Below are positions 1-64,000 of a DNA stretch of 64,000 bases, piece by piece (positions within the stretch are counted from its first letter, which is position 1; each line of letters begins with the position of its first letter). Made by a program: the position numbers and the translations under genes. The notes beneath the pieces were generated by a model that was not told the origin of the DNA, did not search any database, and saw only the letters and a list, made by a program, of their open reading frames with translations. Source of the DNA: Sphaerochaeta pleomorpha str. Grapes (GTDB lineage Bacteria; Spirochaetota; Spirochaetia; Sphaerochaetales; Sphaerochaetaceae); the NCBI RefSeq assembly GCF_000236685.1, contig NC_016633.1, positions 1,302,001 through 1,366,000 on the forward strand, given 5' to 3'.

Positions 1-3
1 CAT
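1..3 (-). CDS. Start codon of a minus-strand gene leaving the window
   Basis: The first three bases are an ATG on the minus strand. It is preceded at exactly 6 nt by TAGGAG (minus strand of 10-15), a strong Shine-Dalgarno site. Only the start codon is inside the window, so nothing can be said about the product. The gene would be divergent from the lysine-aminomutase-type gene. Confidence 0.5.
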
Positions 4-220
4 TTGTGTCTCCTAACATATGAAACATTTTGACCTAGTGTATCATAAAAAGGGACACTTGCAGTGAAAAATCCAGACTTGCTGCCCTCAAAAAGCAACA
101 GGAAACACCCAAACACAAGGAAGACCAAATCATTACAAGAGATGCAAAGGCATTGCCCCAAGATTGTCGGCTTCTTTCCAGATACTGGACGAAAACGCTC
201 CTTTGCTGTAAACCACAGGG

Positions 221-1291
221 ATGGAACAAGAGAAACAAGACCATACCATAAGGAGTATGGCAAAACTAGGGTCGCTTTTGACCCTCAGTGAGGATGAAAA
301 GACTTTTCAGGAAGGGAAACAAGCCTTACCTGTTGCAATAAACCCCTATTTTTTCAACCTGATCGATCCCAAGGACCCAAAGGACCCCTTGCGCAGGCAG
401 GTTGTACCTACCCGTTTTGAACAAATAGAAAACAGGGGCGAAGATATCGATCCGCTTGAGGAAATTGACCATAGTATCACCGAAAGACTGATACACCGGT
501 ATGAAAACAGAGTTGCCTTTCTCGTAACCGATATCTGTCCCCTCTATTGTAGGCATTGTTTCCGTCGCCGGTTCACCGGTACGTTTAACGGTCCAGCAAC
601 CAGAAGACAGATAGAAGAAGCCGCCGAATATATACAGCAACATCCCAAGGTCAAGGAAATCCTGTTGACAGGAGGGGATATGATGACCCTTTCTGATTCC
701 AGGATCGATGAAATGGTTACCATATTCCGTACGGCACGTCCTGACTTGATCATTCGTCTTTGCACCCGTACCCCTGCTACCTGGCCACAGAGAATCACCG
801 ATGACCTGATTGCTATTTTCAAGAAGCATTCGACGGCACCGTTTTATGTGATGACCCAGTTCAATCACCCCCGGGAGCTGACAGAAGAGGCAAAGATTGC
901 CATTTCCAGGTTTGTCGATGCCGGGATTCCAGCCATGAACCAGACGGTCCTGCTCAGGGGGGTCAATGACTCGGTAGATACCCTTGAGGAACTTTGCAAC
1001 AAGCTTCTGGCTAACAGGGTGAAACCCTACTACCTCTTCCAAGGAGACTTGGTCTCAGGAACAGCCCATTTCAGGGTTCCTCTCATACGTGGCATGGAAA
1101 TCGAAGAAGAATTGCACCGGCGGCTTTCGGGGCTGGCAATGCCCTCGTATACGGTCGACCTACCCGAAGGAGGGGGAAAAGTCCCCTTGGCAAAATGCTA
1201 CATCGAAGGAAATGACGGACAAGGTACCTGGAAAATAAGAACGCCCGAGGGAGGGGTCAGGTATTACCAAGACCCTCCATCAGGCGACTGA
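221..1291 (+). CDS. kamA: Lysine 2,3-aminomutase family radical SAM/PLP enzyme
   Basis: This 356-residue protein belongs to the KamA/EpmB family, which moves the alpha-amino group of lysine to the beta position using SAM, a [4Fe-4S] cluster and PLP. The cluster motif CX3CX2C is at C106, C110 and C113. The two aspartates that hold lysine in clostridial LAM are matched by D276 (QGDL) and D313 (VDLPEGGGK), and K320 matches the PLP lysine. The C-terminal Cys-rich zinc segment of clostridial LAM is absent, so the protein is nearer in length to EpmB. No epmA or efp lies nearby, so free-lysine and EF-P roles cannot be separated. An in-frame TAA at 209 limits the start; ATG 221 has a weak ribosome site, and ATG 257 has AAGGAG only 1 nt away. 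Confidence 0.88.
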   Translation: MEQEKQDHTIRSMAKLGSLLTLSEDEKTFQEGKQALPVAINPYFFNLIDPKDPKDPLRRQVVPTRFEQIENRGEDIDPLEEIDHSITERLIHRYENRVAFLVTDICPLYCRHCFRRRFTGTFNGPATRRQIEEAAEYIQQHPKVKEILLTGGDMMTLSDSRIDEMVTIFRTARPDLIIRLCTRTPATWPQRITDDLIAIFKKHSTAPFYVMTQFNHPRELTEEAKIAISRFVDAGIPAMNQTVLLRGVNDSVDTLEELCNKLLANRVKPYYLFQGDLVSGTAHFRVPLIRGMEIEEELHRRLSGLAMPSYTVDLPEGGGKVPLAKCYIEGNDGQGTWKIRTPEGGVRYYQDPPSGD

Positions 1292-1312
1292 TGAAAATCA
1301 GATATTCTTGTA

Positions 1313-2545
1313 TTACTCTACTGCGTTGAGTCGTTCAAGAATCTGATCAATGGCCAGTTTACGGATTTCATCGCGCTTTTGGTCATATTCGGTGGGTTCA
1401 ATGAAAACCACAGGCTCTTTTTCAGAGAATACCGGCACCGTAACCACAGGTAAGGATACCTTAGCCTTCGCAGGCTCAATTATGGTGGCAGCAGGGACAA
1501 CCGTGGCAGCTTCAGCGACAACCTCGGGAGAAACAACAGGAGCAATTACAGGGGCAACCGTGGCAGGTTTGGCGACAACCTCGGGAGAACCTACAGGGGC
1601 AATTGCAGGGGCAACTGTGACAGGGTTGGCAACAACCTCGGGAGAAACAACAGGGGTCTTTGCCACAGAAGGCTTTGCAGGGGCTGCAGGAACAATAGTA
1701 GTTGGCTTCACGGTTTCTACCATGGAATCAACCATACTTTTGGCAGGTTTTTCCAGGGAATCCAGAATAGAGGGAACCAAGTCGGCTACTATGCGGTCAC
1801 GGTAAGTGCCATAAAGGGCAACAAGCTGTTGCTCATCAAGCACCTGGGGAAAGTAAGGTTTCAGTTCTTCGGCGAAATAGGGCATATAGGTTTCTTTGTT
1901 ATCTGTCAGGTCTTTATAGACCCCCTCTACGACCTGCGGCAACAGAAGGTCGACCAACTGGGGAATATAGGCTGACACTTCATTGGAAATCTCACCCTTC
2001 AGAATAGAGACCTGCCCTTCCAATTGTGTAGCGGACGCTTGCTTGAGATCGGACGTAAGCTGTGCAAACCTTGCATCGAATTCTTTCTGGATCGTGTCCT
2101 TGAAAACAGCCAATGACGAAGCTATCTCTTCGTTCATGACACTTTCCCGATAATTGGCGAAAGCCGTTTGCATTGCTGGGGAAAGCTTCTCAACCAACAC
2201 AGGTTCCAACCTATCGACAAACAAAGCCAGTACCTGGTCATCATTGGCAAACCGGTCTTTGAGTTTTTCATACAAATCATCTTCCAGTGAGAGTGAAAGT
2301 TCTTTCTTCAAGGAAGGTAAAAGCTGCTGGGCAAGTTCTTTCTGGTCAACCGTAATGTCAGAAGTGGCCTCTTTTGAGAGTCTGAGGGGCTCGCCAATCT
2401 CCAAAAGAGGTTGTAGTTGCCTCTGTTTGGCAAGGTCCAGCATTTCATTGGAAACGCCCGGACGTAAATACCAAACCCCTGCAAATACAAAGATTGCCAA
2501 AACCGAAGTAATGACGAGCATATTAATCCGTACCGATTTCTTCAT
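1313..2545 (-). CDS. Membrane-anchored repeat protein of unknown function
   Basis: I do not recognise a family for this 410-residue protein. An uncleaved N-terminal membrane segment (about residues 7-27) is followed by a long, charged, probably helical region (about 30-280) and an Ala/Pro/Val-rich linker (about 285-365) holding three copies of a 19-residue unit with core SPEVVA. The C-terminal 30 residues are again charged (YDQKRDEIRKL). The layout suggests an anchored periplasmic or surface protein with a flexible spacer. Minus-strand GAGGG about 7 nt before ATG 2545 supports the start. The gene lies 28 nt downstream of coaE and is probably last in the polA operon. Confidence 0.75.
   Translation of the reverse strand: MKKSVRINMLVITSVLAIFVFAGVWYLRPGVSNEMLDLAKQRQLQPLLEIGEPLRLSKEATSDITVDQKELAQQLLPSLKKELSLSLEDDLYEKLKDRFANDDQVLALFVDRLEPVLVEKLSPAMQTAFANYRESVMNEEIASSLAVFKDTIQKEFDARFAQLTSDLKQASATQLEGQVSILKGEISNEVSAYIPQLVDLLLPQVVEGVYKDLTDNKETYMPYFAEELKPYFPQVLDEQQLVALYGTYRDRIVADLVPSILDSLEKPAKSMVDSMVETVKPTTIVPAAPAKPSVAKTPVVSPEVVANPVTVAPAIAPVGSPEVVAKPATVAPVIAPVVSPEVVAEAATVVPAATIIEPAKAKVSLPVVTVPVFSEKEPVVFIEPTEYDQKRDEIRKLAIDQILERLNAVE
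1475..1648 (-). repeat. Three 57-bp tandem repeats inside the coding region
   Basis: The segment complementary to SPEVVA codons recurs at 1514, 1571 and 1628, a period of exactly 57 bp (19 codons). The unit nearest the protein C-terminus has drifted. The repeats are in frame and encode Ala/Pro/Val-rich linker, so copy number could vary between strains without breaking the reading frame. Confidence 0.85.
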
Positions 2546-2573
2546 GTCAAACCCTCATCCAAAGAAAATTCCT

Positions 2574-3179
2574 TCATTTGCCTGAAACTCCGATTCCTAT
2601 CCTAGCACAATACTGTACAACTTGTCGATGAATTATCACCGAAGGGCCACCATTGCGCATCTTCTCGACAGGCACCCCCTGGGTAAAATTATTCCAGACA
2701 ATATCCTTCTGGGCCCTCTCACGTGCCAAAAAACGTCTGAAACCAAGGTGATCTCTCTTTCTTGAACGAAAAAAACGTACCAGAAAGGGAACTTTGACAA
2801 ATACGATATGGTCGCACAACCTATCGAGCCCCATCCTATGGAGCAATGCGGCATTGAGTACAATCCCCTTTGCCCCATTCTTCTCAGCCTCTGCAATACG
2901 GTCTTGGCAAAGACCTACCATCGTAGGATGGGTGATAGCTTCCAACTGTTTCAAAAGGGAAGCATCACTAAACACCAAAACCCCGAGAGCTTTCCTGTTT
3001 ACCGTATCTTCCGTTATCACAGAATCTCCGAAGGCCTGCCGGATCGCAGGTACATTTTTTGCAAGGGCCTCATGCCCGAGCAAATCCACATCGACTACGA
3101 GACACCCTTGTTTCTCGAATTCCCTGGCAAACAGGTTCTTTCCGGCACAGGCACGCCCAGACAACCCAATTACCAACAT
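2574..3179 (-). CDS. coaE: Dephospho-CoA kinase
   Basis: This 201-residue protein has the normal length and fold signature of CoaE, which phosphorylates the ribose 3'-hydroxyl of dephospho-CoA in the last step of CoA synthesis. The N-terminus carries a P-loop (GRACAGKN, about residues 8-15) and the substrate-site DVDLLGHE segment near residue 30. The usual Ser/Thr after the P-loop lysine is Asn here, which is unusual. ITHP (about 82) and the lid arginines (RFFRSRKRD) are as expected for the family. The ATG overlaps the polA stop (TGATG), so the two are translationally coupled. Confidence 0.87.
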   Translation of the reverse strand: MLVIGLSGRACAGKNLFAREFEKQGCLVVDVDLLGHEALAKNVPAIRQAFGDSVITEDTVNRKALGVLVFSDASLLKQLEAITHPTMVGLCQDRIAEAEKNGAKGIVLNAALLHRMGLDRLCDHIVFVKVPFLVRFFRSRKRDHLGFRRFLARERAQKDIVWNNFTQGVPVEKMRNGGPSVIIHRQVVQYCARIGIGVSGK

Positions 3180-6061
3180 CAGTGTATATCTCCCCAGTTT
3201 TCCCCGGTCTCCATGCTTACCTTCAGTGGAATTGAAAGCTTCACAGCCCCCTCCATTGCCTCTTTGACCAGACCTTTCACCAGTTCCAGTTCTGCAAAGG
3301 GAACCTCAAAGACCAGTTCGTCATGGATTTGCAATAAGAGCTTAGTTTGCAAGGCATGGGCTGACAATGCACTGTCGATACGAAGCATTGCCATTTTCAT
3401 GATATCGGCCGCACTACCTTGGATGACCGTATTTACCGAGATGCGCTGGGCTTTGGCACGCTCACCTCCGTTTCTGCTATGGATTTCATTGATCGTCCGC
3501 ACATGCCCCAGAATCGTAGTGACATATCCATCGGTCTCAGCTTTTCTTTTTGTCTGTTCCACGAAGGCCTGAACTGCGCTGTAGCGCTCAAAATACTGCT
3601 GGATGAACTGTTTTGCTTCCGTGTGGGGAATCTGCAGGTCCATCGCCAGGCTGTGTGCGCTCATCCCGTACATGACACCAAAGTTAATCGTCTTGGCTAT
3701 CCTGCGCTGGTCGGAGGACACTTGCTCGAAGGGAACGTTGAAAATCAAGGCTGCGGTAGCCCGGTGGACATCGACCCCATTGGCAAAAGCATCCTTGAGC
3801 CCTGGGTCATCGGCCATATGGGCAAGGACAACCAGTTCAATCTGCGAATAGTCTGCCGAAAGGAAGATGCAGCCTTTTTTCGGGACAAACGAGGACCGTA
3901 TCCTTCTCCCCTCCTCCGTGCGGACTGGAATGTTCTGCAAATTGGGGTCCTTGCAGGAGAGTCTGCCCGTTTCCGTCCCGGTCTGGGAAAAAGAAGGGTG
4001 AATCCTCCCGGTTTTCTCGTTAATCTGCAAGGGGAGCTTATCGATATAGGTATTCTTCAGCTTGCTCAGCATCCGGTAATGCAAGACCAAGGCAACTTCC
4101 TCATAGGTTTCAGCCAAGGGTTCCAACACATCGGTTGAGGTCGAGAACCCTGACTTGGTCTTCGCCCCGGTAGGGATTTCCCTCTCTACGAATAACACTT
4201 CCTGCAGTTGTTTAGGCGAATTGAGATTAAATACATGCCCACAGATTTCAAAAACCTTAGCCTCGGTCTCGGCCAATCTTTTTTCAAATTCCTCGGTCAA
4301 CGGTTCAAGCAGGGTCCTATCAAGGAATATTCCATTCATCTCCATATTTGCGATAATGAGCAGAAGAGGCATCTCAACCTCCTCCATCAGGCGATAGAGA
4401 TCCCTGGCAACCAACAACTCCTTGAACAGGTTGTAGAGCCTCCAGGTAATGTCCGAGTCCTCGGCCCCGTAGGCAACAACCAGATCCTGGGGGAGGTCGC
4501 TCAGTAATTTCCCTTTCGGGACAATATCGGTGTAATGGATTGTCTTGTAACCCAAATATTTTTCGCTGAGGTAGTCCATGTTGAAAACACCGGTGCTGTC
4601 GAGAAGCCAAGCGGCAACCATGGTATCGAAAACAACGCGTTTGGGCCGGACTCCCCAGTTCACAAGTACTTCATAGTCGTATTTGATATTCTGTCCCACT
4701 ATGGCAATTCTTCCATTGGGAAGATAGTCATTGAGGACGGAACGGATGGCATCATCGGTGAACAAACGTTTCCCTTCGCTTACCAGCGGGACATAGTAGG
4801 CAATCTTTTCTTTCCAGCTGAAGGAAAAACCGATGGGGATGGCAACCATTGAGTCAATGGAGGTGGTCTCAAGGTCAAAGGCCATCAAAGCCGATTCTTT
4901 CTCCGCCAAGGCTAACAACTCCTTGAGCCGGGGCAAGGAGGTGACTGCCTCGTAGCTTCCTTTCTCTGCAGATACCATTTCACTAGCTGCAGCCTTGGGT
5001 TCTTCTGTCACTTTTTGCGTAGCCACAGGTTTGACCGAGCCGGAGATTCGTTCCAGGTCCCTTGCAAGGCTCTTCATACCGATTCCTTCAAACAAGGGGA
5101 TCGCGGCACTGTAGTCTACATCGTCCAAGAGGTACTGGGAGGTATCGAAAGAGTCGACCTCGAATAAATCATCTCTGAGCTGGATGAGGGTCTTGCTGAG
5201 CTTGGCGCTTTCCTTTCCTTCTTCCAGCTTCGCCTGGATACCCTTGGAGCAAAGGCGCAGGTTCGCATAGATTCCGTCAAGAGAATCAAATTGCTGCAAT
5301 AGCTTGGCAGCACCCTTCTCCCCGATTCCTTTGACGCCGGGGACATTGTCAGAGGCGTCTCCGAGCAACGTCAGGTAATCTACCATTTGTTTGGGGGTTA
5401 TGCCAAATTCTTCAACGACTTCCTTTTCTCCCCAGAGCTTATAGAATTTCTCATTCTTCTTTGCCGGGCGCAAGGCAAAGGTATGTTCATCTACCAATTG
5501 CAACAGATCCTTGTCACCTGTAAACATGATGGTATCGACACCATGACGGGTAGCCTGTTCTGAAAGGGTTGCTATGATATCGTCTGCCTCGACCCCAATC
5601 ATGGCAATTGAGGGAATATCCATTGCCTTGAGAATGTCATTGATCAGGGGAACCTGAGCATGCAGGTCCTCAGGGGCAGCATCACGGTTGGCCTTGTACG
5701 CAGGATACATTTCATGGCGAAACGTAAGGCCTTTGCTGTCCATTGCCACCACAAGGTAGTCAGGCTTATATTCGCGCATAATCTTTAAGACCGTTGTGAA
5801 AAAACCATAGACTGCGGATACATTGTTTCCTTTGGTATCTTTCATCGGATTATTGAAAAACCCGTAATAGGAACGATATATAAGCCCATACCCATCAATA
5901 ATATAGAGCTTTTTACCCGTAGGCATAACAGAAGGTTTCGATTTCACTTCGCTTTCCTCCGTCCGTTTCTCTATAACAACAGGAGGCCGCAGTGCTGCTT
6001 CCCTTTCCAAGGCTTTTTGATCAAAATCGTCTTTTCCAAACAGTTCAAAGGAATCGCTCAA
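3179..6061 (-). CDS. polA: DNA polymerase I
   Basis: The 960-residue protein has all three Pol I domains. The 5'-nuclease spans about 50-335, with acidic clusters VEADD and TGDKDLL. The 3'-5' exonuclease spans about 380-560 and is apparently active: D396 and E398 in DLET, NIKYD, and YGAEDSD. The polymerase domain has motif A ADYSQIE, motif B RRIAKTINFGVMYG and motif C QIHDELV. A charged extension of about 45 residues precedes the nuclease domain. The start appears to be TTG: minus-strand GGGGAG lies 7 nt upstream and overlaps the stop of the MBL gene; the first internal ATG would be at residue 46. It is coupled to coaE downstream. Confidence 0.96.
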   Translation of the reverse strand: MSDSFELFGKDDFDQKALEREAALRPPVVIEKRTEESEVKSKPSVMPTGKKLYIIDGYGLIYRSYYGFFNNPMKDTKGNNVSAVYGFFTTVLKIMREYKPDYLVVAMDSKGLTFRHEMYPAYKANRDAAPEDLHAQVPLINDILKAMDIPSIAMIGVEADDIIATLSEQATRHGVDTIMFTGDKDLLQLVDEHTFALRPAKKNEKFYKLWGEKEVVEEFGITPKQMVDYLTLLGDASDNVPGVKGIGEKGAAKLLQQFDSLDGIYANLRLCSKGIQAKLEEGKESAKLSKTLIQLRDDLFEVDSFDTSQYLLDDVDYSAAIPLFEGIGMKSLARDLERISGSVKPVATQKVTEEPKAAASEMVSAEKGSYEAVTSLPRLKELLALAEKESALMAFDLETTSIDSMVAIPIGFSFSWKEKIAYYVPLVSEGKRLFTDDAIRSVLNDYLPNGRIAIVGQNIKYDYEVLVNWGVRPKRVVFDTMVAAWLLDSTGVFNMDYLSEKYLGYKTIHYTDIVPKGKLLSDLPQDLVVAYGAEDSDITWRLYNLFKELLVARDLYRLMEEVEMPLLLIIANMEMNGIFLDRTLLEPLTEEFEKRLAETEAKVFEICGHVFNLNSPKQLQEVLFVEREIPTGAKTKSGFSTSTDVLEPLAETYEEVALVLHYRMLSKLKNTYIDKLPLQINEKTGRIHPSFSQTGTETGRLSCKDPNLQNIPVRTEEGRRIRSSFVPKKGCIFLSADYSQIELVVLAHMADDPGLKDAFANGVDVHRATAALIFNVPFEQVSSDQRRIAKTINFGVMYGMSAHSLAMDLQIPHTEAKQFIQQYFERYSAVQAFVEQTKRKAETDGYVTTILGHVRTINEIHSRNGGERAKAQRISVNTVIQGSAADIMKMAMLRIDSALSAHALQTKLLLQIHDELVFEVPFAELELVKGLVKEAMEGAVKLSIPLKVSMETGENWGDIH

Positions 6062-6065
6062 TGTA

Positions 6066-6839
6066 TTACTCCCCTATGGTAATGGTCAATGTATCATATG
6101 CCGGACGAATATCTTGCGGAAGTTCGCCTTCGAGCTTCCCATGACTCAAATCATGGCACATATGGGTTAAAAAAGTTCTTCTGGCCCCAACCTTGTGGGC
6201 AAACGCAGTTGCTTCGAATACGCACCAATGCGTGGGATGAGGACTATATCGTAGGGAACCCACGACAAGCGTATCGACCCCTTGAAAATACGGCAGGCTT
6301 TCCGAAGGTATGCCGCTACAATCGGTTGCATAAATAAAGGAACCTATCCTAAAGGCGAAAATGCGTTGGTTCCCATGGAAAATAGGAATCGGCAATACAG
6401 GGAAACCTGCTATCGAGACCTCCTTGTAGGGCTCGAGTATATTCACTTCCAAATGGGGAACTCCCCCCGCCTCATCAAATTTCCCCAAGACATAATTAAA
6501 TCTTGTCTGGATAGTCTGGGAAACTTCCCCCGAGCAGTAAACCGGAAGACTCTCATTGCGGCAAAACACCCGCAGATCATCTATCCCGTTGAAATGGTCG
6601 GCATGGTCATGGGTATACAGCACCCCGTCAAGCCGCTTTATCCCGGACCTAAGGGCTTGGAGTCTGAACTCGGGTGTAGTATCGATGAGCAAAGAATGCT
6701 CCCCCTGGGTAAGGAGGATGCTGCTTCGGTACCGTTTGTCACGCGAATCGGTCGACCTACACACTGGGCATTCACACCCAATGACAGGAATACCATGACT
6801 GGTTCCCGTTCCAAGGAAAGTTACAGAGAATTCTTTCAT
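6066..6839 (-). CDS. MBL-fold phosphodiesterase, PhnP-like
   Basis: This is a 257-residue metallo-beta-lactamase-fold hydrolase. The metal motif HDHADH is at 77-82, with later ligands FHGN, ATDCSG and THMCHD. The N-terminal GCECPVC (C22, C24, C27) is the extra zinc site seen in PhnP-type phosphoribosyl 1,2-cyclic phosphodiesterases. No other phosphonate genes are nearby, so the substrate may be a different cyclic phosphate. The ATG overlaps the stop of the small membrane protein gene (ATGA), and polA follows after 4 nt, so it sits in the middle of an operon. Confidence 0.82.
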   Translation of the reverse strand: MKEFSVTFLGTGTSHGIPVIGCECPVCRSTDSRDKRYRSSILLTQGEHSLLIDTTPEFRLQALRSGIKRLDGVLYTHDHADHFNGIDDLRVFCRNESLPVYCSGEVSQTIQTRFNYVLGKFDEAGGVPHLEVNILEPYKEVSIAGFPVLPIPIFHGNQRIFAFRIGSFIYATDCSGIPSESLPYFQGVDTLVVGSLRYSPHPTHWCVFEATAFAHKVGARRTFLTHMCHDLSHGKLEGELPQDIRPAYDTLTITIGE

Positions 6840-7177
6840 TTCACGCTATCCGTGACGGTCTTAACTGCATCCTTGAGTGCTGTTTCCCCTTGCTTGGCCG
6901 CATCTTTGAGTTTTGACTGGATTTCCTCACTTTTCAGCAAATCCTGAAGTTTGTCGATCGACTGCTTCGTAAACTCAGGGCTGGAAGTAACAGTATCAAC
7001 AGCAGTCTGTACTGCATTGTCCACCTGGGTACTTACCGTTTGCTTTCCTCTTTCGGAAAAACTGACACCAAGAAAATGCCCGCTTAGGGTAGGAACAAAA
7101 AAGTACAGGATAAAAAACGATACTAAAGCCGTAATCAATGCGGTAAGGAAGGAACGGGTAAAACCTCTATTGGCCAT
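6836..7177 (-). CDS. Small membrane protein with amphipathic helical tail
   Basis: The protein has 113 residues when started at ATG 7177, which has AAAGGAG 7 nt upstream; an open frame continues further but lacks such a site. One hydrophobic segment (about residues 9-30) is followed by a periplasmic or cytosolic helical region rich in Lys, Asp and Thr, with heptad-like spacing. No family is recognised. It is the first gene of the polA-coaE unit and overlaps the MBL gene by 4 nt. Confidence 0.7.
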   Translation of the reverse strand: MANRGFTRSFLTALITALVSFFILYFFVPTLSGHFLGVSFSERGKQTVSTQVDNAVQTAVDTVTSSPEFTKQSIDKLQDLLKSEEIQSKLKDAAKQGETALKDAVKTVTDSVK

Positions 7178-7201
7178 GGCAAAACTCCTTTGCCCTACTG
7201 T

Positions 7202-7229
7202 ACCATACTTGGTGAAGGGCGAAAAGCAA
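7202..7229 (-). promoter_or_regulatory. Candidate promoter for the small-membrane-protein/polA operon
   Basis: On the minus strand TTGCTT (7229-7224) and TATGGT (7207-7202) are 16 bp apart, about 25 nt before ATG 7177. The match is moderate. It lies just beyond the terminator of the preceding gene. Confidence 0.35.
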
Positions 7230-7231
7230 CA

Positions 7232-7255
7232 CAGGCCCGGATTTCTCCGGGCCTG
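7232..7255 (-). terminator. Rho-independent-type terminator
   Basis: A perfect 9-bp stem (CAGGCCCGG / CCGGGCCTG) with a 6-nt loop is followed on the minus strand by TGTTGCTTTTC. It lies 20 nt after the stop of the exported protein gene at 7277 and separates it from the polA operon. Confidence 0.8.
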
Positions 7256-7276
7256 CATAAAATGCAATACTATACC

Positions 7277-7906
7277 TTACAGAAGTGAGAAGAGAAGGGA
7301 AACACCGAACTTCCCGCTATTGGTATCAGCTTTGAACAGTCTGTCAATTTCACTGTAGTTTTCAAATGTATACGTGCTATCTACAGTGTAGTTTACCCCA
7401 AGCATGATACTTCCCAGATTGAAATCAAGGGTAGCACGGTAGGAAACAGGTGACTTGATGAATGCATCGCCGAAGTTATTCCAGTTTTCGATACTTGTGT
7501 TGTCACTGGCATAGACAAAGGCATTGCCATCTTTGTCAATCAAAACGCGGAAGCGGGGTCCCATGCCAAAGCCGAGACGGGCTAAGCCAAGGAGGTCAAG
7601 GGAAATACCACCAGTCGTCAAAACAGATAGTTCGTGGTTCGAAGACGAATCCTCGGGAGGAGTGTACATACCTATTACGTCAACCTCGGCAAGCAAGAAC
7701 TTGACACGGAGGTCTGCACCGAAGGTGTAGTTGGAAATGTCTGTCAAACCGCTGAAATCCCCATCATTGAATTGCGCGACAACTTCATCTCCAGTTACAT
7801 TGTACATTGCAGTCGCACCAATGCTCAAATCTGCGATAGCAGCACTTAACACAGCTGGGAGAAGTACACATACGACAATAAGCGATACTAAAAACTTCTT
7901 CTTCAT
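7277..7906 (-). CDS. Exported beta-rich protein, paralogue of its upstream neighbour
   Basis: This 209-residue protein has a clear signal peptide (KKK then a hydrophobic stretch, cleavage near residue 22). The mature part has many alternating hydrophobic strands, Gly-rich turns (LGFGMGPRF) and a hydrophobic C-terminus, like a small outer-membrane barrel. It shares order and short motifs with the next gene upstream: a W/Y-x-FG-x-x-L-x-V strand near the start and SPV...LGS...Y near the end. AAGGGG lies about 6 nt before the ATG. No specific function can be assigned. Confidence 0.7.
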   Translation of the reverse strand: MKKKFLVSLIVVCVLLPAVLSAAIADLSIGATAMYNVTGDEVVAQFNDGDFSGLTDISNYTFGADLRVKFLLAEVDVIGMYTPPEDSSSNHELSVLTTGGISLDLLGLARLGFGMGPRFRVLIDKDGNAFVYASDNTSIENWNNFGDAFIKSPVSYRATLDFNLGSIMLGVNYTVDSTYTFENYSEIDRLFKADTNSGKFGVSLLFSLL

Positions 7907-7960
7907 AACATACCCCTTGTTTACTGAAATTATCAGTTACTCTACTAATTACAACAAATG

Positions 7961-8578
7961 CTAAAACATTTTCAGGGACAACGCAAGGGAAAGTGTACTG
8001 TCTTTCAATTGGAACATTTTCCACCAAGACTGTGAATCTGCAACTGTTTCCAACGTTGCAGCGCTTTCCATCAAATACCGCACATGAAATCCAACGGAAC
8101 CCAATTCGGTTGCAACCCCTGCCATCAGATACACAGGAGACTGCATGGTTGCCTCGAAAACGCCCGTACTGGAAGTCGAAGCCGGCGATTTATCTGCCAG
8201 TTCATAATAAGAGGTTCTGTTATCTTCCCCGGAAAGGACATACATGATACTGGCACCGAAACCCAGTTCCAAATGCAACAGGTCACCAACCAAAGGAGTG
8301 TTTATCCCTGCCATCCCGATAAGCAATGCCCCCTGCCCTTCATCACTGCACTGGCTCGGGAAAACAAAGACCTGTGCCTGCAAGAAAGACATACGAACCA
8401 GAAGTTCCCCACCGAATTTCCAATTCTCGCCATTGCTCATCTGGGAGAAATAACCGGAATCATCGGATGGAGAATAAGCGCCACCGAAACCTAGACTTAC
8501 GTCATAGAAACTCCGGGCACTCAAGGAAAAGGGTACTATCAGACAAATGGCCAAAATGACCAGGGCTCTCTTTTTCAT
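7961..8578 (-). CDS. Exported beta-rich protein, tandem paralogue
   Basis: This is 205 residues from ATG 8578 (MKKRALV...), which gives a standard signal peptide; the longer open frame adds 19 residues before the positive charges. The mature protein has barrel-like alternating strands and ends in LKMF. Comparison by eye with the neighbour at 7277 shows the same architecture (SLGFGGAY, WKFGGELLV, SPVYLMAG, LGSVGFHVRY). This suggests a local duplication that has diverged strongly. GAGGAG lies about 15 nt upstream, rather far. Confidence 0.68.
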   Translation of the reverse strand: MKKRALVILAICLIVPFSLSARSFYDVSLGFGGAYSPSDDSGYFSQMSNGENWKFGGELLVRMSFLQAQVFVFPSQCSDEGQGALLIGMAGINTPLVGDLLHLELGFGASIMYVLSGEDNRTSYYELADKSPASTSSTGVFEATMQSPVYLMAGVATELGSVGFHVRYLMESAATLETVADSQSWWKMFQLKDSTLSLALSLKMF

Positions 8579-8671
8579 AAAAACTCTGCTGCGCTCCTCA
8601 TTTCTATAACAGGATAAGGGGTAGTAGGGATACATAATTTTGTGTTTTTTTTAAAAAACTCCGGCCGCAAA

Positions 8672-10582
8672 TCATGAAAGCAGGTCAAGTTCAGTTTTCC
8701 ACAAGGCCACTGAAGCATCGCTGGGCATTCTCCAGTCCCCTCTCGGAGAAAGGGTAACAGAACCAACCTTTGGGCCATCGGGCAAACAGGATCGTTTGAA
8801 TTGCTGGCTAAAAAAACGCCTATAGAACGTGAATAACCATTTTTTAATTACTGTTCTCTCATACTTTTCACCAAAAGCCGCGATGGCCAGGCGATAGACT
8901 TTCCGCGGAGAAGATCCCCAACGTACAATCTGGTAGAGGAAAAAGTCATGCAGTTCATAGGGCCCCACAATATCCTCGGTTACCTGGCTTATAGTACCTT
9001 CGGATGTAGAAGGAAGCAGTTCGGGACTCACCGGGGTCGCTACCACATCAAGGAGTACTTTCTTGAGCCTGTCTTCGCTTTTCATGGCGACAAAACTGAC
9101 CAAGTGGCGCACCAGGGTCTTTGGGACAGAACAGTTGACCCCATACATGGACATATGGTCCCCATTATAGGTAGCCCAGCCTAAAGCCAGTTCCGAGAGA
9201 TCCCCGGTTCCCACCACCATTCCATTGCATTTGTTGGCAAAGTCCATTAAAACCTGGGTCCTTTCCCTTGCCTGACAATTCTCATAGGTGACATCAAGGG
9301 TTTTCCCATCGTGCCCGATGTCCTTGAAATGCTGCAACACTGCCTTGCTGATGGGAATAGTCGTAAGGCTGACACCCAATTCCCTGGCAAGGACCACAGC
9401 ATTGGATTTTGTCCTTCTGGTTGTCCCGAAGCAGGGCATGGTAATGGCCTGGATCCCTTTTCTGTCCAGTTTAAGTGAGTCAAAGGCTTCTACGCACACC
9501 AGAAGGGCCAAGGTAGAATCCAAGCCGCCTGAAAGCCCGATGACAACGTTTTTGCACATAGTATGTTCCAGGCGTTTCTTCAAGCCGAGGGACTGCAACG
9601 TCATTATCTTCTCGCACCGGATTTCCCTCATCGCAGGGTCAGAGGGTACAAACGGGGAAGGATCTACAAACCGCGTAAGGATGGTTTTGGTCTCTTCAAG
9701 GGTAAAAGGCACGAAGATATATTCCCCCGATCCTTGGTCGAAGGTATTGACCCGCATCCTTTCAAGGGCCAGTTTCCCGGTATCGATCTGGGTTATAAGC
9801 AATTCCCCATTGGAATTGAATTGTTCACCCAGCAATATTCCGTTTTCATAGATCAGGTTATGACCACAGAAAACAAGGTCGGTCGAGGACTCCCCATAGC
9901 CTGCATCGCTATAGATATAGGAACAGATGAGTTTGGCACTCTGCGAGGAGACCAGATTCCTCCGGTATTGCTTTTTCCCTACCAACTCATCGCTGGCCGA
10001 ACAGTTTGCAATGACGGTGGCCCCGGCGAGGGCTAAACCTGTACTGGGGCTCAAGGGAACCCAGAGGTCCTCACAAATCTCGACACCCAGGACGAATTCG
10101 GGAACATTAGCGCAGGCAAAGAGCAGATGGGTCCCGAAAAGGCACCGTTGTCCGCCAAGTTCAACTTCGCGGGTTTTCTCATCAGGGGTGCTGAACCAAC
10201 GCCTTTCATAATATTCCTGGTAGTTCGGGATATTCTTTTTTGGCACGATCCCAAGGATTTTCCCTTTGTGCACTACCACGCCACAGTTATACAGATGCCC
10301 AAAGAACACCAAGGGAGCACCAAAGACCACTACCAAATCATAGGAAGCAGAATACGCAGCCACTTCAGCTACAGCATTCCTGGCTTCTCTTTGGAGGGTC
10401 CGCTGCAAAAAAAGATCCCCACAGGTGTATCCAGTAATTACCAACTCAGGCAGTACCAGAAGCGAAAGGTGCTGTTCACCCGCTTTGGCAATGCCTTCCT
10501 TGATCGATTCCATATTGAATTTACAATCTGCCACCTTGACTGCAGCCGAATAGGCCGCACAGGAAATAAATCCGTCATTCAT
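8672..10582 (-). CDS. nadE: Glutamine-dependent NAD+ synthetase
   Basis: The 636-residue protein is the two-domain form of NadE, which converts deamido-NAD to NAD using glutamine. The N-terminal nitrilase-type glutaminase carries the Glu-Lys-Cys triad: LPELVITGY (near residue 46), VPKKNIPN and EICEDLW. The synthetase domain has the ATP P-loop SGGLDSTLAL (near residue 350) and GTGDLSELALGW. AAGGAG precedes ATG 10582 by about 8 nt. It lies 2 nt after the methyltransferase gene and is likely cotranscribed with it. The GDHMSMYG segment expected in the synthetase is intact. Confidence 0.95.
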   Translation of the reverse strand: MNDGFISCAAYSAAVKVADCKFNMESIKEGIAKAGEQHLSLLVLPELVITGYTCGDLFLQRTLQREARNAVAEVAAYSASYDLVVVFGAPLVFFGHLYNCGVVVHKGKILGIVPKKNIPNYQEYYERRWFSTPDEKTREVELGGQRCLFGTHLLFACANVPEFVLGVEICEDLWVPLSPSTGLALAGATVIANCSASDELVGKKQYRRNLVSSQSAKLICSYIYSDAGYGESSTDLVFCGHNLIYENGILLGEQFNSNGELLITQIDTGKLALERMRVNTFDQGSGEYIFVPFTLEETKTILTRFVDPSPFVPSDPAMREIRCEKIMTLQSLGLKKRLEHTMCKNVVIGLSGGLDSTLALLVCVEAFDSLKLDRKGIQAITMPCFGTTRRTKSNAVVLARELGVSLTTIPISKAVLQHFKDIGHDGKTLDVTYENCQARERTQVLMDFANKCNGMVVGTGDLSELALGWATYNGDHMSMYGVNCSVPKTLVRHLVSFVAMKSEDRLKKVLLDVVATPVSPELLPSTSEGTISQVTEDIVGPYELHDFFLYQIVRWGSSPRKVYRLAIAAFGEKYERTVIKKWLFTFYRRFFSQQFKRSCLPDGPKVGSVTLSPRGDWRMPSDASVALWKTELDLLS

Positions 10583-10584
10583 CG

Positions 10585-11736
10585 TTACAGCTCCTTGCGG
10601 TCAAGCACTACAGCCACTTCCTGGTGAAAGGTTTGGGGATACAAATCAAAAACCTTCAATACGCTTGCAGTATATCCTTGCTCTGAAAACCGTTGCAAGT
10701 CTCTTGAAAGCGTTACGCTATTACAGGAAATATATATGATCCTTGCAGGTTTCCACTTTGCAATCTGGGCAGGCACCGAATCTTCCAGACCGGTACGGGG
10801 AGGGTCTACCACAACAGTATCGACCACCCGTTTCTTTGACTTCCCCCATTGCTCGACGGAATCGGTAAAAAACTCCACATCGGGTATGTTTCTCTTTGCC
10901 AGGCTAAGACAGAGCCTGTCTCGTTCCACGCTGACAATCTTCCTTCCCTTCTGGGACAGAAAGGAGCTGAAGGTGCCAACCCCGCTGTACAGGTCCATCA
11001 CCTCGTTGCCAAGGCAATAGGACTGGACAAACTGCCCCATTTGCCCCAACAAATACCTGTTTCCCTGGAAAAATACATTTGCAGAGACCCAAAAGCCATG
11101 GCCATCGACGGTGGCAAGCACTGCCTCATCTCCAAACGATATTTTCTTGTCCCCCGCAAAGGCATTGATTTCGACATAGGGGGTTTTACTGGATTTCTGG
11201 GAAAACCTCGTTTTACGGGCAACCTCAAGTATGGCATTCTTCCTGGCCAAAACCTCGTTGAGAGCATCGACAAGGATGGGACAGGACCTAATGGGCACCA
11301 AGGTGTTACTCTTCTTGGCAAGGAACCCTATATCATTGGAAGCGAGGTCCACATGGAAGCGTACCCGACTCCGGTATGCCCAAAAAGGACCACCTACGGT
11401 CGGTTCTATGTTCAGGGAACCGGAGCTGACAGAACCAATTCTCGACAGATTATCCAAAACAAGGTTCAGTTTGGCTTCCGCTTGTCGTTCACTTGCAAGG
11501 TGTTGCAGATCACAGCCTCCGCAGATGCCATAATAGGGACAAGGGGGGTCTACCCTGTCTTTTGAAGGTTCAAGGACTTTCGTCGTATGTGCGTTGATGT
11601 AGCCTTTCTTCACCTGATCGATTTCATAGGCAACCAATTCACCGCTCAAAGCTCCCTGGACAAATAGGCTCTCACCCGTTTCAAGACGGGTAAAGCCACT
11701 CCCCCCCTGGACTAATTTCTCTATTCTAGCAACCAT
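10585..11736 (-). CDS. TrmA/RumA-family RNA uracil C5-methyltransferase
   Basis: This is 383 residues from ATG 11736 (AAAGAG 7 nt upstream); a longer open frame runs back into pepF without a ribosome site. The protein has a short TRAM-like start, the [4Fe-4S] cysteines CX5CX2C (about C66, C72, C75), SAM motif MDLYSGVGTF, DPPRTG, the catalytic Cys in YISCNSVTL and the general base Glu in FHQEV. This is the RlmC/RlmD family, which forms m5U in 23S rRNA; the exact position cannot be read from sequence. It overlaps pepF by 11 nt. Confidence 0.9.
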   Translation of the reverse strand: MVARIEKLVQGGSGFTRLETGESLFVQGALSGELVAYEIDQVKKGYINAHTTKVLEPSKDRVDPPCPYYGICGGCDLQHLASERQAEAKLNLVLDNLSRIGSVSSGSLNIEPTVGGPFWAYRSRVRFHVDLASNDIGFLAKKSNTLVPIRSCPILVDALNEVLARKNAILEVARKTRFSQKSSKTPYVEINAFAGDKKISFGDEAVLATVDGHGFWVSANVFFQGNRYLLGQMGQFVQSYCLGNEVMDLYSGVGTFSSFLSQKGRKIVSVERDRLCLSLAKRNIPDVEFFTDSVEQWGKSKKRVVDTVVVDPPRTGLEDSVPAQIAKWKPARIIYISCNSVTLSRDLQRFSEQGYTASVLKVFDLYPQTFHQEVAVVLDRKEL

Positions 11737-13465
11737 TGGAAAACTCTTTGACATACGTCGCGATGAGATCCATTCCCTGCTGCCAAAACTGTTCACTGGT
11801 GATGTCGCATCCCATCGTAGAGGCAACATGCATGGCACTATCGCTGCCTGTCTTTTCGAGCAAGGCAACATATTTATCGGGAAATCCCTGGGGATCTTTT
11901 GCCCTTTCGGCATAGAGGCCGAGCGCAAATAACTGCCCAAAGGCATACGGGTAGTTATAGAACGAGAAGTCACTGTTGTAATAGTGGCCTTTCACCGCCC
12001 ACATATAGGGGTGATAGACATCAAGGCCTTCGCCATAGGTCCTTTTCTGGCATTCGACCATAAGAGAAGAAAGCTGGTCAGCTGTCAATTCATGATCAGA
12101 GCGCTGCGCGAACACTTCCTGTTCAAAATAGAAACGGCACAGGATATCGACACAGACCTGGCAGGCATCCTGCAAGAAATGTTCGACCAGGGTGTACCGT
12201 TGCTCAGCTGTACAATTGCTGACAGCTCCCTGGAATACAATATATTCGCTGAAAATGGAGGCTGTTTCTGCCAAGGTCATCGGATAGGTTCTCAGCAGAT
12301 GACTCTTTGGCAACACGATACTGTCATGGTAGGCATGCCCTAGCTCATGGGCAAGCGTCGAAACCCCATTGAACGAATAATCGAAATTGGAAAGGATGCG
12401 ACTGGTCTGGGCAATGGGAAAACAGGTATCGTAAGCCCCTCCAACCTTTCCTTTTCTTGGCTCGGGGTCAATCCATCCCTCTGTAAATGCCTTTTGGGCA
12501 AACCTGCCCATATCGGGGCTGAAGGAGGAGAATTGCTCAATGATAAAAGATTTTGCATCCTCCCAGCAATAGCGTTTCCCTCCCTTGCCGACTGGGGCAA
12601 ACAGATCGTAGAAAGCACAGTGTTCCAGGCCCAGTGCTGAAGCCTTGGCCTTCAGATAGGACTGAAACAGGGGAAGGTTTTTCTCCAAGGTTCCTATAAG
12701 GGCCGAAAGGGTTTTCCCATCGATTCTAGACTGGGAGAGCGAACGACTGAGTGGGCTTTCGTAACGCCTTGCCTTGTCGAGGGTCAACGTCGTTCCCTTC
12801 ACCCCATTGAGCGAGGCGGCAAAGGCCGTTTCATAGGTTTTCCAGACTGACAGTTCTTTCTCAAAAGCTTTGCAGCGGATCGTTCGGTCTGCATTGAAAG
12901 CCTCATTGCGAAGCTCGATTACGGTCTTGCTTGTCTGCTCATCCCACTGAGTACTGGCAGAGGAAGACAACGATTCCTGCAGGCGGGAAAAAGCCTCGGT
13001 ACCGCTCCTGTTCAGATCGGAAGCCAAATCCTCCATTTCAGCAGAAAGCAAATGGGACTGGCGTTCAAAAAGCTCCCCGATGACATAGCAATAGGACTCA
13101 AGCGGCTGCCCCTTTTCGGTAAGGGATAGGACCCTCTCCTTTTCTTGGGCAAGAAAATTCAGCATCACAACGTCCAGATGCTGGACAGAGAGATATATTT
13201 CCCCGACTTGGTTCACTGCTTTAAGAAACACGGGGTTCGTAGTTTCTGTAGTAAGGCAACAGGAAGTGTAGGCATCGAGGTTCTCATAGTAGTCGAGTAT
13301 CAATTCATAGTCTTTGACAGCCTGGCAGAGATCATAGGAAACCGAGGATAGGTTTTGCTCCAGGGTTTTGCAAAGGGAAACGACCTTCTGTAGGTCAGAG
13401 CAGAATTCCATACTATCTGCAGATGGATAAATTGGGCTTAAGTCCCAACGAGGTAATGTAGCCAT
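11726..13465 (-). CDS. pepF: Oligoendopeptidase F, M3 metallopeptidase
   Basis: This is 579 residues from ATG 13465, which has GAAGGAG about 8 nt upstream; a longer frame adds 17 unlikely residues. The zinc motif HELGH (in STLAHELGHAYHD) and a downstream Glu region (LAETASIFSEY) mark an M3B oligoendopeptidase. These cytosolic enzymes trim short peptides. The conserved C-terminal YPYAFGQLFALGLY segment is present. It lies 57 nt after the response regulator gene and overlaps the methyltransferase start. Confidence 0.93.
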   Translation of the reverse strand: MATLPRWDLSPIYPSADSMEFCSDLQKVVSLCKTLEQNLSSVSYDLCQAVKDYELILDYYENLDAYTSCCLTTETTNPVFLKAVNQVGEIYLSVQHLDVVMLNFLAQEKERVLSLTEKGQPLESYCYVIGELFERQSHLLSAEMEDLASDLNRSGTEAFSRLQESLSSSASTQWDEQTSKTVIELRNEAFNADRTIRCKAFEKELSVWKTYETAFAASLNGVKGTTLTLDKARRYESPLSRSLSQSRIDGKTLSALIGTLEKNLPLFQSYLKAKASALGLEHCAFYDLFAPVGKGGKRYCWEDAKSFIIEQFSSFSPDMGRFAQKAFTEGWIDPEPRKGKVGGAYDTCFPIAQTSRILSNFDYSFNGVSTLAHELGHAYHDSIVLPKSHLLRTYPMTLAETASIFSEYIVFQGAVSNCTAEQRYTLVEHFLQDACQVCVDILCRFYFEQEVFAQRSDHELTADQLSSLMVECQKRTYGEGLDVYHPYMWAVKGHYYNSDFSFYNYPYAFGQLFALGLYAERAKDPQGFPDKYVALLEKTGSDSAMHVASTMGCDITSEQFWQQGMDLIATYVKEFSNGC

Positions 13466-13522
13466 AGTGAGTACTCCTTCACCGTCATATAGTACCTCTG
13501 GCGAGGTAAAAGTCAACCGCCG

Positions 13523-14878
13523 TTACAGATTCAAACCATACTCTGCAATTTTGTTGATAAGCGTTCTTCTGCTTATCCCCAGTTCCTCAGCGGCGTGGGT
13601 CCTGTTGCCCTCCCACCTGTGCAGGGCGTGGATAATGGCGTCGACCTCGGCATCCCTGAGACTTTTCGCCTCGGAGTCCTCCGCCGAGGGAGAGGACTTC
13701 TCCTGGGATTTCATAGAGACCGATCCCCTGAGGTCCAGATCATCGGCTTGGATTTCCTGTCCATCGGCAAAGATAACGGCGCGTTCGAGAATATTTTCAA
13801 GTTCCCTGACATTTCCAAAAAAATCATGGGCACAGAGTAGCTGCAGGGCATCTGAACTGAACCCGGTTACCTTATGGCCCATCTGATAGTTCAAACGCCT
13901 GAGAATACCTGCCGATAACAAGGGAATGTCTTCTCTCCGGTCCCGAAGGGGAGGAATCTGGATTCTTACTACATTCAACCGATAGAACAGGTCTTCGCGG
14001 AATTTACCTTCCCTCACCATCTGTTCAAGGTCTTTGTTTGTCGCTGCAATAATACGGGCATTGATGGGCATGGGGGTTGTTCCCCCCAGGCGGGTGATTT
14101 TACGGTCCTGCAGGACGCGAAGGATCTTGACCTGCAGGGAAAGAGGCATGTCGCCGATTTCATCGAGAAAAAGCGTGCCCCCACTGGCAAGTTCAAACAT
14201 TCCGGTCTTTCTGCTGGCTGCGCCGGTGAAAGCTCCTTTCTCATAACCGAACAGTTCGCTCTCCAAAAGGTTTTCGGGGACTCCCCCGATATTTATGGCA
14301 ACAAAGGGACCTTCGCTGACCAAAGAGAAAGCGTGTATTTCCCTGGCTACGACCTCTTTGCCTGTCCCGCTTTCCCCGGTGATCAAAACCGTCGAGCTGG
14401 TGTCCGAGATTCTGGCAATGATTTCCTTGATCTTCTTGATAGCAGGGCTATCCCCGACAAACACCTTTTTGTCATCTTCACTGCTGTTTCTGGTTTCCGA
14501 CTCTACGAGGTTTCTCAGATTCTGGGCCTCGACGAGCTTCTTCAACCTGATCACCAGTTCCTCCGGGTCGAAGGGTTTGACAATATAATCCTGGGCCCCT
14601 TCCTTCAAGGCAGATACCGCGTCGCTGATATCGCCATGGGCACTGATCATAATGACAGGCATCCTGAAACCTTCCTGCCGTATCCAGATGATAAGGGAAA
14701 GGCCATCCATCCCTGGCATTTTCAAATCGACCAGACAGGCATCATAGGGGTTCTCTTTGAGCATTCTCTGGGCCGAAAGCCCATTTTCTGCGCAGTCACT
14801 CTCAATACCATCGAGACTGAGATAGCGATGCATCAAATCACGGATATTCGGTTCATCGTCTACAATCAGGATTTTCAT
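13523..14878 (-). CDS. NtrC-family sigma-54-dependent response regulator
   Basis: The 451-residue protein has a receiver domain (phospho-acceptor D51 in LVDLKMPGMDG), an AAA+ domain with Walker A GESGTGKE, the sigma-54 contact loop GAFTGA, Walker B TLFLDEIGD and an arginine-finger region, and a Fis-type helix-turn-helix (about 420-450, AAEELGISRRTLINKI). It activates sigma-54 promoters when phosphorylated. It overlaps the histidine kinase by 4 nt, so the two are a cognate pair. They follow an efflux-pump operon, and the sigma factor itself is encoded at 41.5 kb. Confidence 0.95.
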   Translation of the reverse strand: MKILIVDDEPNIRDLMHRYLSLDGIESDCAENGLSAQRMLKENPYDACLVDLKMPGMDGLSLIIWIRQEGFRMPVIMISAHGDISDAVSALKEGAQDYIVKPFDPEELVIRLKKLVEAQNLRNLVESETRNSSEDDKKVFVGDSPAIKKIKEIIARISDTSSTVLITGESGTGKEVVAREIHAFSLVSEGPFVAINIGGVPENLLESELFGYEKGAFTGAASRKTGMFELASGGTLFLDEIGDMPLSLQVKILRVLQDRKITRLGGTTPMPINARIIAATNKDLEQMVREGKFREDLFYRLNVVRIQIPPLRDRREDIPLLSAGILRRLNYQMGHKVTGFSSDALQLLCAHDFFGNVRELENILERAVIFADGQEIQADDLDLRGSVSMKSQEKSSPSAEDSEAKSLRDAEVDAIIHALHRWEGNRTHAAEELGISRRTLINKIAEYGLNL

Positions 14879-16194
14879 ATAGTTTCCTCTTCAAGCAATT
14901 TCGTACTATGGATGGAATGAGGAAGAATTACCTCAGCAACAGTTCCACCCCCCTCCCTGGCATACAGCCGGATATTCCCACCCCTGGCCTTCACAAACTG
15001 GCTGGATATAGAAAGCCCGATACCCGATCCATGGATTTTCGTCGTAAAGAAAGGATCAAATATCTTCTTCTCGTCCCCTGCCTTGATACCATCCCCACGG
15101 TCCAGGACAAATATGTGGAGATAGCCCTTCTTATCCTCGAAAATATCGATTTCAACCTGCGGGTCCCTGTCAGTACAACTCTCCAGTGCGTTTTTCAAAA
15201 GGTTCTCGAAAACTGAGCGGGCACGGTCGACATCGATGAGAATTTTGGCATGTTCACTACAGGTGAATTTTATTGGTTTGTCAAACCGTCTGATCAATGT
15301 GGTGAAAAGCTCATTGAGATCGACGGTAACGGGAGTTCCCAGGGGATTGCGCAAAAAGTCACTTACCTTGTTGGTAAGCTGGGTGAGGCGAAGCACTTCC
15401 TGCTCGATGAGCACAAGGTCAGAAAGATTTTCTTTGGGGAGAATTTTCTTGAGCAAGGCCAGTTGGATGGTAATTGCGCTCAGGGGGTTCTTGATTTCAT
15501 GGGTCAAAGTCCTTGCCGCCTGCCCGAGGTTGACCAGGCTTTCCTGCTTTGCCAGCGTTTCCCGATAGTGGCGGTTATTGCCATAGATGCGCAAAACCAG
15601 CAAAAACAGACCGATGAGGATAAAGGTCGATACTATGCTGATTATCCTGACCATGACAAGGCGATGGTGATACTGCTGCCCGTCGAACAGGATATACAGG
15701 ACATCCGGGAAATCAATAGGGGAAGGGAGCAATCCATTCTCAGAAAGGGTAAGTTCACCGGTATCAAGCAAAATGGTAAGACGGGAATACCGGATGTATT
15801 CAATCATCCCCGATTCTGTATTATACGTTGCCGTTCCGGTTTCCATATTCCCTTTTGTGGAGGTATTGGAAAAGATTTCCAAGGGAATGGTAAGGGGGAC
15901 ATTGCCGAGACTCAAGACTTTCTTGCCGGTGGAACTGTATACTCCGATTCCACTGATGCCTTCATCCTGCATCGTTTTCATCGCCTTGGAGGAACTGTCC
16001 TGCAACGCGAGGAAAACAGAATTGAACGAACGCTCCGCTTCGGATTGCATCCTCAGTTCTTCCCTGTCCATGATGGCTGTGGTAAGGAAAATTACCAATC
16101 CGATCAGGACCAGGAAGGCGAACGACAAAGAAGGGATGACAAAAATAGGTTCCCTCCCATCGACAATCATCCAGTGTGATTTATTCCCTCTCAT
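14875..16194 (-). CDS. Membrane sensor histidine kinase
   Basis: The 439-residue protein has two membrane segments (about 17-40 and 181-203) framing a periplasmic sensor domain of about 140 residues with no recognised fold. Then come a dimerisation/phosphotransfer helix with H232 (LTHEIKNPLSA), the N box ENLLKNALES, and the G boxes LDRGDGI and GSGIGLSI. This NtrB-like HisKA type commonly pairs with sigma-54 activators. GGAG lies 5 nt upstream of the ATG. It is cotranscribed with the efflux genes upstream (17-nt gap) and the regulator downstream. Confidence 0.93.
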   Translation of the reverse strand: MRGNKSHWMIVDGREPIFVIPSLSFAFLVLIGLVIFLTTAIMDREELRMQSEAERSFNSVFLALQDSSSKAMKTMQDEGISGIGVYSSTGKKVLSLGNVPLTIPLEIFSNTSTKGNMETGTATYNTESGMIEYIRYSRLTILLDTGELTLSENGLLPSPIDFPDVLYILFDGQQYHHRLVMVRIISIVSTFILIGLFLLVLRIYGNNRHYRETLAKQESLVNLGQAARTLTHEIKNPLSAITIQLALLKKILPKENLSDLVLIEQEVLRLTQLTNKVSDFLRNPLGTPVTVDLNELFTTLIRRFDKPIKFTCSEHAKILIDVDRARSVFENLLKNALESCTDRDPQVEIDIFEDKKGYLHIFVLDRGDGIKAGDEKKIFDPFFTTKIHGSGIGLSISSQFVKARGGNIRLYAREGGGTVAEVILPHSIHSTKLLEEETI

Positions 16195-16211
16195 GCTTTC
16201 TCCAAGGACTT

Positions 16212-17393
16212 CTACTCATAATTCAAAGCTTCGATCGGATCCAATTTTGATGCTTTCATGGCTGGATACCAGCCAAAAAACACTCCCACAAACATGGAAA
16301 ATCCCATTGCAAGTATGAACGAGCTGTATGATAAATGCAACGACCATTTCATGACGTTGGTTACTGCAAGGCTCAACAAGGAGCCTAAAAGGATTCCCAA
16401 GATGCCCCCGATGAGCGTCAAGGTTATAGCTTCCGAGATAAACTGGCCACGTATTACATTGGGAGAAGCTCCCAGGGCCTTTCGGATTCCGATCTCCTTG
16501 GTTCTCTCAGCCACGGAAACAAGCATGATATTCATGATTCCGATTCCACCGACTAGCAGACTGATCGCGGCGATGGCAGCGAGGAACGCGCTGAACGTCC
16601 CGGTTATCTCATTTGCCATCTCAGCAAGGGTTGCCGGGCTGAACAGGTTATATCCATCGGTACCAACCAGATCGTCAAGGAATTCGGTCACTTTGTCAGA
16701 CACTGCAATCGTATCATATCCCTGCGCAACCTTCATGACATAGGACCCTACACTGGTCGTATTCCTGAATCGCTGCTCATAGGTGTTGTAGGGAATGAAT
16801 ACGCTACCGTCATAGGAGAGGTTGAACGTTGCATCCTTTGCAGCCAGAACCCCTATTACCTGATAGCTTTTAGCCTGGTTGCGGAAAATACTGACGTACT
16901 GGCCAAGGGCATTACCGTCAGGAAACAATTCATCCGCGATGTCTTTGCCCAGGACCACAACCTGACGTCGGTTGATATTATCGAGCTCAGAGAAGAAAGC
17001 TCCCTCGTCATACTCGAGCTTCAGGACCGTCCCATAGCCGGAAGGGACCCCGGTTACCGTTGCGTTTATATTTTGCTGACCATTGCGTATCTGGGCGTTG
17101 CTATTGTTCTGGGGAAGAATGATTTCAAGCCCCTCAATATTTTTCATCAGGGTATTGCTGAAATCCTCCGTAAACGTCCCTGTGGTACGTTGTCCGTAGG
17201 AAGGATATACGGTCACGAGATCTAAGCCCCCGACAGCAATGCTTTCGGTGATGCTTTTTGAGGCACTGTCCCCGATGGTAAGGATGGCAACAACGGAGGC
17301 CACCCCGATGACAATACCCAAAAGGGAAAGGGCCGTGCGGAGTTTGCTGCCACGCATTGCGGAAAAAGCGAGTTTTATGTTTTCGAAAATCAT
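16212..17393 (-). CDS. MacB-type ABC transporter permease
   Basis: This is 393 residues from ATG 17393 (GGAGGAG 4 nt upstream, 1 nt after the ATPase stop). The fold is that of the MacB/FtsX permease: one N-terminal membrane helix (about 20-42, SLLGIVIGVASVVAILTIG), a large periplasmic domain (about 45-265), then three C-terminal helices starting FLAAIAAISLLVGGIGIMNIMLVSV. The segment ERTKEIGIRKALGA is the family signature between helices. Unlike E. coli MacB, ATPase and permease are separate genes. It works with the fusion protein and TolC-like protein of the same operon. Confidence 0.92.
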   Translation of the reverse strand: MIFENIKLAFSAMRGSKLRTALSLLGIVIGVASVVAILTIGDSASKSITESIAVGGLDLVTVYPSYGQRTTGTFTEDFSNTLMKNIEGLEIILPQNNSNAQIRNGQQNINATVTGVPSGYGTVLKLEYDEGAFFSELDNINRRQVVVLGKDIADELFPDGNALGQYVSIFRNQAKSYQVIGVLAAKDATFNLSYDGSVFIPYNTYEQRFRNTTSVGSYVMKVAQGYDTIAVSDKVTEFLDDLVGTDGYNLFSPATLAEMANEITGTFSAFLAAIAAISLLVGGIGIMNIMLVSVAERTKEIGIRKALGASPNVIRGQFISEAITLTLIGGILGILLGSLLSLAVTNVMKWSLHLSYSSFILAMGFSMFVGVFFGWYPAMKASKLDPIEALNYE

Positions 17394-17394
17394 G

Positions 17395-18069
17395 CTACTC
17401 CTCCAACTTTCCGTCGCGGATGCGGATCTGGCGCAGACAGCGCATTCCCAATTCTCGGTCATGGGTGACAAAGACCACGGTGCGGCCTTCACTGTTCAGC
17501 TCTTCAAAAAGCTCCATTATCTGGTTCCCTGTCTTGGAGTCGAGGGCCCCGGTCGGTTCATCGGCAAGCAGGATGGCTGGATTGTTTACCAACGCCCGTG
17601 CAATTGCCACGCGCTGCTTTTGGCCTCCTGACAATTCGTTTGGCCTGTGGTGCATACGGTCGGAAAGCCCTACCCGCTCCAAAGCCTGCATAGCCTGTTG
17701 CTTGCGTTCCTTGACCCCCATCCCGGCATAGAGCAACGGGGTGATGACATTTTCCAGGGCAGTCATCTTGCCAAGCAGGTTGAACTGCTGGAACACAAAG
17801 CCGACTTTTTGGTTACGGATATAGGCCAATTCGGTCTCATTCAGGCCTGCGGTATTCTCCGAATCTATATTGATCAAACCACTTGTTGGCGTATCAAGAC
17901 AACCGATGAGGTTCATCATCGTTGACTTGCCACTCCCGGAAGGTCCCATGATGGAGGTGAATTCCCCCCTTTTTATATCGACACTCACCCCGTCGAGGGC
18001 TTTTACGATATAGTCCCCGACAAGAAAATAGCGTCTGACATCTTGCAACTGAATTACACTGTTTGCCAT
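17395..18069 (-). CDS. MacB/LolD-type ABC ATPase
   Basis: The 224-residue nucleotide-binding subunit has Walker A GPSGSGKST (about 40-48), the Q-loop in FVFQQFNL, signature LSGGQKQRVAIARAL, Walker B ILLADEPTGALD and switch His in VFVTHD. These are hallmarks of MacB/LolD ATPases that power mechanotransmission rather than direct transport. It is preceded by 9 nt and followed by 1 nt to operon neighbours. Confidence 0.95.
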   Translation of the reverse strand: MANSVIQLQDVRRYFLVGDYIVKALDGVSVDIKRGEFTSIMGPSGSGKSTMMNLIGCLDTPTSGLINIDSENTAGLNETELAYIRNQKVGFVFQQFNLLGKMTALENVITPLLYAGMGVKERKQQAMQALERVGLSDRMHHRPNELSGGQKQRVAIARALVNNPAILLADEPTGALDSKTGNQIMELFEELNSEGRTVVFVTHDRELGMRCLRQIRIRDGKLEE

Positions 18070-18078
18070 CGGTATTCC

Positions 18079-19215
18079 TTAAAAATTCCTTGGTGGCTGT
18101 CCACCATTTTGTGGGGAATTGCCACCACCTGTCATCGCTGCAAAAGCTGAAGCAGAGGTATCTGTCTTTCGGATCACCAGGGTATCACCTACTTTCAGGT
18201 CCCCAGTCAGTAATTGACAAATTCCTTCTCCGAGGTATTTGACGGTGACAGTCACTTTCTCGGTAGAACCATCTGCAAGTTTTTTGGTAACCGTGCTGGT
18301 TCCCCTGTTCGTAGTAACGGCACTCTGGGGAAGCAGAGTCAAGGTAACCTGTCCTTCTACCACGATCGTGCCATCAAAGGTAAAACCGGGAGCCAGGTTC
18401 TTGGGGGGATTGTCAATGGTTATCTCGACGTCCATAACCCCGATTCCCTGGGTAGTATAGCGACCTAGCATTGGGATGTAGGTCACGACGCCCTGCAGGG
18501 TTTCCCCGGGAAGGGAATCGAACACCAACGAGGCCGTTTGGCCAACCATCACATATTGCATGTCGATTTCGTCGATTTCCACGGTAGCCTTGAGTTTTGA
18601 TCGGTCAATAATGGTCATTGCTGTTTTGCCAGCCTCAAAATAATCGCCTTCACTGACTGCTACATCGGCAACGACACCGTCGAAACTTGCATAGGCTTGG
18701 GTGTAGTCGAGGTTGTTTATGGCGTTTTTCAGCTGGAGGTTAAGTAGTTCAAGGTCGCGTTGGCTGCCGTTGAGCTGGGCGGTTTCTATATCTGCCTTGA
18801 GTTTTGCCACGGCATACTGCGCATTGGTATTATCAATGGCGACAAGCGAATCACCTTTCTTGACCGTATCCCCTTCTTTGACGGAAACCTTGGTTATGGT
18901 TCCTGTCGATCGCAGGATTACCGCCTGGGTGTCATTGGGTTCCACATAGCCCGAAAGGTCAATCGTGGTCGTGTAGGAATTTTCATATACCTTGGCTTCC
19001 ACTTCCTTGACGGTAGAGGAAGGGGCTTTTTTCTCATTCCAGGGAAGATAACCGTTCTCTTTGTAAAAAGAATAGGTAAGGTAGGAAGAGACAAGAAGGG
19101 CAATGACCAAGACCCAGGTAATGGTCCTTTTTATTCTCCTCTGCCGTAATTTTTTCCGGAGTTGGTTGCGCACTTGGTTCTCAGTGCTCATTTCATTGAC
19201 AGGTTCATTCATCAT
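18079..19215 (-). CDS. Periplasmic membrane fusion protein, MacA-like
   Basis: The 378-residue protein starts with a basic cytosolic segment and one membrane anchor (about 31-50). It continues with the split lipoyl/barrel-sandwich domain, helical hairpin (shorter than usual) and beta-barrel typical of RND/MacA adaptors (GTITKVSVKEGDTVKKGDSL; ASFDGVVADVAVSEGD). The C-terminus is Gly/Pro/Asn-rich (GGGNSPQNGG). It bridges the inner-membrane ABC permease and the TolC-like channel. GGGAG lies 7 nt before the ATG. Confidence 0.9.
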   Translation of the reverse strand: MMNEPVNEMSTENQVRNQLRKKLRQRRIKRTITWVLVIALLVSSYLTYSFYKENGYLPWNEKKAPSSTVKEVEAKVYENSYTTTIDLSGYVEPNDTQAVILRSTGTITKVSVKEGDTVKKGDSLVAIDNTNAQYAVAKLKADIETAQLNGSQRDLELLNLQLKNAINNLDYTQAYASFDGVVADVAVSEGDYFEAGKTAMTIIDRSKLKATVEIDEIDMQYVMVGQTASLVFDSLPGETLQGVVTYIPMLGRYTTQGIGVMDVEITIDNPPKNLAPGFTFDGTIVVEGQVTLTLLPQSAVTTNRGTSTVTKKLADGSTEKVTVTVKYLGEGICQLLTGDLKVGDTLVIRKTDTSASAFAAMTGGGNSPQNGGQPPRNF

Positions 19216-19227
19216 GTATCATCTCCC

Positions 19228-20670
19228 TCAGAGTTGTAGACTATGTATTTTGTTTTGCAAAACCAGGCCATTGAGCAGCTGGATGTTTGCCTCATAGGAA
19301 TCCAGTTCCACGGTAAAGGCAGCATCTTCTACGTCACTAAGACGTGCAAGTCCTTTCTCCAGCAAAGTCCTTTGCTGCTGCAACACCTGAGTGTGATAAA
19401 GAACGGTGTTTTCCATCAACGCCTGGGCAAGGTTCCAAGCGGCGATTTCCCCGTTCAGCGAAGAAGCATCGTAGAGATATTTTGTCAGGGCATTGCTGTA
19501 ATCGATCTGGGCCAACATGACCTGGTTCTCGAGTTTCTGCATATTAAGCTTATCTACCAAGGAGGTACTGTTGTTGTTCCAGGAACCCGAGACGGTCAAA
19601 GTCGGGGTAAAATCGCCGGAATCAAAATTATAACTTCCCGAGGCAGATGCGCCAAGGGAAAAAGTCTTGGCAGAAAATTGCCCCCCGATTGAACCTTTGA
19701 CCCTGGTAATATCGGAACCTATCGTGTTAGCGGTTGTAACATTGGTAGAGGGAACGGAAACCGAACCACTCAAGCCCAAGGTCCTGTTAGTCTGTTTGGC
19801 TTGTTCAAATTTCAGGTCTTCCTTGGCAATATCCCAGGCCAGGGCCTTGAGAGCTACAGAGGTATTCCCCTTGGGATTGGGCGTAAAGGAAAGATCGGGA
19901 ACAGGGATGTCACTCACTCCCTCCCAGACGAGTCCGGTAAGGACTGTATATTGCTGTTTTACAAGTGTGGCATTCGACTGGAAACTTGCCAGGGAACTGC
20001 GCAGGCTTTCCAGCGTATTCATCTTTCCTTGGTAGGAAAGACTCTTTTCATCCATTGTCTTGAGCTTGAGGGAGTTTTCGATTTCAGTCTTGAGGTCTGC
20101 AATCTTTTTCTCGGTTTCCTTGATAGATTTCTCAATAGTGAGCAACGAGATGACCTGCTCGAAAAGAGAGGACTGGAAACTGGTAACATTGCTATCGTAG
20201 GTATAATTTCCCAGAAGCGAATTCTGCTTGCTTAAAAGGGTAGATCGTTCATCACCGGTTTCCCCATACGTAATGGTGTGACCGGCAGCGACATAGGGGG
20301 AAATAGAATACCCAGAATTGGAGGGCATACATTGCGTGGACCCAGTCCCTACAGTGATGCTCGTATCCCCCTCATCGGGAAGGGTGAACGTCACCGAGGC
20401 ATCGCTCGTACCGAAAATATAGCCATCGAGGGTATTGTCATAGGTAGTGCTGACTTCACCGCTTTTCACCTCGATTCCCAGCTGGTTTTCAGAATCACTG
20501 ATGGAGACTGCAAGGTCACTATTGCTTTTTATCAGTTGATAACTTTGTATCTGGCTGCTTGAGGCCAAGGCCTTCTGGACAATATCACTCAGGCTTGCAC
20601 TGAAAAGGGGGATAATCCCCAAGGCGAATACAAGCAACGAGGTAAGTGCCCTCGTATAATTCTTCTGCAT
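19228..20670 (-). CDS. TolC-like outer-membrane efflux protein
   Basis: This is 480 residues from ATG 20670 (AGGAG about 9 nt upstream). It has a signal peptide ending near residue 25 (LFSASLSD), then two long helical halves with beta-rich segments, the TolC arrangement. The second half has coiled, Gln/Leu-rich helices (YHTQVLQQQRTLLEKGLARLSDVEDA), which is the family-typical OEP repeat. It is the first gene of the efflux/two-component operon. TTGTTA-N16-TATACG upstream on the minus strand is a possible promoter of moderate quality. Confidence 0.87.
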   Translation of the reverse strand: MQKNYTRALTSLLVFALGIIPLFSASLSDIVQKALASSSQIQSYQLIKSNSDLAVSISDSENQLGIEVKSGEVSTTYDNTLDGYIFGTSDASVTFTLPDEGDTSITVGTGSTQCMPSNSGYSISPYVAAGHTITYGETGDERSTLLSKQNSLLGNYTYDSNVTSFQSSLFEQVISLLTIEKSIKETEKKIADLKTEIENSLKLKTMDEKSLSYQGKMNTLESLRSSLASFQSNATLVKQQYTVLTGLVWEGVSDIPVPDLSFTPNPKGNTSVALKALAWDIAKEDLKFEQAKQTNRTLGLSGSVSVPSTNVTTANTIGSDITRVKGSIGGQFSAKTFSLGASASGSYNFDSGDFTPTLTVSGSWNNNSTSLVDKLNMQKLENQVMLAQIDYSNALTKYLYDASSLNGEIAAWNLAQALMENTVLYHTQVLQQQRTLLEKGLARLSDVEDAAFTVELDSYEANIQLLNGLVLQNKIHSLQL

Positions 20671-20779
20671 CACAACTGTTCTCCTACCATGCATCTTTAG
20701 TAATGAATCGCTTTTATAATCGTATATTTTTCAGGATTGGGGTAACAAAAACCAATAAAAACACAATAAATCACAATCC

Positions 20780-21505
20780 TTACAATAAATGTTGACCGCC
20801 ATCGACCCGTAACGTCTCCCCGGTCACAAAGTAAGAGGAGAGGAGAAACCAAACCGCCTCGCAGACTGCAGAGGGGTTGCCAGTGGTTTTCAACGGGAGT
20901 TTTTGTGCCATCTGGGAAAAATACTGACCGTCGTCAAACGGAAGAATCAGTCCCGGGGCAACCTCATTTACCCGTACCGTAGGGGCAAGGGCTATAGCAA
21001 GGGCCTTGGTCTCCCCCGCCAAAGCACCTTTGGAACAATAATAAGAAGGACGGGAGGCTGTCGGGTTGGAGAGCCTGGTATCGGTGATATTCACCACCGA
21101 GCCTGAAGCCTGCCTCGCTTTCAGGTGCAAGTAGAGATATTTGGCAAGAAAAAACGGAGCTGCTGCATGCAATGCCATATCCTGCTGCCAGGTTGCAACG
21201 TCAACTTCCTCTATGCTTTTTCTGGAAAACACGGAGGCACTATTGACCAAACCGTCTACTCTGCCAAAAGGCTCGACAAACCGGGAAAACAGATCCTGGA
21301 GACGTGAGGTATCACAAAGGTCGCCCTGTACAACAGCAACCCCAAACCCTTTCCCCTCCAGTTCTTTTTGTAGGGATACAGCTTCGGTAAAGCTCGTATT
21401 GCAATGCAATACCAGACGGCATCCTTTCTGGGCAAGGAATAGCGCTATTTCCCTTCCTACCCTCTTCGCTGAGCCTGTTACAATAATTACGTCACCTTTA
21501 TCCAT
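20780..21505 (-). CDS. Short-chain dehydrogenase, pteridine-reductase-like
   Basis: This is 241 residues from ATG 21505. The SDR fold shows the NADP motif TGSAKRVGREIALFLA, a catalytic Ser region (VVNITDTR) and YYCSKGAL with the Tyr-x3-Lys pair. The GSAKRVG form of the glycine motif is typical of pteridine reductases and FolM (dihydromonapterin reductase), so a folate/pterin role is likely but not proven. There is no Shine-Dalgarno site; a -10 hexamer lies 6 nt before the ATG, so a leaderless mRNA is predicted. Confidence 0.82.
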   Translation of the reverse strand: MDKGDVIIVTGSAKRVGREIALFLAQKGCRLVLHCNTSFTEAVSLQKELEGKGFGVAVVQGDLCDTSRLQDLFSRFVEPFGRVDGLVNSASVFSRKSIEEVDVATWQQDMALHAAAPFFLAKYLYLHLKARQASGSVVNITDTRLSNPTASRPSYYCSKGALAGETKALAIALAPTVRVNEVAPGLILPFDDGQYFSQMAQKLPLKTTGNPSAVCEAVWFLLSSYFVTGETLRVDGGQHLL

Positions 21506-21511
21506 ACCGCA

Positions 21512-21540
21512 ACTATAGCGATGTTGTTGCCGATTGACAA
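21512..21540 (-). promoter_or_regulatory. Leaderless-type promoter of the SDR gene
   Basis: On the minus strand TTGTCA (21540-21535), 17 bp, TATAGT (21517-21512), then 6 nt to ATG 21505. Transcription would begin at or beside the A of the start codon. It overlaps the divergent ftsH promoter. Confidence 0.75.
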
Positions 21541-21555
21541 TTGCAACAGTATATT
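21527..21555 (+). promoter_or_regulatory. Promoter of ftsH
   Basis: TTGCCG (21527-21532), 17 bp, TATATT (21550-21555). It would give a leader of roughly 40 nt carrying AAGGA before ATG 21602. The -35 element lies inside the spacer of the divergent SDR promoter, so the two polymerases cannot bind at once. Confidence 0.7.
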
Positions 21556-21601
21556 CAAAGTGTGGCAAACAGACAGAACGGTATTGTAAGGAATATAATC
21601 A

Positions 21602-23590
21602 ATGGAAAATAACGTACACGATAATAGCCAGGAATTCTCCCATCACGAAAAAGATTGGAAAGATGAATTCAAGAAACGATTCTCCCAGGAACCAGGGGTT
21701 CACCTCGGGGGAAATGACCCGAAGAACAAAAAGAAATTTACGTTTTCGTTCTGGTATTTCTTTATAATCCTCTTGGTATTCATTGCCTTGAATACCTTTA
21801 TGGTAACAAAAAGCAGCAATGTCTATTCTGTAGACTATAACCAGTTCAAAGCCCTTGTCTCGAACGGGACTATCAAACGGGTAGAAATCCAGGATGAAAA
21901 ATATATAGGGTATTCTTTTACCAAGGAACAGGCCGTAAATGACCTGAAGGGTATCGTGAGCGACCCGTCCTCGGCCACCGATTCGATGGGTCTCTTGCAG
22001 TCCTTCAGTACCTATATCGTGAATGATCCCTCATTTATTCCGCTTTTGGATACCTATAAGGTTGAGTATTATGCCACGGCCCCGGAAAAACCCGGCATAC
22101 TCTCCTCACTCCTTTCCTTTATCCTTCCCATGGTGTTTGTCTTGTTGATCTGGAGATTCCTGTTTTCCAAGATGGGACAGGGCGGACAGGGAGTACTATC
22201 CTTCAACCAGAACAAGTCGAAAATCGTTGCAGAAGGCGATACTGGTGTCAGGTTTGACGATGTTGCCGGTGCAGATGAAAGTAAATATGAGTTGGAAGAG
22301 GTCGTCGACTTCCTCAAACACCCGGAAAAATATACCGAGATCGGTGGTAAAATCCCCAAGGGTGTCTTGTTGGTAGGTCCTCCCGGAACGGGAAAAACCT
22401 TGTTGGCAAAAGCAGTTGCCGGTGAAGCCGGGGTGCCGTTTTTCAAGATGAGTGGCGCAGACTTTGTAGAGATGTTTGTCGGTGTAGGTGCTGCAAGGGT
22501 TCGCGACCTGTTCAAACAAGCCCGTGAGAATTCCCCCTGTATCATATTCATAGACGAAATAGATGCAATCGGAAGATCTAGGGTTTCGGCAGGTATCGGG
22601 GGAAATGACGAACGCGAGCAGACCCTCAACCAGTTGCTTGTCGAAATGGATGGTTTCGACTCAAGGACAGGGGTCATTATCCTCGCGGCAACAAACAGGC
22701 CTGAAATACTTGACCCGGCTTTGCTTCGCCCCGGCCGTTTTGACCGTCAGGTTCTCATTGATAAACCGGATCTTGAAGGAAGGTTTGCCATTTTGAAAAT
22801 CCACACGAAAAACATCAAGCTCGACAAGGATGTCAACCTGAAGAAGATCGCCCAGTCTGCAGCTGGTCTCGCCGGAGCCGACTTGGCCAACATAGCCAAT
22901 GAGGCAGCCCTGCTTGCTGTCAGGCAAAAAAGAACAGCTGTCAAGCATGTTGATTTCGAGGAAGCAATTGAAAAATCAGTGGCAGGGCTAGAAAGAAAAA
23001 GCAGGATTCTCAACGTCAAGGAACGCGAACGGGTTGCCTTCCATGAAACAGGACATGCCCTGACAGCCTACCTGACCAAGGGAGCGGAACCAGTCAGCAA
23101 GATTTCCATCATCCCCCGTGGCCTGGGAGCTTTGGGCTATACCCTGCAATATCCCACCGAGGACAGGTTTCTGCTTTCCCAGAGTGAACTTCTGGGCAAT
23201 ATTGACACCCTGCTCGGGGGACGTGCCGCAGAAGAAGTGATGTTCAAGGAAATCTCGACCGGGGCCGGCAATGATATCAGCCGGGCAAGCGATCTCGTAC
23301 GAAGAATGATCTGTGAGTTTGGCATGAGCGACCGATACAGAAACATCACCCTTCCGATGACCCAAAGCGGTATCGCAGGGGTTTCGGGATCCCGGGAATA
23401 TTCGGAAAAAGCCCAGGAATACATCGATACCGAAACAGCAAGGATTGTGAACGAACAGTATGAAAAAGTCAGGTTGAACCTGGAAAAAAACAGAAAAGCC
23501 TTGGAAACCATAGCCAATAGATTGCTCGAGAATGAAGTAATCGACGGAACAGAGTTCCAAGCCCTTGCAAAAAGTGAAGTCATTGTCTAA
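21602..23590 (+). CDS. ftsH: ATP-dependent zinc metalloprotease FtsH
   Basis: This 662-residue membrane AAA+ protease has two transmembrane segments (about 45-65 and 160-180) flanking a periplasmic domain. The AAA module has Walker A GPPGTGKT from residue 259, Walker [12 protein letters not shown] and the [24 protein letters not shown]. The protease zinc site HETGH starts at H481. The pore motif [12 protein letters not shown] is intact. It degrades membrane and regulatory proteins. A long hydrophilic N-terminal segment of about 45 residues precedes the first membrane helix. It heads a unit with hslO and rlmKL. Confidence 0.97.
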
Positions 23591-23593
23591 TCT
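23565..23593 (+). promoter_or_regulatory. Possible internal promoter before hslO
   Basis: TTGCAA, 17 bp, TAATCT (23588-23593), then 8 nt to ATG 23602, which has no Shine-Dalgarno site. It overlaps the end of ftsH. The design resembles the leaderless promoters elsewhere in the window but is 2 nt longer. Confidence 0.4.
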
Positions 23594-23601
23594 GAACCAG
23601 T

Positions 23602-24525
23602 ATGATCAAGAAGAAGATTGAAGACAAAGAATTACTGGACCATCTAGCCTCCTTGCCCGAAGATGTCAGGGAGGTGTTTCTTATGCAAAACGGTCAAATC
23701 CGCCTGACTGCGTTGCAAGCGACACAGATGCTTTGCCAGATGAAAGCCAACCATGAACTGGGTGTCCTCGAAACCTATGTACTGGGACAGGCATATCTCG
23801 CTGCGGGACTGCTGAGTGCCACTGTCAAAGGGAATGACCGTGTTCAGCTGAATATTGAGTGCGGAGGCCCCATCAAAGGGGTGCATGTAGAGGCCTGGGC
23901 CTGTGGTGCAGTGAGGGGTTATCTCAAGCAGGTACCCATTCCCATCACGAAGCCTATGGAGGATTTTAATCTCAATGAACTGTATGGGCCAGGCTTTCTG
24001 TCGATTTCAAAACTGATAGAAAAGAATAAAAGCCCATTTACCGGCCAGGTAATGATGCAGTACGGGGATCTTGCAAAAGATTTGGCACTGTATTACCTGC
24101 AATCAGAACAAACCCCCTCCCTGTTCTTCCTGTCGATTCAGTTTGACAAAACCGGTTCAGTGATTGGGGCAGGGGCCTTATTCTTACAGGCGATGCCCGG
24201 CTGTGATGAAAATTTACTTGATGTTCTTCAGGAAAAAGCTACTGCATTACCGAGTATAGGGAGTTTCCTTTCCAAGGGAGGCAGCATCCAGGAGTATGTC
24301 CAGAAAGAATTTTCTGATTTTTCCGTAGACCATCTGGCCCATCAGGGCCTTGGCTTCTCGTGTCCCTGCAACAGGGAAAACTTTGCTAACTATCTTGAAA
24401 GCCTCAGTAAAAAAGAGCAGCAGGATATCCTCACGAATGGACCGTTACCACTGCAGCTTGTATGTTTCAACTGCAATACAACCTATGAATTTGATAAAGA
24501 TGAACTAGAACACTTGTTTTCTTAG
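23602..24525 (+). CDS. hslO: Redox-regulated chaperone Hsp33
   Basis: The 307-residue protein matches Hsp33 in length and carries the C-terminal zinc redox switch: CPC (FSCPCNRENF) and CFNC 32 residues later, giving the CXC...CXXC cluster. Oxidation releases zinc and turns the protein into a holdase that protects unfolding proteins. The internal QVMMQYGDLAKDLALYYLQSEQTPS segment is the family substrate-binding/dimer region. It lies 11 nt after ftsH, so protease and chaperone form one protein-quality unit. No ribosome site is visible at the ATG. Confidence 0.95.
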   Translation: MIKKKIEDKELLDHLASLPEDVREVFLMQNGQIRLTALQATQMLCQMKANHELGVLETYVLGQAYLAAGLLSATVKGNDRVQLNIECGGPIKGVHVEAWACGAVRGYLKQVPIPITKPMEDFNLNELYGPGFLSISKLIEKNKSPFTGQVMMQYGDLAKDLALYYLQSEQTPSLFFLSIQFDKTGSVIGAGALFLQAMPGCDENLLDVLQEKATALPSIGSFLSKGGSIQEYVQKEFSDFSVDHLAHQGLGFSCPCNRENFANYLESLSKKEQQDILTNGPLPLQLVCFNCNTTYEFDKDELEHLFS

Positions 24526-24541
24526 CAAGTGGGGAGAAAGA

Positions 24542-26788
24542 ATGATTTTTTTTGCAACATCAGCCCTATACATGAATGACATTGTCGAGCAAGAAGCCCT
24601 CAATGCAGGAGGGACTGATATCCGTACCGTTTCCGGGGGAGTAGAATTTGCCACAGACCTTGCAGGAGCCTACCGCTTCTGCCTTTGGTCCCGAACCTCG
24701 ACCCGGCTTCTGCTCGGATTATTTGAAGATGAGGATATCCGTTCAGCCGATGAGCTCTATGAAGCTTCTGTTTTAATCCCCTGGGAAAACTGGATTACCC
24801 CAGAGCAAACCTTTGCTGTTTCCGAAACAGTCAAGAACTGCTCCTATCTGAGAAACTCTCATTTTGGAGCCATCAGGCTTAAAGATGCAATCGTTGACAG
24901 GATCCGGGAAAAATTTGACGACCAGAGACCCCAGGTAGATAAAGAAAACTGCGATGTAATGTTCCATCTGCATGTCGACGGGGACCATGTCAGCTGGTAT
25001 GTCGATTTCTCAGGAAAAGGTCTCTACAAGAGGGGTTACCGTCTGGAACAGACCGATGCCGTCCTAAGTGAATACCTTGCTGCCTCGGTTCTTTTCAGGA
25101 GCGATTGGCGCAAGGCCATGGAAAGGGAAGAACAGGTCCCTGTCCTCCTCGACCCCTTCTGCGGAGCCGGGACCCTTGCCATCGAAGCTGCCTTGTGGGC
25201 AACCGACCAGGCCCCAGGTCTTGTCACAGCCCGCAGGTTTGCCTTCTTCGACCTGCCCATCCACGATCCCGATCTTTGGGAAGACCTTGTTGACGAAACC
25301 CTTGCAAAGGGCGTATTGGGACGACAGAAAAATGTAAAGATCCATGCTTGGGATATCGATCCAAGGGCAATCGAGATGGCAAAGGACAATGCAAAGACTG
25401 CCCAGGTTGACCAGTTTATCGATTTCCAGGTAAAGGATTTTACCAAGATTACAAAAGAAGATGTACCGGAGGGTATTGGCTATGTCGTGACCGATCCCCC
25501 CTATGGAGTACGGATGGCTTCTGAGGAACGCCCCCTTGAGATGCTCTACAGGGTAATCGGTCGTCAGTTCAATTCCCTCTTTGGAGGCTGGCATATTGCC
25601 ATTCTGTGCGGACAGCAAGAACTTCTAAGCTTCGTCGATATGAAACCAGACCGGACCAATACCGTAAATAACGGGGGGATTCCCTGCCAGATCGCTCATT
25701 ACTATGTATTTAGCGACGATGAACGACAGGCTATGATCGACAGGGCAATTCAGAAAAAAGCCGAACGGCTGGCCCAACCTTTGAGCGACGGCGCCCAGAT
25801 GGCCTATAACCGCCTCAAGAAGAACCTCGACCGCATTGTCCCCATCATGGAAAAACAAGGGGTTACTTGTTATCGTATCTATGATGCCGATATGCCTGAA
25901 TACAGTGCGGCTATCGACTTGTACGAGAACAAGTACATCAGCCTGCAGGAATATGCTGCTCCTTCCACCATTGATGTAGATGATGCCTTAAAAAGGCTCA
26001 ACGAACTCATTGACGCTACCGAGCGGGCTACCGGCATCGAACGGGACATGATCTTCGTAAAGCAGAGAACACAGCAGCGAGGGGACAACCAGTACGAGAA
26101 ACTCGGACAGGGAAGCAAGTTCTATCTGGTGAACGAGAACGGGTCACGGTACATGGTAAACTTCACCGATTACCTCGACACAGGGCTCTTTCTCGATCAC
26201 AGACCTATCAGGGCCGAAATTGCCTCTATGGCAGAAGGCAAGCGGTTTTTGAACCTGTTCTGCTATACTGGTTCGGCTACCGTACAGGCAGCAAAGGGAA
26301 ATGCATTGAGCACGGTCAGCGTAGATGCCTCGGCTACCTACCTTGACTGGGCAGTGAAGAACATGGAACTCAATGGGTACACCCAGATGAACCATTTCTT
26401 CTATAAAAGTGACTGTATCCAGTACCTCTACGATACCTATGACCGGTTCGATTTGATTTTCTGCGACCCCCCCACGTTCTCAAACAGCAAGGGAAGGGAT
26501 AGTTTCGATGTAGACCGTGACCAAGTGAAGCTTATCAAGGCCTGCATGATGCACCTTGACCCGAAAGGCACTTTGATCTTCAGTTGCAACTATCGGAAAT
26601 TCAAATTGGATGAGTCCTTGCTCGAGGAATATGATATCGAGAATATCACCCCGAGAACCATCGGTGAGGATTTTGAACGTGACCAAAAGATCCATTACTG
26701 CTTCCTCATCAAATTCAGGTCGATGGCCAAGAAAGCCCCTGTAAAGACAGGAAGGAAGTTGGTTCTGAAAAAGAGCGAGCAGAAATAA
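24542..26788 (+). CDS. rlmL: Fused 23S rRNA methyltransferase RlmKL
   Basis: The 748-residue protein is the fused form known from gammaproteobacteria. An N-terminal THUMP-type RNA-binding region is followed by a first methyltransferase with FCGAGTLAIEAA and TDPPYGVRM (RlmL type, m2G2445). A C-terminal methyltransferase has NLFCYTGSATVQAA and CDPPTFSNSKG (RlmK type, m7G2069). A basic tail (KKAPVKTGRKLVLKK) ends the protein. GGGGAG lies about 6 nt before the ATG. A strong bidirectional terminator follows. Confidence 0.94.
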   Translation: MIFFATSALYMNDIVEQEALNAGGTDIRTVSGGVEFATDLAGAYRFCLWSRTSTRLLLGLFEDEDIRSADELYEASVLIPWENWITPEQTFAVSETVKNCSYLRNSHFGAIRLKDAIVDRIREKFDDQRPQVDKENCDVMFHLHVDGDHVSWYVDFSGKGLYKRGYRLEQTDAVLSEYLAASVLFRSDWRKAMEREEQVPVLLDPFCGAGTLAIEAALWATDQAPGLVTARRFAFFDLPIHDPDLWEDLVDETLAKGVLGRQKNVKIHAWDIDPRAIEMAKDNAKTAQVDQFIDFQVKDFTKITKEDVPEGIGYVVTDPPYGVRMASEERPLEMLYRVIGRQFNSLFGGWHIAILCGQQELLSFVDMKPDRTNTVNNGGIPCQIAHYYVFSDDERQAMIDRAIQKKAERLAQPLSDGAQMAYNRLKKNLDRIVPIMEKQGVTCYRIYDADMPEYSAAIDLYENKYISLQEYAAPSTIDVDDALKRLNELIDATERATGIERDMIFVKQRTQQRGDNQYEKLGQGSKFYLVNENGSRYMVNFTDYLDTGLFLDHRPIRAEIASMAEGKRFLNLFCYTGSATVQAAKGNALSTVSVDASATYLDWAVKNMELNGYTQMNHFFYKSDCIQYLYDTYDRFDLIFCDPPTFSNSKGRDSFDVDRDQVKLIKACMMHLDPKGTLIFSCNYRKFKLDESLLEEYDIENITPRTIGEDFERDQKIHYCFLIKFRSMAKKAPVKTGRKLVLKKSEQK

Positions 26789-26808
26789 GCAATCATTACA
26801 GAAAACAT

Positions 26809-26838
26809 GGGAGCAGGGCAAAACCCCGCTCCCTGTTT
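26809..26838. terminator. Bidirectional terminator between convergent genes
   Basis: GGGAGC-A-GGG, loop CAAAA, CCC-C-GCTCCC forms a long GC-rich hairpin followed by TGTTTTT on the plus strand. On the minus strand it is followed by an A/T-containing stretch. It ends the ftsH-hslO-rlmKL unit and probably also the facing methyltransferase gene. Confidence 0.85.
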
Positions 26839-26861
26839 TTATACCCCTGTTATTGCTTTCT

Positions 26862-27617
26862 TTATCGCTTTTCTGCTCTGAACCGCAACCGCACATAGTC
26901 GATTATCCAGTCTTGGCCGTCGAACAGTTGTTCTTTCAAAGCCTCTTCCGCTTCCCCTCGTATTTGTTCCTGCATTTCCTCTGAAAGCGTTGCAAAAGGA
27001 GCGGTAACAAACATGTCAATCCAGTTTCTCAGCCCTTTTGTCCCTTCCATTTTGGTAGGTCTATCAAATAAAGAGGCATAGGTCACGAGCAGACCTGCTT
27101 GTTCAAGTAGTGCCGAATACTCCCCAATCGAAGGAAAATAATGGGGATGGACATATAAAAGGCCACGTTTTGCAAAGGCATTTGCCAATGCAGAATGCAC
27201 AGCCTGGGCACATCCAAGCCCTCCCATCTCTGCAACCAGGATCCCCCCTTTCTTAAGGGCACGGGCAATATTTCCCAGTAACACAGGTTGTTTGCTTTTC
27301 TCAATCCAATGAAAGACCGCATTGGAAAAGGCTGCATCGAATTCTTCTGTGAAATTCAGCTCCAAGGCATCCAGGTTGCGGATATCCAAATGGGGAAACT
27401 GGCTCTTCGCCTTCGCTACCATGTCATTCGATCCATCAATTCCGGTAACCAAAGCCCCTGCAAGGGAGAGAGCATCGGTAAGGACGGCACTCCCACATCC
27501 AATGTCGATAATCTTTTTGCCACGTACCGGGCCAAGAAGAGTTACAAGGTCTTTTCCATACCCGTACACAAAACTGCATTGCTCTTGATAGCTATTGGGG
27601 TTCCATTGTTTATTCAT
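26862..27617 (-). CDS. SAM-dependent methyltransferase, trans-aconitate-methyltransferase-like
   Basis: The 251-residue class I methyltransferase has motif I IIDIGCGSAVLTDAL (about 36-50), the acidic loop GIDGSNDM and the post-I NLDALELNF. FSNAVFHWI matches the small-molecule methyltransferase group that includes trans-aconitate methyltransferase (Tam). Substrate is not decided by this evidence. ATG 27617 has no ribosome site; TACAGT lies 6 nt upstream (minus strand), so the mRNA is probably leaderless. The promoter region is shared with the divergent CpXC gene. Confidence 0.82.
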   Translation of the reverse strand: MNKQWNPNSYQEQCSFVYGYGKDLVTLLGPVRGKKIIDIGCGSAVLTDALSLAGALVTGIDGSNDMVAKAKSQFPHLDIRNLDALELNFTEEFDAAFSNAVFHWIEKSKQPVLLGNIARALKKGGILVAEMGGLGCAQAVHSALANAFAKRGLLYVHPHYFPSIGEYSALLEQAGLLVTYASLFDRPTKMEGTKGLRNWIDMFVTAPFATLSEEMQEQIRGEAEEALKEQLFDGQDWIIDYVRLRFRAEKR

Positions 27618-27623
27618 GGGGAT

Positions 27624-27653
27624 ACTGTATCATCACTGCAAACAATTGTTCCA
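27624..27653 (-). promoter_or_regulatory. Leaderless-type promoter of the methyltransferase gene
   Basis: Minus strand: TGGAAC (27653-27648), 18 bp, TACAGT (27629-27624), 6 nt, ATG 27617. The -35 match is weak and the -10 spacing is exact. Confidence 0.55.
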
Positions 27654-27675
27654 GCTGTAAAGAGTGTGGTACAGT
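27646..27675 (+). promoter_or_regulatory. Leaderless-type promoter of the CpXC gene
   Basis: TTGTTC (27646-27651), 18 bp, TACAGT (27670-27675), 6 nt, ATG 27682. It overlaps the -35 region of the divergent methyltransferase promoter, and both directions use the same -10 hexamer TACAGT. Confidence 0.65.
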
Positions 27676-27681
27676 ACTCAA

Positions 27682-28317
27682 ATGGGAACCTATACAATGA
27701 AACAGCAATCAGTAACGATATTGTGTCCTTTCTGCAACAAGGAACAGGAAACCAACTTGTACCCTATCATTGATCTGGCTGCAAAACCAACCTTGAAACT
27801 GGGAATCCTCACAGGCTCCCTGTTTTCGGCAACCTGTGAATCCTGCCAGGGCCAATTCGAAGTAATGCATGAGGCACTTATACTCAATGGCGAGGCTTTC
27901 TATGCCTTTTTGCTTGCCCCGGATTACCAGGGAGCCGAGCTGGACAGAGGTGAAGCATCCCTTGGTGAATTATCAGGGTATCAGCTTCGGCTGGTTTCCA
28001 CACTTGACACCTTGAAAGAAAAAATCTTGCTGTTTGACAGTGGCCTTGATGACAGGGCAATCGAATTATGTAAACTTTACTTGCTCATGCAGATGCAGGA
28101 CAAGGATGTCGATATGCTATTTGCAGAGCACCAGGTCTCGCAGGGAAAGCTGATGTTCTCCGTCTTTGACCAGCAAGGGGTACTGCAAGAAAGCATAGAA
28201 TGCGAGGATGCACTCTATAGCCAGCTTTATGCAAAAGCCCAGTCCTTTTCCCTGGAAGAGCAGGTATTCACCCGCATTGATGTAAACTGGGCCTATGGGA
28301 AGATTGCAAACGCCTAG
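27682..28317 (+). CDS. CpXC-domain protein
   Basis: This is 211 residues starting at ATG 27682, chosen because a -10 hexamer lies 6 nt before it; ATG 27697 is an alternative. The N-terminus has CPFC and, about 40 residues later, CESC, with the spacing and the ILTGSLFSATCESCQG context of the CpXC family, a probable zinc-ribbon protein of unknown role. The remainder is acidic and helical with Leu/Gln-rich segments. Its stop overlaps the convergent dehydrogenase gene by 4 nt. Confidence 0.75.
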   Translation: MGTYTMKQQSVTILCPFCNKEQETNLYPIIDLAAKPTLKLGILTGSLFSATCESCQGQFEVMHEALILNGEAFYAFLLAPDYQGAELDRGEASLGELSGYQLRLVSTLDTLKEKILLFDSGLDDRAIELCKLYLLMQMQDKDVDMLFAEHQVSQGKLMFSVFDQQGVLQESIECEDALYSQLYAKAQSFSLEEQVFTRIDVNWAYGKIANA

Positions 28318-29339
28318 AAACAACGCTGCCCTAAAACCCGTTTACAGGTATCGCAACGATAACAGATTTCATTATCCATAACTAAGCCTTCCCTGAACTG
28401 TTTGATATTCTCAAGGGTGGTATTAGCAATGTTATGCAATGCCTCATCGGTCAAGAAAGCCTGATGACTGGTAACCAGGACATTCGGCATCGAAATGAGC
28501 AGCATCAAGGTATCATCCTCAAGAATGGTGTTGCTCCGGTCTTCATAGAACAACTCCCCTTCTTCCTCATACACATCCAAGGCAGCTGCTCCGACTTTCT
28601 TGTTCCTGATCCCTTCCAGAAGCGCTTCACTGTCAACAAGCCCCCCACGGGAGGTATTGATAATGACTACCCCGTCTTTCATGGTTTCAAGGGCAGCCTT
28701 GTCTATAAGATGGTTTGACTCCGGGGTAAGGGGGCAATGGAGACTGATGATATCGGAACGTTTGCAAAGATCCTCAAACGAGCAGTACTCCCCATCGAAA
28801 TCTGGGTGCGGAAACGGGTCGTAGGCAAGTATGTTCATCTTGAAACCTTTGCAAATATCGCTGAAAACCCTGCCAATCTTCCCGGTTCCGACAATGCCTA
28901 TTGTCTTGTTGAACAAATCGAATCCGACCAAACCATTGAGACTGAAATTGAACTCACGGGTTCTGACATAGGAATGATGGGTGTGTCTCACCGAACTTAA
29001 AAGCAAGGCCATGGCATGTTCTGCAACGGCATAGGGAGAATAGGCAGGGACCCGTACCACATGGACTTTCCCAAAGGCGGCCTTAAAATCTACATTGTTG
29101 TAGCCTGCACAGCGCATCGCTATCAGAGGGACTCCATTCTCTGATAAGGCGTTTATAACTGTTTCATCCAGATGATCATTAACAAAGGCACAGACTGCAT
29201 CGAAGCCTTTTGCAAGGGGAGCCGTATTCTCGTTGAGTTTCGATTCAAAATAATGGATATCAACGTCATAATCCTGTTTAAGCCTATCAAACCAGAATTT
29301 GTCGTAACTCTTCGTATCAAAAAAAGCCAATCTCGTCAT
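28314..29339 (-). CDS. ldhA: Fermentative D-lactate dehydrogenase
   Basis: The 341-residue D-2-hydroxyacid dehydrogenase has the NAD motif GIVGTGKIGR (about 150-159), catalytic Arg in INTSRGGLVD, Glu in YEEEGELF and the acid/base His in SHQAF. The VYEEEGELFYED stretch is typical of LdhA enzymes that reduce pyruvate to D-lactate. The C-terminus has an unusual cysteine cluster (CYRCDTCKRVLGQRC) beyond the normal end of the fold. AGGGAA lies about 7 nt before the ATG. Confidence 0.92.
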   Translation of the reverse strand: MTRLAFFDTKSYDKFWFDRLKQDYDVDIHYFESKLNENTAPLAKGFDAVCAFVNDHLDETVINALSENGVPLIAMRCAGYNNVDFKAAFGKVHVVRVPAYSPYAVAEHAMALLLSSVRHTHHSYVRTREFNFSLNGLVGFDLFNKTIGIVGTGKIGRVFSDICKGFKMNILAYDPFPHPDFDGEYCSFEDLCKRSDIISLHCPLTPESNHLIDKAALETMKDGVVIINTSRGGLVDSEALLEGIRNKKVGAAALDVYEEEGELFYEDRSNTILEDDTLMLLISMPNVLVTSHQAFLTDEALHNIANTTLENIKQFREGLVMDNEICYRCDTCKRVLGQRCF

Positions 29340-29380
29340 CTTTGTTTTCCCTGTTTACTATTTCTGCCCTTTTCCAAGCA

Positions 29381-29953
29381 TCAGTGTATAATCTTTGATT
29401 GGCCGACAAATACGGCCATTTGATCCTCTGAACCTTCCCTCAGCCGAGTAAAAACATCTTCTATCGGCTCGGGAAGGGGAAAGGTTAGGAAATATACATA
29501 CATAGCCATGTTTTCCATTTCGTCCTTGACCCCTTGCTCGGCTGCCTCTTTCAGTGTAGAGGGTTTCTCAAAGTGTTCCATTGCCCTGTCAGATGGAGGG
29601 GTAAGTGCAAGCTGGGCATATAATTCCTTGAGTTTTTCAATATAAAATCCTTGAAGAGCCAGCAGATCTGAGTATATTTTCTGTTCACCGAATTTTTCGA
29701 TGATGAAGGCACATTTTGCCTGGGCAAGGTATTCATCCTCTATAGCATACTGCAACATATCGGCAATCGTTATATGGGAATCAATAAGAGCCCCTTTTGC
29801 ACCATAGCCTTCAGGGGAAAGGATCCTCTGCGCATAGGCAAGCGGCTGGGTTCCTCCAAACACTGGGGTAGCAGAACTCGCAAACACCAGGATCAGAAAG
29901 AAGGCAACAAGGAGGTGACATGGATAATATAATGCATGATACATCTTTGGCAT
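29381..29953 (-). CDS. Exported ferritin-like protein lacking metal-site histidines
   Basis: This is 190 residues from ATG 29953 (AAAGGAG 8 nt upstream). A signal peptide or anchor (about residues 9-30) precedes a four-helix region. Its repeats (MLQYAIEDEYLAQAKCAFIIEKFGEQ and DEMENMAMYVYFL) resemble the DUF2202 ferritin-like family. From memory of that family, helices 2 and 4 normally carry E-x-x-H and S-E-N-H. Here they read QGFY and SEDQ, so both histidines and one Glu are missing. The role is unknown; it may be structural rather than catalytic. Confidence 0.6.
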   Translation of the reverse strand: MPKMYHALYYPCHLLVAFFLILVFASSATPVFGGTQPLAYAQRILSPEGYGAKGALIDSHITIADMLQYAIEDEYLAQAKCAFIIEKFGEQKIYSDLLALQGFYIEKLKELYAQLALTPPSDRAMEHFEKPSTLKEAAEQGVKDEMENMAMYVYFLTFPLPEPIEDVFTRLREGSEDQMAVFVGQSKIIH

Positions 29954-30044
29954 ACTTGGCACTCCTTTTTCCGAATCGTAGAATATGCCTATAGGATACA
30001 CCATGATTCCACAGAAAAACAGGAAGCAACCTAGCTAGAGACTA

Positions 30045-30073
30045 AGAAACCGGAGAAGGAATCCCCGGTTTCT
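30045..30073 (-). terminator. Terminator hairpin after the Fic gene
   Basis: A 9-bp stem AGAAACCGG / CCGGTTTCT has an 11-nt loop and is followed on the minus strand by TAGTCTC. The T-tract is poor, but position and stem are good. It lies 13 nt past the Fic stop codon. Confidence 0.6.
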
Positions 30074-30086
30074 GCTATCCAATGCT

Positions 30087-30854
30087 TTAACGTATAACTT
30101 CTTCAAGGACATCGATCAGCAACTGATAATCACCATCGATGGCAGCGATGTCTGCTTCGAGCAAACGATCGGGGTCAACCATAGACCAATCAAGATCATA
30201 CCCCGCATTCAAGACCAGCTGATAGAAGAAGAGCCTTGCAGCCCTTCCGTTTCCATCACGGAACGGATGCAGGGCTTCGACTTCACCCATATAGAATGCC
30301 AGGTCATTGATGAAATCTTCCCGTTCGAGATCTTTCAGGTACCGGTCTTTCCTCAGTCGGGAAAAGATATCTTCCGATGCCGATTCAATGAATTCAGGAT
30401 TGCTGAAAACAGTGCGCTTTGCTGCCGTCATCGTACGGATTTGACCACTGGACGGATACAAGTCTCCAAACAGTCTTGCATGGATCGATTTCAAATATTC
30501 GAAATCAAATGTGTTTTTCGGATCCTCAGTGAGAATCTCCGCACTCCGAACATTGGCAAACAAGGCTTCGATTTTTCTCAGCTTTGTCCTTTCCTTGATT
30601 GAAAAGAAATTTACCAGACATGAAGTATGGGGATAAAAACCCCCTTCATTGGCAGGAGGGATATAGTTGGTATTAAGACCATTGCTATCGATTAATTCCT
30701 GAATGTATTCATCAGGAGTAAGATCCCCTTCCAAAATCCTCGTGATTGCACTTTCATCAATATCAGAGAAAACGAATCCTTCCGCTTCATGATTGAACCT
30801 GATATAGTCGATGCATGCTTGCATTCGGCCTGATTTCATAAAAAAGCTAACCAT
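30087..30854 (-). CDS. Fic-domain AMP-transferase with fused N-terminal inhibitory segment
   Basis: This is 255 residues when started at ATG 30854 (AAGG 7 nt upstream); the frame is open for 51 more codons but with no site. The catalytic Fic motif HPFRDGNGRAAR is complete at 196-207, so nucleotide transfer to a target hydroxyl should be possible. The first 60 residues (EGFVFSDIDESAITRILEGDLTPDEYI) resemble the VbhA-type antitoxin fused to some Fic proteins. The inhibitory motif [S/T]xxxE[G/N] reads N21-x3-E25-G26, so Ser/Thr is replaced by Asn. No separate antitoxin gene is adjacent. Confidence 0.87.
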   Translation of the reverse strand: MVSFFMKSGRMQACIDYIRFNHEAEGFVFSDIDESAITRILEGDLTPDEYIQELIDSNGLNTNYIPPANEGGFYPHTSCLVNFFSIKERTKLRKIEALFANVRSAEILTEDPKNTFDFEYLKSIHARLFGDLYPSSGQIRTMTAAKRTVFSNPEFIESASEDIFSRLRKDRYLKDLEREDFINDLAFYMGEVEALHPFRDGNGRAARLFFYQLVLNAGYDLDWSMVDPDRLLEADIAAIDGDYQLLIDVLEEVIR

Positions 30855-31040
30855 CCTTTTGCCTTGCAAGGGCTCATACTCAATGCTGCACTGCCATTGG
30901 CTTTGTGCTGATTCCCAATTACCACAGACTCGGGATACACATATCCGTGGTGCGGACAAGAAAGTTCCGCTGTTACCTGTACATATCCCTATGATAGCCA
31001 TACCCAACTTATCAGGTCAAGGCAATAGCTTTGAAAAAGA

Positions 31041-31059
31041 GCCCAGATTATACCTGGGC
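31041..31059 (-). terminator. Terminator after the porin-like gene
   Basis: The stem GCCCAG / CTGGGC with a 7-nt loop is followed on the minus strand by TCTTTTTC. It lies 27 nt after the stop codon at 31086. Confidence 0.7.
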
Positions 31060-31085
31060 CCCCAAAATCGAAATACATTTTCAAG

Positions 31086-32123
31086 TTAGAACGAGAACCC
31101 CATGAACAAAGCCCCGTTGATTATCTGTGGATTGGTCGTATCGTTGAGAACCCACAAATAACTTCCGCTGAGGCCAAGGGAGAACCAGCTGTTAAGCTTA
31201 TAGCTGAGGGACATCTTTGCAAATGCCCCATACATATATTTCTGGGAAATCAAATTGTCAGACAAGGAATAGAAGAGGAATCCTCCACCACCCAAGGCAA
31301 CGTCAACTTTTCCAAGGGCAATGTCAAGTTTTGGCATAACCGATATCGAACCAACCTGGGTCAACGTATTGAAGGTTGTCGAGAAGTCACTGAAAATATT
31401 CTTCAGGAACGTAGACCAGCTACCATTAAGGAACGGGTCATAGGAAACTACCATCTCAGCCCCAATACCAAAGCTCTTATTCAAGGTTATCAAATTGTTG
31501 AAATCCAAGCCCAGACTTATGACAGGTACATATTGCCCATAAGAACCGATACTATCGCGAGAGTACAAGGCACCTCCCCCGAGCGTGATAGTAGTGCTAT
31601 ACCTATTCTCTTTCATTTCCACAGGAGCAGCTTCTGCAACAACAGCAGTAGCGGCAACAGCCGGCTGAACCTCTGCGGCCTGCACCTCAGAGACAGGTTC
31701 CTCAATGACAGGAGCTATTTCTTCAACGACTGCAGGTGCTTGTTCAATAACAGGGACCTCTTCTGCAACAGGGGTGACGACCTCAGCGACAGCTGCAACC
31801 TCAACAACAGGTGTCTCAGGCACTTCTTCCAAAATTGGTTCAGAGGAAGACATCGAGCTGGCACTGAAATTCACTCCATCGTATGACTGCTGAAGATACA
31901 AAGTATGTGCTACCGACCCATCAACACCTTTGAGGGTAAAGCTTGTAACCGAGGAATCTACGACTATCCAGGCGGAAGCTTCTTCACCATCGACCTGATA
32001 GCGGAAGGTGGTAACCATCGGATCTTCGACCATCCATTCCCACGTAACTACAACAGGCATAGCAAATAATGTCGCAGGAATCAATACCACTGCTAACAAC
32101 ATGGCAATAAGTTTTCTGTTCAT
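31086..32123 (-). CDS. Exported beta-barrel protein with Val/Glu/Ala-rich linker
   Basis: This is 345 residues from ATG 32123 (TAGGAG 6 nt upstream). A signal peptide (about 1-21) precedes a short beta-sandwich-like domain (about 22-95, VTWEWMVEDP..., YLQQSYDGVNFS). A low-complexity linker of Glu-Val-Pro-Ala repeats (about 100-165) follows, then a region of alternating strands ending in GFSF, a barrel-type C-terminal Phe. The linker makes this look like a surface or periplasm-spanning barrel protein. Family unknown. Confidence 0.72.
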   Translation of the reverse strand: MNRKLIAMLLAVVLIPATLFAMPVVVTWEWMVEDPMVTTFRYQVDGEEASAWIVVDSSVTSFTLKGVDGSVAHTLYLQQSYDGVNFSASSMSSSEPILEEVPETPVVEVAAVAEVVTPVAEEVPVIEQAPAVVEEIAPVIEEPVSEVQAAEVQPAVAATAVVAEAAPVEMKENRYSTTITLGGGALYSRDSIGSYGQYVPVISLGLDFNNLITLNKSFGIGAEMVVSYDPFLNGSWSTFLKNIFSDFSTTFNTLTQVGSISVMPKLDIALGKVDVALGGGGFLFYSLSDNLISQKYMYGAFAKMSLSYKLNSWFSLGLSGSYLWVLNDTTNPQIINGALFMGFSF

Positions 32124-32259
32124 AAAACAACTCCTAATATTCAATTCTTGGACCACAAGAAACGAAAATTCGTCGGTTCAATGATACACTTACCAAGAAA
32201 TAATAACAAGCAAAACATCGCTATACAACAAACAACCAGCCGCTTTATAGCCAAAATCC

Positions 32260-32288
32260 TTGCCCCATTGCACTATTTTCAGTATGCT
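32260..32288 (+). promoter_or_regulatory. Leaderless-type promoter of the LOG-family gene
   Basis: TTGCCC (32260-32265), 17 bp, TATGCT (32283-32288), 6 nt, ATG 32295. There is no Shine-Dalgarno sequence. Confidence 0.7.
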
Positions 32289-32294
32289 CAGACC

Positions 32295-32873
32295 ATGAAT
32301 ACGATACGAAATCTCGCTGTTTTCTGCGGAAGCAGCTTAGGACACAACCCAGCATACGGACAACAGGCTAAGAAATTGGCAGAATGCCTCTTTGCCAACA
32401 AGATCAGCTTGGTCTATGGTGGCGGCAGTAGGGGCCTCATGGGCGTGGTAGCCGAAACCCTGCATGATTTAGGGGGAAATGTAACCGGAGTGTTGCCAGA
32501 AGCCCTGAACAAAAGCAAAGTCCGTGCAAGGCCAGTCGAAACCACCGTGCATATCGTACCTACCATGCATGACAGGAAAGCGATGATGTACAACCTCTCC
32601 GATGCATTCGTGGCGTTGCCCGGGGGCATAGGCACCTTAGAAGAGATTTTTGAGATTTTCACCTGGCTTCAGCTAGGATACCATACGAAACCGGTAGCCT
32701 TGCTGAATATCAATGGATACTATGACCAGTTGATCACCTTCCTTCACCAGAGCAGCGACGAGGGATTCATCCATGCAGACCATCTCAAGGCACTTATCAT
32801 CGAAAGCGAACCTGAACAACTGATACTGCGCCTGCAGGATTTTTCCCCTGTGCTCAGTGATAAACTCTCCTGA
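32295..32873 (+). CDS. LOG-family nucleotide 5'-monophosphate phosphoribohydrolase
   Basis: This is 192 residues from ATG 32295; an upstream-open frame adds 49 residues that do not fit the family. The Rossmann-like start AVFCGSSLG, YGGGSRGLMG and the catalytic PGGIGTLEE mark the LOG (Lonely Guy)/YvdD family, which cleaves AMP or cytokinin ribotides to the base and ribose 5-phosphate. In bacteria the usual role is nucleotide salvage. A promoter 6 nt from the ATG decides the start. Confidence 0.9.
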   Translation: MNTIRNLAVFCGSSLGHNPAYGQQAKKLAECLFANKISLVYGGGSRGLMGVVAETLHDLGGNVTGVLPEALNKSKVRARPVETTVHIVPTMHDRKAMMYNLSDAFVALPGGIGTLEEIFEIFTWLQLGYHTKPVALLNINGYYDQLITFLHQSSDEGFIHADHLKALIIESEPEQLILRLQDFSPVLSDKLS

Positions 32874-32894
32874 GCTTAATCAGGCCTCTATCCA

Positions 32895-32924
32895 GTGGCA
32901 AAGAATTGCTTTGCGTTGTATGCT
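32895..32924 (+). promoter_or_regulatory. Leaderless-type promoter of the YitT-family gene
   Basis: GTGGCA (32895-32900), 18 bp, TATGCT (32919-32924), 6 nt, ATG 32931. The -10 hexamer is the same as in the gene before it. Confidence 0.55.
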
Positions 32925-32930
32925 ATCCCC

Positions 32931-33860
32931 ATGACAAAAAGGCAATATCAATTCAACGAGTTGTTCTATATCGTAACAGGTTCCTTTCTCACCGCAGTAG
33001 GAATAGCCCTCTTTTCTACCCCCGCAAGGATTGCCGGCGGGGGGGTAAGTGGCATAGCAACAATACTCTACCATACCAACGGTTTCGATACCGGTTTATC
33101 TATCCTTGTCCTGTCAGTACCCCTCTTTATTATCGGGGTCGCCATATTTGGCAAGCAGTTTGGGATTAAATCACTTTCAGGAACACTCTTGCTTTCGCTG
33201 TTCACCTCATTGTTGAACCGTATCTTCGGCTATGGCGGGGTTCTGGACTATTCCAATGTCCTTTCGGTATTGCTCTCTGCGATTTTCGGGGGAGTTGTCA
33301 TTGGCGTGGGTTGCGGGCTTGTCCTCAAAAGTGGGGCAAACACGGGAGGGACTGATATAGTGGCCCAGATACTTGCCAGGTTCACCCCGCTTTCGATGGG
33401 CTCTTCCCTGTTCTTGGTTGACACAGTAATCATTGCTGCAAGCGGATTTGTATTCGGTCTTGAAAGCGCACTCTATGCCACTATCAACCTCTACATTACC
33501 GGAGCGGTTATCGATAATGTAGTGCTTTCCTTTGGAACCAGGTCTTCCAAAACCGTTTTCATAATCAGCGAAAAACGAGAAATCATACAGAAAGCTATTT
33601 TGGAGCAACTTGGCCATGGAGGAACAATTCTTTCAGGAAGCGGGATGTTTACCGGCTGCGACCGGCCGGTAATCATGACGGTGGTGTCCAACCATAAACT
33701 AGGCCAGCTTACCAACATCGTGCACCAAGCCGATAGCAGGGCCTTTATGGTCATCCAAGAGGCCTATCAGGTCCTCGGTGAAGGGTTCTCACCCATCGAG
33801 GAGGCTGCCTGGGCTGGCCTTTCGGATGTTACGCAACAGCAAGACAAGAAAAAGAAATAA
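32931..33860 (+). CDS. YitT-family membrane protein
   Basis: This is 309 residues from ATG 32931. Five or six membrane segments cover about residues 12-190, with the Gly-rich ARIAGGGVSGIATIL and GANTGGTDIVAQI motifs of YitT/DUF161 proteins. A soluble C-terminal DUF2179 domain follows (about 205-290, KTVFIISEKREIIQKAI...GMFTG). The family is poorly understood and probably regulatory or transport-related. The stop is immediately followed by the stop of the convergent nucleotidyltransferase gene. Confidence 0.88.
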   Translation: MTKRQYQFNELFYIVTGSFLTAVGIALFSTPARIAGGGVSGIATILYHTNGFDTGLSILVLSVPLFIIGVAIFGKQFGIKSLSGTLLLSLFTSLLNRIFGYGGVLDYSNVLSVLLSAIFGGVVIGVGCGLVLKSGANTGGTDIVAQILARFTPLSMGSSLFLVDTVIIAASGFVFGLESALYATINLYITGAVIDNVVLSFGTRSSKTVFIISEKREIIQKAILEQLGHGGTILSGSGMFTGCDRPVIMTVVSNHKLGQLTNIVHQADSRAFMVIQEAYQVLGEGFSPIEEAAWAGLSDVTQQQDKKKK

Positions 33861-34769
33861 TTACTTCGTCCAGAGTTTTTCAGGATAGTATCCTGCTTCG
33901 GTTTTCTTGGAAAGTTCGGAGCGGACCAACTGTCGGTCTTCGCTATACGTCATGCCAAACCACTTTTCCTGGGTGGTATAGAATTTGATCTTGCCTTCGT
34001 TGTTCGTTACGATGCGGCTTGCACCGTTGGGAAGGAAACATTCGGTCTTCTCTGTCGTGATGTTATCCTTGATGAACTCTTCCCAGTAGGAGGAGAAGCT
34101 GTCAAAGGCAGTGGGGGAAAACCCAAAGAAATTCATGGAAACCCATTCTTTTCCGGTAAGTTCGACATCTTGGTCATCAATATGGCTTATTACCTTCTTT
34201 CCTACAAACTCAATCTTGGTATTTTCGCGCATGCTCTTGAGATAGCCATCCTCAACCGTACAGATTGCCCGGGAGACAGAACCGCTCAAGCTCATCGTAT
34301 GGTCGAGTACATAGCCTACCATTGCATGCTCCCTACTTCCCTCTTCCAGGGAACCAAGGTGCTTTGAAAGGATTGCAAACGCTTCCCTGCCATAATAATC
34401 GTCTGCATTGATTACAGCAAAAGGCTCCTTTACCCTATCTTTCGCACAGAGAACCGCATGGATGGTCCCCCACGGTTTCTTGCGGTTTGCAGATAGTCTT
34501 TTCTGTTCTTCGGTCAAAAGGGTATCCATGCCCTGGAATACATAGTCGGCATCCATGTTTCGTGCAATACGATCAAACAATCGTTCGCGGAAATCTTTTT
34601 CGATATCTTTACGGATAATGAAAACAACCTTTCCAAAACCGCTTTTCATTGCATCATAGACTCCAAAGTCAAGAAGGGTTTCCCCATGGACTCCGACAGA
34701 GTCGATTTGTTTGACCCCGCCATAACGACTACCCATCCCAGCTGCCAAAACTACCAATGTAGGTTTCAT
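33861..34769 (-). CDS. Sugar-nucleotidyltransferase-like protein
   Basis: The 302-residue protein begins with the nucleotidyltransferase signature AAGMGSRYGGVKQ (about 8-20) and has a metal-site region VINADDYYG near residue 125. It is a GT-A-fold NTP transferase related to glucose-1-phosphate uridylyl/thymidylyltransferases. The C-terminal half (EWVSMNFFGFSP, GASRIVTNNEGKIKFYTTQEKWFGMTY) is conserved in a subgroup without a firm substrate. AGGGGG lies upstream of the ATG. Confidence 0.82.
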   Translation of the reverse strand: MKPTLVVLAAGMGSRYGGVKQIDSVGVHGETLLDFGVYDAMKSGFGKVVFIIRKDIEKDFRERLFDRIARNMDADYVFQGMDTLLTEEQKRLSANRKKPWGTIHAVLCAKDRVKEPFAVINADDYYGREAFAILSKHLGSLEEGSREHAMVGYVLDHTMSLSGSVSRAICTVEDGYLKSMRENTKIEFVGKKVISHIDDQDVELTGKEWVSMNFFGFSPTAFDSFSSYWEEFIKDNITTEKTECFLPNGASRIVTNNEGKIKFYTTQEKWFGMTYSEDRQLVRSELSKKTEAGYYPEKLWTK

Positions 34770-34916
34770 ATAACTCGTTCCCCCTTGCCTTTTTTACAGA
34801 CAGGTAAGTCTACAACGGCCGTATAGGGGAAGTCAAATAGCATCATCGGCTGACAGATAAGAAAATACATGGAATAATTACCTGTGTTAGGCTATTATAG
34901 GCGGGAGGAGACTACG

Positions 34917-35219
34917 GTGAACAATCTGGAATGGTATTCAAAAATAAAGGAATTCTGCCTTCTTTCACAAACATGCGAACTCTGTCCGTATTTCTGCTTG
35001 CAAGAAAACCATGTACAAGGAAATAAAACTGCCCATTGTTTCAAGGACAGGGAAAGCCTGGAAGCATTGAGCGAATGGCTGGCACAGCCCTGCAACGAAA
35101 CAGAGAGTGTGCAAGGGCAAGAATGCGATAACAACCAGTGGCTCAAAGATCTAATCAACAAACAATTTGAAGAAGATGAGACCGATGAGGACTTTTTCTT
35201 GGAAGAGATGCTGCATTAA
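34917..35219 (+). CDS. Small Cys-rich acidic protein
   Basis: This is 100 residues from GTG 34917, chosen because GGGAGGAG lies about 6 nt upstream. Six cysteines fall in the first 70 residues (FCLLSQTCELCPYFC, HCF, QPC, ECD), which could bind metal. The C-terminus is very acidic (FEEDETDEDFFLEEM). No family is recognised. Its stop overlaps the convergent exported-protein gene by 4 nt. Confidence 0.65.
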   Translation: MNNLEWYSKIKEFCLLSQTCELCPYFCLQENHVQGNKTAHCFKDRESLEALSEWLAQPCNETESVQGQECDNNQWLKDLINKQFEEDETDEDFFLEEMLH

Positions 35220-35776
35220 TGGGCCTCTATACTTAGCTGAATGGAAGCTGAGTACCACCCGTTGGCATAATCATCCAGGGAAAAATTGGGAATGTCTGCA
35301 ATGATTTCCCCGGTTTCATAGGTTATCTCATCATTGGCGGCATAGATTCCCCTGACACCGATTTCCTTATCCATCGAGGTATCGCCAGCGATACTCACTG
35401 CACCACTTACACTGGAGGTGACCCTTACCAAAAAAGGAAGGACAGTTTTTTTGCCACCGTTGAAACCCCTTGCATTGTCCAGAAAAAAAGCAAACCGATC
35501 ACCCATCCCGTCTTCTCCCGGTTTTATATACATGTGGAATAAAGCCATGTTATTGTTCGACAGAAGGGTGTAGGTCCCGACGACCAACTGGGTATTCCGG
35601 CTCTCTGCAAGGTTGAAATTCAGGGCATCAGGATTCTGGACTACGGTAAAACTCTCCGAGACGGGGACCACTCCCTGCACATTGATGTCTGTAACCGTAA
35701 GCGTACGGGCTCCCAGTACAGAAAACGATAGATATAGTATAATGAGGGTTAAAACCATTTTTCTCTGAACTCTCAT
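35216..35776 (-). CDS. Exported protein of unknown function
   Basis: The 186-residue protein has a signal peptide (about 1-22, cleavage after VLGA). The mature part has beta-strand-like segments (LTVTDINVQGVVPVSESFTV; FLVRVTSSVSGAVSIAG), few charges and no cysteine. TAGGAG lies 6 nt upstream of the ATG. Nothing in it points to a function. Confidence 0.65.
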   Translation of the reverse strand: MRVQRKMVLTLIILYLSFSVLGARTLTVTDINVQGVVPVSESFTVVQNPDALNFNLAESRNTQLVVGTYTLLSNNNMALFHMYIKPGEDGMGDRFAFFLDNARGFNGGKKTVLPFLVRVTSSVSGAVSIAGDTSMDKEIGVRGIYAANDEITYETGEIIADIPNFSLDDYANGWYSASIQLSIEAH

Positions 35777-35966
35777 GTATTTCTCCTATGGATGCAGAGC
35801 TTATAGCATACACCCAGAGTGTAATAATCGGGAAAACAAGTGTCAAGAGTTTCTTCTTTATATTACTATCCTTATAACACAAAACACCTAAAGCTATTTC
35901 AAATTATTATATAAAAAGAATTAACCCATTTTTATCAGATGACATAGGAAGCGCATTCTTTTTCAC

Positions 35967-35996
35967 TTGACACGAGCTATCGCTTAGCCGTACCAT
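35967..35996 (+). promoter_or_regulatory. Promoter of tRNA-Arg
   Basis: A perfect TTGACA (35967-35972), 18 bp, TACCAT (35991-35996), with the tRNA starting 12 nt later. This is the strongest -35 element in this region. Confidence 0.8.
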
Positions 35997-36007
35997 TAAG
36001 CGATTTT

Positions 36008-36081
36008 GGGCCCGTAGCTCAGCTGGATAGAGCGTCTCCCTCCGGAGGAGAAGGCCGCGCGTTCGAATCGCACCGGGCTCA
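36008..36081 (+). tRNA. tRNA-Arg (anticodon CCG)
   Basis: A full cloverleaf: acceptor GGGCCCG / CGGGCTC with one G-U pair, D arm GCTC-AGCTGGATA-GAGC, anticodon stem TCTCC / GGAGA with loop CTCCGGA (anticodon CCG, codon CGG), and T loop TTCGAAT with one mismatch in its stem. The 3' CCA is not encoded directly after the discriminator A. Confidence 0.93.
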
Positions 36082-36084
36082 ACC

Positions 36085-36123
36085 AAGCAAGGAATCCTTT
36101 GACAGGTTCCTTGCTTTTTTTTT
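36085..36123 (+). terminator. Terminator of tRNA-Arg
   Basis: A 10-bp stem AAGCAAGGAA / TTCCTTGCTT has a 12-nt loop and is followed by a run of T. It abuts the end of the convergent GH3 gene. Confidence 0.9.
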
Positions 36124-36125
36124 GC

Positions 36126-38246
36126 TCATACAATGGCTTGCAAGCGAATATCGCGGCTACTCGAACCAATGCGCAAGGAAAAACTCCCGTTCCCCCTGAC
36201 GAATTTCCACGCGTTGCTATCATAGTGACAGAAAGCATCTGCAGGGAGGAAAAGCTTCACCTCAGCAGAAGCTCCTGCACCAAGGAATACCTTTTCGAAC
36301 TGCTTCAGTTCCTGCCGGGGTCGAAACACAGCAGGAAGCTCCTCATGGATATAGACCTGTACGGTTTCCTTTCCATCCACCTTACCCGTATTTGTAATAG
36401 TAAACGAAAGGGAAACAGAACCGTCCTGGTGTTTCTCCAGCTGTAGATTAGCATAGGAGAATGTACTGTAGGACAATCCATGACCGAACGGAAAAGCCAC
36501 TTCGATTCCTTCGGTATCGAACAACCGATACCCAACCATGAGGTTTTCACGATACTCCATATCCCAAACAAAGCGCTTGTTTGGATTTCCCTGCCCTCCC
36601 TGGATCCTTCTGATACGAACCGAATCAAAATCATGCGGATAATTGGAAACCGAACGGTAATTTGAAAAATCCTTTGCCATGCTAAAGGGAAGCTTGCCAC
36701 AGGGATTGCAGCGCCCAAACAGGATATCAGCAAGGGCCGGTGCAGTACTGGAACCAAGATAAAAGGCATACAAAACCGATTTTGCACAGGTAATCCACGA
36801 AGTAGTCTCCAGATCACCACCGCCATGGAGGATGACGATAAGGTTAGCATTCACGGAAGCGATACGATGCATCTCATCCGCTTCACCCGAGGGGAGTTGC
36901 CACCGCCTGTCATAGGATTCGCTTTCATAGAAGTGGTCGAATCCAGTGGAGAATATGATTGCGTCGCAGTTTTTCACCTTTTCCCGGTACGCTTTCTTCC
37001 TCCACCATCGTGCAGGCAACAGGACAACCTCCACGCCCTCTTTGAGCATTTGATCGGCAAGATTATCAGGTTGCTGTTGCAGCTGAACCATGGAGGATCC
37101 TCCTCCTGCAGGGATTTGAAAGGCATTGCGACCTCCGACGCAGACAACAAGGCCCTTTTTTTTCTGCAAGGGAAGCAAAGATCCTGTATTTTTAAGCAGG
37201 ACAACCGATTCACTTGCAAGATGCTTTGCCAGGGCAAAATGCTCTGCTGTCCCCACATTATCCCCAGGGACTACCGGCTGTCGATTGAAAAGCCCAGCTT
37301 TTTCATAGGAGGTAAAAATATGGAGCAGTTTTGCATCGATATCGGCCATTGAGACCTTACCTGCAGCAATTTCCTTTTTCAGTTTTTTTGGGTCGAACCA
37401 TTTCGGGCCTGGCATTTCCAGATCGACACCGTTGCAGGCAGCCCCGACTGTCGAATACAGGGAATTCCAGTCAGAGATTACCATTCCGTCATAGCCCCAT
37501 TCATGGCGAAGGATTTCCCCAAGGAGGTAGGGATGCTCACTGCAATAGGTTCCGTTCACAGGGTTATAACTGGTCATCAAACCCAAGACACCTGCTTCAA
37601 CGGCTTTCTTGAAAGGGGGAAGATAGATTTCCCTGAGCGTCCTTTCATCTACGACTGAATTGCATTTATGCCTGTCATATTCGCTGTTGTTGCAGGCAAA
37701 ATGCTTTACGGTTGCAATGACCCCCTGGGACTGGACACCTTGGATATAGCTGGAGGCAACCTCACCTGTAAGGTAGGGGTCTTCCCCGCAATATTCAAAA
37801 TTTCTCCCGCAGGTAGGTAATCGCGCGATATTTACACCAGGACCCAGGAGGACCCCTATTCCCAAAGATTTGCACTCTTGGGCAAGTACTTTTCCAACTT
37901 CTCTCAGCAAAGCCCTATCAAAAGAGGCAGCCATTGCAATGGTCGCAGGAAAATCTGTCACGTTCGTTTTCCACCCTCTCAGGGCCATGGTTGCATCGCT
38001 TGTCCAGACAGGTTTCACCCCAAGCCGCGGAATTCCACGGATACAGAACTCATCAACGCCGCTTATCAGGTTCAGTTTTTCATCCTCAGTCATTTCTGCA
38101 AGGATTCTCTGGGGCAACGGTACAGAAGGTCCAGGTTTCAATACAAGGGACATAGGTTCTGTATCGGTAGGGATATCCCGGGGAGAAAGCATGGCAATCA
38201 TCTTTTTCTGAACCAGTTTCTGTAAAATTCTGTCAAACCAATGCAT
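36126..38246 (-). CDS. GH3 beta-glucosidase
   Basis: This 706-residue glycoside hydrolase family 3 enzyme has no signal peptide, so it is probably cytosolic. The TIM-barrel domain has KHFACNN and the nucleophile Asp in GMVISDWNSL; an alpha/beta-sandwich domain follows. The last 100 residues form a fibronectin-III-like domain (ETVQVYIHEE...). The layout matches BglB-type enzymes acting on beta-linked oligosaccharides. A short N-terminal extension (about 30 residues) precedes the conserved start. AAGGAG is 7 nt before the ATG, and TATAAT lies upstream on the minus strand. Confidence 0.93.
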   Translation of the reverse strand: MHWFDRILQKLVQKKMIAMLSPRDIPTDTEPMSLVLKPGPSVPLPQRILAEMTEDEKLNLISGVDEFCIRGIPRLGVKPVWTSDATMALRGWKTNVTDFPATIAMAASFDRALLREVGKVLAQECKSLGIGVLLGPGVNIARLPTCGRNFEYCGEDPYLTGEVASSYIQGVQSQGVIATVKHFACNNSEYDRHKCNSVVDERTLREIYLPPFKKAVEAGVLGLMTSYNPVNGTYCSEHPYLLGEILRHEWGYDGMVISDWNSLYSTVGAACNGVDLEMPGPKWFDPKKLKKEIAAGKVSMADIDAKLLHIFTSYEKAGLFNRQPVVPGDNVGTAEHFALAKHLASESVVLLKNTGSLLPLQKKKGLVVCVGGRNAFQIPAGGGSSMVQLQQQPDNLADQMLKEGVEVVLLPARWWRKKAYREKVKNCDAIIFSTGFDHFYESESYDRRWQLPSGEADEMHRIASVNANLIVILHGGGDLETTSWITCAKSVLYAFYLGSSTAPALADILFGRCNPCGKLPFSMAKDFSNYRSVSNYPHDFDSVRIRRIQGGQGNPNKRFVWDMEYRENLMVGYRLFDTEGIEVAFPFGHGLSYSTFSYANLQLEKHQDGSVSLSFTITNTGKVDGKETVQVYIHEELPAVFRPRQELKQFEKVFLGAGASAEVKLFLPADAFCHYDSNAWKFVRGNGSFSLRIGSSSRDIRLQAIV

Positions 38247-38291
38247 GCCAGGCTCCTTCAGGATTGTCTTTATATTATATCACGGGAACAC

Positions 38292-38321
38292 TTGCCTCTC
38301 CATGGAAAAAATCGTTACTCT
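38292..38321 (+). promoter_or_regulatory. Leaderless-type promoter of the YmdB-like gene
   Basis: TTGCCT (38292-38297), 18 bp, TACTCT (38316-38321), 6 nt, ATG 38328. No ribosome site. It is back to back with the GH3 promoter on the other strand. Confidence 0.65.
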
Positions 38322-38327
38322 AGTACT

Positions 38328-39149
38328 ATGAGCATACGAGTTCTTTTCCTTGGTGAAATTGTCGGGAAACCTGGCATCGCAACCGTTAAAAGTGCGCTGA
38401 GAAAATTGCGCGAAGACAAAAAGATTGACCTGGTCATTGCAAATGGCGAAGGAGCCACCGGAGGTTTTGGCCTCGGGCGCGCCCATTCCATGCAGCTTTT
38501 CAAGCTGGGCATTGACATCCTTACCGGCGGGGAAAAGATCTATTATAAAAAAGACATGGTGGAATTCATTGCCAAGAATCCCAATATACTGAGGCCAGCC
38601 AACTACCCCCAGCAAAATCCGGGACGGGGCGTAAAATACCTCACGGTGAATGAACAGAAAGTCTGTGTCATCAATCTTTTGGGGAACGCAGACTTTCCGA
38701 GAACCCATCTCGGCAACTCCTTCGCCCTGGCCCAGATGCTGGTGGACAAGGCAAGGGAAGACAACCAGATTGTCCTGATTCAATACCATGCCTCCACTAC
38801 AGCAGAAAAAAGCACCATGGGCTATATGCTCGACGGCAAAGCCTCAGCGGTCATCGGTACCCATACGAAGATTTTGAGCGGGGATGCCAGGATACTCAAA
38901 CACCATACGGCCTTTATTACCGATAACGGCCGGTGTGGCAGCCAGACGAGTGTCGGGGGATTTTCCAGCAGCACGGAGATTAACAAGTTCATCACCCAGA
39001 TCCCTGTCCGTTCAAACGAATGCTGGGATGATTTGGAACTTGTAGGGGTTCTCGTTGACGTCGAGAACGATGGAAAGGCCACAGCCATCGAAACAGTCAG
39101 GGTTCAGGTGGAATCACCGGCACAACAAGAGGAAAACGAACATGTATGA
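38328..39149 (+). CDS. YmdB-family metallophosphoesterase-like protein with altered metal site
   Basis: The 273-residue protein aligns along its length with YmdB (TIGR00282), the cAMP phosphodiesterase that affects biofilm and RNase Y in Bacillus. Most metal ligands differ: YmdB D8 is E10, E39 is kept (E41), N40 is G42, N67 is E69, the catalytic H68 is K70, H150 and H175 are kept (H154, H179) and H177 is K181. The fold is probably kept, but hydrolysis as in YmdB is doubtful. The start is set by a promoter 6 nt upstream. It overlaps the RseC-like gene by 8 nt. Confidence 0.82.
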   Translation: MSIRVLFLGEIVGKPGIATVKSALRKLREDKKIDLVIANGEGATGGFGLGRAHSMQLFKLGIDILTGGEKIYYKKDMVEFIAKNPNILRPANYPQQNPGRGVKYLTVNEQKVCVINLLGNADFPRTHLGNSFALAQMLVDKAREDNQIVLIQYHASTTAEKSTMGYMLDGKASAVIGTHTKILSGDARILKHHTAFITDNGRCGSQTSVGGFSSSTEINKFITQIPVRSNECWDDLELVGVLVDVENDGKATAIETVRVQVESPAQQEENEHV

Positions 39150-39558
39150 AACGGTAACCGTTACCAAAGTCATCAATAAAGAAACCATTCAGGTTGCTTG
39201 TGCAAGCAGCGCCTGCAATGGTTGCAAGGGAGAGACCTTCTGCAACAAGAAAGGAAAGGATTTTGAGGCTAACAACAGAAAAGCCTTAGCCCTGGAACCG
39301 GGAATGCAGGTTGAACTGTTCCTCAAACCTTCCAGAACTATCGCGGGAACCCTGATTACCCTGATATTCCCCCTGATGTTGTTCCCCATCGGCTATTATA
39401 TCGCTTCGGCATTGAGCAACTCAGAAATAGTGGGAATGTTTTCAGGATTGGCCGGGATAGGAATCGGTTTTCTCGCTGCCTGGGCATACTTCAGGGCAAA
39501 AAGACACCAGTACCTCCCCCAAGTCGACCATATCGTAGAGGAAGACGGAGAACAATAA
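39142..39558 (+). CDS. RseC/MucC-like membrane protein
   Basis: This is 138 residues from ATG 39142 (GAGG about 9 nt upstream). An N-terminal cysteine cluster (CASSACNGCKGETFCNKKG) is followed by a small beta region and two membrane segments (about 65-87 and 92-112). This is the layout of SoxR-reducing/RseC proteins, which are thought to interact with redox complexes or with the anti-sigma-E system. No rseA/B or rnf genes are in the window. It is translationally coupled to the YmdB-like gene. Confidence 0.8.
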   Translation: MYETVTVTKVINKETIQVACASSACNGCKGETFCNKKGKDFEANNRKALALEPGMQVELFLKPSRTIAGTLITLIFPLMLFPIGYYIASALSNSEIVGMFSGLAGIGIGFLAAWAYFRAKRHQYLPQVDHIVEEDGEQ

Positions 39559-39584
39559 GCCTTTTTACCAGGACAAATGTATGA

Positions 39585-39614
39585 TTGCCCAATAGTGAAA
39601 TGAAGTGGTATACT
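39585..39614 (+). promoter_or_regulatory. Leaderless-type promoter of lptC
   Basis: TTGCCC (39585-39590), 18 bp, TATACT (39609-39614), 7 nt, ATG 39622. No Shine-Dalgarno site is present. Confidence 0.7.
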
Positions 39615-39621
39615 CAAATCT

Positions 39622-40161
39622 ATGGTTAACCGAAGCATTCTTGGCATGGTTCTTGCGCTCCTTTTTCTAGTTTCCTGCTCAGCCGAGCAAGGAACTACAG
39701 CGTACGGGCAAATTGATGCAAAAGCGGATATCCAGCTCTCCAATGCAACATACATCCTGGGAAGGGCTAAAGAGTCCCCCATTACCATACAGGCGGCCTC
39801 CATTTCGATTTACCTGAAAACGGACCAGGCCTTGCTTGAGGGTATCACCTTCGAGCAAAAAGACAGCCAGGGGTCGGTGGACTTGACCGGTTCGGCCCAA
39901 CGGGCAACTGTGAATACTAAAACCTATGATGCCCAGCTCCAGGGAGATATCAAGATCAGTAAAGTCGGGGAAGATTTTTCCATCGAGGCAGAGAACCTGG
40001 TATGGGAAAATGAAAGCCAGATTCTTAAAAGCGACATAGATTCTGCTGTTTTTATTTCCTTCGACAAAGGGAATTCCCTCTCAGGTAACGGTTTTACAGG
40101 AAACCTCAAGGAAGGGACCTACGAGTTCTCCTCCATAGAAGAAGGAGTTCTCAGGCAATGA
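39622..40161 (+). CDS. lptC: LptC-like lipoprotein
   Basis: The 179-residue protein has a lipoprotein signal (LVSC, Cys near residue 19), whereas E. coli LptC keeps a membrane helix. The rest is beta-jellyroll-like (SVDLTGSAQRATVNTKTYDAQLQGDIKIS). Position directly before lptA and lptB supports the call: LptC passes lipopolysaccharide from the LptBFG pump to LptA. Sequence similarity alone is weak. It overlaps lptA by 4 nt (ATGA). Confidence 0.75.
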   Translation: MVNRSILGMVLALLFLVSCSAEQGTTAYGQIDAKADIQLSNATYILGRAKESPITIQAASISIYLKTDQALLEGITFEQKDSQGSVDLTGSAQRATVNTKTYDAQLQGDIKISKVGEDFSIEAENLVWENESQILKSDIDSAVFISFDKGNSLSGNGFTGNLKEGTYEFSSIEEGVLRQ

Positions 40162-40781
40162 AAAAATTCACCTTCCTGCTGACGATGTTAGTTCTCTCTG
40201 CCCTCCCGCTTTTCTGCGAGGATATCTCATTTTCCGGCGGGTATACCCGTATGAACATGCAAGAGGGAAAAGAGGTTATAACCCTGGGTAACAAGGCTTT
40301 GGTTACCGTAGGTTCCCTCACCCTCAAAGCCGACTCCATAGAGCTTTCAGGTGACAATTTCAAGTACGTCAATTGTACGGGCTCTGTTTCCGTAGAGGAC
40401 CCAGAACGGGGGTTTTCCCTTGTTTCCAAGAACCTCTACTACGACCGCACAAAAAAATTAATCATTGTGAACAGCTGGGTCGAACTGCAAGATACCACCA
40501 ACGAAGTTTCGGCCTCCGGGGCATGGCTTGAATTCGACATGGAAAACGGAACGATACGCATGCAGATCCATGTCAGGCTTTTCAACAATACCGATGATGG
40601 CCCTATGGTCTGTAAGGCAGAAACCGTAGAGTTCGACAGGTCCGGACAGACTCTGAGGCTTTTAGGCGATGCAACCATCGAATGGAAAGAAGATACCTAC
40701 CAGGCCCAGGTAATCAGCGTTGACTTGGAAACCAAAGAAATCAAGATGGATGGTTCCATCAGGGGAACGGTCCATGGCTGA
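40158..40781 (+). CDS. lptA: LptA/OstA-like periplasmic protein
   Basis: The 207-residue protein has a signal peptide (about 1-20) and an OstA-type beta-taco region. Repeated segments (VTVGSLTLKADSIELSGDNFKYVNCTGSVSVEDPERGFSL and AETVEFDRSGQTLRLLGDATIEWKE) show the family pattern. It would form the periplasmic bridge for lipopolysaccharide. It overlaps lptC by 4 nt and lptB by 8 nt. Confidence 0.85.
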   Translation: MKKFTFLLTMLVLSALPLFCEDISFSGGYTRMNMQEGKEVITLGNKALVTVGSLTLKADSIELSGDNFKYVNCTGSVSVEDPERGFSLVSKNLYYDRTKKLIIVNSWVELQDTTNEVSASGAWLEFDMENGTIRMQIHVRLFNNTDDGPMVCKAETVEFDRSGQTLRLLGDATIEWKEDTYQAQVISVDLETKEIKMDGSIRGTVHG

Positions 40782-41520
40782 TACGTATAAAAGCATCCTT
40801 GAAATTCAGCACCTTGCAAAATCCTATGGGAAAAAAGAGGTTGTCAAAGATATTTCCTTCTCCATGGAGGCTGGACAGATCATCGGTCTGCTCGGACCCA
40901 ACGGGGCGGGAAAAACAACAACGTTCTTTATGATCGTCGGGTTTTTGAAATCCAAGAGGGGTAAGATTCTCCTTAACGGAGAGGATGTAACCGACCTGCC
41001 TATGTTCCTCCGTTCACAAAAGGGGCTTTCCTATCTCCCCCAGGAACCTTCCATCTTCAGAAAGCTCTCGGTAGAGGAAAACATCCGCCTTGTCGTGGAA
41101 ACCCGTAAGGACCTTACCAAAGCCGAACAGGATCTACGCATTGAACAGCTGCTTGATGAGTTTGGAATCGAAGGTCTGAGAAAACAGAAAGGCTATACGC
41201 TCAGCGGCGGGGAAAGACGGAGAACAGAGATTGCCAGAGCCTTGGGCTGCAACCCCCGCTTCCTGCTTCTGGACGAACCGTTTGCCGGGATTGACCCGAA
41301 AGCTGTCTATGAAATAAAGCTGTTGATCAAAGCTCTGGCTGACAAGGGCATCGGAATCCTCCTCACCGACCATAATGTACGTGACACCCTTTCCATTACC
41401 TCCTGTGCACATATTATCAATGACGGTGCCATCCTCGTTTCCGGGGGAAGGCAGGAGCTCCTTGCAAACAAGATAGCCAGGGATATATATTTTGGTGAAG
41501 ATTTTGGAGATGATTTCTGA
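40774..41520 (+). CDS. lptB: Lipopolysaccharide export ATPase LptB
   Basis: This is 248 residues from ATG 40774. Walker A GPNGAGKTT, signature LSGGERRRTEIARAL, Walker B FLLLDEPFAGIDP and H-loop LLTDHN are all present. The SGGERRR signature and GIDP are LptB-specific. It powers LptFG in extraction of lipopolysaccharide from the inner membrane; no lptF/lptG lies in the window. Its stop overlaps the rpoN start by 1 nt (TGATG). Confidence 0.95.
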   Translation: MADTYKSILEIQHLAKSYGKKEVVKDISFSMEAGQIIGLLGPNGAGKTTTFFMIVGFLKSKRGKILLNGEDVTDLPMFLRSQKGLSYLPQEPSIFRKLSVEENIRLVVETRKDLTKAEQDLRIEQLLDEFGIEGLRKQKGYTLSGGERRRTEIARALGCNPRFLLLDEPFAGIDPKAVYEIKLLIKALADKGIGILLTDHNVRDTLSITSCAHIINDGAILVSGGRQELLANKIARDIYFGEDFGDDF

Positions 41521-42926
41521 TGAATATATCCAACTCCCTATCCCTTGCCCAGAAACAACAGCTGAAACTCAGTCCCCAGCTTTTACAATCCTTTGAGTTG
41601 ATGGCCCTTCCCTTGGCCGAACTCCAAGCACGGATTAAGGCGGAGATTGAGGCAAACCCAGCCCTTGAGCTTCCTGGCATGGGTGAAATTTCCTATGAGA
41701 ACTATGCAGAGAATGCAAGGGTACGCGAGCAAAAAGGCCAGGACGATACCTATTCCGATTCCTCCAGTTATGGAAGCGATGAGGGGGGAAGTTATGATTT
41801 TGAAGCTTCGGATAGGCAACAGAAATTCATGGAAAATGCTCTCAGTACAGAAGAAACACTACAAGAACATCTTTTGAGCCAACTCGGATGTGAACAGTTG
41901 ACTGACCAGGAATATGAGGTAGGGCTTGTCTTCATTACCAATTTCGATGCCAACGGTTTTTTCACACAGGATCCACAATCCCTACTGAAAACCGAACAAT
42001 TGCCCTATAGTGAAAAAGTCTTGGATGTAATCCAGCGCTTCGAGCCTTTAGGGGTCGGGGCCAGAAACTGGAGGGAATCGTTGATCCTTCAGGCAAAAGC
42101 AAAGAAAATCACTGGAAACGACCTTGCAATCCTAACCAGCCTGGTCAACGACAAATTGGAACTGATGAGGGCAAACAAACAACAATTGGTTGCCAAACAA
42201 CTGGGGATTGAGCTAGAGGAACTGGAGAGCATCTATTCGTTTCTCAAGACGTTGACGCCCTACCCGGGGCAGTCCTTCGCCAACGGACCCGAGGCTTTTG
42301 TCATTCCGGACCTCTCCATTCATCAGGTTGAAGGGAATCTGGTGATGAAAATGAATAACTCATCCCTTCCAGACCTTACCATCAATGCCGAATTCGAATC
42401 ATTGGCCCAAGATCTTGGAAACAGCAGGGAAGCCAAGGAAACCCAATCGTATATCCAACACCATATCAAAAGTGCCAACGATTTGATTTTCCAAGTCCGT
42501 ATCAGAAACCAGACGCTCTACAGGGTCGGGGAAATCCTGATGGATTACCAACGGGAATTCTTTTACAATGGACCGCAATATCTGAGGCCTTTGACCCAGA
42601 AAACAGTTGCTGACATCCTGGGAGTCCACGAGACTACCATCAGCCGGATATCCACGGCAAAATATATCGATACCGACTGGGGTATCATCGCCGTGAAAAA
42701 GCTATTCAGCAATGCAGTAGGCGATGAGGGTGAAGAGATTTCCAAAAATGCCGCAAAGGAAACTATCAGGCAGATTATCCAGGAGCACCAGGGCACGAAG
42801 GCCCTTTCAGACCAGAAAATCTCTGACCTGCTCAAGGAACGGGGAATATCAGTTGCAAGGCGAACCGTTGCCAAATACCGGAATGAGTTGAACATCGACC
42901 CTTCGTTTATCCGGGGGACAAACTAG
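41520..42926 (+). CDS. rpoN: RNA polymerase sigma-54 factor
   Basis: The 468-residue protein has region I at the N-terminus (QQLKLSPQLLQSFELMALPL), an acidic Ser/Gly-rich region II (about 65-100), the core-binding domain, the helix-turn-helix (VADILGVHETTISRISTAKY) and the RpoN box ARRTVAKYR near the C-terminus. It directs transcription from -24/-12 promoters with AAA+ activators such as the NtrC protein at 13.5 kb. The lptB-rpoN neighbourhood is conserved in many bacteria. Confidence 0.96.
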   Translation: MNISNSLSLAQKQQLKLSPQLLQSFELMALPLAELQARIKAEIEANPALELPGMGEISYENYAENARVREQKGQDDTYSDSSSYGSDEGGSYDFEASDRQQKFMENALSTEETLQEHLLSQLGCEQLTDQEYEVGLVFITNFDANGFFTQDPQSLLKTEQLPYSEKVLDVIQRFEPLGVGARNWRESLILQAKAKKITGNDLAILTSLVNDKLELMRANKQQLVAKQLGIELEELESIYSFLKTLTPYPGQSFANGPEAFVIPDLSIHQVEGNLVMKMNNSSLPDLTINAEFESLAQDLGNSREAKETQSYIQHHIKSANDLIFQVRIRNQTLYRVGEILMDYQREFFYNGPQYLRPLTQKTVADILGVHETTISRISTAKYIDTDWGIIAVKKLFSNAVGDEGEEISKNAAKETIRQIIQEHQGTKALSDQKISDLLKERGISVARRTVAKYRNELNIDPSFIRGTN

Positions 42927-42999
42927 AAAGAACTACTGGCAATGAACGTTTTTGATGGGTCTTTGAGCTGACTACACACTATTCACTATTAATGAAGAA

Positions 43000-43017
43000 G
43001 GGGTGCTTTCGCACCCC
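43000..43017. terminator. Hairpin terminator between rpoN and hpf
   Basis: A perfect stem GGGGTGC / GCACCCC has the stable TTTC loop. It lies 74 nt after rpoN and 24 nt after the convergent hpf stop. The minus side is followed by TTCTTC, the plus side by CGTTCTC. Confidence 0.75.
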
Positions 43018-43040
43018 CGTTCTCATATTACAAATACAAA

Positions 43041-43337
43041 TCAATGTTCTTTAATCTTCCCTTTCTCCTTTCGGGCAGTGGCTTCGATCTTATCCGCGAT
43101 CAACTCGATTCCTTCAAACAATTCATAGCAATCGTAGCTGACCATCTTGATTGTCCCCCATGAAAAATGGAGCTTCGCATCCAAATGATACCCTTGGCCC
43201 AAAGGTTCCCTGGTGATTACAATATCCAAATCATGCAGATAATCCTCCGCGAAATGCAGTTTTTCCAATTTCTTGTCTAAAAATGCACGGGTCTCGTCAC
43301 TAGGGTTGTAACGGATGCCTCTGACTGTCAAATTCAT
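43041..43337 (-). CDS. hpf: Short ribosome hibernation promoting factor
   Basis: This is 98 residues from ATG 43337, preceded by AAAGGAGGG; longer frames lack such a site. The fold is that of HPF/RaiA: NLTVRGIRYNPSDETRAFLDKKLEKL, then LDIVITREPLGQGYHLDAKLHF and a Lys-rich helix (IADKIEATARKEKGKIKEH). It lacks the dimerising domain of long HPF. Short HPF helps form 100S ribosomes in resting cells; proximity to rpoN is seen in many genomes. Confidence 0.87.
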   Translation of the reverse strand: MNLTVRGIRYNPSDETRAFLDKKLEKLHFAEDYLHDLDIVITREPLGQGYHLDAKLHFSWGTIKMVSYDCYELFEGIELIADKIEATARKEKGKIKEH

Positions 43338-43421
43338 AAGCCCTCCTTTGACTATGGTCATATATAAAAGATAAGGCGTGAAACAGGATACGTCAATGGC
43401 CATTTGCATTTCGAAAGAGGG

Positions 43422-43450
43422 TTGCCGAACGACAGTAACAATTGTATAGT
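43422..43450 (+). promoter_or_regulatory. Promoter of the hprK-ptsH-lexA-holA operon
   Basis: TTGCCG (43422-43427), 17 bp, TATAGT (43445-43450), giving a leader of about 35 nt with AGGAG 6 nt before ATG 43492. CGAAC-GACA-GTAAC overlaps the -35 region but only half matches a gram-positive SOS box. Confidence 0.65.
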
Positions 43451-43491
43451 AAATCGTAAGATTCGGTATACTTTTTGAAGAGGAGCCAGTG

Positions 43492-44475
43492 ATGTCAGAT
43501 TTTACCGTCCTTGACCTTTTAGACTTGGACCTAAAGGAACACAACCACCTCAGCCTGAGCTGTATCGGGGGCAGGGCCGGACTTTCCAGAAAGATTACGA
43601 CCAGTAAAATAAGCCGTCCCGGATTACCTCTCAGCGGGTTCTTTGATGAATTCAGTAATAATAGCATCCAGGTGTTCGGCCGTGGAGAACAGGTATATAT
43701 ATCCAAACTGGAACGCGAGAAAAACCTTTCAAGTCTGGAGAAACTCTTCAGCTATGACATTCCCTGCTGCGTATTCTGTGATGACGGAACCCCCAGTGAC
43801 AGCCTGCTTGCCCTTGCCGAACAATCAGGGACTGCGGTTTTATCAACACCTTTGATTTCTTCCGATTTCTCAAGGAGGCTCTACCAGACCCTCGATGAGG
43901 TTTTTGCGCCGACGCAGACAATCCATGGCGTTTTGGTCGAAGTCTATGGAATCGGGGTACTCATCACCGGGGAAAGCGGAGTCGGGAAAAGTGAGACAGC
44001 CCTGGAATTGATTGAACGCGGACACCGGCTGATCAGTGACGATACCGTACGATTGAGAAATATCAGCGACAACTATCTTATCGGCATGGGTGAAAACCCG
44101 TTGCTTGCCCACCACATGGAAATCAGGGGACTGGGGATTATCAACCTCGCCAACCTTTTCGGGGTAGGTGCAATCCGGGATCGGAAACAGGTACAACTGT
44201 CCGTACACCTCGAGGAATGGGAAGCTGACAAGAACTATGACCGGGTCGGTGAAAGCAGCTTGAATGATACGTACCTTGGAATTTCCATCCCCATGGTGGT
44301 CATCCCGGTAAAGCCGGGAAGAAACATCCCTGTCATTATCGAAACCGCAGCCCGTAATGAAAGGCTGAAAAAATTAGGCTACTACTCTGCCAAGGAATTT
44401 GACCAAAGTGTACTCAAATGGCTGGAAAGTGAGTCTGCAAGAAAAATGTACTACATCAACGAGGAGACACTTTGA
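43492..44475 (+). CDS. hprK: HPr kinase/phosphorylase
   Basis: The 327-residue protein has the HprK layout: an N-terminal domain, then a kinase core with H145 (TIHG), P-loop GESGVGKSE (160-168), ISDD after it and the signature EIRGLGIINL. It phosphorylates or dephosphorylates HPr on Ser46 according to energy state and controls carbon catabolism. ATG 43492 follows AGGAG by 6 nt. The HPr gene begins on its stop codon. Confidence 0.96.
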   Translation: MSDFTVLDLLDLDLKEHNHLSLSCIGGRAGLSRKITTSKISRPGLPLSGFFDEFSNNSIQVFGRGEQVYISKLEREKNLSSLEKLFSYDIPCCVFCDDGTPSDSLLALAEQSGTAVLSTPLISSDFSRRLYQTLDEVFAPTQTIHGVLVEVYGIGVLITGESGVGKSETALELIERGHRLISDDTVRLRNISDNYLIGMGENPLLAHHMEIRGLGIINLANLFGVGAIRDRKQVQLSVHLEEWEADKNYDRVGESSLNDTYLGISIPMVVIPVKPGRNIPVIIETAARNERLKKLGYYSAKEFDQSVLKWLESESARKMYYINEETL

Positions 44476-44738
44476 TGGTTAATAGAGAACTTACCGTCTG
44501 CAACAGGGCCGGCATCCATGCCAGGCCGGCAGCAAATATTGTGAAATTGGCAAATAAATTCAAAAGCGAATTATTCCTAGAGAAAGAAACTATGAAAATC
44601 AACGGCAAATCCATCATGGGTATCATCACCCTCGGGGCTACCTACCAGAGTAAAATCAATATGATCTGCGAAGGCCCCGACGAACAGGAAATGGCCGACG
44701 CTATCCAGAATCTTTTTAAGAACAGGTTCGAGGAGTAA
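44475..44738 (+). CDS. ptsH: Phosphocarrier protein HPr
   Basis: The 87-residue HPr has the PTS phosphorylation site H15 in GIHARPA and the regulatory S46 in GKSIMGIITL, the site modified by HprK. It starts at ATG 44475, sharing a base with the hprK stop, with GAGGAG about 8 nt upstream. No PTS enzymes are in the window, so HPr here may act mostly in regulation, as proposed for other spirochaetes. Confidence 0.96.
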   Translation: MVNRELTVCNRAGIHARPAANIVKLANKFKSELFLEKETMKINGKSIMGIITLGATYQSKINMICEGPDEQEMADAIQNLFKNRFEE

Positions 44739-44741
44739 GAC

Positions 44742-45362
44742 ATGAGAGAACTTACGGAACGCCAGAAAGAAGTAGCCTCCTTTATCAGTAAATTCATCCA
44801 AAAAAAGAATTATGCACCTTCGGTAAGGGATATTGCAGAACACTTCAATTTTTCCGTAAAAGCCGCCCATGACCATCTCAAAGCCCTTGAGGCAAAAAAC
44901 GTAATCAAGACTACCGATGGCATATCGCGGTCAATCGAAATCATTGGGGAAGACTATTCACCGCGGGCAGAGATGATCGATATCCCGGTAATCGGTACGA
45001 TAGCCGCAGGGCTTCCCTTGATGAGCGAACAAAATACCGAATATTTGCTCAATTTACCCATCAGCATGCTCCCAAACACCCATTCCACCTATTTTGCCTT
45101 GAAGGTCAGGGGGGAAAGCATGATTGAAATCGGAATTTTCGATGGGGACATCGCCATTCTGAAAAAATGTGAGACAGCAAACAGCGGTGATATTGTAGCT
45201 GCCTCGGTAGGCGAGGACGAACAAGGTATTACACTCAAGGGTTACTACCCCTCCAATGGGAATATCGAACTCAGACCGGCCAATTCGTCGATGGGTTCCA
45301 TCATTACCCGCTCTTGTCGTGTCTTTGGCAAACTCTCGCTTTTGATAAGAAATTACGCATGA
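44742..45362 (+). CDS. lexA: LexA repressor
   Basis: The 206-residue protein has an N-terminal winged helix (residues 1-65, LTERQKEVASFI...APSVRDIAEHF) and the S24-type peptidase domain. The self-cleavage site is A89-G90, the nucleophile S126 (GESMIEIG) and the general base K166 (ITLKGYY). It represses DNA-damage genes until RecA-stimulated cleavage. It follows ptsH by 3 nt and overlaps holA by 4 nt, an unusual place for lexA. Confidence 0.95.
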   Translation: MRELTERQKEVASFISKFIQKKNYAPSVRDIAEHFNFSVKAAHDHLKALEAKNVIKTTDGISRSIEIIGEDYSPRAEMIDIPVIGTIAAGLPLMSEQNTEYLLNLPISMLPNTHSTYFALKVRGESMIEIGIFDGDIAILKKCETANSGDIVAASVGEDEQGITLKGYYPSNGNIELRPANSSMGSIITRSCRVFGKLSLLIRNYA

Positions 45363-46408
45363 TCGGACCATCATACCTCCTGCTAGGGCCAGAAACAGGT
45401 GAGAAGGAACAACGGCTCAAGGAAATTCGCAACGAACTGAGAAAACAGATCGGCTCAGATCCTGAATTGCATCGTTTCTATCCGTTCGAGACGGAAAACG
45501 GGGAAATCTTTGCAGCGTTGGATAACAACTCGCTGTTCGCGGAGTACCGGCTTGTCTTGCTCAGCCAGGCAGAGTCTATGAGTGCCTCCCTGACAACCTC
45601 CATTGCCCAGTATCTGGCCCATCCGAGTACCTCGGCAACCCTGGTGATACTATCGAGTGATACTTCGGTCTCTGCAAAAATCATGAAAGCAGTGCCAAAG
45701 GAAAATACCAAAGTATTCTACGAGTTGTTCGACAACCAGAAAACAGACTGGGTGCGGAATTTTTTCCGTCGGTTCGGCCTTACCATCACCTCTGATGCTA
45801 TCGACTTATTATTGGACCTGATAGAAAACAACACACAGGAATTGAGAACCGTTTGTACACAGCTTGCCATGTTCTGGCAGACCGGGGAGAAAAAGGTTGC
45901 CATCGGAGAGGATGATGTTGAAGCCTACATCCACCATAGCAGGCAGGAAGATGCCTTCACCCTTTTCCCTGAAATAGCTGCCGGTTCTTTCAAACAAAGC
46001 ATTGATACCTTGCATAGCATTCTTGGCAGCGGGGACAGCGGGGCCCCAATCCTTTTGGTTTCCGGCCTTCTCTGGCAATTCAGGCGTCTGCTTTCCATTC
46101 AAGAGTCAATTGCTTCCGGGAAAAGCGAATACGAGGCTTTCAGCAGTGCAAGTGTACTGGGAAAAGCATCTTCGTTGCGAAATCCCAAGGACAAATCGAC
46201 CTACCATACGGCACTAGCAACCTATAGCCTGGAACAATGCAGAGACATTATCACTGTTTTATCTGATGCGGATATTTCGAGCAAGGAAGCAGGAAATGAT
46301 CTGGTTGAATTGGTACTGGAGCAGATGCTCTACCAAATCATCATAAAGAAAGGTAAAAAAACCCAGGGAATACCCTTTGCTTCGTTTTTACAGCGTAAGG
46401 GTCTTTAA
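45359..46408 (+). CDS. holA: DNA polymerase III delta subunit
   Basis: This is 349 residues from ATG 45359 (ATGA overlap with lexA). Features fit HolA, the clamp-loader wrench: PSYLLLGPETGEKEQRLKEIR near the start, NNSLFAEYRLVLLSQAE, the AAA-like core without P-loop, and C-terminal ILLVSGLLWQFRRLLSIQ with VLGKASSLRNPKD. Overall identity is low, as usual for delta. Its last 21 nt overlap the convergent uvrC gene. Confidence 0.87.
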   Translation: MIGPSYLLLGPETGEKEQRLKEIRNELRKQIGSDPELHRFYPFETENGEIFAALDNNSLFAEYRLVLLSQAESMSASLTTSIAQYLAHPSTSATLVILSSDTSVSAKIMKAVPKENTKVFYELFDNQKTDWVRNFFRRFGLTITSDAIDLLLDLIENNTQELRTVCTQLAMFWQTGEKKVAIGEDDVEAYIHHSRQEDAFTLFPEIAAGSFKQSIDTLHSILGSGDSGAPILLVSGLLWQFRRLLSIQESIASGKSEYEAFSSASVLGKASSLRNPKDKSTYHTALATYSLEQCRDIITVLSDADISSKEAGNDLVELVLEQMLYQIIIKKGKKTQGIPFASFLQRKGL

Positions 46409-48235
46409 TATTCTCTGGGCAACCACCAGTGGTATATGAGCTTCCTGTGCCAGCTCCTTATCGGTTTTCTTGAGCATTTCTTCCATACTCCCAAACGTTT
46501 TCATCAGTGCCTGGCTTCGCGTTTTCCCTATGCCCTCCACAGATTCCAGAAGTTTGAAGGATGCCTCATGGCTACGCATTGCCTGGTTTGCACTGGTTGC
46601 GAATCGATGGCATTCGTCACGCACGGCAATGAGAAGCCTCAAGGCTTCGCTATGTTCAGGGAGAAGAAGCGATTCCCTTCCGTCATCAAATACGATTTCC
46701 TCCACATCCTTGGCCAATCCGACAACAGGAATATCGAACAGGGAAAGATCATCAAGCACCTCACGTACGGCATTTACCTGCCCTTTGCCCCCATCGATAA
46801 CCAAAAGGTCGGGACGTTCAAGGTTCTCGTTGAGAATCTTCGTATAACGACGGGCAACAGCCTCCCTCATCGCTTCATAGTCGTCAATCTTGCCCCCAAG
46901 GGTACGCATGTTATACCTGCGGTAGTTTGGCTTATCAGGGTTGCCATCACGGAAGGATATCAAGGACGCAACGGTATATTTGCCCGATAACTGGGCAATA
47001 TCGAACCCTTCTATCAACGAGGGAGGACTTTCGAGATCGAGGAATTTGGCAAGCAGTTCCAAGGCCGGGGTATTGTCCCGGCTTTTCAAACGCTTCTCCA
47101 CATCGCGGGATGCATTCTCACTGGCCATTCGCAAAATCCTGAAGTGTTTCCCTTCGAGGGGAACCGAGACCTCAAGCCTCCCCTTCAACTGTTCAACGAA
47201 ATATCTCCTGATCAATTCGACATCAATTTCATGCGAGACATAGAGAAACTGGGGAAGTTTCAGGCCATCGGCATAATACTGCACAAGGAAATTGAGCAGG
47301 GTCTCGGTTTCGTCGCCAAGCGTCTCCGCCCGGTAAAGCGCCCTTCCGATCAAGCGGCCGTCGCGCATCTGCATGAGAGAAATGGTACAGAGAGGCCCAC
47401 GCATCTCGATGGCTGCGTAATCGCGACTTTCCTGGACAAAATCCTCAACCTGCTGTTCAGTGGAAATTACTTTTATTGCATTGAGCAGGTCCCGTTTGGT
47501 TGCTGCATCCTCGAATCGCAGGGCTTTGCTCGCCTCTTGCATATCCTTGGTCAAATCCTTTACCAATTGCTCGTTGTGCCCCTCAAGCATGTTTTTTACA
47601 GCCGTAATGGATTTACGATATTCCTCTTCGCTCACCATTGAGGCACAAGGCCCGGAACACAGTCCAATATGATAATAAAGACAGGGTTTTTCCCTTTTTT
47701 TCAAAGGAATGCTACATCTTCTGAGCGGAAAGAGCTTCTTGATCAGATCCAGACACATCTCCAGCTTCCCTGCATCGGGAAACGGCCCGTAGTAGGAGGA
47801 ACCGTCATTGATAATCCGCCTTGTTTTGAATACCTTTGGAAAGGGTTCAGCGGTTATGCGGATCATTGGGTAGCTTTTCCCGTCTTTGAGAGAGATATTG
47901 TAGTGCGGAGAATATTTCTTTATAAGGTTATTCTCGAGAATAAGGGCTTCGTATTCGTTTCCCGTTATTATATGTTCTATGCGTACGATCTTCTTGACCA
48001 ATGCAGCGGTCTTGGCATTTCGATTGGCCAAAAAGTAACTGGTAACGCGTTTGCGCAAGTCCTTGGCCTTACCAACATAAATAATCGCATCATCTTTATC
48101 ACGCATGAGATAGACACCACTTACATGGGGCAATTCTTTTGCCTGTGTCGCAGGCTCACTTGCCTCCATCACTGCAGTACCGATACTTTCGACTTCGGCT
48201 TCGCTGCTATAGGGTATGGAATCTTTCTTTTTCAT
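46388..48235 (-). CDS. uvrC: Excinuclease ABC subunit C
   Basis: This is 615 residues from ATG 48235. The GIY-YIG nuclease domain (HVSGVYLMRDKDDAIIYVGKAKDLRKRV, about 40-70), a cysteine segment (CSIPLKKREKPCLYYHIGLCSGPC), the UvrB-contact region, the RNase H-like endonuclease domain (LLVIDGGKGQVNAV) and C-terminal HhH motifs are all present. It makes the dual incision in nucleotide excision repair. There is no ribosome site; TATTCT lies 7 nt upstream, so a leaderless mRNA is predicted. An N-terminal extension of about 35 acidic residues is unusual. Confidence 0.96.
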   Translation of the reverse strand: MKKKDSIPYSSEAEVESIGTAVMEASEPATQAKELPHVSGVYLMRDKDDAIIYVGKAKDLRKRVTSYFLANRNAKTAALVKKIVRIEHIITGNEYEALILENNLIKKYSPHYNISLKDGKSYPMIRITAEPFPKVFKTRRIINDGSSYYGPFPDAGKLEMCLDLIKKLFPLRRCSIPLKKREKPCLYYHIGLCSGPCASMVSEEEYRKSITAVKNMLEGHNEQLVKDLTKDMQEASKALRFEDAATKRDLLNAIKVISTEQQVEDFVQESRDYAAIEMRGPLCTISLMQMRDGRLIGRALYRAETLGDETETLLNFLVQYYADGLKLPQFLYVSHEIDVELIRRYFVEQLKGRLEVSVPLEGKHFRILRMASENASRDVEKRLKSRDNTPALELLAKFLDLESPPSLIEGFDIAQLSGKYTVASLISFRDGNPDKPNYRRYNMRTLGGKIDDYEAMREAVARRYTKILNENLERPDLLVIDGGKGQVNAVREVLDDLSLFDIPVVGLAKDVEEIVFDDGRESLLLPEHSEALRLLIAVRDECHRFATSANQAMRSHEASFKLLESVEGIGKTRSQALMKTFGSMEEMLKKTDKELAQEAHIPLVVAQRILKTLTL

Positions 48236-48242
48236 ACTAAAG

Positions 48243-48271
48243 AGAATACCTATACTGCCTTGTTTTGGCAA
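48243..48271 (-). promoter_or_regulatory. Leaderless-type promoter of uvrC
   Basis: Minus strand: TTGCCA (48271-48266), 17 bp, TATTCT (48248-48243), 7 nt, ATG 48235. It interlocks with the divergent SPL-like promoter. Confidence 0.7.
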
Positions 48272-48288
48272 TCAAGAAACTATACACT
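48260..48288 (+). promoter_or_regulatory. Leaderless-type promoter of the SPL-like gene
   Basis: TTGTTT (48260-48265), 17 bp, TACACT (48283-48288), 6 nt, ATG 48295. Its -35 hexamer ends one base before the uvrC -35 hexamer. A GAGG within the 6 nt would be too close to serve as ribosome site. Confidence 0.65.
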
Positions 48289-48294
48289 GAGGCC

Positions 48295-49560
48295 ATGGAC
48301 CATCCTTTATTTCATAAGCTCCCGGAACCGGAACAGCAGTATATAGCAAATCTTGAAAAAACCTATCATTTCAGTTTCCAGGAACAACGACAATTGCTGG
48401 AAACCGCCTCTGATCTGATCCAGTGGCAGAAAGGGCCCTTGTCCTCCTGGATTGACGAAAACAAGGCAAACAAAGTACAGGGAAGCAGAAGAGCAAAACT
48501 CCTTGTATCCGACCTTTTGGCAAAAGTCCAAAAGGAAAGGCAAAAACCTACAGACTATAGTGATTTTTCACCGGAACAAAGGCTCCCTGACAAATACCAG
48601 AGCATTCTGGTAACCGCTGACAAACTCATGGGGCGTTGCCCCTGCCCTGTAGAGGGGGAAAAAACCAGATGTTGCAACCTAAAAACCCTCGATGCGGTAC
48701 AACAGTGTGCTTTTGGGTGTTCCTATTGCTCAATCCAATCATTTTATAACAGCCACCAGATTCAGGTGGTTGGGAATCTCAAGGAACGTCTGGAGTCAAT
48801 CGAATTGGATGAGGATACCTGGCATATAGGCACTGGGCAATCGAGTGATTCGCTACTCTGGGGGAACGATTACGGGACCCTTGATGCACTTTGCATCCTT
48901 GCGAAACGCTATCCTGGCACCATTATCGAATTGAAAACAAAAAGCCAGCGTACAGACTGGACCCAAATGCCGTCCCTACCAAAAAACATAGTTGCTACCT
49001 GGTCCTTGAATGCCCCCACCATCATTGAAAAAGAGGAACATCTCACCGCAAGTCTCGAAGGGCGGATCGAGGCAGCGAGAAAAGCAGCAGACAAAGGAAT
49101 CCCTATAGGATTCCATCTCCACCCAATGGTTTATTTTGAAGGCTGGCAACAAGAATACAAAAAAGTTATAGATTTGGTGACTGCCACCTTCGACGCCAGT
49201 GAACTGGTACTGTTTTCATTCGGTACCCTCACGTTTACCAAAGCAGTACTGAAAGAACTCAGGGAACAGCACAGGGAAAGCAGAATCCTTGACATGGATC
49301 TGACAGCGGCAGCAGGCAAATATTCCTATCCTCTTGCGACGAAACGGGAAATGTTTTCCTTCGCCTATGCCCAGTTCCCTAGGATTTGGAAAGAAGAAGG
49401 CCCCTTCTTCTATCTCTGCATGGAAGATCCCTCGCTCTGGGAACCTACCTTTGGCTATAGCTACGAAAATGACCGTTTATTCGAGGCCGCTATGAAAAGT
49501 GCATATACGGCCACCATTGAATGTTTCAGAAAAGTAAATGACCCTGTTTCCTATCTGTAA
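48295..49560 (+). CDS. SPL-family radical SAM protein
   Basis: The 421-residue protein belongs to the radical SAM group related to spore photoproduct lyase. The cluster motif is CAFGCSYC in the context QQCAFGCSYCSIQSFY; a second Cys set (RCPCP, RCCN) lies about 30 residues earlier. Strand motifs GTGQSSDSL, IELKTKSQRTDW and GFHLHPMVYFEGW agree with the family. Spirochaetes do not form spores, so the substrate may be another thymine lesion or something else. The divergent partner is uvrC, which suggests DNA repair. Confidence 0.82.
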   Translation: MDHPLFHKLPEPEQQYIANLEKTYHFSFQEQRQLLETASDLIQWQKGPLSSWIDENKANKVQGSRRAKLLVSDLLAKVQKERQKPTDYSDFSPEQRLPDKYQSILVTADKLMGRCPCPVEGEKTRCCNLKTLDAVQQCAFGCSYCSIQSFYNSHQIQVVGNLKERLESIELDEDTWHIGTGQSSDSLLWGNDYGTLDALCILAKRYPGTIIELKTKSQRTDWTQMPSLPKNIVATWSLNAPTIIEKEEHLTASLEGRIEAARKAADKGIPIGFHLHPMVYFEGWQQEYKKVIDLVTATFDASELVLFSFGTLTFTKAVLKELREQHRESRILDMDLTAAAGKYSYPLATKREMFSFAYAQFPRIWKEEGPFFYLCMEDPSLWEPTFGYSYENDRLFEAAMKSAYTATIECFRKVNDPVSYL

Positions 49561-49561
49561 A

Positions 49562-49589
49562 TTTGCGAAATATCATTTGCGGAATATCA
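49562..49589 (+). repeat. Tandem 14-bp duplication
   Basis: TTTGCGAAATATCA (49562-49575) is followed directly by TTTGCGGAATATCA (49576-49589), one mismatch. It sits just after the SPL-like stop and is followed by a T-rich run. Confidence 0.6.
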
Positions 49590-49664
49590 TTTCTTTTTTT
49601 CTTGCTCGCCTCCGTCATAGGAGCTACACTTATACAGATTTTATCATTGCAATAAGGATCTTTT

Positions 49665-50588
49665 ATGAATAAACGCAACGACGCAGTACGCGTATATGAT
49701 ATTCTCCCGTACAAGCAGATTTTTCCATTTATCATGAAAAAACGAAGTGAGGCCTTGGTTTTCCAAAGTATGATCATAGATTTGACAAAGACTGTCGAGT
49801 TTATCAAGACAAACAAAGCCCCTGACGGAAGATCATACCGGGTTTTTGAGGTATTCATTGCAGCAATTCTTAGGACAATAGCCCTCAGACCAGAATTGAA
49901 TCGCTTTCTGGCAAACAATAAATATTGGCAAAGAAATGAATTGTCCGTAAATTTTGTGGTCAAGGAAGATTATACAGACGATGCCCCTGAACACAGTATG
50001 CCGCTGTATTTCAAGGAAGAGATGACCCTTCCCGAAATTGCCGATATTATCAATAAGGCTATCCTCGAGCAAAGGAACCCTTCAAACGATTCTTCAACCG
50101 ATGCCTTGATACGATTCTTTCTCCGTTTTCCCCAGTGGTTCATTAAAGCCTTTGTTATCTTTGCAAGCAATCTGGACAAACACGGGAGAGCCCCCAGGGC
50201 ACTGAGGGAAGCCGATGGCCTGCATACCACTATTTTTATCAGCAATATGGGAAGCATCGGCCTGGGAGGCGGAAGCCCCCATCACCATCTGTATGAATGG
50301 GGTACCACGAGTCTGTTCGCTACCATGGGAATAATGCGGAGAACCCGAAAGAAAGTCGGGGACAAGACAATAATCACAGACTCGATGGAAGTGGGGTTTA
50401 CCGTTGACGAACGGATCACCGATGGATTCTATTTCACCAAGTCGATCAAGATAATGCAGGACCTGCTCAACAACCCTGCCTCCTTGATGGAACGGCCGGT
50501 GCTCCCACCAAAGCCGTTGACCAAGAAAGAATTCTCGAAAAAATTGAAAGAAAAGAAATTGCAGGATAAGATGGCTACTTCAGTTTAG
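49665..50588 (+). CDS. CAT/E2-like acyltransferase-fold protein without lipoyl domain
   Basis: The 307-residue protein resembles the catalytic domain of 2-oxoacid dehydrogenase E2 (chloramphenicol-acetyltransferase fold): FISNMGSIGLGGGSPHHHLYEWGTTSLFATMGIM and VGFTVDERITDGFYF. In true E2 enzymes the last motif is DHRxxDG with catalytic His; here Glu takes its place (DERITDG). There is no lipoyl or E1-binding domain. The C-terminus is Lys-rich. AAGGAT is 6 nt upstream of the ATG. The function is probably not acyl transfer to lipoamide; its last 14 nt overlap thyX. Confidence 0.72.
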   Translation: MNKRNDAVRVYDILPYKQIFPFIMKKRSEALVFQSMIIDLTKTVEFIKTNKAPDGRSYRVFEVFIAAILRTIALRPELNRFLANNKYWQRNELSVNFVVKEDYTDDAPEHSMPLYFKEEMTLPEIADIINKAILEQRNPSNDSSTDALIRFFLRFPQWFIKAFVIFASNLDKHGRAPRALREADGLHTTIFISNMGSIGLGGGSPHHHLYEWGTTSLFATMGIMRRTRKKVGDKTIITDSMEVGFTVDERITDGFYFTKSIKIMQDLLNNPASLMERPVLPPKPLTKKEFSKKLKEKKLQDKMATSV

Positions 50589-51396
50589 CCTCGAATAGTT
50601 CCCTGTTTCTGCCAGTAAGCGGGTTTTCCATTCCAGATAGCATTGATTTTAGCGCAGCCAATTCGCTTGCGCTGAAATTCGTGCCGCCCACTTTATATTC
50701 TTCAAAAGCCTCTGTGGCGATAGGACAGACAGTCTTGACCATTTCCAGGATTGTCTGTGCATACACGCGAATTTCATATTGTGCATGGGCATCGAGACGC
50801 AACTGCAAAAAATGAAAAAGGTTATGTAGGTCCATCTGCCAGTACCATTCGGTATACATGCTCAAAGGAAGGTCTATCCTTGACAATTCCCGGGCTATTC
50901 CAAGGTTGAGGAGTTTCTCGTAGTTCTCATAGCTTCTCTTCTGGTCTTCTTCGAGGATGGAGAGGACCTGGTTGGCCAAAGCATCGTCAACACATTCGTT
51001 TCTTCGTCCCTGTTTGTTATCGTCGCTCTGCAAATTGATGTGTTCCTTGTCAGGGCGGTAACACTCATCGGTCATGACGCTATAGCGACCGCTTATTTCG
51101 TTTACACGGCCTGTCCTGTGACGGATCCACTGCCTTGCCACGAATATGGGCATCTTGATATGGAAGGTGAAATTGACCTGTTCAAACGGTGAGGTATGGT
51201 CGTTGCGAAGCAGATAGGTTATCAAACCCTTGTCCTGCCGATAGGATTTCGTACCGCTGCCATAGGAAACCCGGGCACTTTGGACGATACGCTCATCACT
51301 ACCGAGATAATCCACAAGACGAACAAAACCATGGTCGAGGACAGCGAATTCCTTGTCTAATATTTCTTCTGCAGCACTTACAATGCAATGGGCCAT
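50575..51396 (-). CDS. thyX: Flavin-dependent thymidylate synthase
   Basis: The 273-residue protein has the ThyX signature RHRTGRVNEISGRYS (from residue 92) and FAD/dUMP-binding segments LRNDHTSPFEQV and RIDLPLSMYTEWYW. It makes dTMP from dUMP with methylene-tetrahydrofolate and FADH2, without producing dihydrofolate. AGGAG lies 6 nt before ATG 51396. A pteridine-reductase-like SDR elsewhere in the window may support folate supply. Confidence 0.96.
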   Translation of the reverse strand: MAHCIVSAAEEILDKEFAVLDHGFVRLVDYLGSDERIVQSARVSYGSGTKSYRQDKGLITYLLRNDHTSPFEQVNFTFHIKMPIFVARQWIRHRTGRVNEISGRYSVMTDECYRPDKEHINLQSDDNKQGRRNECVDDALANQVLSILEEDQKRSYENYEKLLNLGIARELSRIDLPLSMYTEWYWQMDLHNLFHFLQLRLDAHAQYEIRVYAQTILEMVKTVCPIATEAFEEYKVGGTNFSASELAALKSMLSGMENPLTGRNRELFEAKLK

Positions 51397-51435
51397 ACGT
51401 ATCTCCTAATTCTTAATCAAGGGCATTATGCTAAA

Positions 51436-51457
51436 AAAAAGCCAGAGAAACAAGGCT
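51436..51457 (-). terminator. Possible terminator after rsmE
   Basis: Minus strand: AGCC, 10-nt loop, GGCT, then a run of eight T. The stem is only 4 bp, so it may be weak; it starts right after the rsmE stop codon. Confidence 0.4.
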
Positions 51458-52180
51458 TCAAAGCAATCCCATCCTGCCTAGCAATACGCCAAGCCCGGCA
51501 GAACAGGCTGTCTCCGTACGCAAGATCCTGGCACCTAAGGTTGCCGGGACAAAACCCGAGGACATCATCACATCCCGTTCCCTGTCACTGAATCCCCTCT
51601 CGGGTCCTATGGCCAGTACCACAGGCACGTCAGAACCTATCTCCATGCTTGAAAGAGGTTTGCTTTCCAGCACATTATCAAGGAGAATCCTTTTTGTATT
51701 GGCAAGGAGCAGATGCATCGCATGGTCGACCGAACGGGCAAAAAGTACTTCACTGACGCCGGTTTCCCCACTTTGCATCGCACCGTCGAGCAGGATGGAT
51801 TTATACTCTCCCGACTTGTAGAGATTTGCATTCGCATAGGATTTCTCGGTGGTGTCGCACCCGGTGAGCAAAATTCTTTCAACCCCAAGGCTCACAGCCT
51901 CCCTGAGGATCCTTTTCATACAGATGGGCCGTACCTGCGCCAGCAGCAACGTAACAGGATAGAGGTGGGAAGAATTGTCATGTTGTGCGACAAACCTGAA
52001 ATGGACGCCAGTCTCATCGATCGAGGTAATCGTGGCTAGGCCTTTCTGCTTGTTTGTAACACCGGCAAGAAACTGGTCACCTTCTTTCAAATGAAGTATT
52101 TTCTGGATATGTTCACCCCGATAATCAGAAAAAGGGAGGAAATTTTCAGCTGAAAGTTCGTCAAAGAGGATGATATTCAT
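51458..52180 (-). CDS. rsmE: 16S rRNA m3U1498 methyltransferase
   Basis: This is 240 residues from ATG 52180. An N-terminal PUA-like domain (FSDYRGEHIQKILHLKEGDQF) is followed by the SPOUT knot with VLAIGPERGFSDRE and LGARILRTETACSAGLGVLL, the RsmE hallmarks. It methylates U1498 of 16S rRNA. TATACT lies 7 nt before the ATG with no ribosome site, so a leaderless mRNA is likely. Confidence 0.94.
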   Translation of the reverse strand: MNIILFDELSAENFLPFSDYRGEHIQKILHLKEGDQFLAGVTNKQKGLATITSIDETGVHFRFVAQHDNSSHLYPVTLLLAQVRPICMKRILREAVSLGVERILLTGCDTTEKSYANANLYKSGEYKSILLDGAMQSGETGVSEVLFARSVDHAMHLLLANTKRILLDNVLESKPLSSMEIGSDVPVVLAIGPERGFSDRERDVMMSSGFVPATLGARILRTETACSAGLGVLLGRMGLL

Positions 52181-52187
52181 GGGCGAA

Positions 52188-52193
52188 AGTATA
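52188..52193 (-). promoter_or_regulatory. -10 element of rsmE
   Basis: TATACT on the minus strand, 7 nt before ATG 52180. No good -35 hexamer at 16-18 bp; the call rests on the exact -10 and its spacing. Confidence 0.45.
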
Positions 52194-52214
52194 GCATAGC
52201 CGAAAACATGGGGA

Positions 52215-52220
52215 TAGAGT
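52215..52220 (+). promoter_or_regulatory. Possible -10 element of lplA
   Basis: TAGAGT, 6 nt before ATG 52227, which lacks a ribosome site. The -35 is poor. Spacing fits the leaderless pattern. Confidence 0.35.
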
Positions 52221-52226
52221 GTTTCC

Positions 52227-53189
52227 ATGGACAATGCAATCTATATCGCAACAACACATAACTGCGCTGCCAATCTGGCAGGCGAGGCCTACCTGCTTGG
52301 TCAAGAATATGACCATATCCTCTATCTGTGGGTAAATGACCCGTGTATCGTCATCGGACGATTCCAGAATCCGTTTTCCGAATGCAATCTCGAGGCAATG
52401 GAAAAAGACCATGTACAGCTGGTACGCCGGCAAAGTGGAGGCGGGGCTGTCTACCATGACCAAGGGAATCTCTGTTTTACGTTCGTGGGGAAAAAAGACG
52501 TTTCCTCGAAAGAAGAGAACTTCAAGATAGTCCTTGATGCCCTTCGTTCTCTCGGTATTGAAGGCGAACTCTCAGGACGGAATGATATAGTCATGCAAGG
52601 CAAGAAGATATCGGGAAATGCTTTCCAGACCACCAAGGATAAGTTCTGCCACCATGGCACGCTACTGGTCAACAGCGATTTGTCGGTGATGGGAAACTAC
52701 CTCACCCCGAGTAGTTCCAAACTTGCTTCCAAAGCAGTGAAATCAGTTGCCTCAAGGGTGGGAAACCTGCAACAGGCAAAAGGTGACATTGAGATGAAAA
52801 TGGTTGAGGACGCCCTTATCGTTGCATTCTGCAAAGCGTATGGACCTACCGAGATAGAGGAAATAGATTTTTTAAATTTTCCTGAATCCCAACGGGATTT
52901 CCATCTCTTCGGGGACAAGGAAACCATTCTCAGCAAAACCCCGCAGTTTTCCCATGCAATCTCGCACAGATATTCCTGGGGTGAAGCAACCGTGCATCTG
53001 GATATTATCAAGGGAGTGATCGAGACAGCACGCGTGTATACCGATTGTCTCGACACCAACCTTGTCCCCCAGATAGAGAAATGCCTGAACAGCGTACCTT
53101 ACAGGAAGGAAGCTCTCCAGGCAGTTGTGGACATTGAACAGGATGAAAGAGTGCTGGAATTGGTATCTTTCCTTATCAGTCAGCTCTAA
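52227..53189 (+). CDS. lplA: Lipoate-protein ligase A
   Basis: The 320-residue protein has the lipoyl-AMP site RRQSGGGAVYHD (67-78), KKISGNAFQ with catalytic Lys and the HHGTLLVNSDL segment. A C-terminal accessory domain follows. It attaches lipoate to carrier proteins (E2 subunits or GcvH). None of these targets is in the window. The stop overlaps the convergent malQ gene by 4 nt. Confidence 0.95.
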   Translation: MDNAIYIATTHNCAANLAGEAYLLGQEYDHILYLWVNDPCIVIGRFQNPFSECNLEAMEKDHVQLVRRQSGGGAVYHDQGNLCFTFVGKKDVSSKEENFKIVLDALRSLGIEGELSGRNDIVMQGKKISGNAFQTTKDKFCHHGTLLVNSDLSVMGNYLTPSSSKLASKAVKSVASRVGNLQQAKGDIEMKMVEDALIVAFCKAYGPTEIEEIDFLNFPESQRDFHLFGDKETILSKTPQFSHAISHRYSWGEATVHLDIIKGVIETARVYTDCLDTNLVPQIEKCLNSVPYRKEALQAVVDIEQDERVLELVSFLISQL

Positions 53190-54709
53190 GCCCCTATTCT
53201 CCCGTAAATTTCGATGAGGCCTCGCAGTCGGTCAATTCGCCACATATCGATATCGAGGGAATGTAGCTGCCAGCTCCAGTTGTTTTGCCCACAGGTGGAA
53301 GGGACATTCATGCGCCCCTCACTCCCAAGGCCAAGAAGGTCCTGCATGGGCAGGATTGCATACTGGGAAGCACTCATCATCAGGACCCTGATCATTTGCC
53401 AGAGTACCTGGTCATCGGGGGCCTCAAGGTAACGCCTGACTTTGTCCTTGGTCACTCCATCAAGTTCGTTATACCAGCCTTGGGTTGTATTGTTGTCATG
53501 CGTACCGGTATATATGACGCTGTTATACTGGCAGTTATGGGGAAGATAGGCATTGGTGGTGTCAAGTTTCCCATTTTCCAGGTTGAAGGCAAACTGAAGG
53601 ATTTTCATTCCCGGTAGGTTGTTGCTGTCTCTCAACTGCTCTACATCCTCGGTTATCACCCCGAGATCCTCGGCAATAAGGGGAATCTGGTCCCCAAGGG
53701 CTTGTTTCAAGGCTGCCATGAGTTTCTCGCCGGGAGCCGGAACCCAGGTCCCCTTGACCGCCGTGGTCTCGCCCTGGGGGACTTCCCAATAGGCAGCGAA
53801 CCCACGGAAGTGGTCGATCCTGATAATATCACAGAGCTTAAGTGTCTGTTCAATCCTTTTGATCCACCAGGCAAAGTTTTCTTTCTCATGCTCTTTCCAG
53901 TTATAGACAGGATTTCCCCAAAGCTGGCCATCCGAGGAGAAAGCATCTGGGGGAACGCCGCTGGAAGCAGTCTGCATTCCATCTTTGTCCATTTTCAGAA
54001 GTCTGGTGTTTGTCCAGGCATCAACGCTGTCCGGTGCTACAAATATGGGAATATCACCGATTATGGAGACGCCATTGGCATTTGCATAATCCTTTACCGC
54101 CTTATACTGGGTGAAGAAAAAGTATTGCTGTACTTTGACCCGCTCTATTTCCATTTTATGGGTATCTGTTGCTTTCTTCAGGGCTGCAGGCTTTCTCAAG
54201 GTCAGGTCTTTCGGCCACATGCTATTCCATCGGGAGTCATTATATTCAGAACAAAGCACTTGATAGAGGGCGTAGTCGTCAAGCCACCAGGCATTTTCCT
54301 TGCAAAAAGAAGCATAGGCCTCTTTGTGCTTACTGTCGGCAAGGGCGAGGAAAGCGTCGGAGGCCTTTTTCAAAAGGGGTTCCTTGAATGAACGTACCAT
54401 CGAGTAATCGATTCGGTTACGGGGGAATGAAGGGTGGACCAGCACATCCCCTATTTCCAAAAACCCTTCATAGGCGAGGGTTTTTAAATCAATGAGTAAT
54501 TCATTCCCTGCAAAGGTAGACCTGGCGGCATAGGGAGAATCGCCATAGCCGGTTGGTCCTAGTGGAAGAATCTGCCAAAGTGTTACTTTAGCTTGTTTTA
54601 ATAAGTCAATAAAAGCCATGGCTTCATCACCAAGGCTACCGATACCCAGATTAGAAGGAAGGGAAGTGGGATGCAAAAGCAATCCGCACTGTCGTTGAAG
54701 GTGTTGCAT
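53186..54709 (-). CDS. malQ: 4-alpha-glucanotransferase
   Basis: This is 507 residues from ATG 54709. The GH77 motifs are complete: SPYAARSTFAGN near residue 60, nucleophile Asp in IIRIDHFRGF, acid/base Glu in LIAEDLGVIT, and stabiliser Asp in YTGTHDNNTTQGW. It rearranges maltodextrins or glycogen chains in the cytosol. There is no ribosome site; TATAGT lies 7 nt upstream of the ATG (minus strand). The carD promoter faces the other way about 35 bp beyond the malQ promoter. Confidence 0.96.
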   Translation of the reverse strand: MQHLQRQCGLLLHPTSLPSNLGIGSLGDEAMAFIDLLKQAKVTLWQILPLGPTGYGDSPYAARSTFAGNELLIDLKTLAYEGFLEIGDVLVHPSFPRNRIDYSMVRSFKEPLLKKASDAFLALADSKHKEAYASFCKENAWWLDDYALYQVLCSEYNDSRWNSMWPKDLTLRKPAALKKATDTHKMEIERVKVQQYFFFTQYKAVKDYANANGVSIIGDIPIFVAPDSVDAWTNTRLLKMDKDGMQTASSGVPPDAFSSDGQLWGNPVYNWKEHEKENFAWWIKRIEQTLKLCDIIRIDHFRGFAAYWEVPQGETTAVKGTWVPAPGEKLMAALKQALGDQIPLIAEDLGVITEDVEQLRDSNNLPGMKILQFAFNLENGKLDTTNAYLPHNCQYNSVIYTGTHDNNTTQGWYNELDGVTKDKVRRYLEAPDDQVLWQMIRVLMMSASQYAILPMQDLLGLGSEGRMNVPSTCGQNNWSWQLHSLDIDMWRIDRLRGLIEIYGRIGA

Positions 54710-54716
54710 GGTTGTT

Positions 54717-54746
54717 ACTATAATACATTTCCGTTGTTTTTGCCTA
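54717..54746 (-). promoter_or_regulatory. Leaderless-type promoter of malQ
   Basis: Minus strand: TAGGCA (54746-54741), 18 bp, TATAGT (54722-54717), 7 nt, ATG 54709. Confidence 0.6.
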
Positions 54747-54779
54747 TTGGGGTATCTCATGCAATTAATTTGCCCTTGC

Positions 54780-54808
54780 TTGTTTTAAGTCAAAAAATAG
54801 TATATAAT
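54780..54808 (+). promoter_or_regulatory. Leaderless-type promoter of carD
   Basis: TTGTTT (54780-54785), 17 bp, perfect TATAAT (54803-54808), 6 nt, ATG 54815. With the usual 6-8 nt from -10 to start point, transcription begins at the start codon itself. Confidence 0.8.
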
Positions 54809-54814
54809 CATGCT

Positions 54815-55318
54815 ATGAATTCAGTGCGGAATAATGTTCAGTTTACGGTCGGAGACCATGTGGTTTACCCTCTTCAGGGAGTTGGTATAATCAAACGTGT
54901 CGAGGAACGCTCTTTCAGAGGTACCAAGACTCTCTATTATGTAATCTATCTGGATATCTCTGATATGACAGTAATGATTCCTGTAGAAAAATCAGAGGAA
55001 TTGGGGATAAGGGGTATCGTGGAACAGAAAGAAGCCCAGGCTGCTATCGATTCCATTTCCAGTAGATACGAACCAATGCCTGTTGATTGGAAAGCCCGTT
55101 ACCAGATGAATGTCGACTTGCTCAAGCAAGGTTCCATTGCATCCATTGCAAAGGTCGTGCAGGCTCTGTATCACCGAAGCAAGATCAAGGAACTTCCAGT
55201 CCAGGAACGCAAGCTCTATGATAATGCCCTCAGGCTTTTGATTGATGAGACTGCATTCTCCTTGGACAAGGACAAGAAGGAAATCGAAATGTTGGTTTTC
55301 TCCAGACTGGAGAAGTAA
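54815..55318 (+). CDS. carD: CarD-family transcription regulator
   Basis: This is 167 residues from ATG 54815, the only start compatible with the promoter. An N-terminal RNA-polymerase-interacting Tudor-like domain (FTVGDHVVYPLQGVGIIKRVEERSF...YYVIYL) is followed by a helical DNA-binding domain ending DKKEIEMLVFSRLEK. CarD binds the polymerase beta subunit and stabilises open complexes, often at rRNA promoters. It is followed after 1 nt by ispD, an association common in spirochaetes and other CarD-bearing bacteria. Confidence 0.93.
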   Translation: MNSVRNNVQFTVGDHVVYPLQGVGIIKRVEERSFRGTKTLYYVIYLDISDMTVMIPVEKSEELGIRGIVEQKEAQAAIDSISSRYEPMPVDWKARYQMNVDLLKQGSIASIAKVVQALYHRSKIKELPVQERKLYDNALRLLIDETAFSLDKDKKEIEMLVFSRLEK

Positions 55319-55319
55319 C

Positions 55320-56132
55320 ATGGGATTCCCTCTACATGCGGTCATTGTCACGGCTGCCGGACGTAGCGATAGATTCAATATAACCAAAAACGAAGGTGTA
55401 AAAAAGGAATACCTATCGATAGAGGGTCATACTGTCCTCTATCGTTCTGTCGTACCTTTTTTACAGATTCCAAATTGCCAGGCAATTGTTGTTACCTGTC
55501 CCAAAGGGATGGAAGACCAGTGCGCCGTGGCCCTTGAAGATCTCTTCGAGCAGAATCAAGTGCCGGTTGTCATTGCCAACGGAGGAGAGAGTCGTCAGGC
55601 TTCCGTGTATAATGCACTGAAAATGATCCATGACATGGCTCTTCCCATCGATTATGTTGCTATCCATGACGGAGCCCGTTGCTATATTAGTCCTTCCTTG
55701 ATAATCCGTACGCTGGCAACTGCGACGGTATTCAAAGGAGCTGTCCCTGCCTTACCTCCTACCGATGCCTTGAAAACCATCGATGAGAACGGGGTTTTGT
55801 GCGGACATATCGACAGAAGCAGGACAGTCGCTGTCCAGACTCCCCAGATTTTCCATTTCCCTGAGATTTTCTATGCCCACCAGGTGGCGAACACCAACGA
55901 GAAAACCTATGTGGATGACACTGAGATTTTCTCTGATTTTGGGCAAAGCGTAGGGATTTGCGAAGGCGAACGGGAAAATAAGAAAATTACCTATATTGAA
56001 GATATTCCCGATGCCGAGCAGCAGATTGCCCAGTACCTGATCGACCTTGAGAAGGGCAGACAGAGTGCCCAGGCTGCACGGGCTCTCCATGAAGCGATGC
56101 AGAGTGTGAAGCAAGAGCAGGGAACGGTATGA
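55320..56132 (+). CDS. ispD: 2-C-methyl-D-erythritol 4-phosphate cytidylyltransferase
   Basis: This is 270 residues from ATG 55320. The CTP loop VTAAGRSDRF is slightly unusual: family members have AAGxGxRM. VVIANGGESRQASVYNAL, AIHDGARCYIS and TDALKT are as expected, and YVDDTEIF precedes the C-terminus. It transfers CMP to MEP in the non-mevalonate isoprenoid pathway. A 40-residue C-terminal extension is rich in Ala, Gln and Glu. It overlaps ispF by 4 nt. Confidence 0.92.
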   Translation: MGFPLHAVIVTAAGRSDRFNITKNEGVKKEYLSIEGHTVLYRSVVPFLQIPNCQAIVVTCPKGMEDQCAVALEDLFEQNQVPVVIANGGESRQASVYNALKMIHDMALPIDYVAIHDGARCYISPSLIIRTLATATVFKGAVPALPPTDALKTIDENGVLCGHIDRSRTVAVQTPQIFHFPEIFYAHQVANTNEKTYVDDTEIFSDFGQSVGICEGERENKKITYIEDIPDAEQQIAQYLIDLEKGRQSAQAARALHEAMQSVKQEQGTV

Positions 56133-56611
56133 GAATCGGGACCGGATGGGATATCCACCCTTTGGTGGAGGACCGCAAGCTTATCCTTGGGGGATGTCTC
56201 ATTCCCCATGACAAAGGCGAGGCAGCCCACAGTGACGGTGATGTGCTTATCCATGCAATTATCGACGCTATCCTCGGTGCCTTGGCCAAAGGGGACATTG
56301 GTTCCCACTTCCCTGACAATGATTCCAGATTCAAAAATGCTGACAGCCTTCTCCTTTTACAACAGATTCGGAAAGAAGAGCTGGATGGCAAATGCACTAT
56401 TTCAAATATCGACTGCACGGTTATCCTGCAAAAACCGAAGCTCAGACCGTATATCGACATGATACGGGACAACCTTTCCCAGGTACTGAACCTGCAACTG
56501 GATCAGATTTCCGTCAAGGCAAAGACAGCAGAAGGCATGCTCAACGAAGTTGGGACCGGCGACGCGATAATTGCCCAGGCAGTAGTGCTTCTCTCCCCTA
56601 TTTCCTGTTGA
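56129..56611 (+). CDS. ispF: 2-C-methyl-D-erythritol 2,4-cyclodiphosphate synthase
   Basis: The 160-residue protein has the complete IspF set: metal site TGWDIHPL (D-x-H, residues 8-10), HSDGDVLIHAIIDAILGA and GDIGSHFPDND. It cyclises CDP-ME-2-phosphate and directly follows ispD in the pathway and in the operon. Its stop codon lies inside the -35 hexamer of the tRNA-Leu promoter. Confidence 0.96.
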   Translation: MRIGTGWDIHPLVEDRKLILGGCLIPHDKGEAAHSDGDVLIHAIIDAILGALAKGDIGSHFPDNDSRFKNADSLLLLQQIRKEELDGKCTISNIDCTVILQKPKLRPYIDMIRDNLSQVLNLQLDQISVKAKTAEGMLNEVGTGDAIIAQAVVLLSPISC

Positions 56612-56637
56612 CACACTTATAAATAATATTCTATAGT
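56608..56637 (+). promoter_or_regulatory. Promoter of tRNA-Leu
   Basis: A perfect TTGACA (56608-56613), 18 bp, TATAGT (56632-56637), with the tRNA starting 10 nt later. It overlaps the ispF stop codon. Confidence 0.85.
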
Positions 56638-56646
56638 TGGTCCTGC

Positions 56647-56730
56647 GCCCAGGTGGCGGAATTGGTAGACGCACTAGGTTCAGGTCCTAGCGGGGTCACA
56701 CCTGTGAAAGTTCGAGTCTTTTCCTGGGCA
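56647..56730 (+). tRNA. tRNA-Leu (anticodon CAG)
   Basis: A class II tRNA with a long variable arm: acceptor GCCCAGG / CCTGGGC, anticodon stem CTAGG / CCTAG with loop TTCAGGT (anticodon CAG, codon CUG), T loop TTCGAGT and discriminator A. CCA is not encoded. The 3' half is a common attachment site for tyrosine integrases, and an integrase gene follows. Confidence 0.95.
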
Positions 56731-56733
56731 CTT

Positions 56734-56785
56734 AAGGCAAACCTTTCTATGCAAGTAAATTGCAAGGGGTTTGCCTTTCTTTTTG
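56734..56785 (+). terminator. Terminator of tRNA-Leu
   Basis: A 10-bp stem AAGGCAAACC (56734-56743) / GGTTTGCCTT (56768-56777) is followed by TCTTTTTG. The 24-nt loop contains complementary TGCAA/TTGCA. Confidence 0.85.
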
Positions 56786-56818
56786 TCTCAATACTCCTTT
56801 CAATTTTTCGCCTCGATT

Positions 56819-56845
56819 TGAGTACTGTACTCAGTTGTGTACTCA
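56819..56845. promoter_or_regulatory. Operator-like palindrome before the integrase
   Basis: TGAGTAC-T-GTACTCA (56819-56833) is a perfect 7+1+7 palindrome. A third half-site TGTACTCA follows at 56838-56845, 12 bp after the first copy at 56826. It ends 22 nt before the integrase ATG, a place suited to a repressor or directionality factor. Confidence 0.6.
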
Positions 56846-56867
56846 ATAAATAGGAGTATGAAAGAAA

Positions 56868-58004
56868 ATGAGAGCAAAGGAACCGTTTACGCTGACAAAG
56901 AGAAATACGGGGAAAAGGGTTGTTTATTACTATTTTGTCTATGATGAAATCGGCAGGCGAAGAAAGTTCTCGACGGGGTGCACGACAAAAACCCAGGCGC
57001 TCGCTCATGTTATGGCTCTATTCAAAAGGAATGCCCTTATACCGGTGAAACAAGAACCGATCGTAGTCCTGACTTTCGGCGAATATGCCAAAGATTGGTG
57101 GACCCCTGGCTGTGATTATGTCAAGGATGAATCCGGACGGGGAAGGGATCTCACCTAGCAATACATCAAAACCAACAGGCAATTGATGGTGAAATACATC
57201 CTCCCGACGTTCAAGTCTTCTCCCCTCTCTGATATCACCGCGGCCAAGATCGAAGCCTGGCAGCGGTACCTTACTGGCAAGAAGAACCTTGCCCCGAAAT
57301 CTGCAAATAATATTCTCTCGATTTTTTCTGTCATCCTGGAAGAAGCCAGGAGACAGGGCCACATCAAAACCAATCCGATCAAGGAAGTGAGAACGTTGGC
57401 TAACAAGAGCAAGCAACGTGGAATATTATCAGTCGAAGAAGCCCGAGACCTCCTCACCAATCTTTCATATTGGGATAATCCTCTGGCCTATACCGCATCC
57501 TTACTGGCAGCGTGTACAGGGATGCGTTTGAGCGAAATTCGCGCCCTACAGCATTCAGATATCAGGGATGGGTATATTCATGTCGAACACAGTGTTGATC
57601 TTCATGGCAAGCTCAAGAGTACGAAGACTGGGGATAAAAGAAACCTTCCTCTACCTGCAAGTCTGATGGACGCCTTAAAGAAGCTATCAAAGCTTTCGGG
57701 TGATTGTGATCGCATTTTTTCCGTCGCAGGGATACCTTTGGGACCGAATGCCATCAGAGATAGTCTGTACAGGGCATTGGCAGCAAAGGGAATAAAAGAA
57801 GAGGAGCGAGCAAAGAGGAACATAACTTTCCATTCATGGCGCCACTTTCTGAACTCACAACTTCTTTCACATGGTATAACCGGAGAGAAAACACGCAAGA
57901 TCGCCGGCCATTCTACTGAAGAAATGACAAAACGTTATGCTCATTTCTTGGTGAATGACTTTGCCGATGTACTACAAATAACTGAGAACATTCTTCATAC
58001 ATAA
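56868..58004 (+). pseudogene. Tyrosine-recombinase integrase interrupted by an amber codon
   Basis: One reading frame runs from ATG 56868 (AGGAG 11 nt upstream) to 58004 with a single in-frame TAG at 57156-57158. The 96 residues before it are an arm-type DNA-binding domain (KRVVYYYFVYDEIGRRRKFSTGC). After it come the core-binding domain and the catalytic domain with Arg in TGMRLSEIRAL, HSWRHFL, GHST and Tyr in MTKRYAHF, all intact. The stop probably replaced a Gln or similar codon; TTG-ATG at 57183-57188 could restart a headless protein. It is probably inactive unless TAG is read through or is a sequencing error. Confidence 0.88.
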
Positions 58005-58306
58005 GCTTAAAGACTATGTTTGATACAACCCCTTCCTGAAAAGGCTACAAAAGACTAAAATATATATGGTAAAAACTGATATTAACTATATGTATATTAA
58101 CAATATATAAGAAACATCGTGATATCTAATAATAATGAATAATACATGGTTTTGGTGTCACAATTAGTGTCACTTTTTTTCGAAGAATACTTATCGCATG
58201 TAAATATGTAAAAAAACTCTTCGTACAGGGAAGTGGCTGAAAGACGATGTGTGATATTGGATGCTACCCTGAAAGGAAAGGGTTGGGACTTGTTTTATAT
58301 GGGCTT

Positions 58307-58495
58307 TCAGGGAGGAAATAACTTCCGTTGATTTGGGTTCATGTTAAGATTTGACTTGTAACGAGTCCAGATAGCTCTGTATTCGATGTAGGCTATCAAA
58401 CTATGGGGGGTATTGGTGTAATCTATAGGCCTCAGGATCCTAAGGCGTCGATCATGCAAGTAGGGAAGGGCTTTGTCTAGTTCACAAAGACAATA
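58307..58495 (-). pseudogene. Possible gene remnant without start codon
   Basis: Between TGA 58498-58496 and TGA 58309-58307 the minus strand has an open frame of 62 codons with balanced protein-like composition (PIDYTNTPHSLIAYIEYRAI, then WTRYKSNLNMNPNQRKLF). There is no ATG near its start and no ribosome site. It could be the decayed end of an island gene. I do not recognise the protein, and it could be chance. Confidence 0.25.
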
Positions 58496-58540
58496 TCAAC
58501 TATAAAGCTCAAAAAATAGCTACTATTAGAATATTTATCC

Positions 58541-58568
58541 TTGAATTCTATAGATATCGAATTATAAT
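58541..58568 (+). promoter_or_regulatory. Promoter of the defence-like cassette
   Basis: TTGAAT (58541-58546), 16 bp, TATAAT (58563-58568), followed by AGGAG and ATG 58591. This unit uses a normal leader with a Shine-Dalgarno site. Confidence 0.65.
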
Positions 58569-58590
58569 ATCCTTGTTATCAGGAGTTTCA

Positions 58591-60561
58591 ATGCTTAAAG
58601 CGAATGCAATTAAATTTCCTAGTCCAATCAAAATGCAAATTACAAATTTTACCTTGTATAAACAAGATATTAATTATGATTTTGTGAAAGGAATAAACTT
58701 AATTATAGGAGGAAATGGGACTGGGAAAACAACCTTCATCAATATTCTTAAATTTGCCTTGATCGGGCTTTACAAAAGTGAATTTATAATACGAACTTAT
58801 AAAACTGCAAAAATCGAAAGACGAGACCATTATCCGTACGATTATTTCTCTAGCAGGATGCGAAAAGATAAAGTTTGTTCAGATGCGAAGGTATTGTTAG
58901 AGTTTGCTGTAGGAGACACAATATTCACAATAGTGAGGAATCTTTCTAGTATAACTCTTGAAAAAGTTATGATAAGAAGAAATGGTGATATCACAACTTT
59001 AGATGGAAAAATCATTGATCAAAAACAATATGATAAACTAATTAATAATGATGAACGTATCGGCACTTTACAATACCAATATGAACAAATTCTTGTTGCT
59101 GAAACCGAATTATCAAGTTTTGAGGATTTGATACTATTTGTCAACGACTTGCTTATGTTTGATGAACGTCGAAAGACTGTGTTATGGAATTCACACTTTC
59201 AGACAATGCTGCTGAGTCGATATTTTAACGATCCAATATTAAGCCGACGTTTTGATGAGCTTCAACGCGATGCAAAATATAATGATAGCTTGTCAAGACA
59301 TAAATCTGAAGATGCGAGAGCTGTAAAAAAAATTCTCGATAGCTATTCGCTGGATGCGTTATCTTTATCGGAATCCGCTTCTTTGGAATTAAGAACTTCA
59401 ATATATAATCTTATAGAAAAAGTGAAGGATTTGAACGATGAAGAAAAAAAAATCCTTTACTCCCTGAAATCCTTTTATGGAGATCAAGCTAGGATAAGAC
59501 AGGACATTGATGAAAAGGAATTCATATCAAGAAGGTTGTCAAATACACTTTCACAAGAATTCTGGCAGAAATTGAATTTAAAATATGAAGACTATTCACG
59601 GATGATTGATGAACTAAAAACATGTCCTATGTGCAACAATCCACTCCCTGATGATTTTGAAAAATCTGTCAATCACTGCTTCCTTTGTGGTAGAAAGTTA
59701 ATAGATGATGATGAAGAACTGTCAACAGAGAGTTTGATAACTGAAAACGCAAAATTGGACGCACTAAGGTCAGAACTCATTAATATTGAAAAAGCTATTG
59801 TCCAAGCCGAAAACAAACAAGATCAAAATAAAAAAGAGTTGCTCAATCAAAAAGTATTACTTAATAAGCAACAAATCCAACTCTACAGTATTGAAAATAG
59901 TAGAAAAGAAACAAGAAACGAATCCCAGCTTGAGTACGTGAAAAAACAATATGATTCTTTGCTTCTTGAACGAGATAGATTTAAGGATATTGCTATTCGA
60001 AAGGACAAAGAAGCAACTATTATTGCATTGACGATCGACGAGCAAAGGATACAGATTACTAAAGAGCTATCAAGGTATTTCGAATCTTACGCTTCACGAT
60101 TTACAGGAATCGCTTCTTGCTATTTAAAATATGGAAAAGATGAAGATGATATTAAAAGATATATTCCAGTAATTGGGAATATTGACAGGCTTTTTGAAGA
60201 ATCGCTTTCTGAGTCACAAAGATTTTTCATCGATCATTCATTCAGAATGAGTGTTCTAGAATATTTTTACTTTGCTCCAAGTTTTTTTATCTGCGAAACT
60301 CCTGAAAGTAGCTTAGACCTTTCCTATGAAGAAAATGCAGCGCGAATTTTTTTGCAGTATGTAAATCGACCTAATGTATTAATTTTGACTTTAAACCTTA
60401 ATAACAATCAATTTCTACGACATATTATCAAAGATAGGTCACATAAGATAAATTACCTAAATCTGTTGAAATTGGGATATTGTTCATCTGTTCAAGAAAG
60501 TAATCTTGAATTGTCACAGATTGCGATCGAAATCGAGGAATCTATAAATGGCAAGCAATAG
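58591..60561 (+). CDS. ABC/SMC-type ATPase with zinc ribbon, component 1 of a three-gene cassette
   Basis: This is 656 residues from ATG 58591 (AGGAG about 7 nt upstream). Walker A GGNGTGKT at 40-47 and an ABC signature variant LSESQR at 539-544 flank a long middle part. ETPESSLD at 569-576 holds the catalytic Glu and D-loop, with the Walker B Asp replaced by Cys (FFICETP). The middle part has helical, coiled-coil-like segments (about 240-345, 380-500) and a four-Cys zinc ribbon (C345, C348, C363, C366). This is the layout of RecN/Rad50-like ATPases in ABC three-component and Lamassu/Menshen-type defence systems, where they are thought to sense DNA ends or invading DNA. It overlaps the next gene by 14 nt. 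Confidence 0.82.
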   Translation: MLKANAIKFPSPIKMQITNFTLYKQDINYDFVKGINLIIGGNGTGKTTFINILKFALIGLYKSEFIIRTYKTAKIERRDHYPYDYFSSRMRKDKVCSDAKVLLEFAVGDTIFTIVRNLSSITLEKVMIRRNGDITTLDGKIIDQKQYDKLINNDERIGTLQYQYEQILVAETELSSFEDLILFVNDLLMFDERRKTVLWNSHFQTMLLSRYFNDPILSRRFDELQRDAKYNDSLSRHKSEDARAVKKILDSYSLDALSLSESASLELRTSIYNLIEKVKDLNDEEKKILYSLKSFYGDQARIRQDIDEKEFISRRLSNTLSQEFWQKLNLKYEDYSRMIDELKTCPMCNNPLPDDFEKSVNHCFLCGRKLIDDDEELSTESLITENAKLDALRSELINIEKAIVQAENKQDQNKKELLNQKVLLNKQQIQLYSIENSRKETRNESQLEYVKKQYDSLLLERDRFKDIAIRKDKEATIIALTIDEQRIQITKELSRYFESYASRFTGIASCYLKYGKDEDDIKRYIPVIGNIDRLFEESLSESQRFFIDHSFRMSVLEYFYFAPSFFICETPESSLDLSYEENAARIFLQYVNRPNVLILTLNLNNNQFLRHIIKDRSHKINYLNLLKLGYCSSVQESNLELSQIAIEIEESINGKQ

Positions 60562-61213
60562 TCTTCAACCTAATGGGAAAATACTCGAAGACATTTTCTC
60601 GGTATTGTCCCTTGGCAATGAAGTAGGTTGGACAACAATATCATTGATGAGTACGATTAGAATTATTTATCTCGCATCTGTGTCATATACATTCACACAT
60701 GGGGTAGGGAAAAGTAGTCCATTTTCGATTGACTATAAGTTTTCCTTAAGTCTACGAGGTCCTTATTGTTCAGATATTGATAAAGCATATATTTTTCTGG
60801 CTGCAAATGAATATATTGCAAGAGACTCGGAAAAGAAGGATAATTTTTTAATTCTTGATAAGAATTTCTTTCCAAAACAAAAGAAAATTGAATCCTCCCC
60901 AGGATATGATAAAAAACGAAAAGAGTGGCTGAAAGTAATAGTTTATATCCTTGCTTTATATGGTGAAGATAAAGTTTACGATTTTATTTTTAGAGACCCA
61001 GAATATTATGAAAAAGCTGCTTCTAATCAATTCAATCGATTATTAGATTTAGATATTAGCAATAAGACCATACAAATACTAAATGAATTTAAAGAAGCAT
61101 TTGAATCAACCCTTGACGTTAAAATACTAGCTCAAATCTCTGACCAGCGTTATCTAGAGCTCTATTTTGAGTATGTTTTTGGCAAGATACTGAAAGGGGA
61201 GTCATATAAATGA
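60548..61213 (+). CDS. Middle component of an ABC three-component-type defence cassette
   Basis: This 221-residue protein has no enzymatic motif. The segment KFSLSLRGPYCSDIDKAYIF (GPYS-like) recalls middle components described by Aravind and co-workers in ABC-3C systems; the similarity is recalled, not searched. The rest is helical with many aromatic and Lys residues. It overlaps the ATPase gene by 14 nt and the nuclease gene by 4 nt, so the three proteins are translated together. It may link ATPase and nuclease. The very AT-rich coding sequence points to transfer. Confidence 0.6.
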   Translation: MASNSLQPNGKILEDIFSVLSLGNEVGWTTISLMSTIRIIYLASVSYTFTHGVGKSSPFSIDYKFSLSLRGPYCSDIDKAYIFLAANEYIARDSEKKDNFLILDKNFFPKQKKIESSPGYDKKRKEWLKVIVYILALYGEDKVYDFIFRDPEYYEKAASNQFNRLLDLDISNKTIQILNEFKEAFESTLDVKILAQISDQRYLELYFEYVFGKILKGESYK

Positions 61214-62244
61214 GTTCTTCAAGCTTTTTAGATGATATTGGTCAAGCGCCTCTTAGTGAAATTTCTGTCTCTGAGACAAAAAAAATTGATATAATCGTGA
61301 ACAAATTAAATAGTTTCTGGAATAATAATTCATCTAGAAGAATCTTATATTCAATTCTTTTGCCAGATGAAATTGAGAGTCTAGACCTAAGTTCAATATT
61401 TTCTAATTTGCCCATTGTCGAGAATCAACTTGGTACATCTAATTGGTTTGAATTTTCTTGTGATGGACGGTATCAAAAATCTGAAGAAGATTTTACCAAC
61501 GACAAAGAATGTGAATTTGCTGAATATTCAAAGGGTCATAATATGTGTCTTTTCTTTTTTGGTTTTGAGGGTGTTGACTTTTGGATGAATGGAATTAAGA
61601 AAAAGAAAAAAAATAGACTATATTCATACAATGACCTTAAACTATATAATAAAAAATTCATGATAAATGACATTGAAAAGGTATTTGGAGATTACAATCA
61701 ATTTTATCTTTCACAGAAGACAAACGTCACGAAATTTTTTGAATCAAAACGGTTTCATGATGAAATTAAAGATACAACATATTCAATCTTGAAAAATAGG
61801 CCGGAAAACCTGATGAGAGATGATCTTAAAAATTATCTGAATGAACATGTCCAAGGTACATTTAGTATTGAGTATAAATTGAATTCAGGCAATTTGGTAG
61901 ATATTTATACTGAACAGGGTGGCAATGAATTATATATTCTTGAAGTCAAATGGCTAGGAAAATCGATTTGCAATGGAGCAAAATCTGAGTATACAATCTA
62001 TGAGGGAAAAAGAATTAAAGAGGGAATAATTCAAACCCTACAGTATGCACAAGAGATCGTTGATACAATGAATCCCGAATCATTAAGACAAGCCTACTTA
62101 GTGGTTTTTGATGCACGTGCAGACCTGCGTCGAAATCAAATCGATATTAGTCAATATTCAAATGATAAAGAAGAGTTAAAAGGATATGAAAAAATGTTTT
62201 CGATACTTCCTATTCTAAAACTAATCAATTCACATCCTGCATAA
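61210..62244 (+). CDS. PD-(D/E)XK nuclease-like effector of the cassette
   Basis: The 344-residue protein has a C-terminal region with the restriction-nuclease pattern: D231 in NLVDIYTE, then E245-x-K247 in ILEVKWLGKS at the end of a strand, with E212 in an upstream helix as a further candidate ligand. The N-terminal 200 residues have no recognised domain. In ABC three-component and Lamassu-type systems the variable partner is often such a nuclease, kept silent until the ATPase is triggered. The start overlaps the middle-component stop (ATGA). Confidence 0.7.
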   Translation: MSSSSFLDDIGQAPLSEISVSETKKIDIIVNKLNSFWNNNSSRRILYSILLPDEIESLDLSSIFSNLPIVENQLGTSNWFEFSCDGRYQKSEEDFTNDKECEFAEYSKGHNMCLFFFGFEGVDFWMNGIKKKKKNRLYSYNDLKLYNKKFMINDIEKVFGDYNQFYLSQKTNVTKFFESKRFHDEIKDTTYSILKNRPENLMRDDLKNYLNEHVQGTFSIEYKLNSGNLVDIYTEQGGNELYILEVKWLGKSICNGAKSEYTIYEGKRIKEGIIQTLQYAQEIVDTMNPESLRQAYLVVFDARADLRRNQIDISQYSNDKEELKGYEKMFSILPILKLINSHPA

Positions 62245-62245
62245 A

Positions 62246-63544
62246 TTATTTTTTTTGCATTACTATAACACTTTCTACAAGATGGGTAACACTATTTTTC
62301 TGCTGACCACTCGATTTCATATTTCTGGCAATACGTATTTCGCTTATTGCAAAACCTGATAATTCAGCTAATTCAGCAATTATTTCATCAACGGGAATTA
62401 CAATACCAAAATATGCCGAATTCCCGATATTTAAAAAAACCTGTCCACCTGGTTTCATTTTTAAAAAGAGATTATCAAGTAAAATTTTCAAATCTGAAAA
62501 ATACCCATTAATCATCTTGAGAATATTTTTATTCCAGAACTCTGCTTCATGAATTTCAATACTATGATAAATTCTTTTAAAGGTTGGAACGGAAATTAAC
62601 TCCAAATCTTCCCACGAAACCTGTACATGGGATTTTAACGTTGTCGCTCTGAAAGCTCGTTCAGCTTTAAGGTTCGTAAAGTAACCAAGAACGCGCAATT
62701 CATCTATATAACTATCTGTGTAATCTCTAGAATTCAAGTATGGAGGTGAAGTAATGACCAAATCAATTGATTCGTCTGGAAGTGTGGTTATTAAATTTAG
62801 TGCACTGCCTTTAAGGCAATACTCCCGATTTGACACAATTAGATTTTCATTATTTTGCTTCTCAAGTTGGATGATATCAGGTACGAATATAGTTTGTATT
62901 TTTTCAGTAAAAAGTTGGTGGACCTCTTGTCTATCAACGACAGGTATATCCTTCCAGTTTTTTTTATAGGAAAGGCATTTTCCATTTCGATACATATTAC
63001 TAATGGGGATTAGAATTGATGCAAGGGCAATCCTAAATAATCTTTGGTTGTTCAGATTGTCAATTTTAGAAAAAGCATAAATCAAATCCGCGATACCTGT
63101 CATAGTAGGTAAATTATAATGCCACCTGTTAATTTCCTCTGATTGAACATAGTATTTTGATTTTGGAAACGTAATATAATTATCAATATCCTCAGGTGTT
63201 GCTATCAATAATTCATTCAATTTATCGAGATCATTTAAAAGACTCTTACTCTTATAGGTAGTCGTTAGCTTTGCGTAAGATAATTCATGCATAAAGGGTG
63301 ATACTTCAAAGCTATAGCATTTCATTTTCTTGTTCTGAAGAACCAATGGAGTGGTTCCGCTTCCAGAAAAAGGATCAAGACTACATTGGACTCTATTCAA
63401 ATCAACTTCTTCAAGGATTGAATCGATGAACTCTTTTGAATATCCTTCCACGAAAGGATACCACCTATGAATTGGTTCATGTTTGTTGGTATTAAATTGC
63501 ATTACGGCACCATAATTCTCTGAATAATCTGTATGTTTAAACAT
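62246..63544 (-). CDS. DNA methyltransferase, SPPY type
   Basis: This is 432 residues from ATG 63544 (a TTG 12 nt earlier is also open). SAM motif I DPFSGSGTTPLVL (57-69) precedes motif IV TSPPYLNS (265-272), with the KMKPGGQVFLNIGNS segment later. SPPY suggests N4-cytosine or possibly N6-adenine methylation. A cysteine-poor linker of about 190 residues between motifs I and IV may hold target recognition. It converges with the nuclease gene, leaving 1 nt between stops, so it is probably part of the same island module. Confidence 0.85.
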   Translation of the reverse strand: MFKHTDYSENYGAVMQFNTNKHEPIHRWYPFVEGYSKEFIDSILEEVDLNRVQCSLDPFSGSGTTPLVLQNKKMKCYSFEVSPFMHELSYAKLTTTYKSKSLLNDLDKLNELLIATPEDIDNYITFPKSKYYVQSEEINRWHYNLPTMTGIADLIYAFSKIDNLNNQRLFRIALASILIPISNMYRNGKCLSYKKNWKDIPVVDRQEVHQLFTEKIQTIFVPDIIQLEKQNNENLIVSNREYCLKGSALNLITTLPDESIDLVITSPPYLNSRDYTDSYIDELRVLGYFTNLKAERAFRATTLKSHVQVSWEDLELISVPTFKRIYHSIEIHEAEFWNKNILKMINGYFSDLKILLDNLFLKMKPGGQVFLNIGNSAYFGIVIPVDEIIAELAELSGFAISEIRIARNMKSSGQQKNSVTHLVESVIVMQKK

Positions 63545-63661
63545 GATCCCATCCAATATGCGTAATAAAAGCTTTAATATAAACTAATCGGCCCAATCTT
63601 ACCACCATTTTGTCTGATGATATAGAATATTTAAAAAACGATAGAAAGTTGTTGAGCGAAA

Positions 63662-64000
63662 TTATTCAATTGGATTGAAATCTATACTGATTATATCTTG
63701 TGGCGGAATTGCTTTACCCCTTCCATTGTAGCAATAAAGGTTAATAAATTCTCTTCTCCTTCTGTAATAAATATATTGGAGTACATTGTTTATATAATCA
63801 TCATTGTCTAGATCGCTTAGTTTGGCTCTAAAAGTAACAATACATGGAACAAGAAGTCTAGATATCAGTGGCATTATATCTTGCTTATAGAGTTTCGAAT
63901 ACTGCAGGCAAGCATCCTGAATGAATTCTGGTTCTTGTAGATAATTGTGGATATGTGCTTCTGTTGAGTGAAAACCATTTTCACGTACTAGCATACCACA
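63662..64000 (-). CDS. Partial gene at the window edge, C-terminal 110 residues or more
   Basis: The frame is open to the window edge, so the first ATG in view (63994) may not be the start. The visible part is basic and aromatic (YINNVLQYIYYRRRREFINLY) with no motif I know. It lies 117 nt upstream of the methyltransferase on the same strand and could be its operon partner, such as a restriction subunit, but this is only inferred from position. Confidence 0.55.
   Translation of the reverse strand, partial: CGMLVRENGFHSTEAHIHNYLQEPEFIQDACLQYSKLYKQDIMPLISRLLVPCIVTFRAKLSDLDNDDYINNVLQYIYYRRRREFINLYCYNGRGKAIPPQDIISIDFNPIE

Follow-up and report, generated by a model that had tools for sequence, protein, structure and literature searches.

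Sphaerochaeta pleomorpha str. Grapes carries, besides a canonical YmdB, an ancient YmdB paralog from which the binuclear phosphodiesterase site appears to have been lost. Judged from the residues at that site and their conservation, the loss is well supported, and a metal-free core of the paralog is likely. The explanation that we favor, with about even confidence, is an ancient and probably metal-free pseudo-phosphodiesterase that acts by binding, either as a partner of canonical YmdB or as a sensor of a phosphorylated ligand. The gene lies in the 64,000-nucleotide stretch of DNA analyzed here (the window).

A YmdB-family protein outside the YmdB enzymes

The window protein is a full-length match to PF13277 (6e-86, 288.3 bits against a cut-off of 27, profile positions 1-253 of 253) and misses the curated TIGR00282 cut-off (226.7 versus 254.15 bits, E 3.2e-67). 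Its only sequence relatives with a solved structure at E 0.001 were Bacillus subtilis YmdB (4b2o) and the entries 1t70, 2cv9 and 1t71 from Deinococcus, Thermus and Mycoplasma. An AF2 model built from 51 sequences had a pLDDT of 92.9 and superposed on 4b2o with a Z score of 38.9 (2.0 Å over 258 residues, 37% identity); the YmdB fold is therefore predicted to be intact. Structural matches of the model ranking below these four YmdB-family entries were mostly calcineurin-like nucleotidases and similar enzymes, and were uninformative on function. Homology places the window protein in the YmdB fold family, but the residues tested place it outside the YmdB enzymes.

According to a published comparison of YmdB with the epimerase MslH (PMC10406935), the metal ligands of YmdB are D8, E39, N40, N67, H150, H175 and H177, and the catalytic dyad is H68/D71. 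Alignment of the window protein with 4b2o was gap-free around every key site. D8, N40, N67, H68 and H177 are replaced by E10, G42, E69, K70 and K181, and E39, H150 and H175 are kept as E41, H154 and H179, exactly as the preliminary description of this DNA had read both sets. Four of the seven metal ligands are replaced, and both dyad residues are gone; the change of the second, D71 to Y73, had been overlooked. The gene and its key residues are as follows, with counts taken from 102 non-redundant paralogs (<90% mutual identity) and 41 canonical YmdB rows.

38328..39149, plus strand: YmdB-fold paralog with a rebuilt metal site, 273 residues and stop (PF13277, AF2 model)
38355..38357, plus strand: E10 (YmdB D8, metal ligand); E in 99, D in 2 and Q in 1 of 102 paralogs
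38448..38453, plus strand: E41-G42 (YmdB E39-N40), E kept and N lost; position 41 is E in 65, D in 28 and N in 9, and position 42 is N in 1 of 102
38532..38537, plus strand: E69-K70 (YmdB N67-H68); position 69 acidic in 101 of 102, His at position 70 in 0 of 102
38544..38546, plus strand: Y73 (YmdB D71, catalytic dyad partner); Y or F in 88 of 102, Asp in 0 of 102
38700..38705, plus strand: R125-T126, two-residue insertion relative to canonical YmdB; R125 in 79% of 102 paralogs, gap in at least 90% of 41 canonical rows
38787..38789, plus strand: H154 (YmdB H150), kept; His in 97 of 102
38862..38870, plus strand: H179-T180-K181 (YmdB H175-T176-H177), first His kept and second replaced by Lys/Arg; position 179 is H in 81, G in 18 and N in 3, and position 181 is K or R in 102 of 102, where the rows from the 116-row alignment had been picked by K/R at 181, though all non-canonical rows there had K/R
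38931..38933, plus strand: R202 (YmdB M198), newly conserved; R in 88% of 102 paralogs versus 0% of 41 canonical rows

Misalignment as the source of the lost ligands, a possibility that the preliminary description had allowed for, is ruled out, and so is chance. There are no gaps near the sites, the predicted structure superposes on 4b2o as given above, and the altered pattern recurs in 64 of 64 paralogs in an alignment of 116 sequences.

The altered site defines a conserved clade

That alignment, from which 8 duplicate loci had been removed beforehand, divides at the eight key positions into 52 rows that read DENNHHHH, copies beside rny included, and 64 rows of the altered type. The 64 paralogs came from searches that used the window protein as query, and 30 of the canonical rows (L003-L032) were best-scoring matches, so that they are biased toward canonical sequences. 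In a tree of 74 rows with the ligand columns removed, all 39 sampled altered sequences fell on one side of a single branch with 100/100 support. The altered clade has two parts, one from the window's class and the other from a different class (families f22, f35 and f48), a breadth that rules out a recent or local oddity. This spread would be explained by duplication before the class split or by transfer at an early stage.

Glu at position 10, an acid at 69 and Lys/Arg at 181 occur together in 98 of the 102 non-redundant paralogs. The substitutions are fixed in the clade, a point that the preliminary description had raised, and the altered copies are conserved as a type of their own. Other positions are looser. 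Residue 70 is K, C, Q, R, L, Y, S, W, A, N or F, and about a fifth of the clade lacks the equivalents of E39 and/or H175 (E41 and H179). The set E/D41, E/D69, H154 and H179 is complete in 80 of the 102, the window protein included; it is broken in the other 22, with 9 state changes on the tree, and 20 of these 22 still hold the E10/acid 69/K-R181 core. A set from genome contigs, which overlaps the 102, had K/R181 in 76 of 76 rows and E10 in 74. It comprised the best 80 of 350 candidates, less 5 loci dropped for a stop codon before residues were counted, and was retrieved by pattern, so it is biased toward H154 and the stretch near T44.

At thirteen positions, a residue that is at least 80% fixed in the paralogs occurs in at most 15% of the 41 canonical sequences. 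Paralog-specific conserved residues are K21, T44, G50, H53, K59, F123, N130, R202, G210, E217 and S229, and point to gained constraint rather than decay. E69 accompanies K181, and D69 accompanies R181, in 90 of 101 sequences (72 + 18 versus 9 + 2; Fisher 2e-11), a pairing expected of two side chains that keep their combined reach, although the link was non-significant once corrected for kinship, there being too few independent pairs. The paralog is under purifying selection. dN/dS was 0.108 for the window gene versus a relative (L063), 0.171 for a Borrelia-like pair and 0.022-0.056 for nine close pairs (0.02-0.17 overall), with dS near saturation in some pairs and two further pairs unusable. 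Here and below, "Borrelia-like" and "Treponema-like" are labels read from gene order and kinship.

A canonical YmdB in the same genome

The preliminary description had raised the possibility of a canonical second copy in spirochetes, and the window's own genome, a single contig of 3.59 Mb, has one. This second PF13277 gene (L001, at C1:2359095) passes the TIGR00282 cut-off with 264.6 bits, encodes a protein of similar length with all eight key positions canonical (DENNHHHH), and lies outside the paralog clade. It directly follows rny (C1:2357545-2359062) and precedes an FtsJ-domain methyltransferase gene. The two family members are not adjacent in the genome, and the window locus is not beside rny. 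The paralog bears marks of a pseudoenzyme: catalytic residues lost under purifying selection, with a paralog intact by sequence in the same genome.

Matches to the window protein numbered two in 176, three in 12, one in 23 and none in 17 of 228 genomes sampled from the window's class, and several of the three-match genomes reflect split matches. Among the 19 single-contig genomes of this sample, 16 had two matches, 3 had none and 0 had one. Over a sample of the phylum, PF13277 was found in 258 of 392 genomes, and many outside the window's class had one copy only.

Several individual loci deserve mention. The canonical ymdB is frameshifted in one single-contig genome (L282, G519:C1:1659200-1661200), through either a sequencing error or a real break. 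A record titled Candidatus Cloacimonadota (L140) holds a paralog 61% identical to the window protein; the contig is probably mis-binned, since that identity is in line with Sphaerochaeta relatives. In four genomes of one treponeme-like genus (G288, G353, G368 and G542), the copy nearest RseC, probably the paralog, was matched in two pieces, some within one open frame, which suggests that an insertion particular to this lineage precedes the last 70 residues.

Joint presence and loss of the two copies

Genomes mostly hold both ymdB copies or neither, and a few drafts have one: G521, G538 and G408 have only the paralog, and the canonical gene alone is present in G238 and G360. These drafts speak against a strict dependence of one copy on the other. 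PF13277 matches occurred in 40 of 118 genomes of the Treponema-like family, of which 38 had two or more matching stretches and 2 had one; the other 78 had none. All 30 genomes tested for RNase Y had it, 14 of them devoid of PF13277 matches, and the RNase Y tree forces at least 2 state changes of the ymdB pair. The pair therefore disappears together while RNase Y stays, which rules out coupling to RNase Y as the cause of joint loss.

Correlation of tree distances proved non-specific, with a partial r of 0.58 for the ymdB pair and a higher value, 0.71, for RNase Y-RsmH, an unrelated pair used as control. A further control, Era, gave near-zero correlations with everything, perhaps from a wrong reading frame (its match in G130 was split), and was unusable.

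Gene neighborhood

The setting given in the preliminary description, coupling to an RseC-like gene with Lpt genes and rpoN following, was borne out, the stop codon of the paralog (39147-39149) lying within an 8-nt overlap with the next gene. The neighbors in the window are:

36126-38246, minus strand: GH3-like beta-glucosidase gene (name by reading), divergent from the paralog with 81 bases between
39142..39558, plus strand: RseC/MucC-like membrane protein gene, its start overlapping the end of the paralog by 8 nt (PF04246, 1.5e-15)
39622..40161, plus strand: LptC-like gene (PF06835, 1.5e-9)
40158..40781, plus strand: LptA-like gene (PF03968, 1.4e-7)
40774..41520, plus strand: ABC ATPase, LptB-like by position (PF00005, 3e-36)
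41520..42926, plus strand: rpoN, sigma-54 (PF04552, PF04963, PF00309)

The 81-base gap holds one sigma-70-like match, on the minus strand, which is no more than expected by chance.

An RseC-like open reading frame directly follows the paralog in 72 of 80 close loci, 78 of which have room for it. Among 40 broader loci, RseC-like genes come next in 17 and LptB lies nearby on the same strand in 13. Borrelia-like loci are arranged otherwise. There the paralog is flanked by LspA-like and MurA-like genes (names by reading) with a Nif3-like gene (PF01784) upstream, genes like lptC, lptA and lptB are found some 3-4 kb upstream, and RseC was not found in the loci of this kind that were examined. BB_0471, which we take to be the Borrelia locus name of the paralog, is called hypothetical in a listing. 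RseC is kept in 84 of the 118 Treponema-like family genomes, many without either ymdB, and so does not follow the presence and loss pattern of the pair. The relevance of the RseC and Lpt neighbors implied by the preliminary description is less well supported: adjacency of RseC is frequent, but RseC persists in many relatives from which the paralog is gone, and the neighbors in Borrelia-like loci differ.

Discussion

We propose that an ancient YmdB paralog gave up the binuclear metal site together with the His/Asp dyad and retained the whole fold. Lys or Arg at the H177 position, Glu at D8 and Asp or Glu at N67 would, as their conservation suggests, most likely interact as a network of charges inside the protein, with the positive charge formerly given by metal now coming from the Lys/Arg. 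Such a protein would lack YmdB-type phosphodiesterase activity and would most likely have a binding role instead: forming a mixed oligomer with canonical YmdB, regulating it, or sensing a related phosphorylated ligand. Partnership with canonical YmdB is offered as a hypothesis, favored by the pattern of joint loss and left unconfirmed by the distance test. The drafts with a single copy, the many spirochetes outside the window's class with one PF13277 gene, and the separate location of the two genes in the window's genome weigh against it. More tentatively, the two proteins may make up a YmdB system of the spirochete lineage, consisting of an active enzyme encoded beside RNase Y and an ancient pseudo-enzyme in which a fixed Lys/Arg between two acids has replaced the metals; the latter would be a metal-free partner or ligand sensor that controls the enzyme, and both would be lost together in treponemes.

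From the replaced ligands, the preliminary description had suggested that either the metal or substrate differs or the role is non-enzymatic. That the replacements are coordinated is borne out, and they have proved ancient and fixed. We favor the non-enzymatic branch because E10, acid 69 and K/R181 are virtually invariant, E41 and/or H179 has been lost from roughly one paralog in five, neither dyad residue is left and residue 70 varies. For four-fifths of the clade, the main rival is a mononuclear metalloprotein in which site 2 (E41, E69, H154, H179) holds one ion and K181 replaces the other, and which has a new activity or metal-dependent binding. It draws on the lasso-peptide epimerase MslH, a diverged YmdB-fold relative from which one of the two metals is gone; MslH retains the E/acid-or-N/H/H set for the remaining metal and binds one Ca(II) through residues matching YmdB E39, N67, H150 and H175 (PMC10406935). 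The window protein has E41, E69, H154 and H179 at these positions and so may itself bind one metal. MslH, however, is described there as an enzyme with a His/Asp dyad, whereas the paralog has K70/Y73 in its place and Lys/Arg fixed at the H177 position; the persistence of the charged core in nearly all paralogs with a broken site 2 also speaks against this rival. We regard the mononuclear reading as possible but doubtful.

The remaining alternatives are weaker. A role linked with the RseC-like membrane protein or the LPS-transport operon, rather than with YmdB or RNA metabolism, would account for the overlapping genes in the window and for the recurrence of RseC-like and LptB neighbors, but both ymdB copies are often absent where RseC stays and the Borrelia-like loci have other neighbors, which makes such a function unlikely. 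The complete fold and the retention of E41, H154 and H179 might point to a phosphodiesterase of YmdB type that is still active through a rearranged site; with most ligands and both dyad residues replaced clade-wide, we consider this very improbable. A decaying duplicate or an annotation artifact, for which only the lost residues could be cited, is scarcely credible given class-wide retention and the newly conserved positions, and the dN/dS values rule out a pseudogene.

The paralog differs from B. subtilis YmdB in the replaced ligands and dyad, in the two-residue insertion, in about eleven newly fixed positions and in its location away from rny, and shares with it the whole fold and the equivalents of E39, H150 and H175. 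Its canonical counterpart in the same genome belongs to the same family, is often kept or missing together with it, and differs in its intact site, its place beside rny and its position outside the paralog clade. An analogy, and an analogy only, is offered by prozyme of trypanosomes, whose fold is unrelated to that of YmdB. Prozyme is reported to be a dead paralog of AdoMetDC that is retained along with the active enzyme and activates it by forming a complex (PMC5201418).

A search of the literature on YmdB, TIGR00282, spirochetes, pseudoenzymes and Borrelia loci found no report of the paralog. Automated naming of its genes as metallophosphoesterases is probably misleading. In B. subtilis, YmdB activity is required for control of biofilm formation and motility, and the molecular target is left open (PMC6123443). 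With the target unsettled even in Bacillus, a conserved, naturally altered paralog that often shares the fate of the canonical copy provides a genetic handle on the role of YmdB, also in Borrelia-like genomes, where both copies persist in a chromosome of 0.9 Mb. The paralog would also clearly exemplify how a binuclear metallophosphoesterase site can be rewired as a network of organic charges.
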